Shown: positions 1-64,000 of the stretch, one piece after another | Numbering within the stretch: position 1 is the stretch's first letter | Layout of the letters: each line of letters starts with the position of its first letter | Origin: Nonomuraea cavernae | GTDB taxonomy: Bacteria > Actinomycetota > Actinomycetes > Streptosporangiales > Streptosporangiaceae | Assembly: GCF_014646355.1 (NCBI RefSeq) | Contig: NZ_BMNH01000019.1 | Location: forward strand, 64,126 to 128,125 | Length of the DNA stretch: 64,000 nt | Direction: 5' to 3' | Notes under the pieces: model-generated | What the model was told of the DNA's origin: nothing | The model's database searches: none | The model's input: only the letters and a program-made list of their open reading frames with translations | Position numbers and translations under genes: made by a program

Positions 1-775
1 GGATGCCGAAGACGTGCTTGGGCATCCGCCGCAGCGCCTGCAGCTCCAGCGAGTACGGGATCACCGACGACAGCAGTCCCACGCCCACGCCGATCAGCAG
101 CAGCTCCGGCTGGAGCAGGCTCGCGCCGCCCGTCGTGACGCCCACGGGCGCGATCAGCAGCGCCGAGATGATCATCGCGATCGACAGCCCCGAAGTGCCG
201 GGGAAGCGCTGGCCCGCCGCGGCCGACAGCAGGATGTAGGCCGCCCAGCAGGCGCCGGCCACCAGGGCGAAGCCGATGCCCACCCAGCTCGTCGTCTCCG
301 ACTCGCCCCACGGCGCGAGCAGCGCCACGCCCAGGCCCGCGAGCCCGATCCAGACCAGGTCCAGCCGTCGCCGCGACGCCGCCACGGCGACGCCGAGCGG
401 CCCGAGGAACTCGATGGCCACCGCGACGCCCAGCGGCAACCTGGCCAGCGCCTCGTAGAACGACAGGTTCATCAGCGCGAGCGTCGCGCCGAAGGTCAGC
501 CCCACCGCCCAGTCGCGCCAGGACATGCCCTTCAGTTTCGGGCGGGCCACCACGGCCATGATCAGCGCGCCCGCCGCGATGCGCACGAACACCACCGCGC
601 TCGGCGGCAGCGCCGCGAACAGCTCCTTGGCGAACCCCGCGCCCAGCTGCACGGAGAAGATCGCCAGCAGCACCAGCCCGGACGGCGGGATCGAGTCGGC
701 CGCCGTACGCAGCAGGCTTCCGGGCCGGGGCAGGCCGCGATCCAGGGGATCGTCGAGGGCGAAGGCGGTGGTCAC
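1..775 (-). CDS. EamA/RhtA-type amino-acid or metabolite exporter (3' end outside window)
   Basis: The minus-strand frame is open from about 787 to the window edge and encodes a hydrophobic protein made of successive membrane helices. Segments such as FLGPLGVAVAASRRR and SVIPYSLELQALRRMPKHVF are typical of the EamA family, RhtA-like branch, which exports threonine/homoserine and related compounds. The chosen start is the GTG at 775 because AGGAG lies four bases upstream; an ATG at 787 is the alternative. The C-terminus runs off the window. It is divergent from the MFS pseudogene at 886. Family assignment is good; the substrate is unknown. Confidence 0.8.
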   Translation of the reverse strand, partial: MTTAFALDDPLDRGLPRPGSLLRTAADSIPPSGLVLLAIFSVQLGAGFAKELFAALPPSAVVFVRIAAGALIMAVVARPKLKGMSWRDWAVGLTFGATLALMNLSFYEALARLPLGVAVAIEFLGPLGVAVAASRRRLDLVWIGLAGLGVALLAPWGESETTSWVGIGFALVAGACWAAYILLSAAAGQRFPGTSGLSIAMIISALLIAPVGVTTGGASLLQPELLLIGVGVGLLSSVIPYSLELQALRRMPKHVFGI

Positions 776-885
776 GGGACTCCTCATGGGCGGGTATCCG
801 TTAGAGGGTAGTCAGCGCGACCGACATATCTGTATTCAGGGTGGTGCTACTGGATCAGCTGCCGAGGTCCCCCGGCCATGGAGGC

Positions 886-2134
886 ATGACGGCACTCGCC
901 CCGCCCATCACGCTCTCCCGGCCCCCGCTCGCCCTGTCCGTGGCGTCCTTCGTCAGCAGCTTCGACCGGTTCGCCGTGAGCCCGATGCTGGTCCTGATCG
1001 CGCTCGACCTGCACGTGCCGCTGGCCGCGGCCGTGGTGGCGGCCAGCGGCTACTTCCTCGCCTACGGCCTGTCGCAACCGCTGTGGGGCGTGCTGTCCGA
1101 CCGTTTCGGGCGGGTGCCGGTGATGCGCGCCGCCCTGCTCGGGGCCGCGGCCGCCGGAGCCGTCTCGGCCCTGATGCCGGCGCTCGGGGCGCTCGTCGCC
1201 GCCCGGATCGTCGCCGGCGCCTGCTTCGGCGCGGTGATCCCCACCTCGCTCACCTACGTCGGCGACGCCGTCCAGCCCTCGATCCGCCAGCGCGCCCTGA
1301 CCGACCTCATGGGCGCCACCGCCCTCGGCACCGCCGCGGCCACCGGGTTCGGCGGCGTGCTGGCCGACCTGGTCGACTGGCGCGTGGTCTTCACCGTGCC
1401 GGCGGCCCTGGCGCTGGGCTGCGCGATCTGGCTGCGCCGCGTGCCCGAGCCGCCCGGCGGCGCGAACGGCCGGCTCGGCACGCCCGTCGGCGCGGTGCTC
1501 AGGCATCGCTGGGCCCTGCTGGTCTTCGTGCTGGCCTTCGTGGAGGGCGCCGTGCTGCTCGGCGTCATGCCGTTCCTCGCCCCCGCCCTCCAGCACGGCG
1601 GCACCACCGCCGCTGTTTGAGAAATGGCAGCGCACTCCCGTGCGAGCCAATTATGGTGTGCCTGTCTGGTGGTGAGAAGCAAGCCGCCGGGTCTACCGCC
1701 GGGCTGGCGGGATGTGATGCCTGTGGAGACCACGTAAGACCGTCGGGCAGTTCTCTGCCCCTCGCCTTGACCGGGACGGCTGTCGCCTGTGAAGCAGGAA
1801 GGTCCAACCTGCGAGGGTTGGAGTCCCCGCCTTCAGGGGTGGGGAGGAAGTCAAGCACTCGTCGTTGCAGACCTGGGTGACGTCCGTGGCGCCGTGGGCC
1901 AGGGGCACCTCCGTGGCCTTCTTCGCGGCGGCGCTGTTCGTCGGCAGTGCGGTCTCCTCCTGGGCCGGCGGCCCGGTGGCCGGCGACGGAAGGTACGCGC
2001 TGCTGTTCGGCGTGGCGGCGGCCGTGGCGCTGCCGCTGACGGTGGTGGCCGTCATCGGCAGGCACCGTTACGGCGCGCTCCCGGCCGAGGAGGGCTCACT
2101 CCCAGCGGAAGAAGTGGGAGGCCAGACCCAGTGA
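886..2134 (+). pseudogene. MFS transporter disrupted by an IS200/IS605-type relic and an internal deletion
   Basis: Codons from ATG 886 to 1617 encode an MFS N-terminal half: six helices, the loop motif LSDRFGRVPVM and a seventh helix ending in APALQHGGTTAAV. The frame then stops at a TGA (1618-1620) at the edge of inserted DNA. MFS coding resumes in the next frame at about 1855 with HSSLQTWVTSVAPWARGTSV, an MFS helix 10-11 signature, and runs to 2134. Judging by usual MFS length, about 60-75 residues (helices 8-10) are missing, so excision of the insert would not restore the gene. The 3' end overlaps the convergent ABC permease by 39 bases. The start is uncertain because GGAGG sits only one base before ATG 886. 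Confidence 0.8.
1616..1854 (+). mobile_element. Non-autonomous IS200/IS605-type element with TnpB tail and omega-RNA-like right end
   Basis: The segment interrupts an MFS gene and has the parts of an IS200/IS605 derivative. Near the left end is a hairpin (CGCAC-TCCC-GTGCG, 1631-1644). An internal frame reads CDACGDHVRP, resembling the C-terminal tail of TnpB after its zinc ribbon. The right end has a CCAACC/GGTTGG hairpin (1804-1821), a G/C-rich hairpin (about 1824-1844) and finally GGAAGTCAA, with TCAA (1851-1854) matching the right cleavage tetranucleotide known for IS608. No TnpA and no intact TnpB are present, so it would need help in trans. In related TnpB elements this right end encodes the scaffold of the guide RNA, whose guide is the flanking DNA beyond TCAA. 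The exact left boundary is uncertain by several bases. Confidence 0.65.
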
Positions 2135-2860
2135 CACGACCGCCCACGCGGCCAGCACCGCGACCGCCCCGAGCGGCAGGGCGCCCGCGCCGAGCACCGT
2201 GCGCAGCCCGCTGGTCAGCGCCGAGATCGGCAGCAGCTCCAGCACCGACCGCATGCCCGCCGGGAACTTCGACAGCGGGAACACCACCCCGCCCACGCCC
2301 AGCAGCACCAGGTAGACGAGGTTGGCCGCGGCCAGCGTCGCCTCGGCCCGCAGCGTGCCCGCCATGAGCAGCCCGAGCCCGCTGAACGCCGCGGTGCCCA
2401 GCACGACCAGCAGCGCCGCGGCCGCGAACGAGCCCTGTGGCCGCCAGCCGAGGGCGAGCGCCACGGTCACGATCACCACGACCTGGACCAGCTCCACGGC
2501 GAGCACGGCCAGCGTCTTGGCCAGCATGAGCCCCTGCCGGGACAACGGGGTGGCGCCCAGCCGCTTGAGCACGCCGTAGCGCCGCTCGAAGCCCGTCGCG
2601 ATCGCCTGACCGGTGAACGCCGTCGACATGATCGCCAGCGCGAGCACCCCGGGCGTCAGGAAGCCGACCCGGCTGCCTCCGCCGATGTCGATCAGGGGCG
2701 CCAGCGAGAAGCCGACGAGCAGCAGCACCGGGATGATCATCGTCAGCAGGAGCTGCTCGCCGTTGCGCAGCGTCGCGCGCACCTCGGCGCCCGCCTGGGC
2801 CAGCACCATGCGCGGCAGCGGCGCCGCGCCCGGCGCGGGTGTGAGGTCGAGCGTGGTCAA
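2096..2860 (-). CDS. ABC-2 type transporter permease
   Basis: This 254-residue membrane protein has about six predicted helices. It carries typical ABC-2 exporter segments, including FTGQAIATGFERRYGVLKRLGATPLSR in the cytoplasmic loop and LLPISALTSGLRTVLG near the C-terminus. The TTG start at 2860 overlaps the TGA stop of the upstream ATPase gene (TTGA), showing translational coupling. Together they should form a DrrA/DrrB-like exporter at the cell membrane, for a drug, lipid or natural product. The 3' end overlaps the convergent MFS pseudogene. The substrate cannot be read from the sequence. Confidence 0.85.
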   Translation of the reverse strand: MTTLDLTPAPGAAPLPRMVLAQAGAEVRATLRNGEQLLLTMIIPVLLLVGFSLAPLIDIGGGSRVGFLTPGVLALAIMSTAFTGQAIATGFERRYGVLKRLGATPLSRQGLMLAKTLAVLAVELVQVVVIVTVALALGWRPQGSFAAAALLVVLGTAAFSGLGLLMAGTLRAEATLAAANLVYLVLLGVGGVVFPLSKFPAGMRSVLELLPISALTSGLRTVLGAGALPLGAVAVLAAWAVVSLGLASHFFRWE

Positions 2861-3765
2861 CGCAGCTCCCTGCCGGTCAGTTCGAGGAAGACGTCTTCGA
2901 GGGTACGGCGCTCGATCCGCAGGTCGTCGGCCGTGACGCCCTCGGCCGCGCACCATGCGGTCACCGTGGCCAGCAGCCCGGGATCGACCTGGCCCTCGAT
3001 GATGTAGTGGCCGGCGGGCGACTCCTTGGCGACGCTGCCCACCGGCAGCGCGTTGAGCAGCTCCTCCAGCGCCAGGCCGGGCCGGGCGCGGAAGCGCAGC
3101 TGGCGCTCGGCCCCGGTGAGCGAGGCGGGGCTGCCCTCGGCCACCACCCGCCCCCTGTCGATGATCACCACCTGGTCGGCCAGGCGCTCGGCCTCGTCCA
3201 TGTGGTGCGTGGTGAGGACGACCGAGACGCCGGCGGCGCGCAGCTCGCCCACCAGGTCCCAGCAGGCGTGCCTGGCCTGCGGGTCGAGCCCGGCCGTCGG
3301 CTCGTCGAGGAAGACCAGCTCGGGCCTGCCGATGACCGCGGCGGCCAGGGAGAGCCGCTGCTGCTGGCCGCCGGACAGCCGGCGGAAGGGCGTGCGGGCG
3401 TGCTCGGCCAGGCCGAGCCGGGCCAGCAGGGCCGGCGGATCGAGCGGATGGGCGTGGAAGCGGGAGACCAGGCGCAGCCACTCGGCGCAGCGCATGGCCG
3501 GCGGCACGCCGCCCGCCTGGAGCATGACCCCCACCCGCGGTCGCAGCGCCGGCGTCGCGGGCGGCTCGCCCAGCACGCGGACGGTGCCCGAGTCGGCCCT
3601 GCGGAAGCCCTCGCAGATCTCGATCGTGGACGTCTTGCCCGCCCCGTTGGGGCCGAGCACGGCGGTGACCGCGCCAGCCGCGGCGCGCATGGACAGGCCG
3701 TCGACCGCCGTAGCGCCGCCGTAGCGCTTGACCAGGTCGATGAGCTCGACGGCTGGGGAATCCAT
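2857..3765 (-). CDS. ABC transporter ATP-binding protein (DrrA-like)
   Basis: The 302-residue ATPase has Walker A GPNGAGKT at about residues 38-45, the signature LSGGQQQRL at about 131, Walker B ELVFLDEPTAGLD, and the switch histidine in LTTHHMDEAERLADQ. The C-terminal 80 residues form the extension common in DrrA-type subunits that pair with an ABC-2 permease. It is the first gene of a two-gene operon; its stop overlaps the permease start. ATG 3765 starts the family's conserved N-terminus. It supplies ATP hydrolysis for the exporter. No substrate clue is present. Confidence 0.88.
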   Translation of the reverse strand: MDSPAVELIDLVKRYGGATAVDGLSMRAAAGAVTAVLGPNGAGKTSTIEICEGFRRADSGTVRVLGEPPATPALRPRVGVMLQAGGVPPAMRCAEWLRLVSRFHAHPLDPPALLARLGLAEHARTPFRRLSGGQQQRLSLAAAVIGRPELVFLDEPTAGLDPQARHACWDLVGELRAAGVSVVLTTHHMDEAERLADQVVIIDRGRVVAEGSPASLTGAERQLRFRARPGLALEELLNALPVGSVAKESPAGHYIIEGQVDPGLLATVTAWCAAEGVTADDLRIERRTLEDVFLELTGRELR

Positions 3766-3909
3766 GGGTCGAGTTTAGGGACTGTCCGGCGCGGTCCGGC
3801 TCGCGCCCTGCCGTGGCCGGTTATGGACAGGTATTGACGGAGCTTTTCCCGGCATGTCGTGGAATGGGGTGAAAGTCTGATGACGAGGTCCGCGTCACAG
3901 GAGGTTCCC

Positions 3910-4677
3910 ATGTCACAGCGCAGCGGATACGAACCAGGCGTTCCGTGCTGGGTGGGTCTGTCGAGCACCGACGTCGAGGCGTCCGTCCGCTTCTACGGGG
4001 AGGTCTTCGGCTGGCGAGCGGAGATGACCGACGACCCCCGCTACGGCCGGTTCGCCTACCGGGGCAGGAAGGTCGCCGGCGTGGGGCCCGTCGTCGTCGA
4101 GGGCGGCACCCCGGCCTGGGACACCTACGTCGCGACCGAGGACGCCGCCGCCACGGCCGACCGGGTCAAGAACTCGGGCGGCACCGTCCTGATGGACCCG
4201 GCGCGGATCTCCGACGCGGGCTCGACGGCCGTCTTCCAGGGCCCCGACGGAGCGTTCGTGTCGGTCTGGCAGGCGGACGGCCACCACGGCGCCGAGCTGG
4301 TCGACGAGCCCGTCTCGTTCTGCTGGAACCAGCTCGTCACCCGCGACGTCGCCGCCGCCGAGCGGTTCTACCGGGCGGTCTTCGACTGGACACCGCAGCT
4401 CCAGGAGCTCGACGGCGTCGACTACGTCGAGTGGCAGGTGGGCGGCAAGGGCATCGCCGGGATGATGGAGATGGCGCCGGGCTACCCGCCCGAGACGCCG
4501 TCCCACTGGATGGTCTACTTCGCGGTCGCCGAGCTGGACACGACCGTCGCCACCGCGCGCCGCCTCGGCGCGCACGTGCTCATCGACTCCATGGACGCCC
4601 CTCCGGGCCGCTTCGGCGTGCTCGTCGATCCGCAGGGCGCGGCGCTGTCCGTCATCCAACTTCATGAAATCGAATGA
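3910..4677 (+). CDS. VOC family protein with two glyoxalase-fold halves
   Basis: The 255-residue protein contains two vicinal-oxygen-chelate halves. The first, about residues 8-120, begins VPCWVGLSSTDVEASVRFYGEVFGW; the second, about 135-255, begins SFCWNQLVTRDVAAAERFYRAVFDW. This arrangement matches the actinobacterial Cfp30B-like branch of VOC proteins. Start ATG 3910 has AGGAGG five bases upstream, better supported than the in-frame ATG 30 bases earlier. VOC proteins include glyoxalases, dioxygenases and antibiotic-binding resistance proteins, so no reaction can be assigned. The next gene is a drug exporter, which leaves a resistance role open. Confidence 0.82.
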   Translation: MSQRSGYEPGVPCWVGLSSTDVEASVRFYGEVFGWRAEMTDDPRYGRFAYRGRKVAGVGPVVVEGGTPAWDTYVATEDAAATADRVKNSGGTVLMDPARISDAGSTAVFQGPDGAFVSVWQADGHHGAELVDEPVSFCWNQLVTRDVAAAERFYRAVFDWTPQLQELDGVDYVEWQVGGKGIAGMMEMAPGYPPETPSHWMVYFAVAELDTTVATARRLGAHVLIDSMDAPPGRFGVLVDPQGAALSVIQLHEIE

Positions 4678-4720
4678 AAAGTCAGATAACCGGGAATCAG
4701 GAGGACCGAAATTCGGTTTG

Positions 4721-4763
4721 ACCCCTCGGCCCTCGTGGGCCACAACCCACGAGGGAGAGGGGT
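4721..4763 (+). promoter_or_regulatory. Leader hairpin sequestering the RBS of the Bcr/CflA-type exporter
   Basis: Directly before the exporter start lies a long two-part stem. The inner stem is CCCTCGTGGG (4730-4739) pairing with CCCACGAGGG (4746-4755) around a six-base loop. The outer stem is ACCCCTC (4721-4727) pairing with GAGGGGT (4757-4763). The outer right arm is the ribosome binding site GAGGGG, seven bases before ATG 4770. Folded, it should block translation. This resembles translational attenuators of drug-inducible resistance genes, but no clear leader peptide is seen. It could also act as a terminator for the VOC gene. Confidence 0.6.
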
Positions 4764-4769
4764 TCACGC

Positions 4770-5993
4770 ATGTCCGTGGCAGGAGCCGCGACGGTCGCCG
4801 TCCAGGAAAGAAGAGGCCGCCGCGGTCTGCTGCTGTTCATCCTGGGCGCCCTTTCGGCCATCGGGCCGCTCTCGATCGACATGTACCTGCCGGCGTTGCC
4901 CGCCATCACCGCCGAGATGCTCACCGTGCCCGCGCAGGTGCAGCTCACCCTGACCGCCTGCCTCATCGGCGTCTCGGTCGGCCAGGTGATCGCCGGACCG
5001 GTGAGCGACGTGCGCGGGCGCAGGATGCCGCTGATCGTCGGCGTGGCCGGCTTCGCGATCGCCTCCCTGCTGTGCGCGTTCGCGCCGTCGGTGCCGATGC
5101 TGATCGCCTTCCGGCTGCTCCAGGGCATTCTCGGCGGCGCCGCCCTGGTGATCGTCCGGGCCGTGGTCCGCGACCTGTACGAGGGCGCCGCCATCGCCCG
5201 CATCTTCGCCACGCTCATGCTCATCAGCGGGCTGGCCCCCATCCTCGCCCCGATCGCGGGCGCCCAGCTGCTGGCCTTCACCTCGTGGCGCGGGGTGTTC
5301 GTCGCGCTCAGCCTGATGGGGCTGGCCCTGCTGCTGGCCGTGATCCCCGGTGTGCGCGAGACCCTGCCCGCCGACAGCCGGGAGGGCGGCGGCCTGCGGC
5401 ACACCGCGCGCACCTTCTGGGCTCTGCTGCACCACCGGTCGTTCATGGGCAACGCGCTCACCGCGGGTCTGGCGTTCGCCGCGATGTTCGCCTACATCTC
5501 CGGCTCGCCGTTCGTCCTGCAGGAGGTGTACGGCACCACACCGCAGCAGTTCTCCCTCATCTTCGGGCTGAACGCGCTCGGCCTGACCCTCATGGCCCAG
5601 GTCGGCGGGCGGCTCGCCGGCCGGTTCGCGCCGGAGCGCCTGGTTCTGGCCGGCCTGCTCGTCTCCGTGGTGGGCGGCGCCCTGCTGCTGATCGCCGCCG
5701 TCACCGGCATCGGGCTGCCGGGCGTCGTGGCCGGCCTTTTCGTGATCATGTGCGGTCAGGGGCTGGTGTTGCCGGGCACCGGCGCGCTGGCTCTGGCCGG
5801 CCAGCCGCCCCAGGTCGCGGGTAGTGCCTCGGCGTTGCTCGGCGTCCTGCAGTTCGCGCTGGGCGCGTTCGCCGCCCCGCTGGTCGGCCTCGCCGGATCG
5901 GGCTCGGCGGTGCCGATGGCCACGGTCATGCTCGGCCTGTTCGCGCTGTCCGTCCTGTTGTTCGCCGTGCTCGGCCGCCATTCTGTTAGGTAA
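4770..5993 (+). CDS. Bcr/CflA-family multidrug MFS exporter
   Basis: The 407-residue protein has twelve predicted membrane helices. It opens with ALSAIGPLSIDMYLPALP, the signature of the Bcr/CflA (DHA1) drug:H+ antiporter subfamily, and has the motif GPVSDVRGRRMPL after helix 2. These exporters expel chloramphenicol, bicyclomycin and other compounds at the cytoplasmic membrane. ATG 4770 follows GAGGGG, which is buried in a strong hairpin. The stop codon TAA lies inside the iron box that precedes the suf operon. Substrate is not determinable. Confidence 0.87.
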   Translation: MSVAGAATVAVQERRGRRGLLLFILGALSAIGPLSIDMYLPALPAITAEMLTVPAQVQLTLTACLIGVSVGQVIAGPVSDVRGRRMPLIVGVAGFAIASLLCAFAPSVPMLIAFRLLQGILGGAALVIVRAVVRDLYEGAAIARIFATLMLISGLAPILAPIAGAQLLAFTSWRGVFVALSLMGLALLLAVIPGVRETLPADSREGGGLRHTARTFWALLHHRSFMGNALTAGLAFAAMFAYISGSPFVLQEVYGTTPQQFSLIFGLNALGLTLMAQVGGRLAGRFAPERLVLAGLLVSVVGGALLLIAAVTGIGLPGVVAGLFVIMCGQGLVLPGTGALALAGQPPQVAGSASALLGVLQFALGAFAAPLVGLAGSGSAVPMATVMLGLFALSVLLFAVLGRHSVR

Positions 5994-6004
5994 GCCTTAC
6001 CTGA
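5986..6004. promoter_or_regulatory. Iron box (DtxR/IdeR-type operator) upstream of the suf operon
   Basis: The 19-base sequence TTAGGTAAGCCTTACCTGA matches the known DtxR/IdeR consensus TTAGGTTAGSCTAACCTAA at 16 positions and is nearly palindromic. It overlaps the stop codon of the MFS gene and lies about 160 bases before sufR. DtxR-family regulators bind such sites with Fe2+, and iron-responsive control of suf genes is known in actinobacteria. A TTGACT hexamer follows at about 6018. Binding here is inferred. Confidence 0.72.
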
Positions 6005-6165
6005 GTGAGAAATTGCATTGACTGAGTTACGTGGATCTGTTTGTGAACGGGGAAGGAATTACGGCACACTGATGTTGTGAAAAACGGGAGCGAGTCCGAC
6101 CGCGGTACGCGAAGTGCGGGGCCGCAGAGCCTCCCACCGAGCGGACGAGGAGTGGTGAGCGACCG

Positions 6166-6866
6166 ATGAGCTACGTGCCCATGGAGCCTGGCAGCGAGCG
6201 CGGCACCCGCGCGCGCGTCGCCCGGCTCATTCTGGAGCACGGACCCGTCGCGGCCGCCGCGTTGGGCGAGCGGCTCGGGCTCACGCCCGCCGCCGTGCGC
6301 CGCCACCTCGACGCGCTGCTGGCCGACGGGATGATCGAGCCTCGCGCCGTACGACCGCGTGGCCAGCGCGGGCGAGGGCGGCCGGCCAAGCTGTTCGCCA
6401 TCACCGACGCGGGCCGCAGTGCCTTCGAGCACGCCTACGACGACCTGGCCGGGAGCGCGCTGCGGTTCCTGGCCGACCGCATGGGACACGAAGCCGTGAC
6501 CGACTTCGCCCGCTCGCAGGTCTCCGGCCTGCTGAGGCGGCTGGAGCCGGTCATGCGGACGGTGCCGGCCGACCAGCGCGTTCAGGTGCTGGCGCAGGCG
6601 CTGTCGGCGGAGGGCTACGCCGCCTCGGCCAGCAAGGCCAAGTCCGGCGGCGACCAGCTCTGCCAGCATCACTGCCCGGTGGCGCACGCGGCGGCGGAGT
6701 TCCCGCAGCTGTGTGAGGCCGAGACCGAGGCGTTCGCGCAGTTGCTCGGCACGCCGGTGCAGCGCCTGGCCACCATCGCCCATGGCGACGGGGTCTGCAC
6801 GACACATGTGAGCCCACAATCGCTGGGTCATTCCGCACATAGAGACAAGAGCAAGGAGACCGGAAG

Positions 6867-6870
<4 letters not shown>
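6166..6870 (+). CDS. sufR: Fe-S cluster-sensing transcriptional regulator SufR
   Basis: The 234-residue protein has an N-terminal winged helix-turn-helix (about 14-75, with [22 protein letters not shown]) and a C-terminal domain holding four cysteines: C166, C170, C183 and C211. That pattern fits SufR, a repressor that carries an Fe-S cluster and shuts off suf expression when clusters are plentiful. It is the first gene of the operon, as in mycobacteria. Its TGA overlaps the GTG start of sufB. ATG 6166 is preceded by GAGGAG about 15 bases away, so a later start at M6 is possible. Confidence 0.9.
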
Positions 6871-8278
<1,408 letters not shown>

Positions 8279-8279
<1 letters not shown>

Positions 8280-9403
8280 TGGGCCTGAACGAGAAGCCCT
8301 TGTCGACCCTGCACGAGAAGGCGTCCTACGACCTGGACGACTTCGAGGTCCCGACCGGGCGTGAGGAGGCGTGGCGCTTCACGCCGCTCTCCCGCCTGAG
8401 GGGCCTGCACGACGGCAAGGCGGAGGTGACCGGCCAGGTGCTGGTCCAGGTCCACACGCCGGCCGGCGTCACCGCCGAGTGGGTGGGCCGCGAGGACCCG
8501 CGGATCGGCCAGGCCTACGTGCCGGCCGACCGGGTCAGCGCGCAGGCGTACAACGCCTTCGAGAAGGCGCTGGTCGTCACCGTGCCCAAGGAGTCGGTGC
8601 CCGCCGAGCCGATCCGCGTCGAGGTGCGGGGCGGCGGCGTCGACGGCGCCTCCTACGGCCACATCGTGGTCAAGGTCGAGGCGCTCGCCGAGGCGCTGGT
8701 CGTCATCGAGCACCAGGGCAGCGCGATCTACGCCGACAACATCGAGTTCGTGGTCGGTGACGGCGCCTCGCTCAAGGTCGTCACCCTGCAGGACTGGGCC
8801 GACGACGCCGTGCACGTCTCCCACCACCACGCCCAGCTGGCCAGGGACGCGACGTTCCGCGGCTTCACGGTGACGCTCGGCGGAGACCTCGTACGACTGT
8901 CGCCCAGCGTCTCCTACACCGGCCCCGGCGGCGACGCCGACCTGTCGGGCGTCTACTTCGCCGACGCGGGCCAGCACCTGGAGCACCGCCTGCTCGTCGA
9001 CCACTCGCACCCCAACTGCAAGAGCAACGTCGACTACCGCGGCGCGCTGCAGGGCGAGGACGCCCACACCGTCTGGATCGGCGACGTGATCATCAGGGTC
9101 GCCGCCGAGGGCACCGACACCTACGAGCTCAACCGCAACCTGATCCTCACCGACGGGGCCCGCGCCGACTCGGTGCCCAACCTGGAGATCCTCACCGGCG
9201 AGGTGGCCGGCGCGGGGCACGCCTCGACGTCGGGCCGTCTCGACGACGAGCACATCTTCTACCTCCAGGCCCGCGGCATCCCCTTCGACGAGGCCCGGCG
9301 CCTGGTCATCAGGGGCTTCCTCGGCCAGCTCATCGAGAAGATCCAGATCGACGAGCTCCGCGAGCGCGTGTTGAGCGCGGTGGAGGCGGAGCTGGCGCGA
9401 TGA
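8279..9403 (+). CDS. sufD: Fe-S cluster assembly protein SufD
   Basis: The 374-residue SufD is the partner of SufB in the SufBC2D scaffold and shares its C-terminal beta-helix and helical core. Conserved features include GREEAWRFTPLSRL near residue 30, the HHHAQLARDA segment, and the C-terminal block GRLDDEHIFYLQARGIPFDEARRLVIRGFL. ATG 8279 overlaps the sufB stop, and its stop overlaps the next start (ATGA), so translation is coupled on both sides. Confidence 0.95.
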
Positions 9404-9717
9404 GTCTCGAGAAGGTATGCAAGATCGATGACATCCCCGACGGCGGGGTGATCGGCGTCGAGGTGGGGGAGACCCCCGTCGCGCTGGTCCGCAAGGGCGC
9501 CGAGGTCTACGCGCTGCACGACGTCTGCTCTCACGCCGAGGTGAAGCTCAGTGAGGGCGAGGTCTACGACGGCACTCTGGAGTGCTGGCTGCACGGCTCG
9601 TGCTTCGATGTCCGCTCGGGCAAGCCCACCGGACCGCCCGCCACCAAATCCGTGAACGTCTACACAGTCAAGATCGACGGCGATGACGTGCTCGTCTCGC
9701 TCTCGAAGGAGTCATAA
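9400..9717 (+). CDS. Rieske-type [2Fe-2S] ferredoxin of the suf operon
   Basis: The 105-residue protein is a single Rieske domain. The cluster ligands are visible as C43-x-H45 and C62-x2-H65. Annotated relatives are called non-heme iron oxygenase ferredoxin subunits. The placement between sufD and sufC is standard for actinobacteria and suggests a role in electron supply or cluster handling during Fe-S assembly rather than in an oxygenase. ATG 9400 overlaps the sufD stop. Its precise function in the pathway is not established by sequence. Confidence 0.9.
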   Translation: MSLEKVCKIDDIPDGGVIGVEVGETPVALVRKGAEVYALHDVCSHAEVKLSEGEVYDGTLECWLHGSCFDVRSGKPTGPPATKSVNVYTVKIDGDDVLVSLSKES

Positions 9718-9721
9718 GCAC

Positions 9722-10468
9722 ATGTCCACCCTAGAGATCCGTGACCTGAAGGTCGCCGTCGAGGACAAGGAAATCCTGCGCGGCGTCAACCTCACCGTGA
9801 AGTCGGGCGAGACCCACGCCATCATGGGCCCCAACGGCTCCGGCAAGTCCACGCTCGCCTACGCCATCGCCGGTCACCCCAAGTACACGATCACCGGCGG
9901 CGAGGTGCTGCTCGACGGCGTCGACCTGCTCGAGCTGTCGGTCGACGAGCGCGCCCGGGCCGGGCTGTTCCTCGCCATGCAGTATCCGGTCGAGGTGCCC
10001 GGCGTCTCGGTGTCCAACTTCCTGCGCTCGGCCGTCACCGCCGTCCGCGGCGAGGCGCCCAAGCTGCGGCAGTTCGCCAAGGACCTCAAGGCCGGCATGG
10101 ACTCCCTGTCCATCGACGGGGCCTTCGCCCAGCGCAACCTCAACGAGGGCTTCTCCGGCGGCGAGAAGAAGCGCCACGAGATCCTCCAGCTGGAGCTGCT
10201 CAAGCCGAAGATCGCGGTGCTCGACGAGACCGACTCCGGTCTCGACGTCGACGCGCTGCGCGTGGTGTCCGAGGGCATCAACCGGTTCCGCGCCTCGGGT
10301 GAGACGGGCGTGCTGCTCATCACCCACTACACGCGCATCCTGCGATACGTGACGCCGGAGTTCGTGCACGTCTTCGCCGGCGGCAGGATCGTCGAGGAGG
10401 GCGGGCCCGAGCTGGCCGAGAAGCTCGAAGCCGAGGGCTACGAGCAGTACACGAAGGCGAGTGCATGA
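9722..10468 (+). CDS. sufC: Fe-S cluster assembly ATPase SufC
   Basis: The 248-residue soluble ABC ATPase has Walker A GPNGSGKS at residues 36-43, the SufC signature NEGFSGGEKKRHEIL, Walker B KIAVLDETDSGLD and the switch histidine in LLITHYTRILRY. It drives conformational change of the SufB-SufD scaffold. The ATG at 9722 sits four bases after the Rieske gene stop. The stop overlaps the sufS start (ATGA). Confidence 0.96.
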   Translation: MSTLEIRDLKVAVEDKEILRGVNLTVKSGETHAIMGPNGSGKSTLAYAIAGHPKYTITGGEVLLDGVDLLELSVDERARAGLFLAMQYPVEVPGVSVSNFLRSAVTAVRGEAPKLRQFAKDLKAGMDSLSIDGAFAQRNLNEGFSGGEKKRHEILQLELLKPKIAVLDETDSGLDVDALRVVSEGINRFRASGETGVLLITHYTRILRYVTPEFVHVFAGGRIVEEGGPELAEKLEAEGYEQYTKASA

Positions 10469-11742
10469 CTCCCACCAGCTTGGACGTGGAGAGGATCAGG
10501 AAGGACTTCCCGATTCTCTCCCGCGAGCTGCCCGGCGGGCGTCCGCTCGTCTACCTCGACTCGGGCAACTCCTCCCAGAAGCCCGCGGCGGTCGTCGAGA
10601 CCATCCGTGAGCATCTGGCGATGCACTACAGCAACGTCGGGCGCGCGATGCACGTGCTCGGCGCGGAGTCGACCGAGGCCTACGAGGGAGCGCGCGACAA
10701 GGTGGCCGCGTTCGTCGGCGCCCCGTCGCGCGACGAGGTGATCTTCACCAAGAACGCCTCCGAGGCTCTCAACCTCGTCGCCTACTCCTTCGGGCAGCAT
10801 CTCTGGCGCGGCACGGCTGACGCCGACCCCCGCTTCACGCTCGGCCCCGGAGACGAGATCGTCATCTCCGAGATGGAGCACCACTCCAACATCGTGCCGT
10901 GGCAGCTGCTCGCGCAGCGCACCGGGGCGACGCTGCGGTGGTTCGGCGTGACCGACGAGGGCCGGCTCGACCTCTCCGGCCTGCCGGAGCTGATCACCGA
11001 GCGAACGAAGATCGTGTCGATCGCCCACCAGTCCAACGTGCTCGGCACCGTCAACCCGGTCGCCGACGTGCTGGCGCGGGTCCGCGAGGTGGGCGCGCTG
11101 ATGATGCTCGACGCGTCCCAGTCGGTGCCCCACCACCCGGTGAACGTCGCCGAGCTGGGTGTCGACTTCGTGGCCTTCACGGGGCACAAGATGCTCGGCC
11201 CCTCGGGCATCGGCGTGCTCTGGGGGCGGGCCGAGCTGCTCGACGCGATGCCCCCGTTCCTGGGCGGCGGCGAGATGATCGAGGCGGTCTGGATGGACCA
11301 CTCGACCTACGCGCCGATCCCGCACAAGTTCGAGGCCGGCACCCCGCCGATCGTCGAGGCCATCGGTCTCGGCGCGGCCGTCGACTACCTCCAGGCGATC
11401 GGCATGGAGGCGGTGGAGGCCCACGAGCGCTCGCTGACGGCGTACGCGCTGGAGGCCCTGCGTGAGGTGCCCGGGCTCCGGCTGATCGGGCCCGACTCCC
11501 TTGAGCTGCGCGGCGGCACCCTGGCGTTCACGCTGGAGGGGATCCACCCCCACGACGTCGGCCAGATCCTCGACGACGAGTTCGGCATCGCGGTGCGCGT
11601 CGGCCACCACTGTGCCCGCCCGCTGCACCTCAGGTTCGGAATACCGGCGACCACCCGGGCGTCGTTCTATCTGTACAACACCACGGGCGAGATCGACGCC
11701 CTGGTCCGCGGCCTCCTCCATGTTCAGAAGGTGTTCGGATAG
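10465..11742 (+). CDS. sufS: Cysteine desulfurase SufS
   Basis: The 425-residue PLP enzyme takes sulfur from L-cysteine for cluster assembly. The PLP lysine is K242 in FTGHKMLGPSGIG and the persulfide cysteine is C383 in RVGHHCARPLHLRFG, the group II (SufS/CsdA) form. Other fold-type I residues are visible, such as EMEHHSNIVPWQ. It is coupled to sufC by an ATGA overlap and followed after two bases by sufU, its sulfur-accepting partner in Gram-positives. Confidence 0.96.
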   Translation: MTPTSLDVERIRKDFPILSRELPGGRPLVYLDSGNSSQKPAAVVETIREHLAMHYSNVGRAMHVLGAESTEAYEGARDKVAAFVGAPSRDEVIFTKNASEALNLVAYSFGQHLWRGTADADPRFTLGPGDEIVISEMEHHSNIVPWQLLAQRTGATLRWFGVTDEGRLDLSGLPELITERTKIVSIAHQSNVLGTVNPVADVLARVREVGALMMLDASQSVPHHPVNVAELGVDFVAFTGHKMLGPSGIGVLWGRAELLDAMPPFLGGGEMIEAVWMDHSTYAPIPHKFEAGTPPIVEAIGLGAAVDYLQAIGMEAVEAHERSLTAYALEALREVPGLRLIGPDSLELRGGTLAFTLEGIHPHDVGQILDDEFGIAVRVGHHCARPLHLRFGIPATTRASFYLYNTTGEIDALVRGLLHVQKVFG

Positions 11743-11744
11743 CC

Positions 11745-12185
11745 ATGATCGGCGAGTCGATGTACCAGGAGCTGATCCTGGAGCACTACAAGCACCCGCA
11801 GGGCCGGGGGCTGCGTGAGCCGTACGACACCGAGGTTCACCACGTCAACCCGACCTGCGGCGACGAGATCACGCTCCGGGTCAGGGTGGGCACGGCCGGG
11901 CGCATCGAGGACGTCTCCTACGATGGGCAGGGCTGCTCGATCAGCCAGGCGGCCGCCTCGGTGCTGCACGAGCTGACCGCCGGCTCGACGGTCGAGGAGA
12001 CGCTGTCGGTCGTCGACGAGTTCACCCGCCTCATGCAGGGCAGGGGGCAGGTCGAGGCCGACGAGGACGTGCTGGGCGACGCGGTGGCCTTCGCGGGCGT
12101 GGCGAAGTTCCCGGCGCGGGTGAAGTGCGCCCTGCTGTCGTGGATGGCGTACAAAGACGCTGTTGTGAGGAGTGCTGCGCTGTGA
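11745..12185 (+). CDS. sufU: SufU zinc-dependent sulfurtransferase
   Basis: The 146-residue IscU-fold protein carries the SufU ligands C38 and D40 (NPTCGD), C64 (GQGCSIS) and C128 (RVKCALLSW). In Gram-positives SufU binds zinc and accepts persulfide sulfur from SufS, passing it to the SufBCD scaffold. ATG 11745 is two bases after the sufS stop, so the pair is almost certainly co-translated. Confidence 0.94.
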   Translation: MIGESMYQELILEHYKHPQGRGLREPYDTEVHHVNPTCGDEITLRVRVGTAGRIEDVSYDGQGCSISQAAASVLHELTAGSTVEETLSVVDEFTRLMQGRGQVEADEDVLGDAVAFAGVAKFPARVKCALLSWMAYKDAVVRSAAL

Positions 12186-12195
12186 GGAGGGTGTC

Positions 12196-12555
12196 ATGAG
12201 CAAGCCGGTGGAGACGCCTACCGGGGTCGACGGAGACGTCAGCCTCGACGAGGTCATGGAGGCGCTCAGGGATGTCGTCGACCCCGAGCTGGGCATCAAC
12301 GTGGTCGATCTGGGGCTGATCTACGGCCTCAACCTTGACCCGTCCGACGGCGGCCGGCCGGTGGCGACCATTGACATGACGCTGACCAGCGCCGCCTGCC
12401 CGCTGACCGACGTGATCGAGGACCAGGCCCACTCGGCGCTCGACGGCATGGTCTCCGATGTCAAGATCAACTGGGTCTGGCTGCCCCCGTGGGGACCGGA
12501 CAAGATCACTGATGAGGGTCGTGAGCAGCTGCGTATGCTAGGATTCAACGTCTGA
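12196..12555 (+). CDS. sufT: SufT/MIP18 family Fe-S maturation factor (DUF59)
   Basis: The 119-residue DUF59 protein has the family blocks VVDPELGINVVDLGLIYG and MTLTSAACPLTDVIEDQ, including the conserved cysteine in the latter. SufT-type proteins help insert or carry Fe-S clusters to client proteins. ATG 12196 has GGAGG five bases upstream and sits ten bases after the sufU stop. It is the last gene of the suf operon, followed by a strong terminator hairpin. Confidence 0.92.
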   Translation: MSKPVETPTGVDGDVSLDEVMEALRDVVDPELGINVVDLGLIYGLNLDPSDGGRPVATIDMTLTSAACPLTDVIEDQAHSALDGMVSDVKINWVWLPPWGPDKITDEGREQLRMLGFNV

Positions 12556-12564
12556 TCTTTTGCT

Positions 12565-12594
12565 GCACGGCTGACGCCTCGGCGTCGGCCGTGC
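12565..12594 (+). terminator. Terminator hairpin of the suf operon
   Basis: Nine bases after the sufT stop, GCACGGC plus TGACGCC pair with GGCGTCG plus GCCGTGC. The result is an almost perfect 13-14 bp stem with a tiny loop. There is no T-run, which is common for actinobacterial terminators. Confidence 0.75.
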
Positions 12595-12862
12595 GAGCGT
12601 GCTAAAGTCCGATAATCGGACTAGCCGGGGAATACATGGTGTTTTCCCCGCGTTGGCACCACGTGCACCTGGCGCACCAATGTGCGTTATCGCCGCCTGC
12701 GGCCGGCAATGGGGTGCGCGTAGACGGCCCGTCGATTTCGGGCCAGTCCCCACCCAGCGGGTCCGAATTCCCGCGAACGTAACGCAGTACGGCACTGCCG
12801 TACGTCCTGGCACGTCCTTTCGCAGAAGTGACGCGCCACTTCGACTGAAAGGCACGACTTTC
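12595..12862 (+). promoter_or_regulatory. Long structured leader of the DEAD-box helicase gene
   Basis: This 268-base gap has no convincing ORF but contains a string of dyads: AGTCCGATAATCGGACT (12606-12622, a perfect palindrome about one base), CGGGGAA/TTCCCCG (12626-12650), GTACGGCACTGCCGTAC (12787-12803), GAAGTG/CACTTC (12825-12842), and GAAAG/CTTTC (12846-12861), the last covering the likely ribosome binding site. Long structured leaders are known for cold-induced helicase genes elsewhere. The first palindrome may instead be an operator. Confidence 0.5.
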
Positions 12863-14683
12863 GTGACCATGCTTGATGCTGTCCTGCCCGAGCTCACCCC
12901 CGAGCAGGGCCCGTCCGAGTTCGAGCTGCTGGGTCTGCCCAGGCCGCTCATCACCGGGCTGGCCAAGCAGGGCATCGCCAGCCCGTTCCCCATCCAGAGC
13001 GCGACCATCCCCGACGTGCTGGCCGGCGCCGACGTGCTCGGCCGCGGCCAGACCGGCTCCGGCAAGACGCTCGCCTTCGGCCTGCCGACCATGGCCCGCA
13101 TCGCCGGCACCCGGCCGGCCCCCGGCCACCCCCGCGCCATGATCCTCGTCCCCACCCGCGAGCTCGCCCTGCAGGTGCACGACGCCCTTGAGCCGCTCGG
13201 CCGCGGCCTGGGCCTGCGCATGAAGGTCATCGTGGGCGGCATGTCCATGGGCAAGCAGATCGAGGCCCTGCGCCGCGGCGTCGACATCGTCATCGCCACG
13301 CCGGGCCGGCTCGGCGACCTCATCCGCCAGGGTGAGTGCTCGCTGTCCGACATCGAGGTCAGCGTCATCGACGAGGCCGACCACATGTGCGACCTCGGCT
13401 TCTTCCCCGTGGTGACCGAGCTGCTCGCGCAGACGCCGGCCGACGGGCAGCGGCTGCTGTTCTCGGCCACGCTCGACGGCGACGTCGACAAGCTCGTGCG
13501 CCGCTTCCTCAAGGACCCGATCACGCACTCCGTCGCCCCCGCGACCTCCCCGGTCGACACCATGGAGCACCACGTGCTCCAGGTGACGCGCGACGACAAG
13601 TTCGACATCACCGCCGAGATCGCCAACCGCGAGGGCCGGACGATCATCTTCGTCCGCACCCAGCACGGCGTCGACCGCCTGTGCAAGCAGCTCGCCAGGG
13701 TCGGCGTCAAGTCGGGCGGCCTGCACGGCGGCAAGCGCCAGAACCAGCGCACCCGCATCCTGGCCGAGTTCCGCGAGGGCTCCGTCAACGTGCTCGTCTG
13801 CACCGACGTCGCCGCCCGCGGCATCCACGTCGACAACATCAGCCTGGTGCTGCACGTCGACCCGCCGCAGGACCACAAGAGCTACCTGCACCGCGGCGGC
13901 CGCACGGCCCGCGCCGGCGAGAAGGGCACCGTCGTCACGCTGGTGCTGCCCAACGAGCGCCGCTCGACCGACCAGCTCACCCGGCGCGCCGGCATCCAGC
14001 CGTTCCGCCTCAAGGCCTCCCCGGGTCACCCCAGGCTCGCCGAGCTGGCGGGTGCCCGCCAGCCGAGCGGCGAGGCCATCCCCGTCTGGGAGCCCGACGT
14101 CCGCAAGCCGCTGCGCCCGCGTCGCGAGGGCGGCCACAACGGCGCCGAGCGTCGCGGCCGGCGTCCGCGCCGTGACTTCGACGGCGACCGCCGCCCGCGC
14201 CGCCACGAGGACGGCGACCGCCCGGCCGCCGGCTCGGGCGACGACCGGCGTCCCCGCCGCCACGACGGCGAGGACCGCTACCACCGTCGCCACACCGACG
14301 CCGCCGAGCCGCGTACCTTCGGCGAGCGCCGCTCCGGTGGCGACGACCGCCCCCGTGGCGGCTACCGGTCCGACGACCGCGGCCCCCGTGCCGGCGGCTT
14401 CCGCTCCGACGACGGCCCGCGCGGTGGCGGCTTCCGCTCCGACGACCGCGGCCCGCGTGGCACCCGGCCCGACGACGGCGGCTCCCGCGGCGGTTTCCGG
14501 TCGGACGACCGCGCCCCCCGCGCCGCCGGTGACCGTGGCCGCCCGTTCTCGGCCGACCGCGAGCGGGGCGGCCGGTCCGACGACCGTTCCCGTGACGGCT
14601 ACCGGTCCGGCGGCCCCCGCGCCGACGGCCGTGGCAACGGTGGCTACCGTTCCGGTCAGGGTGAGCGCCGCTACGGCCGCTGA
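12863..14683 (+). CDS. DEAD-box ATP-dependent RNA helicase with RGG-like tail
   Basis: The roughly 606-residue protein has an N-terminal Q motif region (GLPRPLITGLAKQGIASPFPIQ), Walker A GQTGSGKT at about 62-69, the DEAD box in VIDEADHM at about 168, SAT at about 201, and HRGGRTARAGE at about 343. After residue 410 the protein becomes a disordered Arg/Gly/Asp-rich tail with repeats such as GGFRSDDRGPR. Such tails bind RNA and can drive phase separation. It should remodel rRNA or mRNA structure, likely at low temperature (DeaD/RhlE-like). GTG 12863 is chosen with AAGG about 11 bases upstream; ATG 12869 is the alternative. Confidence 0.9.
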   Translation: MTMLDAVLPELTPEQGPSEFELLGLPRPLITGLAKQGIASPFPIQSATIPDVLAGADVLGRGQTGSGKTLAFGLPTMARIAGTRPAPGHPRAMILVPTRELALQVHDALEPLGRGLGLRMKVIVGGMSMGKQIEALRRGVDIVIATPGRLGDLIRQGECSLSDIEVSVIDEADHMCDLGFFPVVTELLAQTPADGQRLLFSATLDGDVDKLVRRFLKDPITHSVAPATSPVDTMEHHVLQVTRDDKFDITAEIANREGRTIIFVRTQHGVDRLCKQLARVGVKSGGLHGGKRQNQRTRILAEFREGSVNVLVCTDVAARGIHVDNISLVLHVDPPQDHKSYLHRGGRTARAGEKGTVVTLVLPNERRSTDQLTRRAGIQPFRLKASPGHPRLAELAGARQPSGEAIPVWEPDVRKPLRPRREGGHNGAERRGRRPRRDFDGDRRPRRHEDGDRPAAGSGDDRRPRRHDGEDRYHRRHTDAAEPRTFGERRSGGDDRPRGGYRSDDRGPRAGGFRSDDGPRGGGFRSDDRGPRGTRPDDGGSRGGFRSDDRAPRAAGDRGRPFSADRERGGRSDDRSRDGYRSGGPRADGRGNGGYRSGQGERRYGR

Positions 14684-14700
14684 CCGCCCGGCACGACCGG

Positions 14701-14747
14701 CGACGCCCGCCGTACCTCTCCGCTACGGAGCGGTACGGCGGGCGTCG
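14701..14747. terminator. Bidirectional terminator between helicase and MFS genes
   Basis: A perfect 16-bp stem, CGACGCCCGCCGTACC (14701-14716) with GGTACGGCGGGCGTCG (14732-14747), encloses a 15-base loop that itself contains CTCCG/CGGAG. It ends both convergent genes. The MFS stop (14723-14725) lies inside the loop, so its last eight codons are read from the terminator stem. Confidence 0.85.
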
Positions 14748-15955
14748 TCATTCGCGAGGTCATCCCGGCGCGGACGCAGGAACGGCACCAGGGCGAGGCC
14801 CAGCGCGGCGGTCACCGTGATGACGAGCGAGGGCGCGGCGAACTGGGCGGCGGCGCCGGCCACGGCGAATCCGACACCCTGCCAGAACATCAGACCGGCC
14901 GTCTGGACACTCAGCGCCCTGCCGAGCAGCTTCTCGGGGGCGACGTCCACGAGCAACTGGTCCAGGCCGAGGTGGTGGGCGAGCCCGATGCCCGACAGGA
15001 CGAGCAGCGCGATCGCCGACGGCAGGCCCGGCCGCAGTCCGAACAGCAGCTGCGGCAGGAACACGAGCAGTGCCAGCGGCGCGATGAGCCGCAGCCGGCG
15101 GGCGGGGGAGGGAAGCCACAGGCACAGCAGCTCGCCCAGGACCGTGCCGATCGGCAGCGCCGACATGAGCAGCCCCAGCCCGGCCGTGCCGAATCCGGCC
15201 AGGTCGGCGTACGGCGCGGCCAGCGCCTCGGGCGCCACCCCGAGAGCGGGCACGGCCCAGCCGAACACGAGGACGCGGCGCAGCCGTACCTGCCGGAAGA
15301 TCCTGCCCAGGCCGGTCAGCGAGTCGCCCACCAGAGACTGAGTCCCGGGAGCGGAGACTGCCGGGCGGGCCGTGAGCCCGGCGGCGAGCAGCGCCGCCGA
15401 CAGCAGGAAGGTGCCAGTGTTGATCACGAGGGCGGCGCGCGGCGTCAGCACGATGAGCAGCAGCCCGCCGAGGGCGAAGCCGCTCACCTGCGCGCCCTGC
15501 GCGACCAGCCGGAACAGGCTGCGGGCGGCGATGTAGACGTCACCGTCGAGGACGCGCGGCAGCATCGCGGCCCGCGCCCCCGCGAAGACCGGGGCCACCA
15601 GGCCCATGCCGAGGGCCAGGACCAGCACGACGGTGACCGGCAGCCCGGGCAGGGTCATGGCGGCGGCGAGGGCGGCGGTCAGCAGGTTGCAGCCCACCAG
15701 CAGCCGGCGGATCGCCACCCGGTCGACCAGCGCGGACAGCAGCACCCCGCCGAACAGGTAGGGGACGAACGCGACGGTGAACACCAGGGCGGCCAGCAGG
15801 GGAGAGCCGCTCTGGCGGTAGACCAGCACGGTCAGGGCGAACTGGGTCACGATTGTGCCCAGCATGCAGAGCACGTGTGAGAGGAAGAGGGTCCGGAACT
15901 CGGGCACGGCGAGGGCGTCGCGATAGCGGCCCCGCGCGCCCGTCGGATGGGTCAT
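14723..15955 (-). CDS. MFS transporter (MFS_3/enterobactin-exporter-like)
   Basis: The 410-residue protein has about twelve membrane helices and an N-terminus, PEFRTLFLSHVLCMLGTIVTQFALTVLVY, typical of the MFS_3 group that includes siderophore and macrolide exporters. ATG 15955 has a purine-rich GAGGAGC upstream. The P450 gene ends 58 bases upstream on the same strand, so the two may be co-transcribed, which would suit export of an oxidised small molecule. No biosynthetic core enzyme is adjacent. Substrate unknown. Confidence 0.82.
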   Translation of the reverse strand: MTHPTGARGRYRDALAVPEFRTLFLSHVLCMLGTIVTQFALTVLVYRQSGSPLLAALVFTVAFVPYLFGGVLLSALVDRVAIRRLLVGCNLLTAALAAAMTLPGLPVTVVLVLALGMGLVAPVFAGARAAMLPRVLDGDVYIAARSLFRLVAQGAQVSGFALGGLLLIVLTPRAALVINTGTFLLSAALLAAGLTARPAVSAPGTQSLVGDSLTGLGRIFRQVRLRRVLVFGWAVPALGVAPEALAAPYADLAGFGTAGLGLLMSALPIGTVLGELLCLWLPSPARRLRLIAPLALLVFLPQLLFGLRPGLPSAIALLVLSGIGLAHHLGLDQLLVDVAPEKLLGRALSVQTAGLMFWQGVGFAVAGAAAQFAAPSLVITVTAALGLALVPFLRPRRDDLANDDARRTAP

Positions 15956-16013
15956 CGAGCTCCTCGGGGGAGGGGGAGGCGCCGGTTCGCCGTGGCCTGG
16001 CCGGCCACGGCGA

Positions 16014-17213
16014 CTAACGGTCAGTAGACGTAGCGCATGGGACCACCTCCTGGGCGAACGTGACCGGCAGGCTTCGCACGCCGCGCAGGGTTCCGCTGTC
16101 CCACATCACCGGGGCGGCGTGCGGACGGACGGTGTGTCCCGCGCGGGCGAGTTCGGTGAAGAGCGCCCGGGTCTGCGCCGAGGCGACACCGGCGCCGAGG
16201 CAGGCGTGCAGGCCGCGGCCGAAGCCGAGGTGCGGGTTGTGGGCGCGGTCCAGCCGCAGGGCGTCGGGGTCGGCGAAGACGGCCGGGTCGCGGTTGGCGG
16301 CGCCGATGATCAGTGTCACGCCCTCTCCCGCGCGCACCTTGCGGCCGCCGATCTCGGTGTCGGTCAGGCAGGCGCGGGCGAGCACCTGGACCTGGCTGGT
16401 GTAGCGGATCAGCTCTTCTACCCCGGAATCCGGATTTTCCGGGAAATTCTGGAGAGTGTCAGGATTATCGATGAACGCGAGTAGTGAGAGGGCGAGTAAC
16501 CGGGCCGACGATTCGAAGCCCGCGTGGAAAGTCGAGCGCAGCGAATTCAGCAGGAGTCTTCGGTCGACGTCCACGGTGCGCAGTTTTTCGGCGACAAATG
16601 CGAACATGCCATCCGGACGGTGGTCGGTCATCCAGTGGGCGATGACCGCGTCGATCTCCGCCCGCGCGGCGATCCCCGCGGGCATCACCTCGGGGCGCAG
16701 CCCGCCGTCCATGGTGTCGACGACCGACGGGGAGACGGAGGTGAGCCAGTCGAGATCGGGCGGGTCCACGCCCAGCAGGTCGCAGATCGTCTCCACGGTG
16801 AGCGGGATGGCCACCTCGTGCACGAACTCCACCTCGGCCCCGCCCAGCCCGGCCAGGCGGCGTCGTACCCGCTCGGCCGTGCGCCCGGCCAGCGCGGCGT
16901 GGTCCTGGGCCCGGTAGGCGGCCGCGAGCAGCCGCCGAACGGGCGGGTGGTCGGGCGGGTCGACGGACTGCAACATGATCAGCTCGTCGGGCAGCCGCTC
17001 GCCGACCCGCCGCCAGTCGGAGGAGAACAGGTCCAGCCGCCTGAGAACCTCGGCGCAGTCGGCGTGGCGGGTCAGCACCCAGGTGCCGAGTTCGTCGAAC
17101 CAGAAGAAGGGGTCGGTCTCGCGCCAGGCGGAATAGACGGGGGCGGGATTCCGGAGAGTTTCCGGCCAGAGGAGCGTACGGAGCGAATGCGGAAAGGGGC
17201 TTTCCGTCGACAC
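16014..17213 (-). CDS. Cytochrome P450
   Basis: The 399-residue soluble bacterial P450 (CYP) has the heme-binding loop FGRGLHACLGAGVA with its cysteine near residue 337, the EXXR helix in EELIRY, and an I-helix AGFESSA that has serine where most P450s have threonine next to the acid. It would hydroxylate or epoxidise a small molecule with electrons from ferredoxin. GTG 17213 has GGAGA five bases upstream. A stretch at about 16420-16610 is less GC-rich than the rest of the gene. No ferredoxin gene is adjacent. The substrate is not evident. Confidence 0.9.
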   Translation of the reverse strand: MSTESPFPHSLRTLLWPETLRNPAPVYSAWRETDPFFWFDELGTWVLTRHADCAEVLRRLDLFSSDWRRVGERLPDELIMLQSVDPPDHPPVRRLLAAAYRAQDHAALAGRTAERVRRRLAGLGGAEVEFVHEVAIPLTVETICDLLGVDPPDLDWLTSVSPSVVDTMDGGLRPEVMPAGIAARAEIDAVIAHWMTDHRPDGMFAFVAEKLRTVDVDRRLLLNSLRSTFHAGFESSARLLALSLLAFIDNPDTLQNFPENPDSGVEELIRYTSQVQVLARACLTDTEIGGRKVRAGEGVTLIIGAANRDPAVFADPDALRLDRAHNPHLGFGRGLHACLGAGVASAQTRALFTELARAGHTVRPHAAPVMWDSGTLRGVRSLPVTFAQEVVPCATSTDR

Positions 17214-17402
17214 TAAGTCTCCATATTCGGCTCAAATGACTCTAATAGAATGATTTAACCGTGTGAACGATAAAGGAGTGCAGGGGAATGGTCAACATCG
17301 CCGTTCCGGCCCCCGGCGTCTCGCGTGGCGGACACCGGGCCATCCGACCCGCGCGCGCAGACTAGGCTTGTCATGCACGTCAGCCGACCGACGAGAGAGA
17401 TC

Positions 17403-17666
17403 ATGAAGACCTTCGAAGAGCTGTTCGCCGAGCTGTCAGAGAAGGCGCAGACCCGGCCCGCGGGCTCGGGCACCGTCGCCGCCCTCGACGCCGGCGTCCA
17501 TGCCATCGGCAAGAAGGTCGTCGAGGAGGCCGCCGAGAGCTGGATGGCCGCCGAGCACGAGTCGAGTGACCGGGCCGCCGAGGAGATCTCGCAGCTCCTC
17601 TACCACGTGCAGGTGCTCATGCTCGCGAAGGGCATCGGGCTGGACGAGGTGTACAAGCATCTCTAG
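17403..17666 (+). CDS. hisE: Phosphoribosyl-ATP diphosphatase HisE
   Basis: The 87-residue all-alpha MazG-like protein starts [14 protein letters not shown] and contains [17 protein letters not shown] and [15 protein letters not shown], the metal-binding acidic helices of HisE. It hydrolyses phosphoribosyl-ATP to phosphoribosyl-AMP in histidine biosynthesis. ATG 17403 follows GAGAGAG. It is 61 bases upstream of hisG, the usual actinobacterial pairing. A TAGGCT hexamer at 17362 could be the -10 element. Confidence 0.95.
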
Positions 17667-17727
17667 GGCGCCCGCGCCCGCCCTCGTCCCACCCGTTCGG
17701 ACCCGCGAGACTTAGGACACGATCCAC

Positions 17728-18573
17728 ATGATCCGCCTGGCAGTACCCAACAAGGGCGCGCTCAGCGAAGCCGCCCAGGTCATCCTCAAGGAGGCCGGCT
17801 ACCGGTCCCGAAAGGACAGCAAGGAGCTCGTCGTCGTCGACGCCGACAACGGCTGTGAGCTGTTCTTCCTGCGCCCCCGTGACATCGCCGTCTACGTCGG
17901 CGAGGGCACCCTCGACGCCGGCATCACCGGCCGCGACATGCTGATCGACTCCGGCGCGCCCGTCGAGGAGATCATGCCGCTCGGCTTCGGCGGCTCCACC
18001 TTCCGGCTGGCCTGCGGGGCCGGCGAGATGACCTCGGTCAAGGACCTCGACGGCAGGCGCATCGCCACCTCCTACGCCGGGCTGCTCGACAAATACCTGT
18101 CCGACGCGGGCGTCGACGCGCGCGTCATCAAGCTCGACGGCGCCGTCGAGACCGCCATCAGGCTCGGCGTGGCCGACGCGATCGCCGACGTCGTCGAGAC
18201 CGGCACCACGCTGCGCAACGTCGGCCTGGAGGTCTTCGGCGAGCCGATCATGCGCTCGGAGGCGGTGCTGATCAAGCAGCAGAGCGCGCCCGAGGCGCCC
18301 GGCGTCGCCCAGCTGGTGCGCCGCCTCCAGGGAGTCGTGCACGCCCGCGACTTCGTCATGATGGACTACGACATCCGCGCCGAGCGCATCGAGGAGGCCA
18401 TCGCCCTCACGCCCGGCATGGAGGGCCCCACGGTCTCCCCGCTGCACCGCGAGGGCTGGGTCGCCGTCCGCGCCATGGTCCGCCGCAAGGGGCACCAGCA
18501 GGTGATGGACCAGCTGTGGGACATCGGCGCGCGCGCCATCCTGGTCACCGACATCTACGCCTGCCGCCTTTGA
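17728..18573 (+). CDS. hisG: ATP phosphoribosyltransferase HisG (long form)
   Basis: The 281-residue protein catalyses the first step of histidine biosynthesis, joining ATP and PRPP. It has the conserved start IRLAVPNKGALSEAA and the PRPP loop DAIADVVETGTTLR. A C-terminal ACT-like regulatory domain (about 205-281) marks the long form that is inhibited by histidine and needs no HisZ. ATG 17728 begins the conserved N-terminus. It is probably transcribed with hisE. Confidence 0.96.
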   Translation: MIRLAVPNKGALSEAAQVILKEAGYRSRKDSKELVVVDADNGCELFFLRPRDIAVYVGEGTLDAGITGRDMLIDSGAPVEEIMPLGFGGSTFRLACGAGEMTSVKDLDGRRIATSYAGLLDKYLSDAGVDARVIKLDGAVETAIRLGVADAIADVVETGTTLRNVGLEVFGEPIMRSEAVLIKQQSAPEAPGVAQLVRRLQGVVHARDFVMMDYDIRAERIEEAIALTPGMEGPTVSPLHREGWVAVRAMVRRKGHQQVMDQLWDIGARAILVTDIYACRL

Positions 18574-18608
18574 CCCGGGTCCGTCGCCGGGTCGGCTAGC
18601 CTTCGGGG

Positions 18609-19262
18609 ATGAACGCGCGACCGGCGAAGGGCGGCGGCCGGTGGGTTTCGGTGCCGCCCGAGCGCGTGCACCCGTGGATCGACGGCTTCGCCGCCCGGCA
18701 CGGCTCCTTCGAGGCCGCCGGTGACGGGCTGGTGGTGCGCCTGGTGGCCGCCGACGGGGCGCTGGCCGAGTTGCACGTCCCCTTCCCGCCGATGCGGCCG
18801 GGGCCGCCGCACGTCACCCGGCTGGTCACGCACGCGCGGGCCGAGCGGCGCGTGGGCGTGGTGCTGGTGCGGCTGGGCGGCTACGCGGCCGGAGTGTTCC
18901 ACGGGTCGCGGCTGGTGGCCTCCAAGGTCGGCTCCCGGCTGGTCCAGGGGCGCACCGCCGCGGGCGGCTGGTCGCAGCAGCGTTTCGCCCGGCGCAGGCA
19001 GAACCAGGCGGGCCAGGCCGTCGAGTCGGCCGTGGAGACGGCGCTGCGGGTGCTGTCGCCGCACCTGGCCGAGCTGGACGCGGTCGTGTTCGGCGGTGAC
19101 CGCCGCGCGGTCGACACCCTTCGGGCCGACCGGCGGCTGGCGCCGCTCCTGGCCCTCGAATCCGAGCCGTTCCTCGTGGTGCCGGACCCGAAGCTGGCGG
19201 TGCTGCGCGAGACGCCCAAGCTGTTTCGCGAGGTACGGATCCGGGTGGTCGACCCCGCCTGA
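18609..19262 (+). CDS. acVLRF1 family peptidyl-tRNA hydrolase (Vms1-like release factor)
   Basis: The 217-residue protein matches actinobacterial acVLRF1, a relative of eukaryotic Vms1/ANKZF1 that releases stalled peptides from ribosomes. The catalytic-loop region GGWSQQRFARRRQNQ lies at about 118-132, with the Gly-Ser/Gln element characteristic of the VLRF1 domain and a basic patch for rRNA. The eRF1-like fold follows, including LDAVVFGGDRRAVDTL. It starts 35 bases after hisG, but its function is ribosome quality control rather than histidine synthesis. Downstream is a GC-rich tandem repeat. Confidence 0.83.
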   Translation: MNARPAKGGGRWVSVPPERVHPWIDGFAARHGSFEAAGDGLVVRLVAADGALAELHVPFPPMRPGPPHVTRLVTHARAERRVGVVLVRLGGYAAGVFHGSRLVASKVGSRLVQGRTAAGGWSQQRFARRRQNQAGQAVESAVETALRVLSPHLAELDAVVFGGDRRAVDTLRADRRLAPLLALESEPFLVVPDPKLAVLRETPKLFREVRIRVVDPA

Positions 19263-19295
19263 GACGCCGCCTGCGGCCCGCGCAGGGACGCGTCC

Positions 19296-19424
19296 GGGAC
19301 CTGCCGGGCCCCCCTGGGGCCTGCCGGAACCGTCTGGGACCTGCTGGGATCTGCTGGGATCTGCTGGAACCCGTCTGGGACCTGCCGGGGTCTGCCGGGA
19401 CCCGTCTGGGACCTGCCGGGGACC
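19296..19424. repeat. Degenerate 10-bp minisatellite array
   Basis: The gap after acVLRF1 is built from repeats of GGGAYCTGCY. Larger units start with CGTCTGGGACCTGC at 19331, 19372 and 19403, spaced 41 and 31 bases, so they differ by whole 10-base steps. That is the pattern of a variable-number tandem repeat. It has no spacers and no CRISPR features. Function is unknown. Confidence 0.75.
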
Positions 19425-19495
19425 ATCCTCAGGAAGCAAACCGGAAGATCCCGCCGAGCGCCTCGTGGTGGCCGTCCGGGGTGGGTTTCGCCTGG

Positions 19496-20314
19496 TCAGC
19501 GCTCGAAGGCGGGTGCGTGGTCGGCGAGGAAGGCGGCCAGGGAGCGGGGCGGGTGCCCGGTGATGTCCTGGACGGCCGTGGTGACCGTGGACCAGCGGCC
19601 GTCCCCGATCTCGGCCATGAGCGCGGCGAGATCGTGGCTGACCGGCTCCGGGAGGCCCTGCCGGGCGAGATGGGCGGCCATCTCCGGCACCGGCAGGTCG
19701 GTGTACTCGACCGGCCGGCCCAGGGCGGCGCCGATCGCGGCGGCGATCTCGTCGTGGGAGTGCGCCTCGGGACCGGTGAGGACATGGACGCCGCTCTCAC
19801 CGACCGGGCGGGTCAGCAGCGCCGCGGCCACGTCCGCGATGTCCCGGGCGTCGATGTAGCCCACCGGGGCGGAGCCGTACGAGCCGTACATGCGGCCGCC
19901 GCGCACCTCGGCCGGGAGGTTCTGCATGAACCCCACGGGCTCAAGGATCGACCACGGCACCCCCGACTTCCTGAGGTGGGCGTCGACCTCGCCGTGCGCG
20001 CCGCCGCCGAGGAGAGCGCCGGGCGTGGCGCCGCGCACCGACACGGTCACGATCTGCCCGGCGCCCGCCTCGCGGGCCAGGTCGATCATCCGCTGGTGGG
20101 CCTGGACGAACCCCGGCCAGAGCGAGCTGTTGAGAAAGAGCCGGTCGCCGGGCGAGAGGGCGGCGGCGATGGTCTCCGGCCGTTCGAGGTCGCCGAGCAC
20201 GTGGGCGCAGTCGAGGTCGGCCGGGCGGCGGAGCACGGCGACGACGTCCTCGCCGCGAAGTCTCTCGATGAGCGCCCTGCCGATCGTGCCCGTGGCGCCG
20301 GTCACCAGGATCAT
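19496..20314 (-). CDS. NmrA-like NAD(P)-binding oxidoreductase
   Basis: The 272-residue atypical SDR begins MILVTGATGTIGRALIERL, a GxxGxxG nucleotide-binding motif, and has the NmrA/NAD(P)H-azoreductase pattern with substrate residues in WSILEPVGFMQNL and YIDARDIADVAAALL. It lacks the classical YxxxK catalytic pair. ATG 20314 has AGGAGG six bases upstream. It is divergent from a TetR regulator at 20400 that probably controls it. Members act as redox sensors or small quinone/azo reductases; the substrate is unknown. Confidence 0.83.
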   Translation of the reverse strand: MILVTGATGTIGRALIERLRGEDVVAVLRRPADLDCAHVLGDLERPETIAAALSPGDRLFLNSSLWPGFVQAHQRMIDLAREAGAGQIVTVSVRGATPGALLGGGAHGEVDAHLRKSGVPWSILEPVGFMQNLPAEVRGGRMYGSYGSAPVGYIDARDIADVAAALLTRPVGESGVHVLTGPEAHSHDEIAAAIGAALGRPVEYTDLPVPEMAAHLARQGLPEPVSHDLAALMAEIGDGRWSTVTTAVQDITGHPPRSLAAFLADHAPAFER

Positions 20315-20331
20315 GTCGGGTCCTCCTAAGT

Positions 20332-20365
20332 GGAATATCGAATTCCGGTTAGCGGACGATACAAT
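20332..20365. promoter_or_regulatory. Candidate TetR operator and promoter in the divergent gap
   Basis: GGAATATCGAATTCC (20332-20346) is an inverted repeat with five-base arms between the divergent oxidoreductase and TetR genes. A -10-like TACAAT follows at 20360-20365, 35 bases before the TetR GTG. The repeat would overlap the -35 position, fitting autorepression. Binding is inferred from layout only. Confidence 0.4.
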
Positions 20366-20399
20366 AAGCGGAATCTCTTCGTCCAGTTCGGAGTCGTAC

Positions 20400-20975
20400 G
20401 TGCGCGCGGACGCCAGACGCAACCTCGACAAGATCCTCGACGCGGCCGCCGACGTGATCGCCGAGCGCGGTGTCAACGCGCCCATGGAGCTCATCGCCCG
20501 TCGGGCGGGCGTCGGAGTCGGCACGCTCTACCGGCGTTTTCCCGACCGCGGCGCGCTGATCGCGGCCATCGGCGACCACTACGTCCACTCCCTCGCCGCC
20601 GCCCTGGACAGCGCCGTCCAGGGCGCGCCCGACGCCTGGACCGGGCTGTACGACTTCGTCGTGTGGGCGGGAGATCCCGGCCGCGGCGCGCTCGCCACCG
20701 CGCTGGCCGACGTGCCCGAGGAGACCTTCACCGACCGCGCCGAGTTCGCCGGGGCGCGCCGGGAGTGGCTGGAGCGGCTCGACGAACTGGTCCGCCAGGC
20801 CCAGGCCGAGGGGGCGCTGCGACTCGACGTCGGCACCGACGACATCGTGGCGCTGCTCGGTCTGTTCGCCTGCCATCCCGCCGGCCTGCCGGCCCACATC
20901 GCCGCCCGGCCGGAGCGGTTCCTGCGCCTCATGCTCGACGGCATGCGGGCGAGCGCGGCCACGCCCGCCGATTGA
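20400..20975 (+). CDS. TetR/AcrR family transcriptional regulator
   Basis: The 191-residue protein has an N-terminal TetR helix-turn-helix (about 5-50: ILDAAADVIAERGVNAPMELIARRAGVGVGTLYRRFPDRGAL) and a C-terminal ligand domain. GTG 20400 has GGAG six bases upstream and begins just before the conserved RRNLDKILDAA. It is divergently oriented to the NmrA-like oxidoreductase and likely represses it and itself. The inducer is unknown. Confidence 0.87.
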   Translation: MRADARRNLDKILDAAADVIAERGVNAPMELIARRAGVGVGTLYRRFPDRGALIAAIGDHYVHSLAAALDSAVQGAPDAWTGLYDFVVWAGDPGRGALATALADVPEETFTDRAEFAGARREWLERLDELVRQAQAEGALRLDVGTDDIVALLGLFACHPAGLPAHIAARPERFLRLMLDGMRASAATPAD

Positions 20976-21074
20976 GCCGGTGCGTAACCGGCCCGGTGGT
21001 CAGCCGGAACCCGACGGTGATCGCGGGGCGCCCGCCGGAGGTTTATCCGGAGGTGGAACCCCAGATCGGGGTCA

Positions 21075-21149
21075 TACACTGATCTGTATGCACACTCCCG
21101 ATTGACCGGCGTCGCACGCCCAAACCCTCGTTTCCTAGCTCGGGAGTGT
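21075..21149 (+). promoter_or_regulatory. Possible leaderless upstream ORF and attenuator of the ABC-F gene
   Basis: A -10-like TACACT (21075-21080) is followed after seven bases by a five-codon ORF, ATG 21088 to TGA 21105, encoding MHTPD. Its second half forms the left arm (ACACTCCCGA, 21092-21101) of a perfect 10-bp inverted repeat. The right arm (TCGGGAGTGT, 21140-21149) contains the only purine-rich site before ABC-F ATG 21160. A small hairpin GGCGT/ACGCC lies between. Ribosome stalling on the small ORF could free the right arm. Several ABC-F resistance genes are known to use upstream-ORF attenuation. Confidence 0.45.
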
Positions 21150-21159
21150 CCCGTCAACC

Positions 21160-22758
<1,599 letters not shown>

Positions 22759-22871
22759 TCTTAATTTGGGTGGGTACGGATCTTTTCCCGTGGAGTAGGT
22801 AGCCGATCCCGCTGAAATGACTGATCATGGCGGAGTAACGCTGCGGAAGTCCGGCACTACAGGAGGTACTC

Positions 22872-23087
22872 GTGGCCGAGACACTGAAGAAGGGCACCCG
22901 GGTCACCGGGGCCGACCGTGAGAAGCTGGCAGGCGATCTCAAGAAGCGCTATGCAGCGGGTGAGAGCATCCGTGCGCTGGCCGCTTCGACCGGCCGGTCC
23001 TACGGGTTCATCCACCGCATCCTGAGCGAGTCCGGTGTGACTCTGCGCGGGCGCGGAGGGGCGACCCGAGGCAAGTCCAAGCGCTGA
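22872..23087 (+). CDS. Small helix-turn-helix protein (71 aa)
   Basis: The 71-residue basic protein has a central helix-turn-helix (GESIRALAASTGRSYGFIHRILSES, about 31-55) and a lysine/arginine-rich C-terminus. GTG 22872 has AGGAGG four bases upstream. Very similar small HTH proteins are widespread in actinomycetes, often beside an enoyl-CoA hydratase gene as here. It probably binds DNA, but its targets are unknown. Confidence 0.85.
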   Translation: MAETLKKGTRVTGADREKLAGDLKKRYAAGESIRALAASTGRSYGFIHRILSESGVTLRGRGGATRGKSKR

Positions 23088-23206
23088 CGGCCGCCTCGGA
23101 ACGTGCGACCGCAGCCGCTCGTCCCCAGTCAGCCAGCCGTCGCGCCCGAGCCAGAACGATATTCTGTAGGCTCGGGCGCGACGGTCTAGCACAGAGGGAG
23201 CGGGCG

Positions 23207-24040
23207 ATGGCGGAAGCGAAGGCGCCACAACAGCGCGGGGGGCAGACGGAGGACGTCTCTGCCGAGACACTGGCGGAGATCGGACTGCGTTTCGAGGTGG
23301 ACGGTGAGATCGCGACGATCACGCTGGACCGGCCGGACAAGCGAAACGCGCAGACGTTCGCGACCTGGTCGGCGCTGGCCCGCATCGGCGACAGCCTGCC
23401 GGAGCAGGTGCGCGTCGTCGTGGTGCAAGGTGAGGGACCGTCCTTCTCGGCAGGGATCGACCTGCGCATGTTCACACCCGAAGGAGTGCCCGGACAGGGC
23501 TCGTTCGGCTCGGCGGCGCGACTCGACAGCGCATCGTTCGAGCAGCGGATCCAGGAAGCCCAACAGGGATTCCGTTGGCTCCGCAGACCAGAGATCGTTT
23601 CCATCGCGGCCGTGCACGGTCACGCCATCGGCGCGGGATTTCAGCTCGCGCTCTCCTGTGACCTGCGGATCGTGGCCGACGACGTAAAATTCTGCATGAA
23701 AGAGCCCGCACTGGGGCTGGTGCCCGATCTGACCGGCACCAAGCCGCTGGTCGAGCTGGTCGGCCTGGCCAAGGCGATCGACATCTGCCTGACCGCCAGG
23801 TTCGTGGAGGCCGACGAGGCCATGCGCATCGGCCTCGCCGAGCGAGTAGTCGCGGGGGGCGACCTCGCCAAAGCCGTACAGGACAAGGCCGCTGAGCTGC
23901 TGTCGACCAACCGGGACGCGGCGGCGGCGACCAAGCGACTCCTCCAGGGCGCGCAGAGCCGCACCCTGGAGGAGCAGTGCGCGGCCGAAGGAGCCGAGCA
24001 GATCAAACGGCTCAGGGCGATGTTCGGCGGAGCCGCCTGA
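23207..24040 (+). CDS. Enoyl-CoA hydratase/isomerase family protein
   Basis: The 277-residue crotonase-fold protein has the N-terminal pattern ATITLDRPDKRNAQ, the oxyanion-hole segment VQGEGPSFSAGIDLRMF, and the second oxyanion block AAVHGHAIGAGFQLALSCDLRIVADD, followed by KFCMKEPALGLVPDL. It should hydrate or isomerise an acyl-CoA, possibly in fatty-acid degradation. ATG 23207 follows GAGGGAG. A 31-residue N-terminal extension is low-complexity. The exact substrate is not assignable. Confidence 0.87.
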   Translation: MAEAKAPQQRGGQTEDVSAETLAEIGLRFEVDGEIATITLDRPDKRNAQTFATWSALARIGDSLPEQVRVVVVQGEGPSFSAGIDLRMFTPEGVPGQGSFGSAARLDSASFEQRIQEAQQGFRWLRRPEIVSIAAVHGHAIGAGFQLALSCDLRIVADDVKFCMKEPALGLVPDLTGTKPLVELVGLAKAIDICLTARFVEADEAMRIGLAERVVAGGDLAKAVQDKAAELLSTNRDAAAATKRLLQGAQSRTLEEQCAAEGAEQIKRLRAMFGGAA

Positions 24041-24111
24041 GTTTCGCGCTGAGCTGACCCGGGAATCGTCATGAGTCCCCACGGCGCTCATACCGGGGGA
24101 GGAGGCCCCGG

Positions 24112-25980
24112 ATGTCGATGATGGGAGGGGGTTTCGGCCCCCATGTGATGGCGTCGCTGCGACGCGACGATTCGGTGACCAAGCAGCGGCTCACACCGGG
24201 CACGGTGCGGCGCATCGCGCGTTACGCGAGGCCGCACACCCGGCAGATCTGCGCGTTTCTCCTGCTCGTGGTCGCGGGCGCGGTCATCGTGGTCGCCAAC
24301 CCGCTGCTGATGAAGGCGATCATCGACGACGGCATCCTGCCGAAGCGCGGCGACGTGGTGATCGGCCTGGCGGCGGCGATCGCGGCGCTGGCGGTCGTCG
24401 ACGCCGGCCTCACGCTGGCGCAGCGCTGGTTCTCCGCCCGCATCGGCGAAGGGCTCATCTACGACCTGCGCACCGAGGTGTTCGACCACGTGCAGCGGAT
24501 GCCCGTGGCCTTCTTCATGCGCGCGCAGACCGGCGCCCTGGTCTCCCGGCTCAACACCGACGTCATCGGCGCGCAGCGGGCCCTGACCAGCACTCTGTCG
24601 TCGGTGGTGGCCAACGTCATCAGCCTGGTGCTCGTGCTCGGCGCGATGCTGGTGCTGTCGTGGCAGGTGACGCTGGCCGCGCTGGTGCTGCTGCCGATCT
24701 TCGTCATCCCGGCCAAGCTGGTGGGGCGGCGCATGTCGGTGCTCACCCGCGAGCAGATGCAGCTCGACGCCGAGATGAGCTCGGTCACCACCGAGCGGTT
24801 CAACGTGGCCGGCGCGATGGTCGCCAAGCTCTACGGCAGGCCCGACGACGACGCGGCCGTGTTCGGCGCCCGGGCCGCCCGGGTGCGCGACGTGGGCGTC
24901 ACGGTCGGAATGTACGGAACGGTGTTCAGGGTCGCGCTCGGCCTGGTCGCGGCGCTGGCCACCGCGCTGGTCTACGGGATCGGCGGCGTGCTGTCGGTCA
25001 ACGGCGTGTTCGAGCTGGGCACGCTGGTCGCCCTGGCGGCGCTGCTCATGCGTCTGTACGGCCCGCTCACCTCACTGTCCAACGTGCACGTCGACGTGAT
25101 GACCGCGCTGGTCAGCTTCGACCGGGTCTTCGAGATCCTCGACCTGAAGCCGATGGTCGCCGAGCGGCCCGGCGCCGAGCCGGTGCCCGAGGGCCCGGTG
25201 ACGATCGAGTTCGACGACGTCCACTTCCGCTACCCGTCGGCCGAGGAGGTCTCGCTGGCCTCCCTGGAGTCGGTCGCCAGGCAGGACACCGGCCCCTCGC
25301 AGCCGGTGCTCAGGGGCGTCTCCTTCACCGCCAAGCCGGGGCAGCTGATCGCCCTGGTCGGCCCCTCGGGGGCGGGCAAGACCACGATCACCTCGCTGGT
25401 GTCGCGGCTCTACGACGTCAATGAGGGGGCGGTCCGCGTCAACGGGCTCGACGTGCGCGACGCGACGCTCGCGTCGCTGCGCGACACCGTCGGCGTGGTC
25501 ATGCAGGATCCCCATCTCTACCACGACACGATCGAGGCCAACCTGCGCTACGCGCGTCCCGGGGCGAGCGAGGAGGAGCTGTGGGAGGCGCTGAGGGCCG
25601 CGCAGATCGGCGACCTGATCGAGTCGCTGCCCGACGGGCTGGAGACCGTGGTGGGCGACCGCGGTTACCGGCTGTCCGGCGGTGAGAAGCAGCGGCTGGC
25701 TCTGGCCCGGCTGCTGCTCAAGGCGCCGCGCGTGGTCGTGCTCGACGAGGCCACCGCGCACCTCGACTCCGAGTCGGAGGCGGCCGTGCAGCGGGCGCTG
25801 AAGACCGCCCTGCAGGGCCGCACCTCGCTGGTCATCGCGCACCGGCTGTCGACGATCCGGGAGGCCGACGAGATCCTCGTGGTCCAGGACGGCCGCATCG
25901 CCGAGCGGGGCCGGCACGACGAGCTGCTCCGGCGCGGCGGGCTCTACGCCGAGCTCTACCGCACGCAGTTCAGCCGGTGA
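24112..25980 (+). CDS. ABC exporter, fused permease and ATPase (MsbA/MDR type)
   Basis: The 622-residue half-transporter has six membrane helices in residues 35-330 and a C-terminal ABC domain with Walker A GPSGAGKTT (about 419-427), signature LSGGEKQRLALARLL, Walker B VVVLDEATAHLDSE and the H-loop VIAHRLSTI. An unusual insertion of about 20 residues (EVSLASLESVARQDTGPSQP) follows the A-loop FRYPSAE. It probably works as a homodimer exporting lipid or drug. ATG 24112 has GGAGGAGG nine bases upstream. Confidence 0.9.
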   Translation: MSMMGGGFGPHVMASLRRDDSVTKQRLTPGTVRRIARYARPHTRQICAFLLLVVAGAVIVVANPLLMKAIIDDGILPKRGDVVIGLAAAIAALAVVDAGLTLAQRWFSARIGEGLIYDLRTEVFDHVQRMPVAFFMRAQTGALVSRLNTDVIGAQRALTSTLSSVVANVISLVLVLGAMLVLSWQVTLAALVLLPIFVIPAKLVGRRMSVLTREQMQLDAEMSSVTTERFNVAGAMVAKLYGRPDDDAAVFGARAARVRDVGVTVGMYGTVFRVALGLVAALATALVYGIGGVLSVNGVFELGTLVALAALLMRLYGPLTSLSNVHVDVMTALVSFDRVFEILDLKPMVAERPGAEPVPEGPVTIEFDDVHFRYPSAEEVSLASLESVARQDTGPSQPVLRGVSFTAKPGQLIALVGPSGAGKTTITSLVSRLYDVNEGAVRVNGLDVRDATLASLRDTVGVVMQDPHLYHDTIEANLRYARPGASEEELWEALRAAQIGDLIESLPDGLETVVGDRGYRLSGGEKQRLALARLLLKAPRVVVLDEATAHLDSESEAAVQRALKTALQGRTSLVIAHRLSTIREADEILVVQDGRIAERGRHDELLRRGGLYAELYRTQFSR

Positions 25981-25995
25981 GGCAGCCCCGTCGGG

Positions 25996-26877
25996 TCAGG
26001 TGAGGTAGCCCAGCCGGGTGAGCTCCTGCCTGGCCACCTTCTCCACGAGCTCCAGGTCGTCCGGCCGCAGCCGGGTGCGCCAGGAGCCGACCTCGGGGGC
26101 GCGCGTGCCGTACAGGGCCACCTTGGAGACGCGCGTCTCCAGGAAGTCGGTGAGGGCCGCCACCGACTCGGCGGGCCGCCGCAGCAGGTCCTCGTAGCGC
26201 AGCGTCAGCAGCCGGCCGGCGGGCAGCTCCTGGCGCAGCGTGGCGCTGAGCCGGACGGCGCTGCGCCAGCGCAGCGCGCTCTTGCCCGCGACGGGCATGG
26301 TCTTCCACCGCTCGACGTGTTCGTCGCGGTTGACGCCGAGGAAGTCGTTGGGGAACTCGGTGTGCTCGGCCAGCATCACCGGCTTGAACCAGGCCAGGCA
26401 GGCCGGGTCGGCGAGCATGTCGGCGACCACGTCGCGGCCGTCGCGGATCAGCTGGACGAACTGCGCGTCGGGGAAGGCCTGCTGGAGCACCGAGGCGCTG
26501 TAGAGCAAGTCGGGGCTGCCGTCGCCGAAGCGGGTGATCGAGCCCGCTGACACGCACGGGCCGCTGCCGGTGACGCCGCCCGCCTCACGGCACGGCTCGG
26601 CGCACTGCTCGCAGGCGCCGGGGAGCACCTGCCACGACTCGGCCAGCGCGTCGCGCAACACGCGCACGGCGCCCGAACCGCGGCCGATCGACGGCTTGCG
26701 GGCGAAGGCGTAGACCACGTGCGCCACGCACGCGCGGCCCATCGTCAGGTGGAAGCCCGGCGATCGCTTCAGGGCGCGCCCCAGCAGATCCGCGCCGGAG
26801 TGCGGGGCTCCCAGCAGGAAGACCGGCTTGCGGACCTTGATGCCGTTGACCACGAGGATGTGGGGCGGAAGTCGCAT
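25996..26877 (-). CDS. Sulfotransferase family protein
   Basis: The 293-residue protein has the PAPS 5'-phosphosulfate loop-like motif VFLLGAPHSGADLLGRAL near residue 18 and the 3'-phosphate site FVQLIRDGRDVVADMLADP near 155. Between them, at about 95-120, lies a cysteine-rich insert (CEQCAEPCREAGGVTGSGPC) that could bind zinc or form disulfides. It would move a sulfuryl group onto an alcohol or glycan. ATG 26877 begins the conserved part; a longer frame to 27012 exists but has no better site. It is divergent from the LD-carboxypeptidase gene. The acceptor is unknown. Confidence 0.8.
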   Translation of the reverse strand: MRLPPHILVVNGIKVRKPVFLLGAPHSGADLLGRALKRSPGFHLTMGRACVAHVVYAFARKPSIGRGSGAVRVLRDALAESWQVLPGACEQCAEPCREAGGVTGSGPCVSAGSITRFGDGSPDLLYSASVLQQAFPDAQFVQLIRDGRDVVADMLADPACLAWFKPVMLAEHTEFPNDFLGVNRDEHVERWKTMPVAGKSALRWRSAVRLSATLRQELPAGRLLTLRYEDLLRRPAESVAALTDFLETRVSKVALYGTRAPEVGSWRTRLRPDDLELVEKVARQELTRLGYLT

Positions 26878-26995
26878 ACGACAGGTAAGTGTGACACCGT
26901 TTGCCAGGTGTACGAGCCAATGTCGGTGTCGCTGCTCACAGCGGCCGGCGTCATCACCGGCCAGGGCGTTCCCACCCTCCTCAAGGAGTTGATCG

Positions 26996-27889
26996 ATGCG
27001 GCAAGGTGACACGGTCGCGATCGTCTCGCCGTCGGGCCCGCCGGACGCCGTCCTGCTGAGACGCGGGATCGCGCGGCTGGAGGAGTTCGGCCTGAAGGTG
27101 GTGACCGGCGAGCACGTGCTCGACCGGCAGGAGCTCGACTTCCTGGCCGGGCCCGACGCGGGGCGCGCCGCCGACCTGCAGGCCGCCTGGTGCGACCCGG
27201 CGGTCTCCGCCGTCTTCTGCTCCCGGGGCGGCTACGGCGCGGCCAAGCTGCTCGACCTGCTCGACTGGGACGCCATGCGGGCGGCGGGGCCCAAGGTCCT
27301 GCTCGGATCCAGCGACATCACGGCGCTCCATCACGCGTTCGCCGCCGAGCTGGGCGTGCCGACGCTGCACGGCCCGATGCCGGCCTGTTCGACGATCGCC
27401 GGCGAGCAGGGCCCGGAGCCCGAGTCCTGGGAGCACCTGCGGGCGGCGCTCTTCGGCACGGCGCCGCCGGTCCGCGCGGCGGCCGTGCTCGCGCCCGGCC
27501 GGGCCGAGGGCGTGCTGACCGGCGGCAACCTGTCGCTGCTCGCGTCCTTGTGCGGCACGCGCTACCAGCCGTCGTTCGCCGGGAGGATCGTGCTGCTGGA
27601 GGACATCGGCGAGGAGCCGTACCGGATCGACCGCATGCTGACCCAGCTGCTGCAGGCGGGCGCGTTCGCCGGGGTGCGGGGCGTCGTGCTCGGCTCGTGG
27701 GTCGAGTGCCGTGACCCGTTCCCCGTGCTGCGTGAGCGTCTGCTGCCGCTCGGGGTGCCGATCCTGGCCGGACTGCCGGTCGGCCATGGATCACCACAGC
27801 TGAGTGTGTGGCTTGGGGCGCTTGGTGTTATCGATACCGAATCGTGCTCGCTGACTGGCATGTTCCGCGACGGCGAGCAGGCAAGGTAG
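26996..27889 (+). CDS. LD-carboxypeptidase (peptidase S66, LdcA-like)
   Basis: The 297-residue protein matches family S66, which removes the terminal D-alanine from tetrapeptides of peptidoglycan in the cytoplasm during recycling. The nucleophile is Ser106 in GSSDITALHHAF. The catalytic glutamate lies in VLLEDIGEEPYRIDR and the histidine in LPVGHGSPQ. The start VAIVSPSGPP is typical. ATG 26996 has AAGGAG nine bases upstream. No other recycling genes are adjacent. Confidence 0.9.
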   Translation: MRQGDTVAIVSPSGPPDAVLLRRGIARLEEFGLKVVTGEHVLDRQELDFLAGPDAGRAADLQAAWCDPAVSAVFCSRGGYGAAKLLDLLDWDAMRAAGPKVLLGSSDITALHHAFAAELGVPTLHGPMPACSTIAGEQGPEPESWEHLRAALFGTAPPVRAAAVLAPGRAEGVLTGGNLSLLASLCGTRYQPSFAGRIVLLEDIGEEPYRIDRMLTQLLQAGAFAGVRGVVLGSWVECRDPFPVLRERLLPLGVPILAGLPVGHGSPQLSVWLGALGVIDTESCSLTGMFRDGEQAR

Positions 27890-27930
27890 GAGAGACAGAT
27901 AGGGGCAAACCGGACAGAAGGGGGCGCGGC

Positions 27931-28794
27931 GTGTTCGGACGCGGCCGGAAGCCCTCGCGTAGAGCGGTCGAGGACGTCGACCTCGACTCGCTCCTCGCGC
28001 TCGTCGCCGAGTCCCGCGGCTACACCTGCGTGTTCTCCGCCGACGGCGGCTCGCTGACGCTGGGCGGCGGCACGGAGATCCGGGTCAGGCTCACCGGGTT
28101 GCGCCGCGAGGCCGGCCGCAGGGCCCGCGAGGACTGGCCGTCCCTGGTCTCCGAGCATCTGGCCAACGCGGTGGCGGCGGCCGGCGACCTGCTCGACGTG
28201 TGCGACCTCGAACAGGCCGGGCCGCTGCTGCGCACCCGCGTCGAGGCGGTCGACGAGGTGCCCGACCTGACCCGGGTGGTGGGCCGCCACCTCAACGGCG
28301 AACTGGTCGAACTCCTCACCGTCGGCTCCCGTCCGGTGCGCCCCGAGGAGGCCGGTTGCTGGCCCATCCCGTCGGGCGAGGCGCTGGGGCTGGCCGTCGC
28401 CAACGTCCGGCGCGCCGAGAGGCTCTCGGCGGAGACCGTCGAGCTGTCCGGCACGCGCGTGACCCGGCTGTCCGGCCGCGACGCCTCGACCGCCACCCAC
28501 CTGCGCTGGCTGCGCGACTACCTGCCGGTGCCGCCCGACGGCGTGCTCGTCGTGCTGCCCGACCCCTACACGCTGCTCGTGCACCCCGTCGACGGGATCG
28601 CCGTGGTGCGGGCCATCGAGCGGCTCCGTGTGCACGCGGCCCGCAACGGAAGGCTCAGCCCGCAGGTCCACTGGTGGCACGACGAGCAGCTGACGCTCAT
28701 CAAGGCCGACGTGGTGCTCCAGCGGGGCCAGACCCGGCTGGTCGTCGCCCCGCCGCCGGAGTTCGCCCGGGTGCTGGCCCGCCTGGCCGTGTAG
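27931..28794 (+). CDS. Conserved hypothetical protein, unknown function
   Basis: I do not recognise this 287-residue soluble protein. It starts VFGRGRKPSRRAVEDVDLDSLLALVAE, has no signal peptide or membrane helix, and ends with a well-ordered block QVHWWHDEQLTLIKADVVLQRGQTRLVVAPP. The length and even codon use suggest a real gene. GTG 27931 has AAGGGGG eight bases upstream; the in-frame GTG at 27808 would overlap the LD-carboxypeptidase gene. It is 41 bases after that gene, so they may share a transcript, and it is convergent with the GH15 gene. Confidence 0.7.
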   Translation: MFGRGRKPSRRAVEDVDLDSLLALVAESRGYTCVFSADGGSLTLGGGTEIRVRLTGLRREAGRRAREDWPSLVSEHLANAVAAAGDLLDVCDLEQAGPLLRTRVEAVDEVPDLTRVVGRHLNGELVELLTVGSRPVRPEEAGCWPIPSGEALGLAVANVRRAERLSAETVELSGTRVTRLSGRDASTATHLRWLRDYLPVPPDGVLVVLPDPYTLLVHPVDGIAVVRAIERLRVHAARNGRLSPQVHWWHDEQLTLIKADVVLQRGQTRLVVAPPPEFARVLARLAV

Positions 28795-28832
28795 GACCCT
28801 CGCGGGGGCGTCCGGGAGCCGGCCCGCCGCGT

Positions 28833-30587
28833 CTAGGACAGCGCGCGCGCCGCGTGGATGAGCGGGACGTGGCTGAACGCCTGCGGGAAGTTGCCCACCA
28901 GCCTGCCGTATCTCGGGTCGTACTCCTCGGCCAGCAGCCCCACGTCGTTGCGCAGGGCCAGCAACCGCTCGAACAGCTCCCGGGCCTCGTCCTTGCGGCC
29001 CTGCATGGCCATCACCTCGACCAGCCAGAAGCTGCACGCCAGGAACGCGCCCTCGCCGCCCGGCAGGCCGTCGACCTCGTTGTCGTCGGCCACCGGATAG
29101 CGCAGCACGAAGCCGTCGGCCATCAGCTCCTTCTCGATGGCCGCCACGGTGCCGGTCACGCGCGGATCCTCCAGCGGCAGGAACCCCAGGATCGGCATCA
29201 TCAGCAGCGACGCGTCGAGCTCGGCGGAGCCGTAGGACTGGGTGAAGGTGTTGCGCCGGGCGTCGTAGCCCTTGTCGCAGATCTCCGCGTGGACGGTGTC
29301 GCGCAGCGCCCGCCACCGCTCGACGGGGCCGGACCGGCCGAACCGCTCGACGTACTTCACGGCCCGGTCGAGCGCCGTCCAGCACATCATCTTGGAGTGG
29401 GTGAAGTGCCTGCGCGGGCCGCGCACCTCCCACAGCCCCTCGTCCGGCTCGTCCCAGTGCTCCTCGACGTAGTCGAGCAGCTCACGCTGGATGGACCAGG
29501 CGCGCTCGTCGGCGGGCAGACCGGAGGTCCGCGAGGCGTACAGGCAGCTCATGACCTCGCCGTAGACGTCGAGCTGGAGCTGGGTGACGGCGTCGTTGCC
29601 GATGCGGACCGGGCGGGAGGACTCGTAGCCGTCGAGCCAGCCGAGCGTCATCTCGGGCAGCCGGCGCTCGCCGGCGACGCCGTACATGATCTGGAGGTCC
29701 TGTGGCCGGCCGGCGATGGCGCGCAGCAGCCACGACCGCCAGGCGGCGGCCTCGTCGAGGTAGCCGTTGCCGATCAACGCCTCCAGCGTCATCGTGGCGT
29801 CGCGCAGCCAGCAGAAGCGGTAGTCCCAGTTGCGCACGCCGCCGAGGTCCTCGGGCAGCGAGGTGGTCGGGGCGGCGACGATGCCGCCGGTGGGGGAGTA
29901 GGTGAGCGCCTTGAGGGTGATCAGCGAGCGCACCACGGCCTCGCGCCAGGGGCCCTGGTAGGTGCAGGTGGCCACCCAGTCGGACCACATGGCCTCGGTC
30001 TCGGTGAGCTGGGTCTCGGCGTGGATCTGCCGGGGCATCGGCTGGTGGGAGGGATGCCAGGTGAACACGAACGGCAGCCGCTCGCCCGCCTTGACGGTGA
30101 AGGTGGCGATGTGGGCGTAGTCGCCGCCCCTGAGCGGCACGGGGGAGTGCAGCCAGACGGAGTCGGGGCCGCCGACGGCCTGCAGGTGGCCGTCGGTGCG
30201 GCGCACCCACGGCACGATCCGGCCGTAGTCGAAGCGGACCCTCAGCTGCGTGGACATCTCGACGGTGCCGGACACGCCCTCCACGATGCGGACCACGTCG
30301 GGATTGACGTCGCGCGGCGGCATGAAGTCGATCACCCGGACCGTGCCCGTGGGGGTGTCCCACTCGCTCTCCAGGATGAGCGTGTCGGGACGGTAGCGGC
30401 GCCGGGTGGCGGGCCGCCGGCCGACCGGCCCGAGCCACCAGTGGCCGTTGTGGTCGCCGCCGAGCAACGCCGAGAAGCATGCGGGGGAGTCGAACCGGGG
30501 CAGGCACAGCCAGTCGATCGAACCGTCTCTGGCGACCAGGGCCGCCGACTGCATGTCCCCGATCAGGGCGTAATCCTCGATCAGCAT
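28833..30587 (-). CDS. Glycoside hydrolase family 15 protein (trehalase/glucoamylase type)
   Basis: The 584-residue protein has the GH15 layout: an N-terminal beta-sandwich (about 1-210, starting IEDYALIGDMQSAALVARDGSIDWLCLPRFDSP) and an (alpha/alpha)6 barrel. VRNWDYRFCWLRDATMTLEALI marks the barrel start. The catalytic acid is probably in DEGLWEVRG and the base in LLAEEYDPRYGRLVGNFPQAFSH. Mycobacterial enzymes of this type are trehalases, so trehalose breakdown is the best guess. No signal peptide is seen. ATG 30587 begins the conserved N-terminus. Confidence 0.9.
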   Translation of the reverse strand: MLIEDYALIGDMQSAALVARDGSIDWLCLPRFDSPACFSALLGGDHNGHWWLGPVGRRPATRRRYRPDTLILESEWDTPTGTVRVIDFMPPRDVNPDVVRIVEGVSGTVEMSTQLRVRFDYGRIVPWVRRTDGHLQAVGGPDSVWLHSPVPLRGGDYAHIATFTVKAGERLPFVFTWHPSHQPMPRQIHAETQLTETEAMWSDWVATCTYQGPWREAVVRSLITLKALTYSPTGGIVAAPTTSLPEDLGGVRNWDYRFCWLRDATMTLEALIGNGYLDEAAAWRSWLLRAIAGRPQDLQIMYGVAGERRLPEMTLGWLDGYESSRPVRIGNDAVTQLQLDVYGEVMSCLYASRTSGLPADERAWSIQRELLDYVEEHWDEPDEGLWEVRGPRRHFTHSKMMCWTALDRAVKYVERFGRSGPVERWRALRDTVHAEICDKGYDARRNTFTQSYGSAELDASLLMMPILGFLPLEDPRVTGTVAAIEKELMADGFVLRYPVADDNEVDGLPGGEGAFLACSFWLVEVMAMQGRKDEARELFERLLALRNDVGLLAEEYDPRYGRLVGNFPQAFSHVPLIHAARALS

Positions 30588-30632
30588 GCCTCAGACGCTA
30601 CTCGGCGTGGGATGACGGCGCGTCGGGTCCGA

Positions 30633-31277
30633 TCAGTCCGCGTCAGGATCGGGGCGGCGCGCGGTGCCGCCGGCGGGCGACAGCGGGAACCAGCGGGTGA
30701 GGAGCTGGGTCAGCGGGCCGATGGCCAGGGCGAAGACCAGGGTGCCGAGGCCGACGGTGCCGCCGAGCAGCCAGCCGGCCGCCAGCACGGTGATCTCGAT
30801 CAGGAAACGGCTCAGGCGCACGGACAGGCCCAGCCGGATCAGCCCGGTCATGATGCCGTCGCGCGGCCCGGCGCCCATGCCGGCGCCGATGTAGAACAGG
30901 GTGGCCAGCGCGATCGACAGCACGCCGAGCGCCAGGTAGAGCCAGCTCAGCGTCCAGTGCGCGGGCGCCGGCAGCAGGAGGATGGCGGCGTCGGCGAACA
31001 GGCCGACGAAGACGACGTTGCTGATCGTGCCGAGGCCGGGCCGCTGCCGCAGGGGGATCCACAGCAGCATCACCAGCGCGCCGGCCACGATGATGACCGT
31101 GCCGATCGACAGGCCGGTCCTGATCGCCACGCCCTGGTGGAAGACGTCCCAGGGGGAATTGCCGAGGCCGGAGGTGACCTGCAGGCCGATGCCCGCGCCG
31201 TAGAGCGCCAGGCCGCCGTAGAGGCGCAGGAGGCGGACGGGCAGCGAGCCGGGGTACGGGAGGGTCGTGTCGCTCAT
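30633..31277 (-). CDS. YczE/YyaS/YitT family membrane protein
   Basis: The 214-residue protein has five or six helices and the family text LYGGLALYGAGIGLQVTSGLGNSPWDVFHQG, FADAAI and YIGAGMGAGPRDGIMTGL. ATG 31277 is preceded by GAGGGC. The family's transport substrate is not known. It lies 45 bases upstream of the GH15 gene on the same strand and 56 bases after the TRIC-like gene, so a minus-strand operon from 33447 to 28833 is possible. Confidence 0.82.
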   Translation of the reverse strand: MSDTTLPYPGSLPVRLLRLYGGLALYGAGIGLQVTSGLGNSPWDVFHQGVAIRTGLSIGTVIIVAGALVMLLWIPLRQRPGLGTISNVVFVGLFADAAILLLPAPAHWTLSWLYLALGVLSIALATLFYIGAGMGAGPRDGIMTGLIRLGLSVRLSRFLIEITVLAAGWLLGGTVGLGTLVFALAIGPLTQLLTRWFPLSPAGGTARRPDPDAD

Positions 31278-31333
31278 GGTGCCCTCAGGATGGCAGTCCG
31301 CCGGTCCGCGCTTGACGCGAGGCCCGGCGGGCC

Positions 31334-31957
31334 TCACTCCGGCGGTGTGACGCCCCGGGCCAGCGGGGCCCGCCACTTGTAGCGCATGGCCGCGATGCGG
31401 GTGCCGAAGGCGAGCAGGGCCGCGGCCAGGGTGGCCGGCCAGCCGTACAGGCCGACGGTGTAGAGGCCGGCCATCGCGCCGGAGCCGAGCAGCGCGGGCA
31501 CCGCGTAGAGCTCGCGGTCGTACAGCAGGGTCGGGATCTCACCGGCCAGCACGTCGCGCAGCATGCCGCCGCCCACGCCCGTGGTGACGCCGAGCAGGCT
31601 CGCGTGCAGCGGGCTGAGCCCGTACTCGAGCGCCTTGAGCGTGCCGAGCGCGCAGAACAGGCCGAGCCCGGCGCCGTCGAGCACCAGGATGGCGGGCATC
31701 ACCCGGGCCACGTGCGGATGCCAGAAGAACACGATGGCCGTGGCCGCCAGCGGCACGAGCACGTAGCCGAGGCTCTGGAAGGCGGCGGGCCGGACGTTGA
31801 GGATCAGGTCGCGCATGACGCCGCCGCCCAGCGCGGTGATCTCGGCGAGCACCCCCATCCCGACCACGTCGAGCCGTTTGCGGACGCCCATGAGAGCGCC
31901 GGACAGGGCGAAGACGAAGATTCCGGCGAGATCGAGAAGTTCGGGCACGGTGGCCAT
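31334..31957 (-). CDS. TRIC-type cation channel (UPF0126/YadS family)
   Basis: The 207-residue membrane protein consists of two repeats of the UPF0126 unit: LDLAGIFVFALSGALMGVRKRLDVVGMGVLAEITALGGGVMRDL and, later, VLDGAGLGLFCALGTLKALEYGLSPLHASLLGVTTGVGGGMLRDVLAGEIP. The glycine-rich GGGxxRD motifs mark prokaryotic trimeric intracellular cation channels. ATG 31957 lies two bases after the stop of the peptide transporter, so it depends on coupled translation and shows no strong site of its own. Confidence 0.87.
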   Translation of the reverse strand: MATVPELLDLAGIFVFALSGALMGVRKRLDVVGMGVLAEITALGGGVMRDLILNVRPAAFQSLGYVLVPLAATAIVFFWHPHVARVMPAILVLDGAGLGLFCALGTLKALEYGLSPLHASLLGVTTGVGGGMLRDVLAGEIPTLLYDRELYAVPALLGSGAMAGLYTVGLYGWPATLAAALLAFGTRIAAMRYKWRAPLARGVTPPE

Positions 31958-31959
31958 CT

Positions 31960-33447
31960 TTACCGGATCGGCGGCTCGGCCGGCACATGGTGCTCGGACA
32001 TCATCGCCCGCAGCCTGCGGGTGAACAGGAACAGGGCCAGCCCGGCGACGATCGCCATGGCGGCCAGCAGCAGGTAGTAGGCGGGCTCGGACATGACCTG
32101 GCTGAGCCGCCCGGTCTGCCCGCCGACGGCGTCGCCCACGGACACCGCGATGAACCAGATGCCGAGCATCTGCCCCTTGAACGCCCGCGGCGCCAGTTTG
32201 GTGGTGACCGAGAGGCCGACCGGGCTGAGCGACAGCTCGCCGAAGACCTGGACGAGGTAGACCAGCACCAGCCACCACACCGACACCTTGCCGGTCTCGG
32301 CCAGCGAGGCGGCGGCCGCCATGACCACGAAGCTCAGCCCGACCATGACGAGCGCGAAGGCGAACTTCTGCGGGGTGCTCACCCGGGTGCCCAGCCGGAC
32401 CCAGAGCGCCGCGAAGACCGGCACGAAGATCATGATGAACAGCGGGTTGAACGACTGGGTCGTGGCCGGCTGGATGCGCACGCCGAACAGCGTCAGGTCG
32501 GTGTCGTTCTGGGCGAAGAACAGCAGCTTGCTCGGCGCCAGGTCGTAGACCATCCAGAAGATCGCGGCGGCCACGAACAGCCAGATGTACGCCTTCATCC
32601 GCGAACGCTCGTCCTCGGTCAGGTCGTGGCTGCCGAAGAGGATGTAGGCGAAGTAGCCGACCGGCACCGCCAGGATGACCACGGTCACCACCACCGTGAA
32701 CCGGTCGAGGGTGAGGGCGCCCGTGGCGGCCCAGGCCCCCAGCGCCGAGGCGACGGCCGCCGTGACCACGCTGACCAGCCGGATGACGCGCCCGCGCTCG
32801 CGGGGGGTGAGCGGCATGCCGGGCCGGTCGCCGACGCCGCGCAGGTGCCGGCGGCCCAGGACGTACTGCAGCAGGCCGAGCGCCATGCCGACCGCCGCGG
32901 CGCCGAACCCCAGGTGCCAGCGGTCGTCGCGGGCCAGCCAGCCCACCACCAGCGGCGCGAAGAACGCGCCGAGGTTGATGCCCAGGTAGAACAGCGAGAA
33001 CCCGGCGTCCCTGCGGCCGTCGTCGTCCTCGGGGTAGAGCTTGCCGACCATGACCGAGATGTTCGGCTTGAGCAGGCCGGTGCCGGCGATGATGAGCAGC
33101 AGGCCGAGCCAGACGAAGGCCCCCGAGGAGACCGGGACGGCCATGCTGATGTGGCCGCACATGATGACGAAGCCGCCCCAGAAGACCGAGCGGCGGGCGC
33201 CCAGGATCCGGTCGGCGATCCAGCCGCCGGGCAGCGCCACCAGGTAGATGAGCGCGCCGTAGACGCCGACGACCGCCTGCGCGGTCTGCTCCGACATGCC
33301 GAGGCCCTGGTGGGCGGGCGAGGCGGCGAGGAACGTGGCCAGGATGGCGCGCAGGCCGTACCAGCTGAAGCGCTCCCACATCTCGGTGCCGAACAGGGTG
33401 GCCAGGCCGCGCGGGTGCCCGAAGAACGTCCTGCCTTCGGTAGTCAT
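31960..33447 (-). CDS. Peptide:H+ symporter (POT/PTR2 family)
   Basis: The 495-residue protein has about fourteen helices. It shows the POT motif EMWERFSWYGLRAIL (ExxER on helix 1), the PTR2 signature in DAGFSLFYLGINLGAFFAPLVVGWLA, and helix 10 FGELSLSPVGLSVTTKLAP. It imports di- and tripeptides using the proton gradient. ATG 33447 is preceded by a G-rich site; an in-frame start at 33600 is rejected as too far from the conserved start. It is divergent from the acyl-CoA synthetase gene. Confidence 0.92.
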   Translation of the reverse strand: MTTEGRTFFGHPRGLATLFGTEMWERFSWYGLRAILATFLAASPAHQGLGMSEQTAQAVVGVYGALIYLVALPGGWIADRILGARRSVFWGGFVIMCGHISMAVPVSSGAFVWLGLLLIIAGTGLLKPNISVMVGKLYPEDDDGRRDAGFSLFYLGINLGAFFAPLVVGWLARDDRWHLGFGAAAVGMALGLLQYVLGRRHLRGVGDRPGMPLTPRERGRVIRLVSVVTAAVASALGAWAATGALTLDRFTVVVTVVILAVPVGYFAYILFGSHDLTEDERSRMKAYIWLFVAAAIFWMVYDLAPSKLLFFAQNDTDLTLFGVRIQPATTQSFNPLFIMIFVPVFAALWVRLGTRVSTPQKFAFALVMVGLSFVVMAAAASLAETGKVSVWWLVLVYLVQVFGELSLSPVGLSVTTKLAPRAFKGQMLGIWFIAVSVGDAVGGQTGRLSQVMSEPAYYLLLAAMAIVAGLALFLFTRRLRAMMSEHHVPAEPPIR

Positions 33448-33598
33448 GCCCGCCCCCCGGCCGCACGGATGCGCGTGTGAGTTCATCACTCTACGTGACG
33501 GATCAGTTTCTTTCCCTGGAGGGTCTTGCCGCTGTCCCGGCGGTGTGGTGCGATGCATGCCACCTGTGCAAGTGATTACTGACTGGAGGCGGGTGTCC

Positions 33599-35434
33599 AT
33601 GGCCGATGTCCTCGAGGTGCGGGCCGAGATCGAGCGCGAGATCGCTGGCCGTACCGTGTGCGAGCAGTTGAGACAGGTCGCCGAGCGTCATCCTGACGCG
33701 CCCGCCTACTCCGACCCGGTCGAGGGAGGCTGGAGCACGCTCACCTACTCCGAGGCCCGCCGGCGGGTGCTGGAGATCGCCGCCGGTTTCATCGCGCTCG
33801 GGCTGGAGCCGGGCGACTCGGTCGCGCTGATGATGGTCAACCGGAGCGAGCACGTGCTCGCCGACCTTGGAACGGTGCACGCCGGAGGGGTGGGCTGCAC
33901 GGTCTACTCGACGTTCGCGTCCGACCAGATCGCCTTCGTGGCGGGCGACGTGGGGGCGAAGTTCGCGGTGCTCGGCGGCCCCGCCGACCTGGCCCGCTGG
34001 GAGCCGGTCCTCGATCGGCTGCCGGGGCTGAGCAAGATCATCATGCTGGAGGGCGCGCCGGCCGACGAGCGCTTCCTGGCGTGGGACGACTTCCTCGAAC
34101 TCGGCCGCGCCTCGCTGGCCGAGGACCCGTCGGCCGTCGAGGACCGGGCGCGGGCCGTGACGCAGGACGACGTGGTGACCGTCCTCTACACCTCGGGCAC
34201 CACCGGCATGCCGAAGGGGGTGCCGCTCACCCACCACAACGTGTTCTACGAGGTGGCCTCGACCGACCGGCTGACCTCGCTGCCGTCGCAGGGCACCCAG
34301 ATCTCCTACCTGACGTACGCGCACATCGCCGAGCGGGTGCTCAGCCTCTACCTGCCGCTGGTCAAGGTCTCCCACGTGCACTTCTGCACCGACCTGGCCA
34401 ACCTCGGCGCCACCCTCGGGCAGGTCAAGCCGATGATGTTCTTCGGCGTGCCACGCGTGTGGGAGAAGATGATGGCCCGCCTGCAGGCGGTCCTCGCCTC
34501 CCAGCCGGCCGAGCAGCAGGACGCCGTGCGCCAGGCCATGGCGGCCGGCGTCGCCTACGTCGAGGGCGGCCAGTTCGGCCACACCCTGACCCCCGAGGTC
34601 CAGGCGGCCTACGAGCAGGCCGACCAGTCGCTGCTGTCGATCATCCGGGGCATGATCGGTTTCGACCGCGCCGAGTGGACCGCCACCGGCGCCGCGCCGC
34701 TCCCGGACGAGGTGCAGCGGTTCTACGCCGGCCTCGGGCTGAAGGTCATCGACGTGTACGGGATGACCGAGACGACCGGCGCGTTCACCGGCAACAGCCC
34801 GTCCTGCTACCGCCTCGGCACCGTGGGCCGGGCCGAGCCGGGCGCCGAGGTGCGCATCGCCGACGACGGCGAGATCCTCACCCGCAGCCCGCTCAACACC
34901 CGGGGCTACCTCAACCGGCCCGAGGCCACCGCCGAGCTGATCGACGCCGACGGCTGGCTGCACACCGGCGACATCGGCACGGTCGACGAGGACGGCTTCT
35001 ACCGGGTCGTCGACCGCAAGAAGGAGCTCATCATCACGGCGGGCGGCGAGAACATCTCCCCGGCCGCGATCGAGAACCACCTGAAGGAGCACCCCCTGAT
35101 CGGCCAGGCGCTCGCCTACGGCGACGGCAGGCCCTACCCGGTCGCGGTGCTCACCCTGGACGGCGAGGTGGCGCCGGGCTGGGCCGGCTCGCGCGGCATC
35201 GCCTTCGACTCCCTGGCCGAGCTGGCCGAGCACCCCGACGTGCTGAAGGAGATCGAGGCGGCGGTGGAGGCGGCCAACGTCAAGCTGGCCCGGGTGCAGC
35301 AGGTCAAGCGGTGGGCGCTGCTCGGCACCGAGTGGACGGCCGAGACCGAGGAGCTGACCCCCAGCCTGAAGCTGAAGAGGCGGATCATCCACGCGAAGTA
35401 CGGCGACATCATCGAGGGCCTCTACGCCGGCTGA
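33599..35434 (+). CDS. Long-chain acyl-CoA synthetase (AMP-forming)
   Basis: The 611-residue adenylate-forming enzyme has the AMP-binding P-loop YTSGTTGMPKGVPLTHHN (about 197-214), the YGMTE motif (DVYGMTETTGAF), the hinge-region motif GWLHTGDIG and DRKKELIITAGGENISP, and the conserved C-terminal lysine region SLKLKRRII. It activates a fatty acid to acyl-CoA. ATG 33599 has GGAGG nine bases upstream. It stands alone. Chain-length preference is not readable. Confidence 0.92.
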   Translation: MADVLEVRAEIEREIAGRTVCEQLRQVAERHPDAPAYSDPVEGGWSTLTYSEARRRVLEIAAGFIALGLEPGDSVALMMVNRSEHVLADLGTVHAGGVGCTVYSTFASDQIAFVAGDVGAKFAVLGGPADLARWEPVLDRLPGLSKIIMLEGAPADERFLAWDDFLELGRASLAEDPSAVEDRARAVTQDDVVTVLYTSGTTGMPKGVPLTHHNVFYEVASTDRLTSLPSQGTQISYLTYAHIAERVLSLYLPLVKVSHVHFCTDLANLGATLGQVKPMMFFGVPRVWEKMMARLQAVLASQPAEQQDAVRQAMAAGVAYVEGGQFGHTLTPEVQAAYEQADQSLLSIIRGMIGFDRAEWTATGAAPLPDEVQRFYAGLGLKVIDVYGMTETTGAFTGNSPSCYRLGTVGRAEPGAEVRIADDGEILTRSPLNTRGYLNRPEATAELIDADGWLHTGDIGTVDEDGFYRVVDRKKELIITAGGENISPAAIENHLKEHPLIGQALAYGDGRPYPVAVLTLDGEVAPGWAGSRGIAFDSLAELAEHPDVLKEIEAAVEAANVKLARVQQVKRWALLGTEWTAETEELTPSLKLKRRIIHAKYGDIIEGLYAG

Positions 35435-35504
35435 CCGGGTTTTTGCCTTCCGGGGCGTGTGTCGTGAACCTGGTCATGACCGTGCGGTTCCTACCGTCTG
35501 GCTC

Positions 35505-36377
35505 ATGACCAGACGACTCCTTCTCGTCTCGCTCGCGGCGGGGACGCTCATGGCGCCCGCGCCGGCGTACTCCGCCGCGACCGAGCTCACCATCCGCGAG
35601 ATCAACGTACGTCCCGCCGAACCGGTGGTCGGGGTGGGTGATTCCGTCCGCCTGCTGGTCGACGTGATCGTCAAGGGGGCGCGGGGCAAGGACGGGGTGA
35701 CCATCAAGGTCGAACCCGGCCCGCCGCCCAAGCCGGCCCCCACCACCACGCCCGCCGCCGGCACCCCGGGGGCCACCGGCCAGCAGGCCGGCTGGGACCG
35801 GACCAGGCCGGAGGGACGGCCCGCCACCGTCGTACCCCAGACGGAGCGCAGGCCCGAGCCGCGGCCGATCCACGTGAACCCCGCCGCGGCGCGGCTGGCG
35901 GCCCCGGCCTCCGACCGCGGCGCGGAGGCCTGGGAGACCTGGCGGTTCCTGCCCGACAAGGGGCTCAACCGCTTCTACCCCGCGGGCACCTGGACGGTGA
36001 CGGCGACGGCCAAGGGCGCCGACGGGGCGACGGTGACGGAGTACGCCTCGTTCCAGTTGCGCAGGGACACGAGGCTGACGGGGGTCCGGGTCGCCAGGGC
36101 CCGCGGCTCGGAGTCGGTGCGTGTGAACGGCTCCCTCACCCGGGTCGGCCCGAAGGGGCTCGCCGACTACGCCCCGTTCACCGGCCAGGAGGTGGAGATC
36201 CTCCGGCGGCAGGGGACCACGGGCTCGTGGGAGCGGGCCGGTACGGCGACCACCGGCGAAAGGGGCGACTTCACCGGGACCGTGCAGGGGCGTACCGGCG
36301 ACTACTGGCAGGTCCGCTACCCGGGAACCGGACACTACGCCGCCGCGCTCTCCTCAGTGCACCAAATCCCCCAGTAA
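35505..36377 (+). CDS. Secreted hypothetical protein with Pro-rich linker
   Basis: The 290-residue protein has a short signal peptide (MTRRLLLVSLAAGTLMAPAPAYSA, cleavage near residue 23). A first beta-rich domain of about 55 residues resembles an Ig-like fold. A Pro/Thr-rich segment (about 70-110) follows, then a second beta-rich part with Trp and Tyr-rich strands such as EAWETWRFLPDKGLNRFYPAGTW. I do not recognise a family or catalytic residues. It may be exported cell-surface or extracellular matter. ATG 35505 starts the signal peptide. Confidence 0.72.
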   Translation: MTRRLLLVSLAAGTLMAPAPAYSAATELTIREINVRPAEPVVGVGDSVRLLVDVIVKGARGKDGVTIKVEPGPPPKPAPTTTPAAGTPGATGQQAGWDRTRPEGRPATVVPQTERRPEPRPIHVNPAAARLAAPASDRGAEAWETWRFLPDKGLNRFYPAGTWTVTATAKGADGATVTEYASFQLRRDTRLTGVRVARARGSESVRVNGSLTRVGPKGLADYAPFTGQEVEILRRQGTTGSWERAGTATTGERGDFTGTVQGRTGDYWQVRYPGTGHYAAALSSVHQIPQ

Positions 36378-36465
36378 ACGGCATAGCGCCCCGCCCGAGC
36401 GAAGCGTGACTGACCGGTCGTTGCGGAAACGTGATCGGCTTTACCAAAACTTTTCCTTACCCTTA

Positions 36466-36486
36466 CGCGTCAATGGCGTTGACGCG
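36466..36486. promoter_or_regulatory. Inverted repeat upstream of a secreted-protein gene
   Basis: CGCGTCAA (36466-36473) and TTGACGCG (36479-36486) form a perfect eight-base inverted repeat about five bases. It lies 45 bases before ATG 36531, after an AT-richer stretch. It may be an operator; the right arm also holds TTGACG, a possible -35. Confidence 0.4.
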
Positions 36487-36530
36487 CATCGTCGCGGTGC
36501 GTGTCCGATACGGGGAAGGAAGTTGATCTC

Positions 36531-37010
36531 ATGATGCGACGACTCGCCGCCGGGCTGGCGGCCGCCGCCCTCGGCGTCACGGTGGCAGGGGTGGCCGCCT
36601 CGCCGGCGCTGGCCGATCCCGGCGCCGACGACGGTCACACCCAGCTCACCTTCGACGCGAGCCCTGAGCCCGCCTGGCGGGGCAAGCCGCTGACGCTCAC
36701 CGGCAAGCTGTCGGTGCGCTGCGACGACGACTACATCGACGGCTTCGTGTCGGTGCACCACGCCGACTACTGCAGGGACTCCGAGGCGTGGCACCGCCTC
36801 GGCCGCAAGCGGATCGTGATCCTCTTCCAGCCGGCCCGCAGCGGCAGGTGGGAGTACGTCGAGACGGTCAGGACCAGCCACAAGGGCTACTTCCACACCA
36901 AGGTCCCGGCCTACACCTCGGGCACGTGGCGCGCCGTCTTCGAGGGCGACCGCCGCCTCGAACCCGCCGGGGCCACCGACTGGGTCAAGGTCATCGGCCA
37001 CCGCCGCTGA
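36531..37010 (+). CDS. Secreted hypothetical protein, calcium-binding-style acidic N-region
   Basis: The 159-residue protein has a clear signal peptide (MMRRLAAGLAAAALGVTVAGVAASPALA, cleavage before D29). The mature part is beta-rich with two cysteines (RCDDDY and DYCRDS, likely a disulfide) and ends in TSGTWRAVFEGDRRLEPAGATDWVKV. That pattern is seen in small secreted actinomycete proteins of unknown role and parallels the C-terminal part of the protein at 35505. ATG 36531 has GGAAGGAAG seven bases upstream. The function is unknown. Confidence 0.75.
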   Translation: MMRRLAAGLAAAALGVTVAGVAASPALADPGADDGHTQLTFDASPEPAWRGKPLTLTGKLSVRCDDDYIDGFVSVHHADYCRDSEAWHRLGRKRIVILFQPARSGRWEYVETVRTSHKGYFHTKVPAYTSGTWRAVFEGDRRLEPAGATDWVKVIGHRR

Positions 37011-37221
37011 CCGCCTCGCCCGCCCGCGCCCGGCTCCCCTCGGGGCCGGGCGTTCCGCGTCTCCGGCGCACCATCCGCTCCGGCGGGCTGGGTCACCGTC
37101 CCGGAGCGAAGACGCGCGGCCTGGGGCGAAATCAGTGTTCGAACATGTGGAACCGCCCATTGCTTGCGGCACGACCCGGACCTACAGTCGTTCCCCTGTC
37201 CGCGAGCGGAAGGTGACAGCG

Positions 37222-38682
37222 GTGTTTCTCGATGCAGCGACGTGGGAGAACCGGATCTTCATCGGCGGGGCGTGGGCGCCCGGCTCCGGTGGTTCCATGG
37301 ACGTCACCGAGCCGGCCACCGGCTCGGTCCTCGGCCACGTCGGCGTGGCCTCCGCCGACGACCTCGGCAGAGCGGCGGAGAGCGCGAGCGAGGCGCAGCG
37401 CGCATGGGCCGCCACTCCTCACCCGGAGCGCGCCGAGGTGCTGCGCCGGGCGGCCCGGCTGTGGCAGGAGCACGCCGAGGAGATCTCCTGGTGGAACATC
37501 CGCGAGGTCGGCGCGGTCCCCGCGATGGCCGGGTTCGCCGTGCACGTCGCCGAGCAGGAGTGCCACGAGGCCGCAGCCCTGCCCAGCCGCCCCTACGGCG
37601 AGCTGCTGCCGAGCGAGGAGCCGAGGCTGTCGATGGCCAGGCGGATGCCGGTCGGCGTCGTCGGCGTGATCTCGCCGTTCAACGTGCCCATCATCCTCGG
37701 CATCCGCTCGGTCGCCCCCGCGCTCGCCCTGGGCAACGCCGTCATCCTGAAGCCCGACCCGCGCACCGCGGTGACCGGCGGGGTCACCATCGCCCGGATC
37801 TTCGAGGAGGCCGGGCTGCCGCCGGGCGTGCTGCAGGTGCTGCCCGGCGGGGCCGACGTGGGCGAGGCCATGATCACGCACCCGCTCGTCCGGGTCATCT
37901 CCTTCACCGGCTCCACCGCGGCGGGCCGCAGGGTGGGCGAGCTGGCCGGCAAGCACCTCAAGCGGGCGCACCTGGAGCTGGGCGGCAACTCGGCGCTGCT
38001 CATCCTCGACGACGCCGACGTCGACGCGGCGGCGAGCCTGTCCGCGTTCGGCGCCTTCTTCCACCAGGGCCAGATCTGCATGACGACCGGGCGGCACCTG
38101 GTGCACGAGAGCGTCCACGACGACTTCGTCGAACGGCTCGCCGCCAAGGCCGCCGCCCTGCCGGTGGGTGACCCGGCCCGCGCCGAGGTCGCGCTCGGCC
38201 CGCTGATCGACGCCGGCCAGCGCGACAAGGTGCACCGGCTGGTCACCGCCAGCGTCGACGCCGGCGCCAAGCTCGCCGCGGGCGGCGACTTCGACGGGCT
38301 CTGCTACGCCGCGACCGTGCTGACCGAGGTGACCCCGTCGACGCCGGCCTTCTCCCAGGAGATCTTCGGGCCGGTCGCCCCGGTCGCGCGCTTCTCCACC
38401 GTGGAGGAGGCCGTGCGGCTGGCCACCGCCGGCGAGTACGGACTCTCGCTCGGCATCGTCACCCGCGACGTGATGAAGGGCCTGGCCGTGGCCGACCGCG
38501 TCCCGACCGGCATCGTGCACATCAACGACCAGACCGTCAGCGACGAGGCCAACAGCCCGTTCGGCGGCATCGGAGCGTCCGGCACCGGCTCGCGGTTCGG
38601 CGGCCCGGCGGCCAACGTCGAGGCGTTCACCGAGACCCGGTGGGTCACCATGCGCGCCGAGCCCCCGGCCTACCCCTTCTAG
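37222..38682 (+). CDS. Aldehyde dehydrogenase (benzaldehyde dehydrogenase-like)
   Basis: The 486-residue NAD(P)-dependent enzyme has the cofactor site FTGSTAAGRRV, the catalytic glutamate in LELGGNSALL and the catalytic cysteine in QGQICMTTGRHLV. SPFNVPIILGIRSVAPALALGNAVILKPDP is the cofactor-binding block. It oxidises an aldehyde, perhaps aromatic, to the acid. GTG 37222 has GGAAGG seven bases upstream and fits the family's N-terminus; the frame continues open upstream without support. Confidence 0.9.
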   Translation: MFLDAATWENRIFIGGAWAPGSGGSMDVTEPATGSVLGHVGVASADDLGRAAESASEAQRAWAATPHPERAEVLRRAARLWQEHAEEISWWNIREVGAVPAMAGFAVHVAEQECHEAAALPSRPYGELLPSEEPRLSMARRMPVGVVGVISPFNVPIILGIRSVAPALALGNAVILKPDPRTAVTGGVTIARIFEEAGLPPGVLQVLPGGADVGEAMITHPLVRVISFTGSTAAGRRVGELAGKHLKRAHLELGGNSALLILDDADVDAAASLSAFGAFFHQGQICMTTGRHLVHESVHDDFVERLAAKAAALPVGDPARAEVALGPLIDAGQRDKVHRLVTASVDAGAKLAAGGDFDGLCYAATVLTEVTPSTPAFSQEIFGPVAPVARFSTVEEAVRLATAGEYGLSLGIVTRDVMKGLAVADRVPTGIVHINDQTVSDEANSPFGGIGASGTGSRFGGPAANVEAFTETRWVTMRAEPPAYPF

Positions 38683-38817
38683 CACCCCCTACCCGAGAGC
38701 CAGAGGACGGCATGGCCCCGCCGGGTCATGACGTCCGAGGCGCGCGCGTCCTAGCCTTCGGCCCAGATCGATCTCGGCGGCGGCGTTTCTCGGGCACAGT
38801 GGAAGCCGGAGCGATCT

Positions 38818-39404
38818 ATGGCGCACCACATGTCGGTGATCGCGATCCAGGCCGAGGCCGCCCCTACCGCGTGCGGCACCCGCCCGAGGAGCTGGCGCGG
38901 AGTTTCGCCACCATCCGGGCCGGCGCGTTGGAGGCGCTCACCGAGCTGCACCGGATCCTCGGCCTGCTCAGGAACGACGCGGGCGGGGCCGACCCCGCGC
39001 CGCAGCCCACACTGGACGACCTGGAAGGGCTGGTGGCCGGGGTGCGGGAGGCCGGTCTGGAGGTGACCCTGGTGACGGAGCCGGACCAGGGCGGGCCGGT
39101 CCCGCCGGGCGTGCAGCTGTCGGCGTACCGGATCGTGCAGGAGGCGCTGAGCAACGTGCTGCGGCACGCCCCCGGCGCGGCCGCCCGGGTGGAGATCCGT
39201 CACATGGCGCGCTGCCTCGACCTGCGGGTGGCGAACGGCCCCGCCGCGGCGTCCGCGCCGGAGCGCGCGGGCTCGGGACACGGCGTGGTCGGCATGCGCG
39301 AGCGGGCCGCGATGCTCGGCGGCGAGCTCGGGGCGGGTCCCGGGCCGGACGGCGGCTACACCGTGACGGCCCGGTTGCCCTTCGGGAAAGGCGCCGCCAC
39401 GTGA
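38818..39404 (+). pseudogene. Sensor histidine kinase remnant (N-terminal loss and frameshift)
   Basis: From 38818 one frame reads MAHHMSVIAIQAEAAP, the tail of the HisKA_3 dimerisation box. One base is then missing, and the next frame continues with YRVRHPPEELARSFATIRAGALEALTELHRILGLLR and a degraded HATPase domain (VQEALSNVLRHAPGAAARVE, GHGVVGMRERAAMLGGELG) to 39404. All membrane helices and the phospho-accepting histidine are gone. The gene overlaps the response regulator by four bases, so it was once a normal two-component operon. It cannot make a working kinase. Confidence 0.78.
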
Positions 39405-39901
39405 TCCGGGTGGTGATCGCCGACGACCAGGCGATGGTCCGCGAGGGTCTGTCCGTCCTGCTCAACGCCCAGCCGGACATCGAGGTGGTGGGTGAGGCCG
39501 CGAACGGGCGCGAGGCCGTCGACCGGGTCTCCGAGCTGAGCCCCGATGTCGTGCTCATGGAGGTGCGCATGCCGGTGCTGGGCGGGCTGGACGCCATCCC
39601 GCTGGTGGTCCCCGCCACGAGGGTGCTGGTGCTCACCACGTTCGACCAGGACGAGTACGTCTACGCGGCGCTGCGGGCCGGAGCCAGCGGATTCCTGCTG
39701 AAGAGCGCCTCCGCGCGCGAGCTGGGCGACGCCGTCCGCGTCGTGGCCGGGGGAGATGCCCTGCTCGCGCCCTCCGTCATGCGCCGCCTCATCACGGCCT
39801 TCGCCCGTCAGGCCCCGCCGCGGGCCCGTGGGATCCGGCTCGACGAGCTCACCGAACGGGAGAACGAGATCCTCGCGCTACTCACGCCTGCCGGTCCCTG
39901 A
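39401..39901 (+). pseudogene. Truncated NarL-type response regulator
   Basis: The 166-residue product has a receiver domain but ends at LTERENEILALL, the first residues of the LuxR-type HTH, where it runs into the 3' end of the convergent antiporter gene. It therefore lacks the DNA-recognition helix. The phospho-acceptor is changed: position 54 is Glu in DVVLMEVRMP, where Asp is expected. About four residues are also missing after GGLDAIP. GTG 39401 overlaps the kinase remnant's stop. It looks like the second half of a decayed two-component system. Confidence 0.75.
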
Positions 39902-41123
39902 GCCGGTCGAGGCGGGCCATCACCGGGGTCGCGGTGACGCCGTGCAGCACGATGGAGGCGATCACGGTGAAGGCCACGACCGCCCACAGCTCCTCCGCCG
40001 GGACCCCGAAGTCGGCGTGGCCGAGCGCGTACGCCAGGTAGTAGAGCGAGCCGATGCCCCGGATGCCGAAGAACGAGGTCGCGACCCGTTCCATCGGCGA
40101 GGCACGGCCCCGCCACTGCGACAGCCAGGCCGCCAGGGGACGGATCACCAGCAGGAGCGATATCCCGGCCACGGCCCCCTGCCAGGTGAGCGCGGCGAGC
40201 CCGCCCAAGGCCACGAAGCCGCCGAGCAGGAGCAGCAGCCAGGCGGTCAGCAACCGTTCGATCTGCTCGACGAAGCCGTGCAGGACGTTGTTGTAGCCGT
40301 GGCCCCGCTCCAGGCCCCGGATGGCGCACGCGGTGACGAAGACGGCGACGAAGCCGTATCCGTGCACCATCTCGGTCAGGCCGTAGGCCAGGAAGGTGGC
40401 GGCCAGCGCGACGAAGCCGTCGCGGTGCTCGGCCAGGCGCAGGTCGCGCGTCGGGGCGTGGAAGAACAACCGGCCCAGGAGCCGGCCGATGAGCAGCCCG
40501 GCCAGCACCCCGGCCCCGGTCCGGTAGAGCACGTCGACCAGCGCCCACTCACCGAGCCAGCCCGCTCCGCCCACGCTCGCCAGGGCGATGGCGGCGTACA
40601 CGAAGGGGAAGGCCGCGCCGTCGTTGAGACCCGCCTCGGAGGTCAGCGCGAAGCGGACCTCGTCGTCGGCGTTCTCGGCGTCGACGGGCTCGCCCACCTG
40701 CACGTCGGAGGCGAGCACCGGATCGGTCGGCGCCAGCACCGCGCCGAGCAGGAGCGCCGCCGCGAGCGGCCAGCCCAGTAGCCCGGTGGCGACGCCCGCG
40801 ACGCCGGCCACGGTCAGCGGCATCGTCCAGCCGAGCAACCGCCAGGTCGACGACCAGCCGCGCAGGCTCACCCTGCGGTTGAGCGCCAGGCCCGCGCCCA
40901 TCAGGGAGACGACGACGCAGATCTCCGTGATGTGTTCCAGCGCGGCTCGGTGGGTCACCGGGTCGGGGTCGGGCAGCCCGGTCGGCAGCAGGAACACCAG
41001 TACGCCGCCGAGCAGGCAGGCGAGCGGCAGCGAGAACGGACGGCGGACGAGGACGCCGGGCAGCGCGGCGGCGAGCAGCGCACCGGCGCCCGCGACGACG
41101 TAGACGAGTTCAGCGGAAGGCAT
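39882..41123 (-). CDS. Na+/H+ antiporter (CPA1 family)
   Basis: The 413-residue protein has about twelve helices and the CPA1 text LAPTDPVLASDVQVGEP, TSEAGLNDGAAFPFVYAAI (the ND pair used for ion exchange) and RGIGSLYYLAYALGH. It exchanges Na+ or K+ for protons at the membrane. ATG 41123 has AGGA about eight bases upstream; an upstream ATG at 41156 is possible. Its 3' end overlaps the response-regulator remnant by 20 bases. Confidence 0.88.
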   Translation of the reverse strand: MPSAELVYVVAGAGALLAAALPGVLVRRPFSLPLACLLGGVLVFLLPTGLPDPDPVTHRAALEHITEICVVVSLMGAGLALNRRVSLRGWSSTWRLLGWTMPLTVAGVAGVATGLLGWPLAAALLLGAVLAPTDPVLASDVQVGEPVDAENADDEVRFALTSEAGLNDGAAFPFVYAAIALASVGGAGWLGEWALVDVLYRTGAGVLAGLLIGRLLGRLFFHAPTRDLRLAEHRDGFVALAATFLAYGLTEMVHGYGFVAVFVTACAIRGLERGHGYNNVLHGFVEQIERLLTAWLLLLLGGFVALGGLAALTWQGAVAGISLLLVIRPLAAWLSQWRGRASPMERVATSFFGIRGIGSLYYLAYALGHADFGVPAEELWAVVAFTVIASIVLHGVTATPVMARLDRLRDRQA

Positions 41124-41167
41124 CGCGGCATTCCTGCCCCGCTGATCATCATGCATCCCCGTCTAGC

Positions 41168-41227
41168 ACGACAGATCACGACAGATCACGACGAATCGCG
41201 ACTGACAACGACAGATCACGTCAGATA
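41168..41227. repeat. Six-unit 10-bp tandem repeat overlapping a stop codon
   Basis: Six adjacent 10-base units with consensus ACGACAGATC fill the gap between two minus-strand membrane-protein genes; three units are identical and the others vary. The last units include the stop codon (41216-41218) and final codons of the SLC13-type permease. No spacer structure is present, so it is not a CRISPR. Repeat-number change would alter the permease C-terminus only slightly. Confidence 0.8.
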
Positions 41228-42505
41228 ACGCAGCCACAGATAGGGGGCCACCAGGGCGACCGTGACCGCGGTGACGACCAGCCCGTACCTGGTGAACTGC
41301 CAGAAGCTGATCGGGACGCGGTTGCGGGCGGCGATGCCGACCACGACCACGTTGGCGGCGGCGCCCACCGCCGTGGCGTTGCCGCCCAGGTCGGCGCCGA
41401 AGGCCAGGGCCCACCACAGCACCCGCGCCTGCTCGCCACCGCCCGCCTCGACCAGCCTTTCCACGATCGGGCTCATCGTGGCCACGTAGGGGATGTTGTC
41501 CACGATGGCCGACAGCACGGCCGAGACGCCGAGCAGGCCCATCGCGGTCAGTTCGGGCCGCCCCTCGGTGGCGGACACCGCGGCCCGCGCGACCTGCTCG
41601 ATGACGCCGGTCTCCACCAGCGAGCCGACCATGACGAACAGCCCGGCGAAGAACACCAGGGTCGGCCACTCGACCTCGCGGATGGCGTCCTCGGTGGTCA
41701 CCTTGGTGGCCGCGACCAGGATGCCCGCGCCGAGCAGCGCCACCACCGACGGCTCGTAGTGCAGCACCGGGTGCAGCACGAACGCCGCCATCACCACCGT
41801 CAGCACGGCCAGGCTCTGCCACAGCAGCCGGTGATCGGCGATCGCCTCCCGCTCGTCCAGCGTCATGATCGCCGCCGCCCGTCCGGGGTCGTAGCGGAAC
41901 GCCTTACGGAACAGCACCCGGCACAGACCGGCGAACACCACCATGAGCACGACGACCATCGGCGCCATGTGCGCGAGGAAGTCGTTGAAGGTCAGCCCGC
42001 CGCGGCTGGCGATGATGATGTTGGGCGGGTCGCCGATCAGGGTGGCGGCACCGCCGATGTTGGAGGCCATCGCCTCGGCGATGAGGAAGGGCGCGACCGG
42101 CAGCGCGAGCCGGTCGCAGACCAGGAACGTCACCGGCGCGATCAGCAGCACCGTGGTGACGTTGTCGAGCAGCGCCGAGGCCGACCCCGTGATCACCACG
42201 AGCAGCACCATCAGCCGGTACGGCCGGCCGCGGGCGCGCTTGGCGGCCCAGATGGCGAGGTACTCGAAGACGCCGGTCTGCTTCAGCACGCCGACGATGA
42301 CCATCATGCCGAGCAGCAGGAAGATGACGTTCCAGTCGATGCCGGTGTGCTCGGAGAAGAACGCCGCCCCCGCGTCGCTGGCGTGGACCAGCAGCATGAT
42401 CCCGGCCCCGCCGAGCGCCGCCGCCACCCGGTGCACCTTCTCGGTGGCGATCAGCGCGTACGAGGCCAGGAAGACCGCCACGCTGAGCCAGGCGAGTCCG
42501 CTCAT
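41216..42505 (-). CDS. SLC13/ArsB/NhaD-type permease
   Basis: The 429-residue protein has about eleven helices and ion-transporter superfamily blocks: SASALLDNVTTVLLIAPVT, IGGAATLIGDPPNIIIASRGGLTFNDFL, and a repeat later in AIVDNIPYVATMSPIVERL with LGGNATAVGAAANVVVVG. These match the NhaD/ArsB/SLC13 group, which moves Na+, arsenite or dicarboxylates. ATG 42505 overlaps the stop of the upstream ATPase gene (ATGA). The substrate is uncertain. Confidence 0.85.
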   Translation of the reverse strand: MSGLAWLSVAVFLASYALIATEKVHRVAAALGGAGIMLLVHASDAGAAFFSEHTGIDWNVIFLLLGMMVIVGVLKQTGVFEYLAIWAAKRARGRPYRLMVLLVVITGSASALLDNVTTVLLIAPVTFLVCDRLALPVAPFLIAEAMASNIGGAATLIGDPPNIIIASRGGLTFNDFLAHMAPMVVVLMVVFAGLCRVLFRKAFRYDPGRAAAIMTLDEREAIADHRLLWQSLAVLTVVMAAFVLHPVLHYEPSVVALLGAGILVAATKVTTEDAIREVEWPTLVFFAGLFVMVGSLVETGVIEQVARAAVSATEGRPELTAMGLLGVSAVLSAIVDNIPYVATMSPIVERLVEAGGGEQARVLWWALAFGADLGGNATAVGAAANVVVVGIAARNRVPISFWQFTRYGLVVTAVTVALVAPYLWLRYLT

Positions 42506-43122
42506 CGCGGGGGCCCGGCGGGCGGGCCGTCGAAACGGATGTCCTCCAGGAGGTCGGCACCCGCGCGGTCGAGCACGATCGCGCCCGCGGCCGGCTCCGC
42601 CGTCCCGGCGCGGGCCCGCGCGAGCAGCGCGCTCCAGTGCCGGCGGTGCCAGGCGAAGGTGCGCTCGCTGACGACCCGGTTCCTGGCCCGCTGACCGGCC
42701 CGCGCGGCCTCCGGTGAGGCGTCCAGGAGCAGCAGGTGGAAGGCCGCCCCGGAGCGGCGGGCCAGCCAGGCGAAGATCCGCAGCACCCCGGGAGCGCAGC
42801 CGCGGTTGTGCGCGATCACTGCGCGGCCGGTGGCGAGGGCCCGATGGACGCGCCACAGGTGGGTGGCGAACACGACGCCGGTGCGCGCCGGCTTGGGCGC
42901 CCACCCGAGCCGCCCGGCCCACCACAGCCGCGACTGGTAGGAGTCGATCACCGTGACCGGACCGGCCGCCACCGGCCGCCTCTCGCCGCCGTCGAGCGCG
43001 TACAGGCGGCGGAGCAGGGTGGTCTTGCCGGCGCCGGGCAGGCCGGTGAGGATCACCAGCGAACCCGCCGGGAAGCGTAACGTCGGGGCCGCCTCTCGGG
43101 CGGCCGGCACCGAGCCCGTCAA
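42502..43122 (-). CDS. AAA/P-loop kinase-like ATPase
   Basis: The 206-residue protein has a P-loop GLPGAGKTTLLRRL near residue 28, a Walker B-like VIDSYQSRLWW, and the segment ARAGQRARNRVVSERTFAWHRRHW resembling nucleoside or zeta-toxin-like kinases. It is translationally coupled to the permease gene downstream. The start is the TTG at 43122 with GAGG four bases upstream; a GTG nine bases later is an alternative. Its substrate and its link to the permease are unknown. Confidence 0.72.
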   Translation of the reverse strand: MTGSVPAAREAAPTLRFPAGSLVILTGLPGAGKTTLLRRLYALDGGERRPVAAGPVTVIDSYQSRLWWAGRLGWAPKPARTGVVFATHLWRVHRALATGRAVIAHNRGCAPGVLRIFAWLARRSGAAFHLLLLDASPEAARAGQRARNRVVSERTFAWHRRHWSALLARARAGTAEPAAGAIVLDRAGADLLEDIRFDGPPAGPPR

Positions 43123-43259
43123 AGATCCTCATCCTCGGGGCACCTGGACGACGGGCAGTATAGGGCAAATCCGCATACCCTCGCCGGAGGTCTGCCAAGG
43201 TGACCACGCCCGGCCCGCCAGCCGCGGGCTACGCCAGCCGGTCGCCTCGCCCCGGCCGC

Positions 43260-44354
43260 TCAGCCGGCGCGGCGGGCGACCACCGCCCGGCCCATCGCCG
43301 GGTCGTCGCAGAACGCGCCGTCGACGCCCAGGTCGAGGAGCCTGCCGAGCCAGCCCGCCACGTCGCCCGTGGCGCGCGCGTAGACCGGGCTGGCCGGATC
43401 GCCCAGCCGGTGGTCGGCCGGCAGCTGGGAGTTCTCGTTGCGCACGGTCCAGACGTGCACGTCCAGCCGCCGCCGGTGCGCGTCGGCCACCAGCGAGGTC
43501 GGCGTCCCGAGCCGCCCGTCGGCGCGCACCGGCACCACCCGCCGCGTGTCCACCCCGATCCCGTCGGCGTAGCGGGCCACCTCGCGCAGGCCCGCCGGCG
43601 TGACCATGTCGTCGTAGGTGCGCGGGTCGCCCGCGGCCGTCCAGTCGTACGGCGCCCCACCCCAGGTGATCAGCTGGATCAGCGGCAGCTTCGTCCTGCC
43701 GCGCAGCTCACGCAGGTTGCCCGTCTCGAACGACTGGATGAACACCTCGCGCATCCGGGTGACGCCGAGCACGTCGAGCAGCGGCTCCTCCAGCGACAGG
43801 CCGATCGAGTCGAAGTAGGACGGGTGCTTGGTCTCGGGGTAGACGCCCACGCCGTGGCGCTGCGCGAGCCGCACGACCTCCTCGAACGTGGGGATCTCGG
43901 CCAGCCCGTCGAAGGCCGTGTTGTCCGGGCGCAGCTCCGGCACCCGCTCGCGGGCGCGCAGCGTCTTGAGCTCGGCCAGGGTGAAGTCCTCGGTGAACCA
44001 CCCGGTGACGGGCCGGCCGTCGATCGTCTTGGTGGTGCGCCGACCGGCGAACTCCGCCCGCGCGGCGACGTCGGTGGTGCCGGAGATCTCGTTCTCGTGC
44101 CGGGCCACCAGCACGTGATCCTTGGTCGAGACCAGGTCGGGCTCGATGTAGTCGGCGCCCATCGCGATGGCGGCCTCGTACGACAGCAGCGTGTGCTCGG
44201 GGCGGTGCGCGCTCGCGCCGCGGTGCCCGATCACGAGGGGGGCCTCGCCGCGGCGCTCGGCGGCGGCGGGAGTGGTGGACTGGATCAGCACAACGGCGAC
44301 CGTACCGCCGGTGAGCACGGCCAGCGCGCCCGCGAGTAATCTCCGCATTCTCAT
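43260..44354 (-). CDS. Secreted glycerophosphodiester phosphodiesterase
   Basis: The 364-residue protein has an N-terminal membrane or signal segment (LLAGALAVLTGGTVAVVLIQS, residues 6-26) and a GDPD TIM barrel. The active site text is VIGHRGASAHRPEHTLLSYEAAIAMGADYIEPDLVSTKDHVLVARHE, with both histidines and the metal-binding EPD. The GYP-like PETKHPSYFDS follows. It hydrolyses glycerophosphodiesters to glycerol 3-phosphate outside the membrane. ATG 44354 is used; ATG 44348 is equally possible. Confidence 0.92.
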   Translation of the reverse strand: MRMRRLLAGALAVLTGGTVAVVLIQSTTPAAAERRGEAPLVIGHRGASAHRPEHTLLSYEAAIAMGADYIEPDLVSTKDHVLVARHENEISGTTDVAARAEFAGRRTTKTIDGRPVTGWFTEDFTLAELKTLRARERVPELRPDNTAFDGLAEIPTFEEVVRLAQRHGVGVYPETKHPSYFDSIGLSLEEPLLDVLGVTRMREVFIQSFETGNLRELRGRTKLPLIQLITWGGAPYDWTAAGDPRTYDDMVTPAGLREVARYADGIGVDTRRVVPVRADGRLGTPTSLVADAHRRRLDVHVWTVRNENSQLPADHRLGDPASPVYARATGDVAGWLGRLLDLGVDGAFCDDPAMGRAVVARRAG

Positions 44355-44418
44355 GGGCGTACGGTAGATGGCCGCGGTGGCCCGGAGGTGAAGACTGAGC
44401 CACCGCGCAGGAGCCGCC

Positions 44419-45576
44419 TCAGCCCTTGTAGTTGAACACCTGGCTCAGCGTGTGCCGCACCTCGACCAGATCCCGCTGGTCGGCCATCACCTGGTCGATC
44501 GGCTTGTATGCTTCGGGGTGCTCGTCCACCAGCGCCGCCGCCCGGCTGGAGTTCCAGGTGCGGCCCCGCATGGCCTCGGTGAGCGAGGCCGCCGACAGCT
44601 GCCGCTTGGCCTTGCTGCGCGACATCCGCCGCCCCGCCCCGTGGGAGCAGGAGTTGTAGGAGTCGGGGTTGCCGCGCCCGCGCACGATGTAGGAACGGGT
44701 GCCCATCGAGCCCGGGATGACCCCCTCGTCGCCCACGTCGGCCTTGATGGCCCCCTTGCGGGTGATCCACAGCTCCTTGCCGCCGTGGACCTCCTGCTGC
44801 GTGAAGTTGTGGTGGCAGTTTATTGTGCGGACCCGGGCGCCCCGCCCGACGACGCGGAACAGCGCGTTGCTGAGCACCCTGTCCATCCGGGCGCGCGAGG
44901 CCATGGCGTAGCGCTGCGCCCACAGCATGTCCTCGATGTACGCGGTGAACTCCGGCGTGCTCTGCACCAGGTAGGCCAGGTCGGGGTCCTCCAGCCCGAG
45001 AGCCTGGCGGCGCATCAGCCGCTTGGCGTCGGCGATGTGCTTGACGGCCAGCTGGTTGCCGATGCCGCGCGAGCCCGAGTGCAGCACCGTCCACACCCGG
45101 TCGCGCTCGTCCAGGCAGACCTCGACGAAGTGGTTGCCCGAGCCGAGGGTGCCGAACTGCACCGACACCTTCTTCTCCTGCTGGGGCGTCAGGCCGGTGT
45201 GCGGGCGGCCGAGGTCGCTCAGCGCCCGGTCGAGCGCCGGGTCGTCGTGGCCCCTGCCGACGCCCGCCGGGATGCGCCGCTCGACCAGCGGCATCAGCGC
45301 GCCGAGGTCGTCGGGCAGGTCGGCGGCCGTCAGGGTGGTCTCGGTGGCGACCATGCCGCAGCCGATGTCGACCCCCACGGCGGCGGGGATGATCGCGCCC
45401 TCGGTGGGGATCACCGAGCCGACGGTGGCCCCGATGCCGACGTGCGCGTCGGGCATGAGGGCGACGTGACCGGACACGAACGGCAGCCGGGCGGTGCGCG
45501 CGGCCTGCATGATCGCGCCGTCGTCGATCTCGCTGGCCCACGACAGCAGATTGGGCGCGGGCTGGTTGGGCAACAT
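44419..45576 (-). CDS. rtcB: RNA-splicing ligase RtcB
   Basis: The 385-residue protein is an RtcB 3'-phosphate/5'-hydroxyl RNA ligase. Metal ligands are visible in VGVDIGCGM, GSGNHFVEV and LHSGSRGIGNQ, and the histidine to be guanylated is in NSCSHGAGRRMSR near residue 312. It repairs RNA breaks, for instance in tRNA cleaved by toxins. ATG 45576 has GAGGAGA six bases upstream. No RtcA or archease gene is adjacent. It is divergent from moaA. Confidence 0.94.
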   Translation of the reverse strand: MLPNQPAPNLLSWASEIDDGAIMQAARTARLPFVSGHVALMPDAHVGIGATVGSVIPTEGAIIPAAVGVDIGCGMVATETTLTAADLPDDLGALMPLVERRIPAGVGRGHDDPALDRALSDLGRPHTGLTPQQEKKVSVQFGTLGSGNHFVEVCLDERDRVWTVLHSGSRGIGNQLAVKHIADAKRLMRRQALGLEDPDLAYLVQSTPEFTAYIEDMLWAQRYAMASRARMDRVLSNALFRVVGRGARVRTINCHHNFTQQEVHGGKELWITRKGAIKADVGDEGVIPGSMGTRSYIVRGRGNPDSYNSCSHGAGRRMSRSKAKRQLSAASLTEAMRGRTWNSSRAAALVDEHPEAYKPIDQVMADQRDLVEVRHTLSQVFNYKG

Positions 45577-45760
45577 CTGGATCTCCTCAGGTGGACCTGA
45601 TCCAGTTTGTGGGATCTTGGAATGGATCCCCACTCATTTATTGTCCCTCCGCTCCGCGCGCCCGGCGGTGGGGGTGGGGACCGCGTGCCGCGCCGGAGGG
45701 TGATCTAGGGTGGATTCGCGGGTGTTCGGCGGATATCCATCTGCGGACTGACCGTTACCT

Positions 45761-45790
45761 TTGGGGTCTTGCCGACACGCCACGTAGTCT
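45761..45790 (+). promoter_or_regulatory. Candidate moaA promoter
   Basis: TTGGGG (45761-45766) and TAGTCT (45785-45790) are spaced by 18 bases and lie 36 bases before ATG 45826, in the 249-base divergent gap shared with rtcB. The match to the vegetative consensus is moderate. I see no molybdenum-cofactor riboswitch in the gap. Confidence 0.35.
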
Positions 45791-45825
45791 GGCCGTCTGG
45801 CCAACGGGAACAGGAGGTGACGCCC

Positions 45826-46815
45826 ATGTTGCGAGACTCGTTCGGACGGGTGGCGACTGATCTGCGGGTGTCCCTCACGGACAAGTGCAACCTGCGTTGC
45901 ACCTACTGCATGCCCCCTGAGGGGCTGGAGTGGCTGCCCAACGCCCAGTTGCTCACCGCCGCCGAGATCGTCCGGCTGGTCACGATCGGCGTCGAACGAC
46001 TCGGCATCACCGAGGTCCGCTACACCGGCGGCGAGCCGTTGCTCCGCCGCGAGCTGGTCGACATCGTCGCCCGGACCGCCGCGCTCGCTCCCCGGCCGCA
46101 GGTCTCGCTGACCACCAACGGCATCGGGCTGGCCAAGCTGGCCGGCGCGCTCGCCGGGGCCGGGCTCGACCGGGTCAACGTCTCCCTCGACACGCTCGAC
46201 CGCGACGTGTTCAAGCGGCTCGCGCACCGCGACAGGTTCGCCGACGTGATCGACGGCCTGGCCGCCGCCCACGACGCCGGCCTGCGTCCCGTCAAGGTCA
46301 ACACCGTGCTGATGCGCGGGATCAACGACCACGAGGCCGTGAGCCTGCTCGGCTGGTGCCTGGAGCGGGGCTACGAGCTGCGCTTCATCGAGCAGATGCC
46401 GCTCGACGCCCAGCACGGCTGGACCCGCGAGGACATGGTGACCGCCGACGAGATCCTGGCCATGCTCACCACCGCCTACCGGCTCACGCCCGACGATCCG
46501 GAGGAGCGCGGCAGCGCCCCCGCCGAGCGGTTCCTGGTCGACGGGGGCCCCGCCCGGGTGGGCGTGATCGGGTCGGTGACCCGCCCGTTCTGCGGCGCCT
46601 GCGACCGTGTCCGTCTCACCGCCGACGGGCAGATCCGCAACTGCCTGTTCGCCACCGAGGAGTCCGACCTGAAGGCCGCCCTGCGCGCGGGCGCCTCGGA
46701 CGAGGAGCTGGCCGAGCGCTGGGTCGCCGCCGTCTCCCGCAAACGCGCCGGTCACGGCATCGACGACCCCTCGTTCCTGCAGCCCTCCCGGCCGATGTCG
46801 GCCATCGGCGGCTGA
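45826..46815 (+). CDS. moaA: GTP 3',8-cyclase MoaA
   Basis: The 329-residue radical SAM enzyme starts molybdenum cofactor synthesis by cyclising GTP. The SAM-cluster cysteines are C21, C25 and C28 (CNLRCTYC). The second cluster is held by CGACDRVRLTADGQIRNC near the C-terminus. The C-terminal GG tail (SAIGG) needed for activity is present. ATG 45826 has AGGAGG eight bases upstream. A mobA-type gene follows after 42 bases. Confidence 0.96.
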   Translation: MLRDSFGRVATDLRVSLTDKCNLRCTYCMPPEGLEWLPNAQLLTAAEIVRLVTIGVERLGITEVRYTGGEPLLRRELVDIVARTAALAPRPQVSLTTNGIGLAKLAGALAGAGLDRVNVSLDTLDRDVFKRLAHRDRFADVIDGLAAAHDAGLRPVKVNTVLMRGINDHEAVSLLGWCLERGYELRFIEQMPLDAQHGWTREDMVTADEILAMLTTAYRLTPDDPEERGSAPAERFLVDGGPARVGVIGSVTRPFCGACDRVRLTADGQIRNCLFATEESDLKAALRAGASDEELAERWVAAVSRKRAGHGIDDPSFLQPSRPMSAIGG

Positions 46816-46857
46816 CCGTTTCGCGGCAGGCGGCGACCTGTGCCGGGCGGTGAGCGC

Positions 46858-47658
46858 GTGAACGGCGGCTACGACGCGGTGATCCTGGCGGGCGGCCTGG
46901 CCCGCCGGCTGGGCGGGGTCGACAAGCCCGGCCTGGCCGTGGGCGGCCGGGCGATGGTCGAGCGGGTCGTGGCGGCCGTCCCGGACGCCCGGCGGGTCGT
47001 CGTGGTCGGGCCCGAGCGCGGGCTGACGGGGGTGGTGTTCGCCCGGGAGGACCCTCCGGGAGCGGGACCGGTGCCCGCGCTGCGGGCCGGGCTGAGCGAG
47101 GTCACCGCGCCCTGGGTGCTGTTGCTGGCCGCCGACCTGCCGTTCCTGCTGCCCGCCCACCTGACGCCCCTGCTGGCGGCTCGCTCCTGCGGGACGGGCG
47201 GCGTCGTGGCCGTCGACGGCGACGGGCGCGAGCAGTGGCTGCTGGGCGTGTGGGAGGTCGCGCCGCTGCGCGCGGCGCTGGACGGCTACACCGGGCGGTC
47301 GCTGCGCGGCCTGCTCGGGCCCCTGGTCGCGGGCCGGGTGCCGTTGCCCGGCCGGGCCTCGTTCGACTGCGACACTATGGACGATCTCAAGGAGGCTCAC
47401 ATGAACGTGCTGCACGAGTGGACCGCGCTGGCCTGCCGGGAGCTGGGCATCGACCCCGCCCGCGTCGACCGCGACGCGATCCTCGACCTCACCAAGGAGG
47501 TGGCGCACGGGGTGGCCCGGCCGGCCGCGCCGCTCACCGCCTATCTGCTGGGGCTCGCCGAGGGCGCCGGCACCGCTCCGGAGGACGCCGTGGCCCGGCT
47601 GACGGCTCTGGCCGGCAACTGGGGGCAGGCCACCGCCGAGACACTGACGGACGACTGA
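46858..47658 (+). CDS. MobA-like nucleotidyltransferase fused to DUF6457
   Basis: Residues 1-180 are a molybdenum cofactor guanylyltransferase-like domain with VILAGGLARRLGGVDKPGL and VLLLAADLPFLLPAHL. Residues 182-266 form a DUF6457 domain that in many actinomycetes is a separate gene. A perfect internal site, AAGGAGG (47389-47395) with ATG 47401, could start DUF6457 separately. MobA attaches GMP to molybdopterin. GTG 46858 is preferred because it sits close to the conserved YDAVILAGG; GTG 46840 is the alternative. Confidence 0.83.
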   Translation: MNGGYDAVILAGGLARRLGGVDKPGLAVGGRAMVERVVAAVPDARRVVVVGPERGLTGVVFAREDPPGAGPVPALRAGLSEVTAPWVLLLAADLPFLLPAHLTPLLAARSCGTGGVVAVDGDGREQWLLGVWEVAPLRAALDGYTGRSLRGLLGPLVAGRVPLPGRASFDCDTMDDLKEAHMNVLHEWTALACRELGIDPARVDRDAILDLTKEVAHGVARPAAPLTAYLLGLAEGAGTAPEDAVARLTALAGNWGQATAETLTDD

Positions 47659-47821
47659 CACTCGGGCGAACTCCCGAAGTCAAGCCCTGCGCGAAGCTGA
47701 AGATTTCCTGGGAATTCCGAGCGCGTTGGAGCGTAAACGATTTCGGGAAAGAGGCCCTATCAAACTGAGATCGCCGCTGTCGGACTGATCATCCAAAGAC
47801 AAAGGTTTCCCCAGGAAAGGG
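47659..47821. other. Noncoding gap after mobA-DUF6457
   Basis: No coding frame is convincing here. The stretch is less GC-rich than the genes and has one short hairpin, TTTCC-CCA-GGAAA (about 47803-47816), just before the three hairpins. I see no recognisable promoter in the plus direction. It may be the 3' untranslated part of the moaA-mobA transcript or a 3' extension of the small RNA candidate. Confidence 0.4.
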
Positions 47822-47930
47822 GCGACGCCGGGTGGTTACGGGGGCAAACCACCCGGCGTCGCTTCATCGGCGTTCCGACGGGGGCCCGGAACGCCGGCAC
47901 CAGCACTCCGACGGGGGACCGGAGCGCTTG
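47822..47930 (-). ncRNA. Candidate small RNA with three C-rich-loop hairpins (6C-like)
   Basis: On the minus strand three hairpins follow one another. Stems: 47928-47920 with 47910-47902 (9 bp), 47895-47887 with 47877-47869 (9 bp), and 47862-47847 with 47837-47822 (16 bp, terminator-like). Each loop has exactly nine bases: GTCCCCCGT, GGCCCCCGT and TGCCCCCGT. C-rich hairpin loops define the actinobacterial 6C RNA class, whose loops pair with G-rich ribosome binding sites. Upstream are TTGACG (47967-47962) and TACGCT (47941-47936), placing a start next to the first stem, though the 20-base spacer is long. The plus strand could instead use hairpin 1 as a terminator. Confidence 0.6.
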
Positions 47931-47974
47931 GCTAAAGCGTACACCTACAACCCATGGGATGCGTCAAGACTTAG

Positions 47975-48298
47975 TCACGACCCGATCTCGCGTCGGTGCC
48001 TTGGTATCTCGCTTTGGTTAGCTTCGGGTGTCTGAAAGGTGGGAGGTGGCACGTCCGCGCCCCTCTCATTGGCCCCGATTACGGCTATGTATGGCAAAAA
48101 GACGGCGCCCGCGATGAACAGCAGCCGATAGGGCCACGGCACCGGCACCACCACCGCCAGGATCAGGCAGAGCGTGCGGATCCCCATCTTGATGAGGTAG
48201 CTGATCTCTCGACGGTGGATGTCCGCAGTCAGCGAGGGTCTGGCGTCGGTGACCTGGTGGACGTCCTTCTTGCTGTGCCACCACTTCATACCCTTCAC
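47975..48298 (-). CDS. DUF3099 family small membrane protein
   Basis: The 107-residue protein matches the DUF3099 pattern: ITDARPSLTADIHRREISYLIKMGIRTLCLILAVV followed by two membrane helices (about 40-60 and 62-80) and a polar tail. The GTG start at 48298 has GGAGG six bases upstream; ATG 48289 is the alternative. It is found across actinobacteria and its function is unknown. The small RNA candidate begins 45 bases beyond its stop on the same strand. Confidence 0.83.
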   Translation of the reverse strand: MKGMKWWHSKKDVHQVTDARPSLTADIHRREISYLIKMGIRTLCLILAVVVPVPWPYRLLFIAGAVFLPYIAVIGANERGADVPPPTFQTPEANQSEIPRHRREIGS

Positions 48299-48387
48299 GC
48301 TAGACCTCCGACGGGCGTGCTGTGACCGCCTGCCGGACGGGCGGCGCGAGTCATGCGATCATGGCCTTCTAGTAAGGAGATGGGGAG

Positions 48388-48600
48388 ATGACGGATCGAA
48401 CGTACCGGGTCACCGAGATAGTCGGGACGTCGGGGGAGAGCGTTGACCAGGCCATCCGCAACGGCATCAGGCGCGCCTCCGAGACGCTGCGTCACCTCGA
48501 CTGGTTCGAGGTGACCGAGGTTCGCGGGCACATCGACGCGGGCGAGGTCGCCCACTTCCAGGTGGGCATGAAGGTGGGCTTCCGCCTCGAGGACTCCTGA
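48388..48600 (+). CDS. Dodecin flavoprotein
   Basis: The 70-residue protein has the dodecin fold sequence YRVTEIVGTSGESVDQAIRNGIRRASETLRHLDWFEVTEVRGHI, with the flavin-stacking tryptophan at position 39, and the tail VGMKVGFRLED. Dodecins form 12-mers that store flavins (or CoA) and limit photodamage. ATG 48388 has GGAGATGGGGAG upstream. It is divergent from the DUF3099 gene. Confidence 0.93.
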   Translation: MTDRTYRVTEIVGTSGESVDQAIRNGIRRASETLRHLDWFEVTEVRGHIDAGEVAHFQVGMKVGFRLEDS

Positions 48601-48667
48601 GCTTCCCGTTCCGTCACGATTGCGTGCGCCCCATGACAGGCCCGGAGCGGCACGCCACACTGCGCCT

Positions 48668-49690
48668 ATGCGCAGCCGTACCGCGGGGATCCTGTCGGCG
48701 CTCGCCCTGACCCTGCTCGCCGCCTGCACGGCCGCCCCGCCGCCCCGGCCGGCGTCAGGGCCGTCGGGATCGGCGTCGGCACCGGCGGCAGAGCCGGAGC
48801 CGCGCCCCATCCTGCGTCAGAGCGCCGCGGAGGCGGCCGGCACGGTGGCGAGCCTGCGCCGGCTCGACGGCCTGCCGCTGTACGAGATGACCTTCCACGG
48901 CGGCTACGACGCCGAGGCGCCGCTCACCGAGCAGGAGCTGGCCCGCCGCGACGACGCCTTCGCCTGCTCGCTGTTCCTGCGCGGCACCGAGTTCGGCCGC
49001 AACTTCGACTGGGACCCCAACCCGGCCATGGTGGTGCACGCCCGCCCGCCGGGCGGCCACGCCTCCCTGTCGATCTCCGACGTCTCCTACGTCCTCGGCG
49101 GTCAGCGGACTCCGGACCTCGACGATCCCGGCGACCGGCGACGGCTGGCGCACGCCGTGCTGGTCCCGTTCGACGGCATGAACGACAAGGGCCTGGCGGT
49201 CGGCCTGGCCCAGACGCCCGACGCTCAGCTGCCCGCCCAGGCACCCGGCCGCACCGTCGTCGGCAGCGCGCGGATCATGCGGCTCCTCCTGGACCGGGCC
49301 GCCAGCGTGGAGGAGGCCGTCGCCCTCATGCGCCGCTACGACCTCGACTTCTCCGGCGGGCCGCAGGTCCACTACCTGATCGGCGACCGCTCGGGACGGT
49401 CGGTCGTCGTCGAGTACGGCGACGGCCGGCTGAACGTCATCGACGACCGCGTGCTCACCAACATCACGATGACCGGCGCGAGCCGCGACACCCGCCTGGC
49501 CGACCCCCGCTACCGCACGCTGACCGAGGGCATCGGCACCGAAGCCGACGCCCTCGGCCTGCTGCGCCAGGTCGCGCAGCCGCACACCCGCTGGTCGGTC
49601 GTCTACGACCTGAGGGCCGGCACCGCGAAGCTCGTCCCCGGCCAGCGCTGGGACCGGGTGATCAAGCTGGCGATCAGCTCGCCTGGCTGA
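48668..49690 (+). CDS. Lipoprotein with Ntn-hydrolase (linear amide C-N hydrolase-like) domain
   Basis: The 340-residue protein has a lipoprotein signal peptide ending LLAAC with lipidated Cys20, then a Pro/Ala-rich linker to residue 55. The rest resembles the choloylglycine hydrolase/acyltransferase C45 superfamily. The likely nucleophile is Cys100 in FACSLFLRGTEFGRNFDWDP, with FDGMNDKGLAVGLAQ and the late VLTNITMTG as family blocks. It may cleave an amide outside the membrane, such as a lactone-signal or penicillin-type bond. ATG 48668 starts the signal peptide. Confidence 0.8.
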   Translation: MRSRTAGILSALALTLLAACTAAPPPRPASGPSGSASAPAAEPEPRPILRQSAAEAAGTVASLRRLDGLPLYEMTFHGGYDAEAPLTEQELARRDDAFACSLFLRGTEFGRNFDWDPNPAMVVHARPPGGHASLSISDVSYVLGGQRTPDLDDPGDRRRLAHAVLVPFDGMNDKGLAVGLAQTPDAQLPAQAPGRTVVGSARIMRLLLDRAASVEEAVALMRRYDLDFSGGPQVHYLIGDRSGRSVVVEYGDGRLNVIDDRVLTNITMTGASRDTRLADPRYRTLTEGIGTEADALGLLRQVAQPHTRWSVVYDLRAGTAKLVPGQRWDRVIKLAISSPG

Positions 49691-51073
49691 CCGTCGACAT
49701 GTTGAAGTCGGGCACCCGCACGGGCGGCATGACCGCACGGGTCCAGTAGTCGTTCCACTCGCGAGGCAGCGTCTGCCCGGCGGCGCCGACCTCGGTCAGC
49801 CGGCCGAGCAGGTCGACCGGGCTCTCGTTGAACCTGAAGTTGTTGACCTCGCCCACCACCTCGCCGTGCTCGACCAGGTAGACGCCGTCGCGGGTGAGAC
49901 CGGTCAGCAGCAGGGTCTGCGGGTCGACCTCGCGGATGTACCACAGGCAGGTCAGCAGCAGGCCGCGTTCGGTGGAGGCGATCATCTCCTCCAGCGTCCG
50001 GCCGTCGCCGGGCCCCCGCATGATCAGGTTGTCGATCGACGGCGTCACCGGCAGCCCGCTGAGCCCCGCCGAGTAGCGGGTCTGCAGCAGCGCCTCCAGC
50101 CTGCCGTCCCTGACCCAGTCGGTCGGGGTCAGCGGCAACCCGTTGTCGAACACGGAGGTCTCGCGGCCGGAGGCGTGCGCGATCACGAACGGCGCGCACT
50201 CGATGCCCGGCGCGGACGGGTCGCCGGACAGCGTCACCGGCAGATCGCCCAGCTGCTCGCCCACCCGGGTGCCACCGCCCGGCCTGGAGAACACCGAGCG
50301 GCCGTCGAGCGCGTCACGGGCCCCCGACGACCAGAACAGGTAGATCATCAGGTCGGCCATCGCGCTCGGCGGCAGCAGCGTCTCGTAACGGCCGGCCGGC
50401 AGATCGACGCGGTTCTTGGCCCAGTCGAGCCGCTGCGCCAGCGACGAGTCGAGCGCCGCCACGTCGACGTCGGCGAAGTCGCGCGTCGCCACGCCCGTCC
50501 AGGCCGAGCGCTTCAGGTCGGCCGACTTGGCGTTGAGCTCCAGCCGCCCGGTCGGCTGGTCGTGACGCAGCCGCAGCCCGGCGGACGTGCCGAGGAAGGT
50601 CGTCGTGCGCGAGTGCTCGGCGAAGCCGTAGAGCTTGCGCCCGCCCGCCTCGGCGGCGGCGAACGCGTCGCCCAGCGCGGGCGCGAAGCCCTCGAACACG
50701 CCGATGTCGGTGGGCGTCACCCGCTCGCCCCACGAAGGGCTCGCCGGCACCCCCTCGACCAGGGGCCGGGCGTCCTCGGCGGGCTGAGCCTCACGCGCGG
50801 CCCGATCGGCCGCGGCGACCACGCCGGCGAGCCCGCCGGGTCGTACGGAGGCGCGGGAGACCACGCCGACCCCCTCGCCCACGATCGAGATCACGGTCAG
50901 TTGCGAGGACCGGGCGACACCGTTGGTGGTGAGCGTGTTGCCCGCGAACCGCAGGTTGGCCGTGGACCCCTCGTCGGCGAGCACCACGCACCCGTCGGCC
51001 GTGGAGAGCTCCAGGGCCCGCTCCACCATCTCCTGGGGGGAGGCCTCGGCGCCCCCCGTCAATCCGCGCTCGC

Positions 51074-51077
<4 letters not shown>
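49674..51077 (-). CDS. tldE: TldE/PmbA-type subunit of the TldD/E protease
   Basis: The 467-residue protein is the partner without zinc site of TldD. It has the family fold and blocks AGNTLTTNGVARSSQLTV, GLRLRHDQPTGRLELNAKS, and LTCLWYIREVDPQTLLLTGLTRDGVYLVEHGEVVGEVNNFRFNESP. No HExxxH is present. TldD/E cleaves peptides, including leaders of modified peptides and gyrase-targeting CcdA. GTG 51077 overlaps the tldD stop. Its end overlaps the convergent hydrolase gene by 17 bases. Confidence 0.9.
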
Positions 51078-52567
<1,490 letters not shown>

Positions 52568-52626
52568 GTCCACGATCCTAACCCTGTGATCTTGTGTCAC
52601 CCGGATAAGCGGATACTCACCGGTAG

Positions 52627-53340
<714 letters not shown>

Positions 53341-53341
53341 C

Positions 53342-54106
53342 GTGGGCATTCTCGAAGGCAAGCGGATCCTGGTGACCGGCGTGCTGACCGACGCCTCGAT
53401 CGCGTTCTCGGTCGCCAGGCTGGCCCAGGAGGAGGGCGCCACCGTGGTGCTCACCGGGTTCGGCCGGCTGAGCCTGGTCGAGCGCATCGCCAAGCGGCTG
53501 CCCGAGCCGGCGCCGGTGCTGGAGCTCGACGTCCAGGACACCGACCAGCTCGACACCCTGGCCTCCCGGGTCGGCGAGCACGTCGGGGGCCTCGACGGCG
53601 TCGTCCACTCGATCGGGTTCGCCCCGCAGACCGCCCTCGGCGGCAACTTCCTCAACACCTCGTGGGACGACGTCGCGACCGCCCTGCACGTGTCCACCTT
53701 CTCCTTCAAGTCGCTGGCCGTCGCCTGCCTGCCGCTGATGAAGGAGGGGGGCGCGGTCGTCGGCCTCGACTTCGACGCCAGCAAGGCGTGGCCGGTCTAC
53801 GACTGGATGGGCGTGGCCAAGGCCGGCCTGGAGTCGGCGTCCCGCTACCTCGCGCGCGATCTCGGCAAGCAGGGCATCAGGGTCAACCTGGTGGCCGCGG
53901 GGCCGCTGCGCACGATGGCGGCCAAGTCGATCCCGGGCTTCAAGGAGTTCGAGGAGAGCTGGCCGTCCAGGGCCCCGCTCGGCTGGGACCTGGCCGACAC
54001 GGTCCCGGCCGCGAAGGCGTGCGTGGCGTTGATGTCCGACTGGTTCCCGGCCACCACGGGCGAGATCGTCCACGTCGACGGCGGCGTGCACGCGATCGGC
54101 GGCTGA
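53342..54106 (+). CDS. fabI: Enoyl-ACP reductase FabI (InhA-type)
   Basis: The 254-residue enzyme does the last reduction step of the fatty-acid cycle with NADH. It has GVLTDASIAFSVAR (the split nucleotide motif GxxxxxSIA), HSIGFAPQTALGG, and the catalytic Y153-x6-K160 in VYDWMGVAKAGLE, all as in mycobacterial InhA. GTG 53342 starts one base after the fabG stop, the arrangement fabG1-inhA of mycobacteria. Enzymes of this type are the isoniazid and triclosan target. Confidence 0.95.
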   Translation: MGILEGKRILVTGVLTDASIAFSVARLAQEEGATVVLTGFGRLSLVERIAKRLPEPAPVLELDVQDTDQLDTLASRVGEHVGGLDGVVHSIGFAPQTALGGNFLNTSWDDVATALHVSTFSFKSLAVACLPLMKEGGAVVGLDFDASKAWPVYDWMGVAKAGLESASRYLARDLGKQGIRVNLVAAGPLRTMAAKSIPGFKEFEESWPSRAPLGWDLADTVPAAKACVALMSDWFPATTGEIVHVDGGVHAIGG

Positions 54107-54175
54107 TCTCCGCGGCCCGGCCGTGCCGTCCGCCTGCGCGCGGGGCGCCTCGGGTCAGCGCCTGAGGCCGGTCCG

Positions 54176-55024
54176 TCAGGCCAGGCGGTGCCGGCCGCCG
54201 GCCGTGTGGGCCGGTTCGAACGGGATCGAGGCGGGCCGGGCGCCGCGCTGGCGGCGCTGCTGCACGATGCGGGTGGCGGCGATGGCCGAGAGCAGGAGCG
54301 CGATCGTCAGCCCGGTGCCGGCCACGTCGGAGGCCGGGCTGCTCGGCCGCACCACCCGCTGGCGCAGCGGCTCCGACAGCTCCCGCGCGAACGGATGCGG
54401 CCACAGCAGGTCGATGCGCGCGTCGTCGGTGTCGACGGTCGGCTCGTCGGCGACCGGATCCTCACGCTCCGGCAAGCTGGTGTCCATCAGGTAGGGCTCG
54501 CTCTGCGGCGGCGTGGGCCCCGTGGTGGGCGCCGGAGTCGGCGCCGCGGCGTCGTCCCGATCCTGCTCGCGCGCCCGCTCGTCGGCGCTCTCGGTGGGCT
54601 CCGGAGCCGGCTCGGACTCTTTCGGCGTCGCCTTCGGGGCCTCGGCTTCGTCGGCCTGCCCGTCGCAGGCCAGCACCGGCAGGCAGACCTCGCCCAGCGT
54701 CTCGGGCAGCAGCGTGCCGCGCTGTGACGGCTCGGGCGTGTGCTCGCGCGACGGGGCGGTGGTGGGCGCCACCTCGCCCACGGTGCCGAGCACCTTGCCG
54801 GTGGTGTCGTTGAGGCCCTTGGTGACCGGTTTGAGCGTGTCGCCGGTGAGTGTGTCGACGGTGCCGGTCACGACGCCGACGACGTCGCACAGGCCGTCGG
54901 TCACGCCGCCGAGCAGGCCGCCTCCGCTCGGGCAGTCGGCGGCCGTGGCCGCCGGGGCCGTCAGCGGGATCGCCGCCAGCGTCATCACCAGAACGCCGGC
55001 CGAGATCGCGGTCCTGCTCCCCAT
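54176..55024 (-). CDS. Secreted, C-terminally membrane-anchored hypothetical protein
   Basis: The 282-residue protein has a signal peptide (residues 1-29, ending PAATAADC), a small Gly/Val/Thr-rich domain with three or four cysteines, a long Pro/Glu/Thr-rich disordered region (about 85-190), and a C-terminal helix TGLTIALLLSAIAATRIV followed by RQRRQRGAR. That layout is a surface protein anchored by its C-terminus; there is no LPXTG motif. ATG 55024 has AAGGGG upstream. I do not recognise the family. Confidence 0.77.
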   Translation of the reverse strand: MGSRTAISAGVLVMTLAAIPLTAPAATAADCPSGGGLLGGVTDGLCDVVGVVTGTVDTLTGDTLKPVTKGLNDTTGKVLGTVGEVAPTTAPSREHTPEPSQRGTLLPETLGEVCLPVLACDGQADEAEAPKATPKESEPAPEPTESADERAREQDRDDAAAPTPAPTTGPTPPQSEPYLMDTSLPEREDPVADEPTVDTDDARIDLLWPHPFARELSEPLRQRVVRPSSPASDVAGTGLTIALLLSAIAATRIVQQRRQRGARPASIPFEPAHTAGGRHRLA

Positions 55025-55153
55025 CAGTCCCCTTCCGCTTCATGCCTCGAGGGAAATCTTTACGGACATCGGCGACGAGAGGCAGGTGTTTCCCGCGAAA
55101 GTTGCGATTTGGTATCGACTAGTGATACGCGAGCGCCCTTCTCGTTCCACCCC

Positions 55154-56101
55154 TCAGTCGATCGAGGAGACGTCGTCCAGCGCCTCGCGGATCTCCCTGG
55201 GCAGCACGACGTCCTCGGCGGGCAGCGCTCCGGCGAGCTGGGCGTGGGTGCGGGCACCGACGATCGCCGAGGTCACGCCCGGCTGGTCGCGCACCCACGA
55301 CAGGGCGACCGCCATCGGCGACACCCCGAGCCCGTCGGCGGCCGTCACGACGGACTCGACCACCCGGCGGCTGCGCTCGTCGAGGTAGGGCCGGACGAAC
55401 TCGGCGAAGTGCGGCGTCGCGGCCCGCGAGTCGGCCGGGATGCCCGTACGGTACTTGCCGGTCAGCACGCCCCGGCCCAACGGCGACCAGGCCAGCACGC
55501 CCGCGCCCACGTGCTGGGCGGCCGGCAGCAGCTCGCGCTCGGGCTCGCGGGCCAGCAGCGAGTATTCGACCTGGGCGGAAGTGATCGGGATCCGGCCGGG
55601 GATCGCCCGCTGGGTGACGCCGGCGGCGGCCAGCTGCCAGCCGGTGTAGTCGCAGACGCCCGCGTAGACGGCGCGGCCGGAGGAGACGATCGCGTCGAGC
55701 GCGGCCAGCGTCTCCTCCAGGGGCACCTCGTCGTCGTAGGTGTGCAGCTGCCACAGGTCGACGTAGTCGAGGCCGAGCCGGTTGAGGGAGTCGTCGACCG
55801 CGGCGATCAGGTGACGCCGGGAGGCGTCGCGGGGCCTGCGGGCGGCCGGCGTCACCACCGCCTTGGTGGAGATCACCAGCTCCGAGCGGGGGAACGAGTC
55901 GCGCAGCATCCGGCCGAGCACCCGCTCGGCGTCGCCGCCGGTGTAGACGTCGGCCGTGTCGACGAGGGTGCCGCCGGCGTCCATGAACGCCCGGAGTTGC
56001 GCCGACGCCTCGTCGGCGTCGGTATCACGCCCCCAGGTCATCGTGCCGAGCCCGAGACGGGACACCGACAGGCCGCTACGGCCGACATAGCGTTGCTGCA
56101 T
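55154..56101 (-). CDS. Aldo/keto reductase
   Basis: The 315-residue TIM-barrel enzyme has the AKR tetrad D48, Y53, K80 and H120, in LVDTADVYTGG, ISTKAVV and LWQLHTYDD. It would reduce aldehydes or ketones with NADPH. ATG 56101 begins the family N-terminus QQRYVGRSGLSVSRLGLGTMTWG. It is divergent from the phosphatase gene. The substrate is unknown. Confidence 0.92.
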   Translation of the reverse strand: MQQRYVGRSGLSVSRLGLGTMTWGRDTDADEASAQLRAFMDAGGTLVDTADVYTGGDAERVLGRMLRDSFPRSELVISTKAVVTPAARRPRDASRRHLIAAVDDSLNRLGLDYVDLWQLHTYDDEVPLEETLAALDAIVSSGRAVYAGVCDYTGWQLAAAGVTQRAIPGRIPITSAQVEYSLLAREPERELLPAAQHVGAGVLAWSPLGRGVLTGKYRTGIPADSRAATPHFAEFVRPYLDERSRRVVESVVTAADGLGVSPMAVALSWVRDQPGVTSAIVGARTHAQLAGALPAEDVVLPREIREALDDVSSID

Positions 56102-56165
56102 GATCCGGCCAGGTTACCGCCCGGGCCGCTGGAACGCCGTGATCCACGCCTGCGACACTTGGTGC

Positions 56166-56852
56166 GTGACCACCCTCCTGCTCGCCCGCCACGGGCTCAC
56201 CGCGCTCACCGGACCCGTCCTGGCCGGCCGTACCCCGGGGGTGCACCTCAACGACGCCGGCCGGGCGCAGGCCGAGGCGCTGGCCCGGCGCATCGCGGGA
56301 GTCCGGCTCGACGCCGTCGTCTCCAGCCCGCTCGAACGCTGCCAGGAGACCGCGCGGCCCGTCGCCGCCGGGCGCGGGATGGAGGTGCTGACCGACGAGC
56401 GGTTCGTCGAGTGCGGCTACGGCGACTGGACCGGACGGCCGCTGGCCGAGCTGGCCAAGGAGCCGCTGTGGCAGGTGGTGCAGGCGCACCCGAGCGCGGC
56501 GACCTTCCCGGCGGGGGAGTCGCTGGCCGCCATGCAGCAGCGGGCCGTCGCCGCGGTGCGTGACTGGAACGAGCGCGTGGGGGAGAAGGGTGTCTACCTG
56601 GCCTGCAGTCACGGTGATGTGATCAAGGCGATCGTCGCCGATGCCCTGGGTCTCCATCTCGATCAGTTTCAGCGGATAACCGCCGATCCTGCGGCTCTCA
56701 CTGTGATTCGCTATAGCCCCTTGCGTCCCTTTGTTCACCGACTTAACGATATGGGGGAATTGCGGCTCCCCGAGGATTCGGAGGAGAAAGACGGGGGAGA
56801 AAACATCACCGGGAGCGATGCCGCCGTCGGCGGCGGGCCCGGAACCACGTAA
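56166..56852 (+). CDS. MSMEG_4193-family histidine phosphatase
   Basis: The 228-residue phosphoglycerate-mutase-like protein has the RHG motif ARHGLTAL (H9), the pair VVSSPLERCQET and the second catalytic histidine H149 in ACSHGDVIKA. FVECGYGDWTGRPL is also typical. GTG 56166 starts seven residues before the RHG; the frame is open upstream without a better site. The following DUF3090 gene is nine bases away, part of a conserved set leading to mshC. The physiological substrate is unknown. The last 50 codons are less GC-rich. Confidence 0.85.
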   Translation: MTTLLLARHGLTALTGPVLAGRTPGVHLNDAGRAQAEALARRIAGVRLDAVVSSPLERCQETARPVAAGRGMEVLTDERFVECGYGDWTGRPLAELAKEPLWQVVQAHPSAATFPAGESLAAMQQRAVAAVRDWNERVGEKGVYLACSHGDVIKAIVADALGLHLDQFQRITADPAALTVIRYSPLRPFVHRLNDMGELRLPEDSEEKDGGENITGSDAAVGGGPGTT

Positions 56853-56861
56853 GGTCAGGCT

Positions 56862-57410
56862 ATGCCGGTCTTCGACTACGACCCACCAGAGAGGTTCGTG
56901 GCCGGTGCCCTGGGGCAACCGGGCGCACGGGCGTTCTTTCTGCAGGCCAGAGCCGAGGGCAGACTGACCACGGTCGCGCTGGAGAAGCTTCAGGTCGCCG
57001 CGCTGGCGGGCAGGCTCGACGAGCTGCTCGACGAGGTTTTGCGGCGCAGCGGCGGCACCGCGCACGTGCCCGCCCTCGCGCCCGCCGACCTGTCCGACGA
57101 CGCCCCCCTCGACGTGCCGCTCGCCGAGGACTTCCGGGTCGGCACCATGGCGCTGGCCTGGGACCCCGAGACGTCCCAGGTGGTCATCGAGGCGCAGGAG
57201 ATCATCGACGAGGACGACGTGGAGCCGGAGGAGCCGGCGGTGCTCCGGGTGCGCATCAGCGCCGGGGCCGCGCGGGCGTTCACCCGGAGGGCCCTCGACC
57301 TCGTCGCCGCCGGCCGGCCGCCCTGCCCCCTGTGCGCGCAGCCGCTCGACGCCGAGGGCCACGTGTGCGTCCGGCTCAACGGCTACCGCGGGGGTGAGGT
57401 GGCATCATGA
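56862..57410 (+). CDS. DUF3090 family protein
   Basis: The 182-residue protein matches DUF3090: it starts MPVFDYDPPERFVAGALGQPGARAFFLQA, has an acidic middle (EAQEIIDEDDVEPEEPA) and ends in a zinc-ribbon-like CPLCAQPLDAEGHVC. Such proteins occur in actinobacteria between a phosphatase and a SCO1664-type gene. The function is unknown. Its stop overlaps the next start (ATGA). Confidence 0.9.
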   Translation: MPVFDYDPPERFVAGALGQPGARAFFLQARAEGRLTTVALEKLQVAALAGRLDELLDEVLRRSGGTAHVPALAPADLSDDAPLDVPLAEDFRVGTMALAWDPETSQVVIEAQEIIDEDDVEPEEPAVLRVRISAGAARAFTRRALDLVAAGRPPCPLCAQPLDAEGHVCVRLNGYRGGEVAS

Positions 57411-58171
57411 GCGCCTCGGAGAGCGAGCCCGCCGTCCGGCCGTCATCCCCGTCGGCCATGGAGGCCGACGGGGCCCTCACGCTGCTCCGCGACGGCCGCC
57501 TGGAGGTGGCCGGCCGGCTGGTCGAGGCCACCAACATGACCCTCTACTGCTCGGTCACGCTGGCCGGGCGCACGGCCGCCTGCGTCTACAAGCCCGTACG
57601 CGGCGAGCGCCCCCTGTGGGACTTCCCCGACGGCACCCTGGCCGCCCGTGAGGTGGCGGCGTTCGAGGTGTCCCAGGCGACCGGCTGGCAGATCGTGCCG
57701 CCGACGGTCTACCGTGACGGCCCGTTCGGGCCCGGCATGTGCCAGCTGTGGATCGACACCCAGCGCGAGATCGACCTGACCCGGCTGATCCGCAGCCGCA
57801 ACCCGGTGGTGCGCCGGATGGCGGTCTTCGACGCCGTGGTCAACAACGCCGACCGCAAGGGCGGTCACCTGCTGCCGCTGCCCACCGGCCATGTCTACGG
57901 GGTCGACCACGGCGTCTGCTTCGCCGTCGAGGACAAACTCCGCACCGTGCTCTGGCAGTGGCGGGGCAAGCCGCTGGCGCGTGAGGCCGTGGCCGTGCTC
58001 GCCAAGCTGGAGCGCGACATCGAGTCGGGCGCGCTGGGGCGCAGGCTGCGCGAGCTGCTGTCGCTCGCCGAGGTCGAGGCCACCTGGCACCGGGTCAGGC
58101 GGTTGATCAACACCGGGGTGCATCCGTCCCCGTCCGAGGACTGGCCTGCCATCCCCTGGCCGCCCATCTGA
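57407..58171 (+). CDS. SCO1664 family kinase-like protein
   Basis: The 254-residue protein has kinase-like features of the PI3/4-kinase or HipA type: a conserved lysine in ACVYKPVRGERPLWDFP, a catalytic-loop-like D142-x3-NNADRKGGH154, and a metal-loop-like D167-HG in GVDHGVCF. SCO1664-type proteins sit beside DUF3090 and mshC in many actinomycetes, as here. No substrate is known. ATG 57407 overlaps the DUF3090 stop. Confidence 0.85.
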   Translation: MSASESEPAVRPSSPSAMEADGALTLLRDGRLEVAGRLVEATNMTLYCSVTLAGRTAACVYKPVRGERPLWDFPDGTLAAREVAAFEVSQATGWQIVPPTVYRDGPFGPGMCQLWIDTQREIDLTRLIRSRNPVVRRMAVFDAVVNNADRKGGHLLPLPTGHVYGVDHGVCFAVEDKLRTVLWQWRGKPLAREAVAVLAKLERDIESGALGRRLRELLSLAEVEATWHRVRRLINTGVHPSPSEDWPAIPWPPI

Positions 58172-58194
58172 GTCGGTTTACTACTCTTTGGCAT

Positions 58195-58781
58195 ATGTGC
58201 ACGCTGATCGTGAAGACGGGGCGACCGCTGACCCTGATGGGCGTACGTGATGAGTTCACCGACCGGCCATGGGAGGGCCCGGGCGAGCACTGGCCCGAGT
58301 ATCCCGCCGCGCCGCCGCACTGCTCAACGGGCGGGGCCAGGCCGCTCCCGAGACCACCAAGATCTCCCGAGGCGACCTGGCGCTCCGAGCCGTCACGACC
58401 GGCGACATGCCGCGCGTGGAGTTCGCCCGCTACGACCCCTTCCACCTGGTGCTCGCCGAGCCGTCCGGGGCCCGGGTGTTCAGCTGGGACGGCGTCCGGC
58501 TCGGCGTGGCCGGCCTGGCGGAGGGCACCAGCATGGTGGTCAACACCGGGGTCGACCCCTCCAGCGAGCGGGTGGCCGGGTTCCTGCCCAGGTTCGAGAG
58601 CAGCTCCGACTGGCGCGAGCTGCTCGCCGGCGACCCCTCCGACGACCCCGGCGCGCTCCTCGTCCGGCACGAACTACCCGACGGCCGGGTCTTCGCGTCC
58701 CTGTCGGTCATGACGGTCGAGCTGGACCCGGGCGGCGTGACGTACGACTTCACGGACTTGACCGCTGATCCGGACAGATAG
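58195..58781 (+). pseudogene. NRDE (TANGO2-like) family gene with internal deletion and frameshift
   Basis: From ATG 58195 the first frame encodes MCTLIVKTGRPLTLMGVRDEF and TDRPWEGPGEHWPEYP, the N-terminus of NRDE proteins with the Cys2 nucleophile and NRDE-like RDEF. At about 58305 the frame becomes nonsense, while a neighbouring frame picks up RRAAALLNGRGQAAPETTKISRGDLALRAV and continues to 58781. The usual GGRD...GGTWLAV block between them, roughly 20 codons, is missing. The product cannot be normal. It sits between SCO1664 and mshC. Confidence 0.7.
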
Positions 58782-58791
58782 GCTCAAAGCT

Positions 58792-60015
58792 ATGAGATCG
58801 TGGTCTGCCCCGAAGGTTCCCAGGCTTCCCGGCGAGAGCGTCCCGCTGCGACTCCACGACACCGCCGCGCGACAGGTACGGCAGACCGATCCCGGGCCCA
58901 CCGCCAGGATGTACGTCTGCGGCATCACCCCCTACGACGCCACCCACCTCGGCCACGCCAACACCTACCTCGCCTTCGACCTGGTCGGCAGGGTCTGGCG
59001 CGACGCCGGGCACGACGTTCACTACACGCAGAACACCACCGACGTCGACGACCCGCTGCTGGAGCGGGCCCAGCGGACCGGGGTCGACTGGCGCGAGCTG
59101 GCCGAGCGGGAGACCGAGCTGTTCCGCGCCGACATGGAGGCGCTGCGCGTCCTGCCCCCGCGCGAGTACATCGGCGTCACCGAGGTCGTCGGCCAGATCG
59201 CCGGCCTGATCGAGAAGCTGGCGGCCAAAGGCGTCACCTACACGCTCGACGGCGACGTCTACTTCAGCTCGGCCGACGCGCCCAAGTTCGGCCAGGTGTC
59301 CGGCTACGACGAGGAGCTGATGCTCACCCTGTTCGCCGAGCGAGGGGGCGACCCCGACCGGCCGGGCAAGCGCAACCCGCTCGACTGGCTGCTGTGGCGG
59401 GCCGAACGACCGGGGGAGCCGGCCTGGGAGTCGCCGTTCGGCAGAGGGCGGCCCGGCTGGCACATCGAGTGCACCGGGATCGCGCTCGAGCAGCTGGGCC
59501 CCGGGTTCGACGTCGCGGGCGGCGGCTCCGACCTGATCTTCCCCCACCACGAGTGCGGCGCGTCCGAAGGGCACGCCGCCACCGGCGAATGGCCGTTCGC
59601 CAAGTTCTACACGCACGCCGGCATGGTCGCGCTCGACGGCGAGAAGATGTCGAAGTCCAAGGGCAACCTAGTGTTCGTGTCCAGGCTGCGGGTCGAGCAC
59701 GACCCGATGGCGGTCCGGCTCGTGCTGCTGGCCCACCACTACCGCGCCGACTGGGAGTACTTTCCCGGGCAGCTGACCGAGGCCGAGCAGCGGCTGGGCC
59801 GCTGGCGCGCGGCCGTGGCGCTGCCCGCCGCCCCGCCCGCCGGCGACCTGCTGGCGGCGGTGCGCGGGAGGCTGGCCGACGACCTCGACGCGCCCGGCGC
59901 GCTGGCCGCGATCGACGCCTGGGCCGAACGGGCGCTCGGCCAGGGCGGCGGTGACGAGAGCGCGCCCGGCCTGGTCCGCGACCTGGCCGACGCCCTGCTC
60001 GGCGTCGCGCTCTGA
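58792..60015 (+). CDS. mshC: Cysteine:1-D-myo-inosityl 2-amino-2-deoxy-alpha-D-glucopyranoside ligase MshC
   Basis: The 407-residue protein is MshC of mycothiol synthesis, related to cysteinyl-tRNA synthetase. It has the HIGH box as HLGH (about 53-56), KMSKSKGN at about 285, and zinc ligands in [24 protein letters not shown] and [11 protein letters not shown]. It joins cysteine to GlcN-inositol using ATP. It lacks the tRNA-binding C-terminal domain of CysS, as expected. ATG 58792 is 10 bases after the broken NRDE gene. Confidence 0.95.
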
Positions 60016-60028
60016 CCCGGCCCTGTCG

Positions 60029-60568
60029 CTAGATCAGGCAGCGGCGGGCGGGGACGATCTCGGCCGACATGTTGCGCTCCATCATGCGCAGCGCGGCCCG
60101 GCCGAGATCGCCGTGGATGGGCGCGACACAGTCCGGCGGCACCATGATGCCGAACTGCCGGACGTAGGCGTCGAGCGCGCTGTAGAGCACGCACTGCTCG
60201 GTCACCTGCCCGGTCAGGAGCACGGTGCCGACGTCCATCTGGCGCAGCAGATACTCCAGGGCCGTGCCGTAGAACGCGCTGTGGCGCACCTTCGGCAGGA
60301 ACGCGCAGTCGTCCGGCGGCGCGACCGGCTCGACCAGGTCGGGGCGGCGCCCCTTCATGGCCCTGGACACCAGGTCCTCGCGGGTGGCCGCGAAGTCGCC
60401 GTGGTTGTCGTTGACGTAGATCAGCTCCACGTCGTCGCGCCGGTGGGCCCGGCCGATCAGCTCGGCGAGCCGCGGGACGATCGGCTCGACCCCCTGTTCG
60501 AGCTGCTCGGCGTCCTCGTGCTGGTACGGATTGAGCATGTCGATCACGATCATGGCGATCTTCGGCAT
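60029..60568 (-). CDS. Isochorismatase-family cysteine hydrolase
   Basis: The 179-residue alpha/beta hydrolase of the isochorismatase family has the catalytic triad D10 (MIVIDMLNPYQ), K93 (FLPKVRHSAFYGTAL) and C126 (TGQVTEQCVLYSALDAYV). It may hydrolyse an amide such as a nicotinamide or carbamoyl compound. ATG 60568 follows a GGGGGC site. It is convergent with mshC. It is last in the minus-strand cluster, 23 bases after the epimerase gene. Confidence 0.88.
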   Translation of the reverse strand: MPKIAMIVIDMLNPYQHEDAEQLEQGVEPIVPRLAELIGRAHRRDDVELIYVNDNHGDFAATREDLVSRAMKGRRPDLVEPVAPPDDCAFLPKVRHSAFYGTALEYLLRQMDVGTVLLTGQVTEQCVLYSALDAYVRQFGIMVPPDCVAPIHGDLGRAALRMMERNMSAEIVPARRCLI

Positions 60569-60591
60569 GACGGTGCCCCCTGGCTCCGGGC

Positions 60592-61550
<959 letters not shown>

Positions 61551-61554
<4 letters not shown>

Positions 61555-62423
61555 GTGATGACCTCCAGTGCGGCGTCGACGACTTCGGAAACTTCGATCT
61601 TCAGCAGGCCCGGGTCGGGCCGGTCGCCGTGCGGGTCGCCGCTGGACCCGGCCCACAGCGCGACGTGCCGCCGATCCGGCGGCGGCCCCCAGAGCGCGGG
61701 GGAGACCGGGCCGAACAGCACCACCGACGGGACGCGGAAGGCGGTGGCCAGGTGCGCGACGCCGGTGTCGCCGCATACCACCAGTCTCGCCCCGCTGACC
61801 AGGTCGATCAGCCCGGCCAGGTCGGTGCGCCCGGCCAGCGCCCGGCCGGCGGGCAGCCCCGCCAGCTCGGCGACCTCCCGGGCCAGCGGCACCTCGCCGG
61901 GGCCACCGGTGACGACCACGTCATCCAGCGCGGCCGCGACCCGTGCGAACCGGCCGGGAGGCCAGCGGCGCGCGGCGCGGGAGGCGCCGGGGTGCACGAT
62001 CACCGGGCCCTTCCGGTCGGACTCGCCCAGCGTCAGGTCGGCCGGGTCGGCCTCGATGCCGTACCACCCGAGCAGGTCGCACCAGCGCCGCACCTCGTGC
62101 ACGTCGTCCCGCCACGGCGGGCCGGGGCCGTGGCTGAGCAGCCGCGCGGGACGGGTGCGGCGCAGCGCCTCGACGCTCTGCGGGCCGCGGCCGTGCAGGT
62201 TGACCGCGATGTCCGGCCGCTCGGACGGGACGGGCCCCGGCCCCGAGACGTCGAGCTGGTCGTCCACCGCCCCGATCAGCGGCAGCAGCGCGCCGAGCGT
62301 CGCGGGGGCGGCGAGCGTGATCCGGTGACGCGGGAAGGCCCGCCGCAGCGCCCGCAGCGCGGGCACGGCCGTGAGCAGGTCGCCGAGGCCCAGCCCGCGC
62401 AGCGCCACCAGCTCTAGGGCCAT
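61551..62423 (-). CDS. Glycosyltransferase family 9 protein (heptosyltransferase-like)
   Basis: The 290-residue GT-B enzyme resembles ADP-heptose:LPS heptosyltransferases. It has [27 protein letters not shown] at the start and the nucleotide-site text [23 protein letters not shown] and [26 protein letters not shown]. An LPS acceptor is not expected in a Gram-positive, so it must act on another glycan. ATG 62423 overlaps the SDR gene by 10 bases and its end overlaps the epimerase start. Confidence 0.87.
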
Positions 62424-63088
62424 GACGTCTCCGTCGACGGGCAGACGACGAGCTCCCTGACCTCGCAGCCGGCGGGCTGGCCGAGCGCGAAGAGCACGGT
62501 CCGGGCCACGTCGGCGGGATCGTTCAGCCCCGCCTCGGGGCCCGGCCGGTACTGCTCGGCCCGGCCCTCGAAGAACGCCGTCCGCATACCGCCGGGGATC
62601 AGCAGGGTCACGCCGACCTGCCCGCGCAGCTCGATCGCCAGCGCCCGGGTGAAGCCGACGACGCCGGACTTGGACGCGCTGTAGGCGGTGGCGTCGCTGA
62701 GCGGGCGCAGCCCGAGAGTCGAGGCGCAGGTGACCACCTTGCCGCGCGAGGTCCTCAGGTACGGCAGCGCCGCCCGTACGACCGAGGCGGTGCCGAGCAG
62801 GTTGACCAGGACGACGCGGTCCCAGTCGGCGGCGGGCACGTCCTCCAGCCGTCCGCAGGCGTCGATGCCGGCGGCGGTCACCACGGCGTCCAGCCCTCCG
62901 GCCCGCTCGGCCAGGTCACGGACGGCCCGTTCGGCCTGCGCCCGGTCGGCCAGGTCCGCGATGGCGTGCTCGAAGCCCTGGCCGGGCTCGCGCACGTCGA
63001 CGACGAGCGGCCGCCAGCCTTCCTTCTGCACCGCCTCGGCCGTGGCCAGGCCGAGTCCGGAGGCCCCGCCGGTGATCAGTACGTTCAT
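62414..63088 (-). CDS. SDR family oxidoreductase
   Basis: The 224-residue classical SDR has TGGASGLGLATAEAV, AAGIDACGRLEDV, the catalytic serine in VVTCASTLGLR and the YSASK motif (AYSASKSGVVGF). It probably reduces or oxidises a sugar or hydroxyl intermediate of the glycan cluster. ATG 63088 begins the conserved start; the frame stays open upstream into hldE without support. A right-end transposon relic lies just upstream. Confidence 0.85.
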   Translation of the reverse strand: MNVLITGGASGLGLATAEAVQKEGWRPLVVDVREPGQGFEHAIADLADRAQAERAVRDLAERAGGLDAVVTAAGIDACGRLEDVPAADWDRVVLVNLLGTASVVRAALPYLRTSRGKVVTCASTLGLRPLSDATAYSASKSGVVGFTRALAIELRGQVGVTLLIPGGMRTAFFEGRAEQYRPGPEAGLNDPADVARTVLFALGQPAGCEVRELVVCPSTETSWP

Positions 63089-63100
63089 CGGATGTCCTTT

Positions 63101-63139
63101 ACTGGAGTCCCCCGCCTTCGGGCGTGGGGAGGAAGTCAA
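63101..63139 (+). mobile_element. IS200/IS605-type right-end relic
   Basis: This 39-base segment closely matches the right end of the element at 1616-1854: CTGGAGTCCC, a CCCGCC/GGGCGTGGGG hairpin, then GGGGAGGAAGTCAA, ending in TCAA (63136-63139). Nothing of the transposase or left end remains. The hldE stop codon (63136-63138) falls within it, so the insertion shaped the 3' end of that gene. Confidence 0.65.
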
Positions 63140-64000
63140 CGGATCTCCCTGATCAGGTTGGTCGTCGATCGCCCCGGCAGGCTGCTCAGCACGACGGTCT
63201 CCGCGCCCAGCCTGCCGAGGACCTCGGATTCGGGCAGCGAGCCGGCCGCGTAGTCGCCGCCCTTGACCCACACGTCGGGGCGGAGTCGTTCGATGGCCGC
63301 GGCGGGGGTGTCCTCGTCGAACACCAGCACCGCGTCCACGCAGCTGAGCGCCGAGAGCAGCTCGACCCGGTCGCGCACGTCCACGACCGGTCTGCTGGGG
63401 CCCTTGAGCCTGCGCACGGACTCGTCGGAGTTGACGCACACGACGAGCGCGTCGCCCAGCGCCCGGGCCCGCCGGAGCAGGCTCACGTGCCCCGCGTGCA
63501 GCAGGTCGAAGCAGCCGCCGGTGGCGATCAGCCGCCCGCCGTACGCCCGGGTGAGCTCGGCCACCTCGAACGCGGTGCGCGGCCGGTCGCCCAGCTTCTG
63601 CTCGATGATCTTGACACCGGCGGCTCCGCCGCGTTCGACGAACCGCGACGCCTCGCCCACGCCGACGGTGACCGCCTGCTCGACGTCGGCGCCGTCGCGC
63701 AGCGCCAGCGCCGCGGCACTGGCCAGCCGGTCGCCGGCGCCGCACACGTCCTGGCCGCAGGACAGCACCGGCGCGGGCACCCTGGTGAGCGGGCCGCCCT
63801 GCCGGGCCAGGGCGGCGCCGCGCACCCCGAGGGTGACGGCCACCGCCTCGGCGCGCAGGGACCGCAGCAGCCGGCGGGCCGCCTGGTCGGGGCTCTCGTG
63901 CGGGTCGTCGCACAGCCGCCGCGCCTCCGCCTCGCTCGGCGTCACCAGGGCGCACCCGGGGACCGGCTGCTCACCCCTGGGATGCGGGTCCCACACGATC
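63136..64000 (-). CDS. hldE: Bifunctional heptose kinase/adenylyltransferase HldE (5' end outside window)
   Basis: The visible 288 residues are the C-terminal part of a PfkB-type kinase (SCGQDVCGAGDRLASAAALAL, with the GAGD catalytic motif) followed by a nucleotidyltransferase domain with ATGGCFDLLHAGHVSLL (HxGH), VCVNSDESVRRLKGPSRP and WVKGGDYA. This is the HldE/RfaE layout that makes ADP-D-glycero-beta-D-manno-heptose. It ends LPGRSTTNLIREIR with a stop inside a transposon relic. The start lies beyond base 64000. Confidence 0.9.
   Translation of the reverse strand, partial: IVWDPHPRGEQPVPGCALVTPSEAEARRLCDDPHESPDQAARRLLRSLRAEAVAVTLGVRGAALARQGGPLTRVPAPVLSCGQDVCGAGDRLASAAALALRDGADVEQAVTVGVGEASRFVERGGAAGVKIIEQKLGDRPRTAFEVAELTRAYGGRLIATGGCFDLLHAGHVSLLRRARALGDALVVCVNSDESVRRLKGPSRPVVDVRDRVELLSALSCVDAVLVFDEDTPAAAIERLRPDVWVKGGDYAAGSLPESEVLGRLGAETVVLSSLPGRSTTNLIREIR

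Follow-up and report, generated by a model that had tools for sequence, protein, structure and literature searches.

To our knowledge actinomycetes do not use Hfq, and we know of few trans-acting small RNAs (sRNAs) that are common to several of their families. The system that most resembles the RNA described below is 6C (B11), which in mycobacteria lies beside ssd; Mai and colleagues are said to have found in 2019 that 6C/B11 acts without RNA chaperones. Repetition of one loop motif over several hairpins is also a feature of sponge RNAs of the CsrB/RsmY type, and the loops of CsrB-type RNAs bind CsrA.

According to an excerpt of PMC8388888, 6C is defined by two stem-loops, each with at least six cytosines. 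The mode of action has been described for B11 in Mycobacterium abscessus, where either C loop pairs with G-tracts in 5′ untranslated regions and represses (excerpts of PMC10470900), and in M. marinum, where B11 represses via the C loop of the terminator hairpin (excerpts of PMC12395582). Hairpins with C-rich loops are reported too for the Streptomyces sRNAs scr5583 and scr1434 (excerpt of PMC3765725).

Here we analyze a stretch of 64,000 nucleotides from Nonomuraea cavernae (hereafter the window), which contains a conserved structured RNA that is absent from Rfam 15, is not 6C, and is of an already known general kind. With 6C/B11 it shares an actinobacterial host, hairpins with C loops, and a last hairpin that resembles a terminator. 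Unlike 6C, the loops (CCCCCGU) include a conserved G and U, and the number of C loops varies from one to three. Where 6C (as defined in the excerpt of PMC8388888) has two stem-loops with six or more Cs, the RNA of the window has three hairpins with runs of five. The motif repeated in RNAs of the CsrB/RsmY type is GGA, whereas here it is rich in C.

Results

Three hairpins with a recurrent C-rich loop

Between 47928 and 47822 the minus strand folds into three hairpins with loops of nine nucleotides (Table 1), all of which match the pattern NNCCCCCGU exactly. Coordinates rechecked by script agree with a preliminary description of this DNA, which had reported three hairpins with near-identical C-rich loops on this strand; of the span given there (47822..47967) the hairpins occupy only the part up to 47928, and the remainder (47967-47929) is not hairpin and holds a promoter-like element. 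The predicted minus-strand fold of 47800-47990 has an energy of -97 kcal/mol, compared to a mean of -75.07 for shuffled sequences (z -5.05; none of 200 shuffles equaled it). Stem sequences differ, as had been claimed, though H1 and H2 are akin: the two share a mean identity of 72%, as against 55% and 51% with H3. RNAalifold shows that the first and last loop bases are pairable in H1 and H2 (as G-U, G-C or A-U), and the exposed core of these two loops may thus be seven nucleotides, NCCCCCG. Because these bases can pair, the final U of the loop motif may have a structural role, with CCCCCG as the possible seed.

Table 1. Features of the locus (window coordinates).
Feature	Coordinates	Strand	Description	Basis
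moaA	45769..46815	+	Convergent with the RNA	Pfam
mobA-like gene	46840..47658	+	C-terminal DUF6457; convergent with the RNA	Pfam
Predicted sRNA transcript	47813..47930	-	About 115 nt	5′ end from the -10; 3′ end from H3 plus short tail CCCTTTCCTG
Hairpin H3	47822..47862	-	Perfect 16-bp stem; loop UGCCCCCGU 47846-47838; terminator-like	
Hairpin H2	47868..47896	-	10 bp; loop GGCCCCCGU 47886-47878	Fold and alignments; match of cross-family model R2
Hairpin H1	47902..47928	-	9 bp; loop GUCCCCCGU 47919-47911	Fold and alignments
Promoter-like element	47936..47967	-	TTGAC 47967-47963, 18 nt, GTGTA 47944-47940; TAnnnT-type -10 TACGCT 47941-47936	
Conserved direct repeat	47963..47980	-	TCGTGAC-N4-TCTTGAC, 11-bp period; covers the stop codon of DUF3099 and the -35-like element	
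DUF3099 gene (PF11298)	47975..48298	-	Directly upstream of the RNA, same strand	Pfam, 4.2e-23

Evidence for selection on the structure comes from two alignments, one of 29 sequences (A1) made without a model and one of 40 sequences (A4) fitted to the model. In the former all 1015 stem cells pair, and both sides have changed in 10 of the 35 pairs; in the latter 99.5% of 1399 stem cells pair, and 14 pairs have changed on both sides. The percentage paired, the number of doubly changed pairs and the covariation score of the 40-sequence alignment were each reached by none of 500 shuffles, while the number of further pair types was unremarkable (74 of 500 shuffles were as high). Loops in the same alignment are invariant in 25 of 27 columns, stems in 35 of 70. 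Together the compensatory changes and the invariant loop columns bear out the earlier view that constant loops over variable stems mark a conserved structured RNA. With its compact hairpins and conserved C-rich loops, this RNA matches in structure the general kind of C-loop trans-acting sRNAs. A small protein was considered as well, and was rejected because 4 of the 29 sequences (L118, L121, L122 and L125) carry one-base indels in the H2-H3 interval, which shift any reading frame.

Conservation, distribution and hairpin number

Of the 54 genomes that represent the genus, 53 match the RNA region, one of them being that of the window itself and the others matching at 94-99% identity; the sole genome without a match is 63% complete. 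Absence or erosion of the hairpins in close relatives, which the preliminary description had named as fatal to its case, was thus not observed. Matches extend to 245 of 250 genomes sampled from the family, and the RNA is present in 79 of 80 loci, the lone exception being the 6C locus L001. Named carriers are Nonomuraea (one filed as Actinomadura parvosata), Thermoactinospora, Sinosporangium, Microtetraspora, Sphaerisporangium and Streptosporangium. Over 30 loci of the genus, the segment 47990-47831 is 99-100% identical to the window (100% for 47990-47971, 99% for 47970-47951), a figure that drops to 89% for 47830-47811 and to 46% for 47810-47791; the coding part of DUF3099 gives 70-97% in steps of 20 bases. 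By these profiles the upstream element and the RNA form the most conserved unit, above the DUF3099 gene.

Some observations stand apart from the RNA itself. A block between the RNA and mobA (47750-47731) is 94% identical across the genus, compared to 46-73% in neighboring 20-bp steps, and may be a terminator or a site of the convergent moaA-mobA unit. One Nonomuraea genome has a second and weaker match (G016:C8:296121-296167; 81% over 47 nt of the RNA), possibly a paralogue or a fragment. In the plasmid collection only NZ_LT559118.1 (Nonomuraea gerenzanensis) was matched, and two homologues from other families matched nothing there; this record of 11.85 Mb, with a gene table of 10 features, is filed as a plasmid yet bears the core locus, and looks like a chromosome.

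Distribution beyond the family was assessed with two covariance models, whose E-values are rough; some of the matches had served in building the models. At E 0.01 the three-hairpin model R1 finds a match in 96 of the 394 genomes sampled from the class. The two-hairpin model R2, built from 25 sequences in which 96.1% of 615 cells pair and 15 pairs have changed on both sides, matches 136 of the 394 at E 0.001, with one match each, in 15 of 48 families (f1-f48). The sample is uneven, with 41 genomes from the window's family (f1) and 39 from f18 (presumably Streptomycetaceae), all of which carry the RNA. Missing R2 matches in the other 33 families may reflect loss, or poor sensitivity under stricter filters. 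A sample of the phylum (n = 149) gave 5 matches, all of them within the class.

Hairpin number varies among these loci. A counterpart of H3 is present in all 37 listed loci, with CCCCCGT in 36 and CCCCGT in L162. Among the 33 loci outside f1, an extra run of at least five Cs precedes the 3′ loop in 26 and is lacking in 7; in five of the 26 (L161, L163, L219, L227 and L229) the run, judged by eye, is unlike a hairpin loop. In f18 there are two hairpins, and their C runs measure 5 and 6. Two C-loop hairpins ahead of the 3′ one were seen, again by eye, in none of the 33 loci of other families. Identity to the single 5′ hairpin of other families is 0.76 for H1 (shuffled baseline 0.59) and 0.68 for H2, as against 0.54 and 0.48 to their 3′ hairpin. 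To judge from sequence identity, the extra hairpin in the window's family (H1) probably arose by duplication of the 5′ hairpin, which would be the simplest reading, the alternative being loss elsewhere.

Complements of the loop at gene starts

The preliminary description proposed that the loops could pair with the ribosome binding sites of many mRNAs. Runs of at least five Gs were counted in a sample of 864 kb, in which a simple script called 558 genes. AC precedes the G-run in 3 of 42 cases near starts, compared to 20 of 362 within genes (P = 0.72); for any C the figures are 17 of 42 and 185 of 362, respectively (P = 0.25). The complement is thus not enriched at these starts, and the result lends no support to broad targeting across many mRNAs; the RNA may still pair selectively with a small number of targets. 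Among the 59 genes called in the window, the only full complement (ACGGGGG) near a start belongs to the TldE gene, and this site is kept in none of 37 aligned relatives (49 loci searched). Shorter sites (CGGGGG) lie at -18 of the genes at 24112-25977 and 57407-58168. Any pairing would be shorter than that of 6C, because the loops hold five Cs.

Lack of enrichment at gene starts is also what might be seen if the CCCCCG loops bound an RNA-binding protein, which would be titrated or guided in the manner of CsrA by CsrB-type RNAs. Near-identical repeated loops on variable stems would suit such a role, as would a motif with G and U besides the C run; however, the U can be accounted for if it pairs with the base that opens the loop, and the 7 loci (of 33 outside the window's family) with a five-C run in the 3′ hairpin only are at odds with titration, which usually needs many sites. 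We consider action through a protein unlikely, though it deserves to be taken seriously. Pairing with G-tracts as in B11/6C is, by analogy, the most likely mode of action, because the plan is that of B11 and, as there, the terminator-like hairpin is the part most widely kept.

Gene neighborhood, promoter-like element and strand

A DUF3099 gene is found near the RNA in 49 of 57 homologous loci, and in every one of the 49 it lies upstream on the strand of the RNA, at a distance of 34-378 nt. A moaA gene is found in 37 of the 57, each time downstream and in opposite orientation to the RNA (37 of 37), a count to be read with the flank of 1.5 kb in most loci of f1, which is too short to reach moaA. 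At L165, L211, L214 and L219 there is no moaA despite about 2 kb or more of flank. The association with molybdenum cofactor genes is one of position, and we do not read it as functional.

TTGAC-N18-GTGTA occurs with fixed spacing in all 145 strict-core loci of the same family (genomes being repeated among loci). A further 11 divergent loci of the family fall outside the strict-core pattern: the six inspected by eye have both TTGAC and GTGTA, and another divergent locus, L157, has a first loop with C as its last base. Outside the family, 26 of 33 loci have an extended -10 ([AG]TG[ACT][ACG]AT[AG][AC]T) at a distance of 10-55 nt before the match, compared to a mean of 0.06 of 33 in mononucleotide shuffles and 0 of 1362 control windows, the pattern having been formulated after the sequences had been inspected. 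A generic consensus scan of 47700-48400 reported neither a promoter nor a T-rich terminator. The direct repeat that overlaps the -35-like element is a possible site for an activator of the response-regulator type.

The R1 model scores 142 bits at 47935-47813, by construction, as the window sequence is part of R1. Stem cells of the 40-sequence alignment hold 64 G-U and 2 A-C combinations (manual count), and the minus strand is favored because G-U cells would be mismatches on the opposite strand. An RNA from the plus strand was rejected: the plus-strand R2 match (34.6 bits) is the palindromic H3 read backwards, and the G-U counts favor minus. The G-U pairs, the fixed TTGAC-N18-GTGTA, and conservation of 99-100% that stops at the last hairpin together argue for a separate sRNA, about 115 nt long, on the minus strand; it is from the promoter-like element and H3 that we infer transcription and both transcript ends.

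These same data bear on whether the RNA could instead be the 3′ UTR or terminator region of DUF3099, either acting in cis or processed from the DUF3099 mRNA into an sRNA. Its place after DUF3099 on the same strand (at most 378 nt away in the 49 loci) and the terminator-like H3 would fit. Against this, conserved promoter-like elements lie between the stop codon and the hairpins, and a terminator has no need of two or three invariant loops. Moreover, five genomes from two families (G372, G419, G428 and G437 of f14; G290 of f12) have their single DUF3099 match and the RNA on separate contigs. DUF3099 is present in 375 of 394 class genomes, compared to 136 with the RNA, which argues that DUF3099 is independent of it. 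A 3′ UTR or terminator region of DUF3099 therefore appears decidedly improbable, and we retain the independent sRNA.

Relation to 6C and other known RNAs

The 6C model (RF01066) finds no match in the window at its gathering score of 47 bits, nor in 47600-48200 at E up to 10; the resemblance to 6C that had been suggested thus stands for architecture and fails for membership. The source genome has one 6C (L001, C8:38471-38547; 59.2 bits), upstream of the septum protein gene ssd (TIGR03815), whereas the RNA described here sits between DUF3099 and mobA and not beside ssd: the earlier remark that the locus is unlike that of 6C was correct. A search of 148 class genomes for 6C gave 82 positives at E 0.001, 65 of them over the cut-off. 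In 42 of the 148, 6C and an R2 match occur together (32 with 6C over the cut-off), and inspection places the two at different positions in all 42. On the 6C of the source genome R1 scores 21.4 bits (E 0.012), and R2 finds nothing at E up to 10. Membership in 6C was rejected on this evidence, and the RNA is distinct from 6C. The common layout, in which the last of the C-loop hairpins resembles a terminator, together with the R1 score, might still suggest a divergent 6C that was moved or duplicated; given the silence of RF01066 on this region and of R2 on the real 6C, the coexistence of both RNAs and their different loci, such a derivation is very improbable.

Rfam 15 at gathering score has no match in the window and none in homologous loci from other families (n = 20), and ten weak matches (BjrC80, terC, Pxr, Scr3202, ar7 and five others) are all far under their cut-offs. 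The Streptomyces sRNA Scr3202 (RF02833) is likewise a hairpin with a C-rich loop, but the RNA of the window scores 16.8 bits where 52 are required. Two alphaproteobacterial RNAs have C-rich-loop hairpins in outline – BjrC80 (RF02354; 22.0 bits, 80 needed) and ar7 (RF02342; 16.7 bits, 60 needed) – and belong to another phylum. The sRNAs scr5583 and scr1434, as they appear in the excerpt of PMC3765725, share a C-rich-loop hairpin with this RNA and take their names from other genes.

Chance hairpins or structural DNA repeats of no RNA function, for which one may cite the ease with which hairpins form in sequence of high G+C, have practically nothing left to recommend them in view of a z of -5.05, compensatory changes, the G-U strand asymmetry, loop invariance, and occurrence in 15 families.

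Discussion

Our preferred reading (probability roughly 0.6) is that the locus encodes a trans-acting sRNA of about 115 nt, with its own promoter, which belongs to an actinomycete RNA family other than 6C and uses C-loop seeds that pair with G-tracts. Transcription would start from this promoter immediately after DUF3099, proceed on the minus strand, and be ended by H3. The constant part would be the long 3′ hairpin, doubling as terminator and displaying a CCCCCGU loop, with one 5′ hairpin bearing a similar loop in many lineages and two – apparently by duplication – in the window's family. Each loop would act as a preformed single-stranded seed for G-tracts (CGGGGG) near ribosome binding sites; pairing would lower translation or stability, and several loops would provide more possible contacts.

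In Streptomyces coelicolor the genes at the locus are presumably SCO1820-SCO1821. Among the matches listed for the open-licence literature, none describes an sRNA at DUF3099, moaA or SCO1820-SCO1821; the only paper among them to name SCO1821 is PMC4021200. Six short strings of sequence occur in no open-licence paper text, and supplements of Streptomyces sRNA surveys may list an unnamed transcript.

A broader proposal, to which we give slightly less than even odds, is that this RNA represents an unrecognized sRNA family ancestral to much of the class Actinomycetes, a C-loop regulator second to 6C and acting alongside it, with a distinct seed (CGGGGG), a constant terminator hairpin, and one to three identical loops through hairpin duplication. 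The conserved C-loop RNA is probably an overlooked gene regulator. A single copy, near-invariant loops, one neighborhood in many families and absence from Rfam 15 make it a strong candidate core regulator among hosts rich in antibiotic producers. The series from one to three loops amounts to a natural experiment on loop number, and coexistence with 6C makes the specificity of two C-loop RNAs directly testable in one cell.
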